The notes under the pieces: model-generated
What the model was told of the DNA's origin: nothing
The model's database searches: none
Seen by the model: the letters and a program-made list of their open reading frames with translations, nothing else
Source: a bacterium
Lineage (GTDB): Bacteria; SM23-81; DAOVCL01
NCBI GenBank assembly: GCA_029932675.1
Contig: JAOZPP010000085.1
Coordinates: forward strand, 1 to 13,093
DNA length: 13,093 nt
Reading direction: 5' to 3'
In this document: positions 1 to 13,093 of the stretch, piece by piece
Layout of the letters: each line of letters begins with the position of its first letter
Position numbering within the stretch: position 1 is the first letter of the stretch
Translations under genes and position numbers: made by a program

Positions 1-2778
1 GTGATCAACTACTCGCTGAGCGGTACAGGGAACTACGGCGATTTTGCTGCCTGGGCCGATACCACAGATGCCAATGGTGCAGCTACAGGAACCTATCAAG
101 CTGGCACTACTGCCCAGTTGGTTACCTTAACGGCTACCGCTGCTGTAGGTGGAGCTACGGCCACCAAGACCATTGCCTTGGAGGCAAAGAATGGGGGAAC
201 GAATATTACCTCCATTTCCATATCCTCCTCTGAGGGCAGTACCATCTCTGCTGGCCAGACTACAAACTTGACCTTTTACTACTATGACGAGTTTGGCAAT
301 GTGATGGATTTCACCATTAGCCCGCCCAGTGATACCTCTTGGACGAATATGCATGCCGATATTGGGACTCTCTATACCGCAACTACGACCGACACGATAA
401 ACTCGCTCTGGCCCAGGGTCTTTGGGGTGACCAGGGGCAAGACCTATAGGGCGCAGGATACCCTCACCGTGGCCAAGTGGGATACAATCATCGCGGTGGC
501 AAACTCCGTAGCAGACACCTTCGCCCTTATGATAGTTCCCGCGGGTGAGGTTGATCACTTCACCATCACCTATAGTCCTACGAGCCGGACCACCACTGTA
601 AACAACTGGATCACACTTACCATCTATCCTTACGATGCTAACGACAACCAGATCTTCAGCTACCATTCTCACGGACTTGCCTTCACTTATAATGGCAGTG
701 CAGATAGCAGCCGGCTCTGGTGGGCTGGGACGGGTGAGACAGATAGCCTAACGGAGAGCGCTACCGGTGCCTATCTGCCGGATACTGTGTTGACGGGTGG
801 CTACTTCCAGATAATGGTGAAGAGCACCTACGCTGAGGTGGCCAACATTACCCTCACTGACACCAGTTCACTAACTACCTTTACTAGCCAGAGTACATCT
901 AATCTCACCTGGACTCCTGGCTCTCTGGACTCCTTCGCCGTGGTGGCCCAGTCTACCCCCATCTATACCGGAACCCCATTCACCCTTACTGTCTATCCTC
1001 AGGACGTCTATGATAACACCATCACCGCCAACTCCTACTGGATTGACTTCAGCACCGACGAGTTAGGGGTAAACCTGCCCAGTGGTACCCAGCGAATCAC
1101 CGGGGCCACAGCCTACCAGGTAACCGCGGACAACCCGACCACTACACTTCAGATTACGGTGACCAAGCATAATGACTTGAGCTACTTCGGTGTCTCCGAT
1201 CCGATCACCGTTCTGGCCGCTACCCTGGCCTCCCCGACTATCGACAGCCTTTACGACATCGGGAACGATCAGGGAACCAGGGTGAGGATCAGTTTCACCG
1301 GATCTGCCGATGAGCTTGGTGGGGTATACAAAATACAGAGGAAGATAGTGGCCAAGTCCACTGACTGGGATGATGTGTTGGATCTGAAGGCGGGAAGCGA
1401 TGATGGAATCTACAATGCGGTGGTTCCTACCTTGGCAGATTCTGAGTGGAGTTGGTTCAGGGTGCTCTATGCCCGGGTGATCGGGGATAACACCTATTAT
1501 GCCATTTCGGCCGAGGACTCCGTAATGTCTGTGGATGACATTCCACCCACGGCTGCCCAGTTTGTCCGGGCTATGGATACTCCGGCTGATGGAGGCGGGA
1601 GCATAACGGTTAGCTGGGACCTTTCTTCCTCCGATGGCATAGTGAGACCAGCGGAGGGGATCTTCCCTGCCGTATATGGCGTCTCCGAATACTGGATCTA
1701 TCGGAATGGCGTTAAGGTGGGTACAGTTCCGGCTGGCGAGGCCCAATATACCGATGCTGTTCCGGAGAACTACCCCACAACCTATGACTACACGGTCTAT
1801 GCCTATGATGGCTCCAACCTCTCCGAGGTTTCCAATACCGAGGGGGCTTATGCCGCCGACAACAGCCAAATAGCTGACTTCACTTCTGATGGCTACGTTG
1901 ATGTCAGCGATCTATCCCTGTTGGCGGATAACTGGCACATCGACGACACTGCCCTTGGCTGGGATAACCTCTATGATCTGGTTGCTGATGGCTACATCGA
2001 TGTCAGCGACCTCTCGGTGATGGCCGATCACTGGCACGAAGGGACACCAGCTCAGTTGGCCCATGGACCTAATGCGGATGCTCGTGTGACCATTCAGACA
2101 GTCCCTGGTTCTGCTCCCGATGAACTGGTGGTGGAGATCTCGGCCAACAAGGTGAATAACCTAGCTGGATATGAGTTCACCTTGAACTATGATCCTAACC
2201 AGTTGACCTTCCTCAAGGCCAACGGTGGGGATCTGTTGACCAGCCGAGGTGGGGAAACTCCGGTTCTGCTCTCCGTCTCTACTGCCGGTGAGCTGAAACT
2301 GGCCAATGTAATCGCTGGGGCCACCGAGGAGACTGCACCAGAAGGCGCTGGGATCATTGCCCGGATCAACTTCAGGATGGAGGGGAAGGAGGCTAATCTG
2401 AAGCTGGATGACATCATTTTTATGGATGTCAACGGCACTAAGGACGAGATTCCTTCTCCAACTGGGGTTGGCGGATTCCATATCGGGGACCTAATTCCCA
2501 GGGTCTACAGCTTAAACCAGAACTATCCCAACCCATTCAACCCGACAACTCAGATCATCTATGGGTTGCCCAAAGACAGCAAGGTAGAGTTGAAGGTCTA
2601 CAACATAATGGGGCAAGAGATAGCCACTCTGGTCAATGGCTGGCAGAGGGCTGGATACAGGTCGGTGGTATGGGATGGAACCGACAATGGTGGCCATCCA
2701 GTAGCCAGCGGTGTCTACTTCTATAAGCTGAACGCTGGGGAGTTCAACTCCATCAAGAAGATGGTGCTGCTTAAGTAA
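1..2778 (+). CDS. Partial secreted modular protein with dockerin, cohesin-like domain and T9SS sorting domain
   Basis: The reading frame is open from base 1 and has no signal peptide, so the true start probably lies outside the window; 925 residues are visible. Residues 1-400 are Ser/Thr-rich, beta-rich Ig-like or invasin-like repeats. About 405-615 looks like two fibronectin type III-like domains. Residues 624-680 are a dockerin: two EF-hand-like loops with Asp at 626, 630, 634 and 637, and at 659, 663, 667 and 670, each followed by a Leu/Ala helix ending in W or HW. Residues 693-813 resemble a cohesin fold (ELVVEIS, AGYEFTLNYDPNQLTF, ARINFRM). Residues 834-925 are a type IX sorting domain (NYPNPFNPTTQI to KKMVLLK). 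By family knowledge the protein would be exported by Sec, moved across the outer membrane by the T9SS, and anchored or released. A catalytic domain is not visible; one could lie in the missing part. Confidence 0.85.
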   Translation: MINYSLSGTGNYGDFAAWADTTDANGAATGTYQAGTTAQLVTLTATAAVGGATATKTIALEAKNGGTNITSISISSSEGSTISAGQTTNLTFYYYDEFGNVMDFTISPPSDTSWTNMHADIGTLYTATTTDTINSLWPRVFGVTRGKTYRAQDTLTVAKWDTIIAVANSVADTFALMIVPAGEVDHFTITYSPTSRTTTVNNWITLTIYPYDANDNQIFSYHSHGLAFTYNGSADSSRLWWAGTGETDSLTESATGAYLPDTVLTGGYFQIMVKSTYAEVANITLTDTSSLTTFTSQSTSNLTWTPGSLDSFAVVAQSTPIYTGTPFTLTVYPQDVYDNTITANSYWIDFSTDELGVNLPSGTQRITGATAYQVTADNPTTTLQITVTKHNDLSYFGVSDPITVLAATLASPTIDSLYDIGNDQGTRVRISFTGSADELGGVYKIQRKIVAKSTDWDDVLDLKAGSDDGIYNAVVPTLADSEWSWFRVLYARVIGDNTYYAISAEDSVMSVDDIPPTAAQFVRAMDTPADGGGSITVSWDLSSSDGIVRPAEGIFPAVYGVSEYWIYRNGVKVGTVPAGEAQYTDAVPENYPTTYDYTVYAYDGSNLSEVSNTEGAYAADNSQIADFTSDGYVDVSDLSLLADNWHIDDTALGWDNLYDLVADGYIDVSDLSVMADHWHEGTPAQLAHGPNADARVTIQTVPGSAPDELVVEISANKVNNLAGYEFTLNYDPNQLTFLKANGGDLLTSRGGETPVLLSVSTAGELKLANVIAGATEETAPEGAGIIARINFRMEGKEANLKLDDIIFMDVNGTKDEIPSPTGVGGFHIGDLIPRVYSLNQNYPNPFNPTTQIIYGLPKDSKVELKVYNIMGQEIATLVNGWQRAGYRSVVWDGTDNGGHPVASGVYFYKLNAGEFNSIKKMVLLK

Positions 2779-2790
2779 GGTAGTGCTTAA

Positions 2791-2843
2791 CCGAGCAGGG
2801 AGCTTGGCCAAGCTCCCTGCTCGGCCCCTTTCCTAAACTTTTT
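2791..2843 (+). terminator. Intrinsic terminator built on a perfect 34-bp palindrome
   Basis: The arm CCGAGCAGGGAGCTTGG (2791-2807) is followed at once by its exact reverse complement (2808-2824), then by a C/T-rich run that includes CTTTTT near 2838-2843. It starts 12 bases after the TAA of the preceding gene. The 17-bp arms have no designed loop, so a few central pairs must open to form one. The T-tract is offset by about 14 bases, so it may also stabilise the mRNA end. Confidence 0.75.
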
Positions 2844-2914
2844 AAGCTTCGCCTCCGCTCCTTTGGTTTTTGAATCTATGGTTTTCAAAGTTAAGAGGTA
2901 ACAATCCCAAGTAT

Positions 2915-2943
2915 TTGTTAATGATCTTCTAAAATGTTTTAAT
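2915..2943 (+). promoter_or_regulatory. Candidate sigma-70 promoter for the second secreted protein
   Basis: This lies in the AT-rich gap between the two secreted-protein genes. A TTGTTA box (2915-2920, 4 of 6 to consensus) sits 17 bases before TTTAAT (2938-2943, 5 of 6). It would give a leader of about 120 nt. That leader holds a small inverted repeat, CTAAAG (3042-3047) and CTTTAG (3051-3056), directly before the Shine-Dalgarno GAAGGAGGGG. AT-rich DNA often gives chance matches, so the call is tentative. Confidence 0.3.
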
Positions 2944-3069
2944 TAGGAAGCTGTTTTTCTTAGGTGAATCTAGTCTAATTGATTGGATTTTCAGTGGTTA
3001 ATTATTTGGAAAATAATGAATTAGTAGGAGAGGAAATAATCCTAAAGTCCCTTTAGAAGGAGGGGAGAA

Positions 3070-5706
3070 ATGAGAAAAAGGATAAGACTAAGTTCTTTCA
3101 TCATCGCCTTACTCTTCTTACTGCTCTCTTCAGGTGCTGTCCTCGCCGGGTCTAACACCCATGCGGGCATCACGATTGACTTCAACTCGACGACAAGCGG
3201 CGATGATGGAGAGAATATTGCGACAGGGGTAGGTCCCGATCAACCGGTCAGGATAGATGTCTACGCCCACGATGTCGTTGCCCTCAAATGCTTTGAGTTC
3301 GACTTAGTGATAGACACGAGCAAAGTCGATTATCTAAGTGTTGCATTTGCAGGTGCTATTACTTTTGAACCTAATATTTTAGACGGTGCAGTTGCTCCGG
3401 TTTACAAGCTCTCTGGAGACACCTTATCCGTTGCTTACGCCAACGATACCACCTCAGATGGGGCCAATGGCGATGGGCTTCTGGCAGAGATAACCATTAG
3501 GACCAAATCCGACTTTACCACATCTACCGAGGCTTATTTCACGATAATTAGCGCTGTTTACCAGGATATCAATGACTCCAAGGACCATATCCTGGATCTG
3601 AATACTTATCACATCGACGGGGCAATCAACCCCGCGGATACTATTCCCCCTGATGCAGTGAGCGATCTGGTGGCCACGCCTAGCGCAACGGATTCTACCA
3701 TTACCTTAACCTGGAGCGATCCAGGTGGTGGTGCGGTAACCTGTCTCTTTAAATATTCAACAAGTCCTATAGACAATGAGGCTGAGTGGGAGGATGCCAC
3801 CTTGTTGGCAAACGCCGATTTCCAGGGGGGAGTAACCCCTACGCCCTCTGCGGGGACGGCAACCGTTGTTGGGCTGCCTGAAGGGGACTATTATTTTGCG
3901 ATGAAGACGATGGATAGCACTCCTAATGTCTCCAGTCTCATTCCTCCCACTACCTATACAATTTCCGGGACAGTGGGACTCGCAGACAACCCCGTGGATT
4001 CCAGTGGAAGTGTGGTTTGTATTGGCTCCCTCTGTGACACTACCAACGCTCATGGAGCCTATTCCATTTCCGATGTTTCCGGGGGAACTTATGAGGTAGT
4101 TGCCACCCATACTGGCTATTACCCAGACACCGCTACTGTGACGGTCTCCAGCGACACCACAGTCGATTTTACGCTGATAGGGATACCATCTATCACCGTC
4201 TATCCAGGGGCGCTGGCATTCGATAGCGTCGAGGTGGGTTCTTCCAGTTCCCTAAAGCTTTATATACTCAATGCTGGTCGAGGGTTTCTTGCGGTCGATA
4301 GCATCTCCAGCACTAACTCCGTCTTTACCACGGACTTCACCGGGCCTGACACCCTTGGCCCAGGAGATACCACGGAGGTTAACGTCACATTTACCCCGGA
4401 TGTTAACCAGGATGAAATGGGGAGCCTGAGCATCTTCAATAGCGACCATCTGGTAACGGTCTCCCTTAGCGGTACGGGGATAGCACCAGCCATAAGGGTG
4501 GAACCCGAATCCCTTGACTTCGGGGAGGTAACTTTGGGCCAAAGCTTTACTCTGCCCTTGACCCTTTACAACGATGGCAATGCCGTCCTGGTGATTGATA
4601 GCACTACCTACCCTGAGGCATACTCGGGGAATGTGAATTCGACAACTATTGCCCCAGGTGATAGTTTGGTTGATTCGGTCACCTTCACCCCTCCGGACAC
4701 CTTTACCTATATAGGTGTGGTCAGCATCTATAACAACGCTGAGTTCAGAACTGTGTTGGTGGTTGGAAAGGGAACCCCGCGGCCAGTGCCCAAGATAGTG
4801 GTCAATCCCACCTCCTTGGCCTTTGAGGATGTGGAGGTAGGTGGGTCCAAAGATCTGTCCTTCACCATTCATAATATAGGGGGTGCCACATTAGAGGTTA
4901 CTGATATCAATCCCCCCGAGGCTTATACGGTGAGTGATACCTCATACTCCATTGAACCCAATGACAGCGCGGTGGTCACTGTAACTTTTGCTCCCCCGGA
5001 TACGCATAGCTACACAGGCTCGATTGAGATAATCAACAATGATGTGGATAAGACGGTTGATGTCTCTGGACGGGGGATAATATACGATGTGGGCATTGAG
5101 GTCGTCTCTTGTCCGGACACAGTATACCGCAACCAACCAGATACGGCGTTTATCGATCTTATCAACTTCGGCAATGTTACTGCGGAAGAGATCCAGGTTA
5201 TCGGTCGATTGAGGCATAATTCAACAGTTGAGGAGACCACCCTCTTCACTGTTCCTAGTCTATTGCCAGGGGCTACCCTGCATATGGATTTGGAAGTGTT
5301 TTCTGAGGATACTGCGTCTTACTCGGTCATTGCCACTCTCTGTGCACATTTTGCTGAAGATTCTAATCCAGCGAATGATTGTGACTCATGCTCATTCTTC
5401 TACGAGGAGGTGCCAATTCGCCGCATGGGCCCCGAACTTCCTCAGACATATTCTTTATCCCAGAACTACCCCAACCCGTTCAATCCCCTTACCCAGATCG
5501 AGTACTCCATCCCCCGCCCAAGCTGGGTGCGGCTTGAAGTGTACAACATTTTAGGGGAAAGAGTTGCTATCCTCGTGGACCGAGAGCAACAGCCTGGAAA
5601 TTATAGGATCGGTTGGGATGCGGGGGACCTGAGAAGCGGGGTTTATTTCTGCAGGATGGAAGCAGGGTCCTTTACCTTCACCCGCAGGATGGTTCTGCTT
5701 AAATAA
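3070..5706 (+). CDS. Secreted protein: cohesin-like, Fn3, carboxypeptidase-regulatory, three HYDIN-type Ig, CARDB, T9SS sorting domain
   Basis: Complete, 878 residues, ATG preceded by a strong Shine-Dalgarno (GAAGGAGGGG). Residues 1-26 are a Sec signal peptide: MRKRIR, a hydrophobic core, and a likely cut after VLA. Residues 34-186 resemble a cohesin domain (VRIDVYAHDVVALKCFEFDL, LLAEITIRT). About 190-295 is Fn3-like (PPDAVSDLVATPSATDSTITLTW in part). About 296-370 is a carboxypeptidase-regulatory-like beta sandwich (YTISGTVGL ... AYSISDVSGGTYEV). Three ASPM/SPD-2/HYDIN-like Ig repeats cover about 374-472, 474-568 and 574-668, each with a variant of 'LxFxxVxxGxS ... NxG' and 'PGD ... VTFTP'. 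About 671-778 is CARDB-like. Residues 793-878 are the T9SS sorting domain (NYPNPFNPLTQI to RRMVLLK). No catalytic domain is visible; adhesion or scaffolding is the likely role. It has its own terminator. Confidence 0.88.
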   Translation: MRKRIRLSSFIIALLFLLLSSGAVLAGSNTHAGITIDFNSTTSGDDGENIATGVGPDQPVRIDVYAHDVVALKCFEFDLVIDTSKVDYLSVAFAGAITFEPNILDGAVAPVYKLSGDTLSVAYANDTTSDGANGDGLLAEITIRTKSDFTTSTEAYFTIISAVYQDINDSKDHILDLNTYHIDGAINPADTIPPDAVSDLVATPSATDSTITLTWSDPGGGAVTCLFKYSTSPIDNEAEWEDATLLANADFQGGVTPTPSAGTATVVGLPEGDYYFAMKTMDSTPNVSSLIPPTTYTISGTVGLADNPVDSSGSVVCIGSLCDTTNAHGAYSISDVSGGTYEVVATHTGYYPDTATVTVSSDTTVDFTLIGIPSITVYPGALAFDSVEVGSSSSLKLYILNAGRGFLAVDSISSTNSVFTTDFTGPDTLGPGDTTEVNVTFTPDVNQDEMGSLSIFNSDHLVTVSLSGTGIAPAIRVEPESLDFGEVTLGQSFTLPLTLYNDGNAVLVIDSTTYPEAYSGNVNSTTIAPGDSLVDSVTFTPPDTFTYIGVVSIYNNAEFRTVLVVGKGTPRPVPKIVVNPTSLAFEDVEVGGSKDLSFTIHNIGGATLEVTDINPPEAYTVSDTSYSIEPNDSAVVTVTFAPPDTHSYTGSIEIINNDVDKTVDVSGRGIIYDVGIEVVSCPDTVYRNQPDTAFIDLINFGNVTAEEIQVIGRLRHNSTVEETTLFTVPSLLPGATLHMDLEVFSEDTASYSVIATLCAHFAEDSNPANDCDSCSFFYEEVPIRRMGPELPQTYSLSQNYPNPFNPLTQIEYSIPRPSWVRLEVYNILGERVAILVDREQQPGNYRIGWDAGDLRSGVYFCRMEAGSFTFTRRMVLLK

Positions 5707-5720
5707 CACCCGAGATAAAG

Positions 5721-5754
5721 AGGGAAGGGGAATCTCTCCCCTTCCCTCCCTTTC
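5721..5754 (+). terminator. Intrinsic terminator after the second secreted protein
   Basis: An 11-bp perfect stem, AGGGAAGGGGA (5721-5731) with TCCCCTTCCCT (5737-5747), closes a 5-nt loop (ATCTC) and is followed by a short pyrimidine/T run. It begins 14 bases past the stop codon. The T-tract is short (TTT), so termination may be partial. Confidence 0.7.
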
Positions 5755-5908
5755 TGTCTATCCCCCTCATTATGAAGTGTGTAATCTTAGAGATGAAAAA
5801 AAGAGCCTTTGATGGAGGGAAACCTAAAGGGGATCCATTCCCCTAAGTCGGGTGGAACGGAAGCCATCCATTGGTCTTATGAATGATTTGGGTTAGAAGG
5901 AGGAGAAT

Positions 5909-6169
5909 ATGACAGATGAGGCTTTAACCCAGATTAAAGGAGTAGGTGAGAAGACAGCAGTGAAGCTGCAGGCTGGAGGATTTGACACTATCGGGAAAGT
6001 GGCTTCAGCTAGCAAAGAAGATCTGTTGAAGATAGGACTTAACCAAGCTGAGGCTAAGGGGATCATCGCCTCGGCCAGAAGCCTTTCTGGAGTGGGAAAG
6101 AGGGAAGAGGCCAGAAGCCTCTCTGGGGGGGAAGAGAGGGTAGAAGGCAGTTTCTGGAGGTTTGGTTAG
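5909..6169 (+). CDS. Small helix-hairpin-helix protein
   Basis: An 86-residue protein, ATG preceded by the Shine-Dalgarno GAAGGAGGAG. Residues 5-22 hold a helix-hairpin-helix signature (LTQIKGVGEKTAVKL) and 34-56 a second helical unit (SKEDLLKIGLNQAEAKGIIASA). This matches the paired HhH folds of RuvA, RecA/Rad51-like N-termini and DUF4332 proteins, which bind the DNA or RNA backbone without sequence specificity. The typical small HhH protein stops soon after the second unit. Here a Gly/Ser/Glu/Arg-rich tail follows (57-86) with ARSLSG written twice. No enzymatic domain is present. A nucleic-acid-binding role is inferred from the motif alone, and the partner is unknown. Confidence 0.75.
   Translation: MTDEALTQIKGVGEKTAVKLQAGGFDTIGKVASASKEDLLKIGLNQAEAKGIIASARSLSGVGKREEARSLSGGEERVEGSFWRFG
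6073..6144 (+). repeat. Two tandem 36-bp units in the tail of the HhH gene
   Basis: Unit 1 (6073-6108) and unit 2 (6109-6144) both begin GGCCAGAAGCCT and agree at 30 of 36 positions by hand count (17 of the first 18). The period is 12 codons, so the duplication keeps the frame and repeats the peptide ARSLSG. It looks like a fairly recent in-frame slippage or duplication that lengthened the protein tail. Confidence 0.75.
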
Positions 6170-6248
6170 CTAACTCTCTCCATTTGAAGTTCTCTCAAAC
6201 ATAAAGGGGGTGGTTCATTTGTGCATAGATTCCAAGGAAGGGGAACCG

Positions 6249-6344
6249 ATGGAAGAGGACTATAAAGATTTAGAAACCGACAAAAACCAGGGGAAATACA
6301 GAATAGTATTTCAGTGTGGTTTTTCCTTAGATGAGAAAGAGTAA
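6249..6344 (+). pseudogene. Probable remnant of a third copy of the 67-residue small-protein family
   Basis: A 31-codon ORF starts at ATG 6249 with a purine-rich Shine-Dalgarno-like stretch (AAGGAAGGGG) just upstream. Its C-terminal half reads KYRIVFQ near residues 16-22, matching EYRIVLQ and EYKVVLQ in the two intact downstream paralogues, with a preceding NQG where they have DTG or ETG. The conserved N-terminal half (RFxMHDF ... IEKSPTSP) and the TKW ending are absent. This suggests an internal deletion plus drift in an old first copy of a three-gene array. It could instead be a short expressed variant, or the similarity over about 15 residues could be chance. Confidence 0.45.
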
Positions 6345-6429
6345 TTTTGGGGGAAGGAGGCCGTGGACGTTTCTGCACATATTCCGGTAGGTTAGAATAA
6401 AAAATTGACTTAGGAAGGAGGTGAGGTAG

Positions 6430-6633
6430 ATGGCCAGATTTAATATGCATGATTTCGACAGCATAGAGAAGTCGCCCACTTCTCCATATTCTCTGCGGAA
6501 CAAGATTAACTCCATGCTCAACTGCTCCACTTATGTGCGCGCCAAGGTTGATTCTGTAAATCCGGATACCGGAGAGTACAGGATCGTCCTCCAGGGCACC
6601 CTGGAGAAGGAAGATACCAAGTGGGAGGAGTAG
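6430..6633 (+). CDS. Small protein of unknown family, paralogue 1
   Basis: A 67-residue protein I do not recognise. The ATG follows a near-perfect anti-16S match (AGGAAGGAGGTGA, 6412-6424), which suggests high translation. It aligns without gaps to the 67-residue product of the next gene, with 41 identical positions by hand count. Conserved blocks are RFxMHDF (3-9), IEKSPTSP (12-19), KI..M..CST.V (25-36) with a single shared Cys at 32, TGEY..VLQGTLE (47-59) and EDTKW (61-65). There is no signal peptide or membrane segment. The second half looks beta-rich. Tandem duplication with conserved sequence and start signals indicates a real gene. Abundant structural, nucleic-acid-associated or peptide-precursor roles are all possible and none is shown. 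Confidence 0.8.
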   Translation: MARFNMHDFDSIEKSPTSPYSLRNKINSMLNCSTYVRAKVDSVNPDTGEYRIVLQGTLEKEDTKWEE

Positions 6634-6704
6634 TATAATCTTAGCAGAACATCTCACTTGGCCTTCTTCCCTTTTAAAATATACCCAGGAAGGAGGTGAA
6701 CGGA

Positions 6705-6908
6705 ATGCCCCGTTTTCAGATGCACGATTTCAAGCTTATCGAAAAGTCACCAACTTCTCCCAGCACCCTAACTCATAAAATCGGTCAGATGATAGAGTGT
6801 TCGACCAATGTTAAATGTTGGGCAGAGTCCTACAACAAGGAGACCGGTGAATATAAAGTTGTCCTGCAGGGGACTTTGGAGACGGAAGACACGAAGTGGG
6901 ACTGGTGA
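6705..6908 (+). CDS. Small protein of unknown family, paralogue 2
   Basis: A 67-residue tandem paralogue of the preceding gene, 61% identical and the same length. The ATG at 6705 is chosen over the in-frame GTG at 6696 for two reasons: that GTG lies inside the Shine-Dalgarno AGGAAGGAGGTGA (6687-6699), and the ATG gives exactly the paralogue's length. It shares RFxMHDF, IEKSPTSP, CST, TGEY and QGTLE.EDTKW. It has an extra Cys-Trp pair (38-39) and ends in DW rather than EE. It lies 71 nt after the first copy and just before a strong terminator, so the two are probably co-transcribed. The function is unknown. Confidence 0.8.
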   Translation: MPRFQMHDFKLIEKSPTSPSTLTHKIGQMIECSTNVKCWAESYNKETGEYKVVLQGTLETEDTKWDW

Positions 6909-6938
6909 TAGGCGAACCTACTTAATAAGACAATGACT

Positions 6939-6968
6939 GGGGGTCTCTTTTGAGGCCCCCTTTTGTTT
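6939..6968 (+). terminator. Strong intrinsic terminator after the small-protein pair
   Basis: A 9-bp stem, GGGGGTCTC (6939-6947) with GAGGCCCCC (6952-6960) including one T-G pair, closes a TTTT loop and is followed by TTTTGTTT. It starts 30 bases past the stop of the second small gene. It separates that unit from the sigma-54 controlled gene downstream. Confidence 0.88.
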
Positions 6969-6980
6969 AGGGTAACAATC

Positions 6981-6998
6981 TGTGCAAAATCTTGCACA
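6981..6998. promoter_or_regulatory. 18-bp dyad, candidate upstream activator site
   Basis: Perfect 7-bp arms TGTGCAA (6981-6987) and TTGCACA (6992-6998) flank AATC. The centre is about 135 bp upstream of the sigma-54 core promoter. This is the usual distance and symmetry for a site bound by a dimer of a bacterial enhancer-binding protein such as an NtrC-family activator. It does not look like a terminator, since the arms are not GC-rich and no T-tract follows. Which protein binds is unknown. Confidence 0.5.
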
Positions 6999-7123
6999 AT
7001 AAAACAACTTTCCCCCTCCTCTCAAATATGAACTACCCCCAATGATTAAGTGCCGCTAATCTATGTTTTTATTTTTCAAGCAGATAGAGGAGTCCATTAG
7101 ATAGTGATCGATACGGTTTGAAT

Positions 7124-7139
7124 TGGCACAAACTTTGCG
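7124..7139 (+). promoter_or_regulatory. Sigma-54 (RpoN) -24/-12 promoter
   Basis: TGGCAC (7124-7129), a 5-base spacer, then TTGCG (7135-7139), preceded by T. This matches the RpoN consensus YTGGCAC-N5-TTGCW in every position except the last. The invariant GG (-25/-24) and GC (-13/-12) dinucleotides have the correct 10-bp separation. Transcription would start near 7150, about 25 nt before the ATG at 7175, leaving room for the Shine-Dalgarno GGAGGA (7160-7165). The position directly before a gene makes a chance match less likely. Confidence 0.75.
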
Positions 7140-7174
7140 GCTTTAATGGGATAGGGAATGGAGGACAAAGAGAG

Positions 7175-7798
7175 ATGATGAAAATATTGGAGACAAAATG
7201 GGGGAGATTCCCCCAGGTAGATCACTTAAACCCCAAGTTTATTCCCCAATCCCCCAGGTTAAAGGCCACCTTAGAGATTGACCCTAACGGTTTAGGGGAA
7301 AGGAGGCTCGAGGGCCACATTGAGGAGCTCGCCGAGCTTTTTCCCAGCTTCACCAAACACCGTTGTGAGAATGAACATGGTTTCTCCACGTCCTTTCGCC
7401 CCAAACCTGGGTTGAAAAAAGTTGATTTAGCAACTGATGTAGCCCATCTCATTGAGCACATGGTTATTGACCTCCAGTGTTCATTAGGCCAGATGAGATC
7501 TTGTAGTGGTATTACCTGTGCCTATCGGAAGCCGGAGAATCGTTATGATCTCTTCGTGGAATGTGCAGATCCCAAGGTAGGGGTTTTTGCCCTTAGGTTT
7601 GCCAGTGAGGTGGTGGAAGAGGTCCTCAAAGAGGGTAAGTTCAGTCCTAAATACAAGAAACTTCTGCAATTAGCCAAGTTCATTCAAAGGAATCCTCAAA
7701 TTTCCAATAATCCACAGAGCTTATCCTCCGCCTTAGGATGGAGTAAGGGGGCCGTTGAGTCCCATCTTAAAGAACTGATCCGTATGGGATATCTTTGA
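7175..7798 (+). CDS. Free-standing cyanophycin-synthetase N-terminal-like domain fused to a winged helix
   Basis: A 207-residue protein from ATG 7175. An upstream in-frame TTG (7118) is rejected because it precedes the sigma-54 promoter elements and would lie outside the transcript. Residues 25-152 resemble the N-terminal domain of cyanophycin synthetase CphA: 'LFPSFTKHRC' (55-64) parallels its LPSLIEHRC, and 'HLIEHMVIDLQ' (91-101) parallels its HVLEHVALELQ, followed by a Tyr/Phe-Val strand and a helix. The ATP-grasp and Mur-ligase domains that make cyanophycin are absent, so it is not a synthetase. Residues 158-207 look like a winged helix-turn-helix (QSLSSALGWSKGAVESHLKELIRMGYL in part). 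Sigma-54 control hints at nitrogen, amino-acid or stress physiology; that is inference. It could be a regulator sensing a peptide or amino acid, or a small binding protein. Confidence 0.72.
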   Translation: MMKILETKWGRFPQVDHLNPKFIPQSPRLKATLEIDPNGLGERRLEGHIEELAELFPSFTKHRCENEHGFSTSFRPKPGLKKVDLATDVAHLIEHMVIDLQCSLGQMRSCSGITCAYRKPENRYDLFVECADPKVGVFALRFASEVVEEVLKEGKFSPKYKKLLQLAKFIQRNPQISNNPQSLSSALGWSKGAVESHLKELIRMGYL

Positions 7799-7848
7799 AC
7801 CCACCATAGTGTAGCCCTTCCATAGTTGTTTTAATCTCTTTTCGATTT

Positions 7849-8838
7849 TTAAGGCCCACCATAAAGCTTTGTTAGCTCATCTTGAGGAAAGAGCGGAAGA
7901 TCCCCTCCTCCCTTCCACTTTACCCCCTCTTCTCCCTCTACCCTTCCAATGACTGTAGAGGGGATACCCTTGGATTTCAGTGCCGCCATTACCTGAGGGG
8001 AATCCTTTGGAGAGAGGGAGATGAGGAGGGAACCGGAGGCAATTATCCCCAAGGGGTCAAGCCCAAACTCTCGACAGAGAACCTCGGTTTCTGGGAGAAT
8101 GGGCAGGGATTCCCTCTCCACCCTTATCCCTACCTGAGAGGCCCAAGAGAGCTCCCAAAGCGCGGTGGCTATCCCCCCCTCCGTAGGGTCATGCATAGCG
8201 TGAACGCGGGCGACATTTACCACTATTCTGGCCTCTTCCACTATGCTTATTCCAGGTTCTCTTGTGAAATTTTCACACCTCCGGACAAATTCCTCCCCAT
8301 ACCTGTTCTTGAGCTCACCCCGCCTTTCCTTAGCGATTATGGCCGTGGCCTCAATGGCTATCCCCTTGGTGAGGAGGAGAAGATCTCCGGCTTGGGCTCC
8401 CGCGGAGGTAACCAGTTTATCCCTCTCCACCTCTCCCAACATTTGACCTATAAGGATAGGTCTTTCTATGCCGTCGGTTATTTCAGTATGCCCCCCACAG
8501 AGCACAACTCCCAGTCTCTGGCCTGCCTTATTTATCTGGGAGAATATCTCCTCGGCCATCCTTGAGGCCCCCTTGACCTGGGGCAGAAGCAGGGTAGCCA
8601 AAAACCACCTCGGCTCTGCCCCCATAACGGCTACATCATTTGCATTTACCTCCACCCCATAAGTCCCTAATTCCTTAGTGGTTAAGGTGACCGGATCGGT
8701 AGCTACCACCAAGAACCGATCACTCATATCGATCACTGCCGCATCCTCTCCGATTTGAGGGCCCACCACCAACCGAGGGTGAGGAGGGCAGAACTTCTTC
8801 AGGAACCTGGCCAGGACCTTAGGATCGAGTTTCCCCAA
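7849..8838 (-). CDS. AIR synthase-related protein (HypE/ThiL/PurM-like)
   Basis: A 329-residue protein if it starts at TTG 8838 (MGKLDPKVLARFL), 14 nt after the DUF488 stop and with AGGAAAAAGG upstream. The frame is open to ATG 8979, but the added residues are an out-of-frame copy of DUF488 coding sequence. Family features: GPQIGEDAAVID (26-37, nucleotide-binding N-terminal strand), NDVAVMGAEP (67-76), GGHTEITDGI (115-124), MHDPTEGGIATALWEL (215-230) and a C-terminal AIRS_C-like domain. Such proteins bind ATP as dimers and phosphorylate or dehydrate carboxyl, amide or thiamine-phosphate groups. HypE proper needs a C-terminal Cys for cyanide transfer; here the end is LYGGP, and no hydrogenase genes are nearby. 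The substrate is unknown. It is the third gene of the polX-DUF488 operon. Confidence 0.85.
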   Translation of the reverse strand: MGKLDPKVLARFLKKFCPPHPRLVVGPQIGEDAAVIDMSDRFLVVATDPVTLTTKELGTYGVEVNANDVAVMGAEPRWFLATLLLPQVKGASRMAEEIFSQINKAGQRLGVVLCGGHTEITDGIERPILIGQMLGEVERDKLVTSAGAQAGDLLLLTKGIAIEATAIIAKERRGELKNRYGEEFVRRCENFTREPGISIVEEARIVVNVARVHAMHDPTEGGIATALWELSWASQVGIRVERESLPILPETEVLCREFGLDPLGIIASGSLLISLSPKDSPQVMAALKSKGIPSTVIGRVEGEEGVKWKGGGDLPLFPQDELTKLYGGP

Positions 8839-8852
8839 ATTTGGCCTTTTTC

Positions 8853-9311
8853 CTAAATGCTCAGGGAGATCTGTTTTTCTTCTCGCCTTTGGGGGATCCA
8901 AACTTTTCCCCTTTCGATGATGTGCACCACTTCCCAACCTTTCTCCTCCAGCCTCATGGAGATGAACTTCCGATGACATCTCCAGGGAAACCTTTCCGCA
9001 CAGAGGATTGCCGTGGGCTGCCTGGAGGCAAAGGCTTTTAATCCCTCCAATCCCTCCTTAAACTCCTTGGTTTCCGTATAGGCCTGATATCCGCCGGTTC
9101 TGTATCCACCCAAGCTCTCACCTAAGTAGAGATATCCGAGACCCTCCTTTTGGCAAAGCTGGGCCAGTTTCTCCCTCTTAAAGTGCTCATATCTGGATTG
9201 GGGGAACCTGCGCACATCGGCCAAAGCCCTTACTCCAAAGGAGCTCGCCAATTCCTTGAACTCCTTCCAAGTCCGATTGCTCGTCCCGATTGTATAGACC
9301 TTCTTACCCAC
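8853..9311 (-). CDS. DUF488 family protein
   Basis: A 152-residue protein starting at GTG 9311; the start overlaps the polX stop by 8 nt, implying translational coupling. DUF488 hallmarks are YTIGTS (6-11), DVRRFPQSR (32-40, the usual DVR.xPxSR), LGESLGG (63-69) and CAERFPWRCHR (104-114, the usual C.E.....CHR). The full family length is present. Its molecular function is not established; the conserved Arg, Cys and His residues suggest an enzyme or nucleic-acid-related role. The gap of 14 nt to the next gene and overlap with the previous one show an operon. Confidence 0.9.
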   Translation of the reverse strand: MGKKVYTIGTSNRTWKEFKELASSFGVRALADVRRFPQSRYEHFKREKLAQLCQKEGLGYLYLGESLGGYRTGGYQAYTETKEFKEGLEGLKAFASRQPTAILCAERFPWRCHRKFISMRLEEKGWEVVHIIERGKVWIPQRREEKQISLSI

Positions 9312-11022
9312 TTCTTTTCTTCAGCCAGACCAGAAGCCTCTCTAACGGCCAAGTGTTCAGGATCTGTTCGGGGCCAACCCATCCCCTTCTGGCCACAGCT
9401 ACCCCTAATCTAACCATCCAGAGCTGGTCAAGGTGGTGGGCATCTGTGCCTATGGAGAGCTTTACCCCTAACTCCATAGCCCTTCTGCATCCCACATCGT
9501 TGAGGTCTAAACGGTCATAGTAAGCGTTGATCTCCAAAGCAGTTTGAGTTTCCGCTGCCTTGGAGAGGACTTCGCCCATGTTTACATTGTAAGCCTCTCG
9601 GCTGGAGATGAGCCTCCCGGTGGGATGGGCGATTATATCCACATGGGGGTTCTCCAGGGCGGAGATTATCCTCTGGGTGATCTGCTCCTCTGGTTGCTTA
9701 AATCCCGTATGAATTGCAGCAATGACCAAATCCAACCTCTCCAAGAGCTCATCGGGGTAGTCCAAGGTTCCATCTGTCCTTATATCCACCTCTGTGCCGG
9801 AGAGGATCCTAATCCCCTTCAGCCCCCGGTTCAGCCTATCTATTTGGTCTAACTTCTTGGCCATATCCTCCACGGAGACCCCTCCAGCAAACTTCAGGGA
9901 TTGGGAGTGATCGCAGATGGCTATATATTCATAGCCCATCTCCTTGGCCTTCAGAGCAATCTCCTCGATGGTAGCCGTTCCATCACTCCATTGGGAGTGG
10001 ACGTGGAGGTCCCCCCTGAGCTGGCTTTCCTCGACAAGCTGGGGAACCTTCCCCTCTTGCGCGGCCTCTATCTCTCCCCGGTCTTCCCTCAACTCTGGGG
10101 GGATATAGCTTAAACCTAAGATGGAGTAAATGTCCTCCTCCCTCTCTCCACCCAACCTCTCCTCCCCGCGAAAGATGCCATATTCTGATATCTTCATCCC
10201 CCGCGACTTTGCTATCTCCCTCAGGTGGATGTTATGGGCTTTGGAACCAGTGAAATACTGCAGGGCTGAACCGTAGGACTCTTGAGGAACTACCCGGAGG
10301 TCCACCTGAATCCCCCCTTCGGCGATTATGCTCCCCTTCGTCTCCCCACAGGCTAACACCTCCTTTACCCCAGGGGCGGAAGTGAAGGCCTCGATTATCT
10401 TACCCCCTTCGGCTCCGGTGGTGAGGATGTCGATATCCCCCACTGTCTCCTTCATCCGACGTAGGCTGCCCGCTGGATAAACCTGCTTTACCTTTGCTCT
10501 CCTCTTTAGACCATCCATAATCCTTTCCACCAGCGGAAGGGCTACCCCGATGGAGATCCTCTTACCTGCCTCCTGGAGCAGTTTTATCCCTTTGAGGATG
10601 TTTTCCTCCTTCTTCGCCCCTAATCCAGGAAGATCCCTCAATCTACCCTCCCTCACCGCCCTCTCCAGGCCCTCTATATTCTCAATTCCCAACTTTTCAT
10701 GTACCAAGGCCACCGTCTTGGGGCCCACCCCGGGAATGCTCATTAGCTTGATGAGCTCATCGGATATACCTCTCCTCACCTCCTCATATTTGCTCATCCT
10801 GCCGGTCTCCAAGTATTCAGCGATCTTCTTGGCAATCCCCTCCCCCACACCAGGGATGGATCTTAACCTTCCCTCCCGCTGGATGACCTCAATATCCTCG
10901 GTGAGGTCTTGGAGCACCCTTGCCGCTTTGCGGTAGGCATTGACCCGAAAGCTACTATCGCCTTTGAACTCTAAGATATCACCGATCTTCTCGAAGATCT
11001 CGGAGAGTTCCCTGTTTTTCAT
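9304..11022 (-). CDS. polX: DNA polymerase/3'-5' exonuclease PolX
   Basis: A 572-residue protein, the usual bacterial PolX length; ATG preceded by AAGGAGAG. Three helix-hairpin-helix motifs occur in the N-terminal part: SIPGVGEGIAKKI (55-67), SIPGVGPKTVALV (95-107) and DLPGLGAKKEENI (130-142). The family-X polymerase core has GSLRR (185-189) and GDIDIL (195-200), with candidate catalytic Asp 196 and 198 and a third at 241. The C-terminal PHP phosphoesterase domain has its metal ligands: HVH (340-342), DH (371-372), E411, H438, H466 and DAH (527-529). Both activities therefore look intact: gap filling with Mn/Mg and 3'-5' exonuclease or AP-site processing, in base-excision and double-strand-break repair in the cytoplasm. 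It is the first gene of a three-gene operon. Confidence 0.96.
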   Translation of the reverse strand: MKNRELSEIFEKIGDILEFKGDSSFRVNAYRKAARVLQDLTEDIEVIQREGRLRSIPGVGEGIAKKIAEYLETGRMSKYEEVRRGISDELIKLMSIPGVGPKTVALVHEKLGIENIEGLERAVREGRLRDLPGLGAKKEENILKGIKLLQEAGKRISIGVALPLVERIMDGLKRRAKVKQVYPAGSLRRMKETVGDIDILTTGAEGGKIIEAFTSAPGVKEVLACGETKGSIIAEGGIQVDLRVVPQESYGSALQYFTGSKAHNIHLREIAKSRGMKISEYGIFRGEERLGGEREEDIYSILGLSYIPPELREDRGEIEAAQEGKVPQLVEESQLRGDLHVHSQWSDGTATIEEIALKAKEMGYEYIAICDHSQSLKFAGGVSVEDMAKKLDQIDRLNRGLKGIRILSGTEVDIRTDGTLDYPDELLERLDLVIAAIHTGFKQPEEQITQRIISALENPHVDIIAHPTGRLISSREAYNVNMGEVLSKAAETQTALEINAYYDRLDLNDVGCRRAMELGVKLSIGTDAHHLDQLWMVRLGVAVARRGWVGPEQILNTWPLERLLVWLKKRSG

Positions 11023-11069
11023 CGCTCTCTCCTTGGCCTCAAAATTTCAGAGCCTCCCAGGCCTATTAA

Positions 11070-11086
11070 CTTGGGTTGTTCCCAAG
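11070..11086. repeat. Short inverted repeat upstream of polX
   Basis: CTTGGG (11070-11075) and CCCAAG (11081-11086) flank TTGTT in the 146-bp gap between the secreted SCP2-cupin gene and polX. No T-tract follows on either strand, so it is a poor terminator. It could be an operator for polX or an mRNA-end hairpin of the upstream gene. A 6-bp arm can also arise by chance. Confidence 0.3.
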
Positions 11087-11168
11087 CTCAATCCATTAAG
11101 TCACTGAAACAATTGGAATCCCCTGGTCTAGGTGGCCAGCGCACTTCCAGATCTCCCCCAAGCCAGTT

Positions 11169-11966
11169 CTAAGCTCCCTTCCCCCAGGCGAGCCAAATCA
11201 AAATTAAGGGTTTCTCGCTTTCCGTCCAGACAACATGATCTGAGTTGGGCGGAATGTAATATGACTCACCAGCTTTTACTTTGGTGGTTATGGTTCCGAT
11301 CTTGGCGAAGCCCTCACCCTCTATGAAGATGAAAGCCTGCGGGAAGGGATTGGTATCTCCAGGCTCATTTAGTCTCTCCCCCTTTTTCAAGAGATACCAC
11401 CCACTTCGGAACCCGGGATGGTAATATAAGGGGATGACATGGCCACCATGCACAAGACGGGAGAATTCTTCCCCCAAGGAGATCTTCTCCGGGACCGAGG
11501 GGTTGAAGAAGTGGTAAAGGAAGGTGTAAAGTTGAGTTCTAACCAGCGGGGTAAATTCCCCATCCTCCGCCAATTTGACATCTAAAGGGGCATAATCGGA
11601 GCCTTTTGCCTTACCTGCTGCCGTCATTGCCGTCATCTTTCCTTGGTAGATAAGCCTCAGCGTATCGGTGGTAGTGACAAAGGAGAAATGGGCTCCTGGG
11701 TGCGGACCTTTGCCGAGGGTAACTTTTCTTCCCTTTTCCACAATCACATGCCAGGATTCCTTACTATCCCTCATATCAAGCTGAACGATCATTGAGAGAT
11801 CATCGTTGATCTTCCCCTTGAACCTTTCCACCATTGTTCGAAGCATCTCATCCACGTCCTCCACTCCCGAGTTGGTAAACTCTCCATAAGTTATTGTCCC
11901 CAATAGGAGCCAGCATAAAGAGAGGAGTAAAGCCAATTCCGAAACATATAGAGCAGGCACCCTCAT
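11169..11966 (-). CDS. Secreted SCP2-like domain fused to a cupin domain
   Basis: A 265-residue protein from ATG 11966, chosen over the ATG at 12005 because AAGGAGG sits 4 nt upstream and the protein then begins with a signal peptide (residues 1-28; hydrophobic LALLLSLCWLLLG). Residues 37-132 resemble the SCP2 sterol-carrier fold: an amphipathic helix, SMIVQLDM, SWHVIVEKGR, then FSFVTTTDTLRLIYQGKMTAMTA in part, which matches the 'D..T...l..G......a...Gk....G' pattern. Residues 175-262 form a single cupin barrel with motif 2 intact (GESYYIPPNSDHVVW, 233-247) but motif 1 lacking the HxH metal ligands (AFIFIEGEGFAKIG, 211-224). It is probably a non-catalytic lipid- or small-ligand-binding envelope protein; that is inference. 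It lies 146 bp upstream of polX on the same strand. Confidence 0.72.
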   Translation of the reverse strand: MRVPALYVSELALLLSLCWLLLGTITYGEFTNSGVEDVDEMLRTMVERFKGKINDDLSMIVQLDMRDSKESWHVIVEKGRKVTLGKGPHPGAHFSFVTTTDTLRLIYQGKMTAMTAAGKAKGSDYAPLDVKLAEDGEFTPLVRTQLYTFLYHFFNPSVPEKISLGEEFSRLVHGGHVIPLYYHPGFRSGWYLLKKGERLNEPGDTNPFPQAFIFIEGEGFAKIGTITTKVKAGESYYIPPNSDHVVWTESEKPLILIWLAWGKGA

Positions 11967-12377
11967 TGATCCTCCTTGTAAAGTTCCCTTGGTACGTATA
12001 CCCAAGCCCTCAATCCCTTCTCATGGATAAGAAGGGCAAGAGGTGTTGAGCACTCAGTTTCTCACCTCGTTCCTTAATTGGGGGAATTTTCGTCCTTCTC
12101 CGCCTGCACCTATCTTTTCACCGTCCCCTTGAAATAACCTTTCTAGCCGATGACTGCAACTCCAATATATTTACTGTTTACGTGACCCCAGTTAGAATTG
12201 CTTCGTTTATTTTCATAGGTCTCGAAGACAACGAGGCTTTATTGCTCGATCTTAAGTCATTTGGCAGCTATTCCCGGAAGCATCCGATTACACGCTTCTC
12301 GCCTTCTCTATGTCTTGCCCGCCCTTGGGTGGGACGAGGAGAGACGATTCTATCAGGTACTTCAACCGTTAACTTTA
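11967..12377. other. Gene-poor interval with no supported feature
   Basis: About 410 bp between the secreted SCP2-cupin gene and the DUF2283 gene. Overlapping plus-strand ORFs of 79 and 90 codons start here (near 12182 and 12261) and run into the DUF2283 gene, but neither has a convincing Shine-Dalgarno or a family motif I recognise. No tRNA fold, convincing promoter box or clear terminator was seen. Scattered stops in all frames and the decayed genes to the right suggest degraded accessory DNA. Confidence 0.5.
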
Positions 12378-12584
12378 TTAAACCTCCACAGGGGTCATCT
12401 CAAGCCTGTAAAGCATTTTAATAGGAAACTTCTTACTGGCATCAAGGATTTCTATTGCGGCAATCTCGTTACTTGCTGTAGTATGAAGAATAACCCCTTC
12501 TGCTATCTCAACACCGCCATCAGGCTTTTTTGACGACATCTGAATCAAAGCTGCATCAGCTTCTCTATCGTATCTCACTTTCAA
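12378..12584 (-). CDS. DUF2283 family small protein
   Basis: A 68-residue protein with a TTG start at 12584, 8 nt after a strong Shine-Dalgarno (GGAGGTGA). The opening MKVRYDREADAALIQM has the DUF2283 hallmark 'Y(D)xEADAlyI', followed by the 'GVEIAEGVILHT' and 'IAAIEILDASKKF' strand-helix pattern typical of the family's full length. DUF2283 genes often follow DUF4258 genes, as seems the case here, in a toxin-antitoxin-like pairing. The partner is broken, so this may be an orphan. The exact function of the family is not established. Confidence 0.82.
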   Translation of the reverse strand: MKVRYDREADAALIQMSSKKPDGGVEIAEGVILHTTASNEIAAIEILDASKKFPIKMLYRLEMTPVEV

Positions 12585-12590
12585 GGTTCG

Positions 12591-12749
12591 TCACCTCCAA
12601 CTTTTCTTTTTTAATGGATAGACAGTAATAATGAATGGCTCTTTATCTGCTTTTTCATAGACCACTTACCACATCTGTTTTAATTTTCGGAATACCGCAA
12701 AAAAGGCTTGACTTTCGCTATGGAAAAGATTATATTTAAAATAATCCAA
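12591..12749 (-). pseudogene. Broken DUF4258-like gene fragment upstream of DUF2283
   Basis: The last 24 codons (12665 to 12591) read VVYEKADKEPFIITVYPLKK and end at a TGA 7 nt before the DUF2283 start. 'VVYEK...(F)IITVYP' is the typical C-terminal strand pair of DUF4258 proteins, and gene order DUF4258-DUF2283 is common. An in-frame TAA (12668-12666) lies directly upstream. The open frame beyond it (to about 12749) gives no complete DUF4258 N-terminus with its usual HxxxR..ER motif. The gene therefore looks truncated and interrupted. The upstream part of the frame also overlaps the promoter of the opposite-strand RNA candidate. Confidence 0.5.
12708..12736 (+). promoter_or_regulatory. Strong sigma-70-type promoter for a short RNA
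   Basis: TTGACT (12708-12713, 5 of 6 to consensus), an exact 17-bp spacer, then TATATT (12731-12736, 5 of 6). It is the best sigma-70 match I found by eye in the window. Transcription would begin at about A12743, where no protein gene on this strand follows. Confidence 0.65.
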
Positions 12750-12801
12750 CGTGTTTGGAGGTGGATGGTTCAGCCATCGCCCCGCTTCGGCGGGGTTTTT
12801 T
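12743..12801 (+). ncRNA. Candidate ~58-nt structured small RNA
   Basis: Between a strong promoter and a strong terminator lie about 58 nt that can form three consecutive hairpins. Hairpin 1 is TCCAA (12745-12749) with TTGGA (12755-12759). Hairpin 2 is GATGG (12764-12768) with CCATC (12774-12778). Hairpin 3 is the terminator stem CCCCGC with GCGGGG and its UUCG loop. The only unpaired linker is GGTG, and together with the end of hairpin 1 it forms a Shine-Dalgarno-like GGAGGTG. No credible ORF fits. It runs antisense to the junction between the DUF3800 and DUF4258-like remnants. I know of no named RNA family with this layout. Confidence 0.45.
12780..12801 (+). terminator. Intrinsic terminator with UUCG tetraloop
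   Basis: CCCCGC (12780-12785), loop TTCG, GCGGGG (12790-12795), then six T (12796-12801). This is a textbook rho-independent terminator, and its T-tract orients it for plus-strand transcription only. The nearest plus-strand start signal is the promoter about 50 bp upstream, so it defines a very short transcript. Confidence 0.85.
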
Positions 12802-12805
12802 ATTT

Positions 12806-13060
12806 TCAGGGAAGCCATTTCTTACCATACCCCCAAAGCCGATTGGATACCCCTCGGTAATATTTCTGGCCTTCCAAAATATTGACGATCTGTTCTCCAA
12901 ACCTTCCGACTTTCTCAATCCTGCCTTTCTGAAACAACATCCGCTTGTAACTTGGATAAGCAATTAAGTCAGCCAACTGCAGGCCAGCAATGTTATTTGA
13001 TTTAGGTTTCACCTTTAGTTGAGAACTGGTCAGATGATCTTTAACCCGACTTTCGCTTTT
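12806..13060 (-). pseudogene. C-terminal remnant of a DUF3800 gene
   Basis: The open frame from 13060 to the TGA at 12806 encodes about 84 residues containing NNIAGLQLADLIAYP, the signature of the C-terminal half of DUF3800 proteins, and ends in YGKKWLP near the usual C-terminus. A GTG at 13012 could start a 68-residue product, but homologous-looking sequence (DHLTSSQLKVKPK) continues upstream of it to an in-frame TAG at 13063-13061. The N-terminal DE-rich RNase-H-like half is not visible in the remaining 30 bases or in other frames. It is probably a truncated gene with a nonsense or frameshift lesion. DUF3800 proteins are often linked to mobile or defence DNA. Confidence 0.6.
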
Positions 13061-13093
13061 CTATTTAGCGTCAACAGCCTAAGAATTTAGCTA

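Follow-up and report, generated by a model that had tools for sequence, protein, structure and literature searches.

Metallopeptidases of the ImmA/IrrE type, which carry the zinc motif HExxH, are linked to a helix-turn-helix regulator either in one protein or in one locus. The N-domain of the cyanophycin synthetase CphA1 was reported in 2022 to contain a cryptic, zinc metallopeptidase-like endopeptidase site, as seen by mutagenesis and cryo-EM of SuCphA1 (PMC9262961). In this site the zinc ligands are H79, H83 and C59, E82 is the base and H57 has a supporting function, and the domain was described as a distant relative of M16 peptidases, the inverzincins (PMC9262961). Here we describe a gene encoding such a domain outside of any synthetase, found in a bacterial DNA stretch of 13,093 nucleotides (the window). 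Our main reading, to which we assign a probability of roughly 0.55, is that the product is a free-standing, zinc-dependent, inverzincin-like endopeptidase of the CphA-N type with an attached winged helix, forming a module with tandemly encoded, dedicated partner proteins of about 67 amino acids, perhaps its substrates.

The gene (7175..7798, forward strand) begins with an ATG at 7175, directly preceded by a GGAGG ribosome-binding site, and encodes a CphA-N-domain metallopeptidase-like protein of 207 amino acids with a C-terminal winged helix. Residues 42-151 match PF18921 (E 6.4e-11, 42.7 bits versus a gathering score of 27) and residues 169-207 match HTH_24 (E 1.4e-5, 25 bits versus a gathering score of 21.9); the PF18921 profile also matched all seven members of homologue alignment A3 at E 0.5 or better. 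An AlphaFold model was obtained from an alignment of seven homologues (pLDDT 82, pTM 0.83, with low confidence at residues 63-82). Over residues 2-174 its fold matches are CphA1 N-domains (7txv, Z 14.1, 149 residues, rmsd 3.2), and over residues 157-207 winged helices (4kmf, Z 8.5, rmsd 1.0 over 49), with the C-terminal 50 residues fitting winged helices of the HTH_24, Z-alpha and DeoR type at rmsd 1.0-2.4 Å. The ATP-grasp and Mur-ligase-like domains are absent from the open reading frame, which ends after the winged helix. A sequence-only reading of the window had proposed just this combination, a CphA N-domain joined to a winged helix and lacking the ATP-grasp and ligase parts, and the profile searches, the predicted structure and the fold search all agree with it.

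Conclusions concerning catalytic residues are drawn from an alignment with genome-derived CphA rows, eight CphA N-domains in total. Residues H57, C59, H79, E82 and H83 of SuCphA1 correspond to H62, C64, H91, E94 and H95 of the 207-residue protein, so all five are kept, and D99 stands where SuCphA1 has the acidic E87. No variation occurs at the five catalytic positions among the 24 intact family members, the eight CphA N-domains and a stand-alone protein of another type from genome G018. The surroundings are less constant. The loop around C64 is altered in comparison to the CphA N-domains, and 26 residues separate C64 from H91 versus 19 in CphA1, so with 7 extra residues the protein departs from the exact Cx19HxxEH spacing of the CphA1 endopeptidase. 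Such changes would suit a catalytically dead domain serving solely as a scaffold that binds the neighbouring small proteins. We regard this as unlikely, since all five catalytic positions stay the same across 24 diverse members, which are about 30-40% identical to the window protein.

The pattern of conservation along the protein points in the same direction as the catalytic residues. The best conserved segment of the family is the catalytic helix with its sheet (58% mean pairwise identity), while the winged helix is the lowest (23%); Pfam matches to the latter are few among other family members, and two of them (from G504 and G506) have no winged helix at all and keep the catalytic set. As the catalytic residues are invariant and the winged helix is both the least conserved part and lost in two proteins, an enzyme is, judging from these alignments, better supported than a sensor. 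The proposal of the sequence-only reading that the CphA N-domain acts as a sensor in a regulator is thus disfavoured.

If the protein is an enzyme, cyanophycin is one conceivable substrate, and a stand-alone endo-cyanophycinase or a primer-making accessory of cyanophycin metabolism would have the fold and catalytic residues of the cyanophycin-cleaving N-domain, as observed here. We consider this very improbable. The window gene is the sole PF18921 match in its genome, no second one being found there, which means that this genome has no CphA; the residue R70, a cyanophycin contact of SuCphA1 that every aligned CphA row retains, is not conserved in the family of the window protein; and the linked small proteins show no sign of an Asp-Arg polymer. 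With CphA missing and R70 lost, a cyanophycin role is unlikely, and an enzyme acting on some other substrate is the simplest reading that the sequences allow.

A candidate for this substrate lies immediately 5' of the peptidase gene, in a pair of genes which the sequence-only reading had passed over and which came out of clustering of neighbouring frames. Both are on the forward strand and encode tandem paralogues of 67 amino acids, copy 1 at 6430..6633 (MARFNMHDFDSIEKSPTSP...NPDTGEYRIVLQGTLEKEDTKWEE) and copy 2 at 6705..6908 (MPRFQMHDFKLIEKSPTSP...NKETGEYKVVLQGTLETEDTKWDW), that belong to a new family with the core ExxPxSPxxL...S...NPxTGEYRxVLxGTLD. A possible remnant of a third such gene (6249..6344, forward strand, start approximate, about 32 amino acids, ...NQGKYRIVFQCGFSLDEKE) gave a weak profile match (E 0.6). 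The genes of this family code for protein, purifying selection acts on them (dN/dS 0.03-0.34), and in many genomes two paralogue types are present. No match above the cut-off was obtained in Pfam, NCBIfam, PADLOC or PHROGs. For one copy DUF4458 appeared at E 0.036, below the cut-off, and a match of the family profile to the designed protein 7pvp covered 14 residues, with no stretch passing alone, and was put down to chance. A model made without an alignment (pLDDT 64) yielded no fold match. Farther 5', at 5909-6169 on the forward strand, there is an 86-residue helix-hairpin-helix protein (HHH_5), and on the other side of the peptidase gene, at 7849-8979 on the reverse strand, an AIR-synthase-like protein that falls between the HypE, SelD and ThiL models and under every curated cut-off.

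Between the small genes and the peptidase gene a hairpin resembling an intrinsic terminator is located on the forward strand (6939..6968; the stem-loop is also given as 6939-6960), so in the window the peptidase gene is probably transcribed separately from the small genes.

Five relatives of the peptidase turned up in a scan of named genomes; four of them belong to Zixibacteria and the fifth to an unclassified bacterium. A profile search through 132 genomes from the phylum to which G160 belongs, which we infer to be Zixibacteria, found the peptidase family once each in 27 of them, with homologues about 32-41% identical to the window protein. The family was not found in a genome of the same genus as that of the window nor in two others of its phylum. 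A tree groups the window protein with those of Zixibacteria, at no well-defined position, and horizontal transfer of the gene is possible. Apart from a single true CphA, carried by a plasmid, no relative of the peptidase or of the small proteins occurred in viral contigs, phages or plasmids. A second kind of stand-alone CphA-N protein, about 190-200 amino acids long and of another lineage, is encoded in G018, G165 and G304 (loci L004, L016 and L017); it keeps HxC and HLLEH and has no winged helix, and no small proteins were found in these three genomes.

The two families also occur together outside the window. Of the 132 Zixibacteria genomes, the peptidase family is present in 27 and the small family in 21, and 19 contain the two together. 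The small family thus accompanies the peptidase in 19 of 27 genomes and occurs in 2 of the 105 that lack it (Fisher p 1e-14, a value that overstates the evidence as genomes of one phylum share ancestry). The genes of both families lie within about 2 kb of each other in 18 of the 19 genomes, as they do in the window. In Zixibacteria the two to four small genes come downstream of the peptidase gene and share its strand, mostly 0.7-1.7 kb from the peptidase start. Among 386 broadly sampled genomes, the small family was detected solely in the genome of the window and in G160, the same two that have an intact peptidase of this type; in a second sample of 385 genomes, largely overlapping the first, it was detected in G160 alone. 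Beyond lineage synteny, as exemplified by a RarA-type AAA ATPase gene, no conserved third partner was found. Two observations count against the module: in G393 the small and peptidase genes are about 440 kb apart, and G483-G486, with an intact peptidase, have no small gene, not even a weak match nearby. The small family occurs in two genomes without the peptidase. In one of them, G512, the contig ends at a fragment of the small family, and the main locus may therefore be missing from the assembled sequence.

Four truncated homologues (from G388, G299, G386 and G387; L105-L108) allow the question of which part of the peptidase matters to the small proteins to be addressed. In all four the N-terminal part with the zinc cysteine (H-x-C) is gone and the C-terminal half remains; HxxEH has disappeared as well from three of them, G388 retaining HLLEH. 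Small-protein genes were not found in these genomes, even weakly nearby. Conversely, G504 and G506, whose proteins have no winged helix, possess three or four small genes. Taken with the conservation pattern, this links the small proteins to the catalytic centre rather than to the winged helix. Purifying selection still acts on the frames of the truncated homologues (dN/dS about 0.2), which again counts against the module and suggests that the C-terminal half may have a role of its own and may act alone.

The same selected C-terminal halves bring up another interpretation, namely that of a one-component transcription regulator. Its CphA-type domain would be a binding site for a peptide or an amino-acid polymer, or would be switched on by cleavage, as happens with metallopeptidase-linked repressors, and its winged helix would act on transcription of the small-protein genes or of other genes. 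The winged helix is backed by both HTH_24 and structure, and the intergenic region contains a dyad, TGTGCAA-N4-TTGCACA (6981..6998, forward strand, TGTGCAAAATCTTGCACA), a weak and solitary candidate operator or activator site about 125 bp 5' of the sigma-54 element described below. Against a regulator stand the invariant catalytic centre, the low conservation of the winged helix with its loss in two members, and the lack of a shared dyad upstream of the homologues. The dyad did not occur around the other sigma-54 sites that were fetched. We therefore consider the regulator possible, though rather unlikely.

A sigma-54 -24/-12 element, TGGCAC-N5-TTGC (TGGCACAAACTTTGC), occupies positions 7124..7138 of the forward strand and ends 36 bases before the ATG, as the sequence-only reading had pointed out. 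It is a perfect consensus and the sole zero-mismatch match within the window. The 3.03-Mb genome contains 40 sites of TGGCAYN5TTGC compared to 4 of the reversed pattern, from which it follows that about nine in ten of them are above chance and that chance alone is very unlikely to put such a site within 100 bp of a given start. The genome also has rpoN and 30 matches to the AAA+ domain of sigma-54 activators, about 25 of them full-length and the weakest probably other ATPases. The sequence-only reading had named conservation before orthologues as a check, and its outcome is negative: none of the 27 upstream regions of Zixibacteria homologues reached the score of the window or clearly exceeded reversed-sequence controls, although rpoN is present in 26 of the 27 genomes. 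The element is thus a local feature of the window, whose genome is the one in which we infer that sigma-54 controls the peptidase gene.

The other sigma-54 sites of this genome, in the view given by the fetched loci and with gene names judged by eye from the sequences, precede flagellar, pilin, Hsp20 and exopolysaccharide or polysaccharide-export-type genes as well as genes beside activators. Since sigma-54 is so widely used here, the element says little about nitrogen, and the suggestion that its rarity points to nitrogen or amino-acid signalling does not hold. Four loci of the same genome (L029, L031, L040 and L048) are repeated cassettes composed of an activator gene (about 950 amino acids), TGGCAYN5TTGC and short Lys-rich frames ending in KKKGVWQ(R/K)I, which resemble a sigma-54-controlled family of small peptides not described before.

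In the endopeptidase module that we favour, zinc would be held by C64, H91 and H95, with E94 as general base, and the enzyme would cut a peptide bond, either of the small proteins or of something that they carry. The winged helix might provide attachment to DNA or a contact with protein, and in the genome of the window the gene would additionally be under sigma-54. The altered cysteine spacing and the low model confidence around C64 weigh against this reading, as do the exceptions among genomes given above. A more far-reaching, tentative version is a new intracellular processing system, in which a C-H-H zinc endopeptidase, attached to DNA by its winged helix, would mature or destroy the ~67-residue proteins, the cut products being a signal or effector.

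If the main reading is true, the CphA N-domain, beyond its hidden function inside the synthetase, also works as an enzyme alone. The small-protein partner is undescribed, and the module suggests a small, previously unseen pairing of enzyme and partner, with two kinds of small protein to which an enzyme-substrate hypothesis can be applied. The joint loss of the zinc cysteine and of the partners in the truncated homologues amounts to a natural experiment pointing to the purpose of the active site.

Compared with known systems, the window protein shares HxxEH with M16 peptidases, is much smaller than these, and its third zinc ligand is expected to be a Cys on the upstream side instead of a Glu, Asp or His downstream. 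Its winged helix resembles domains of the HTH_24, Z-alpha and DeoR type and is poorly conserved among family members, two of which lack it. The ImmA/IrrE-type proteins, useful here as a lead, differ in zinc motif and fold and are not known to have small partners of this family. The closest system is the CphA1 N-domain (PF18921; SuCphA1, PDB 7lg5 and 7txv), with which the window protein has in common the fold over residues 2-174, H-x-C with HxxEH and the adjacent acidic residue. It departs from CphA1 in its longer Cys-HxxEH spacing (26 versus 19), in the loss of R70 and in being free-standing, without ATP-grasp and Mur-ligase domains, with a winged helix fused to it and tandem small genes adjoining.
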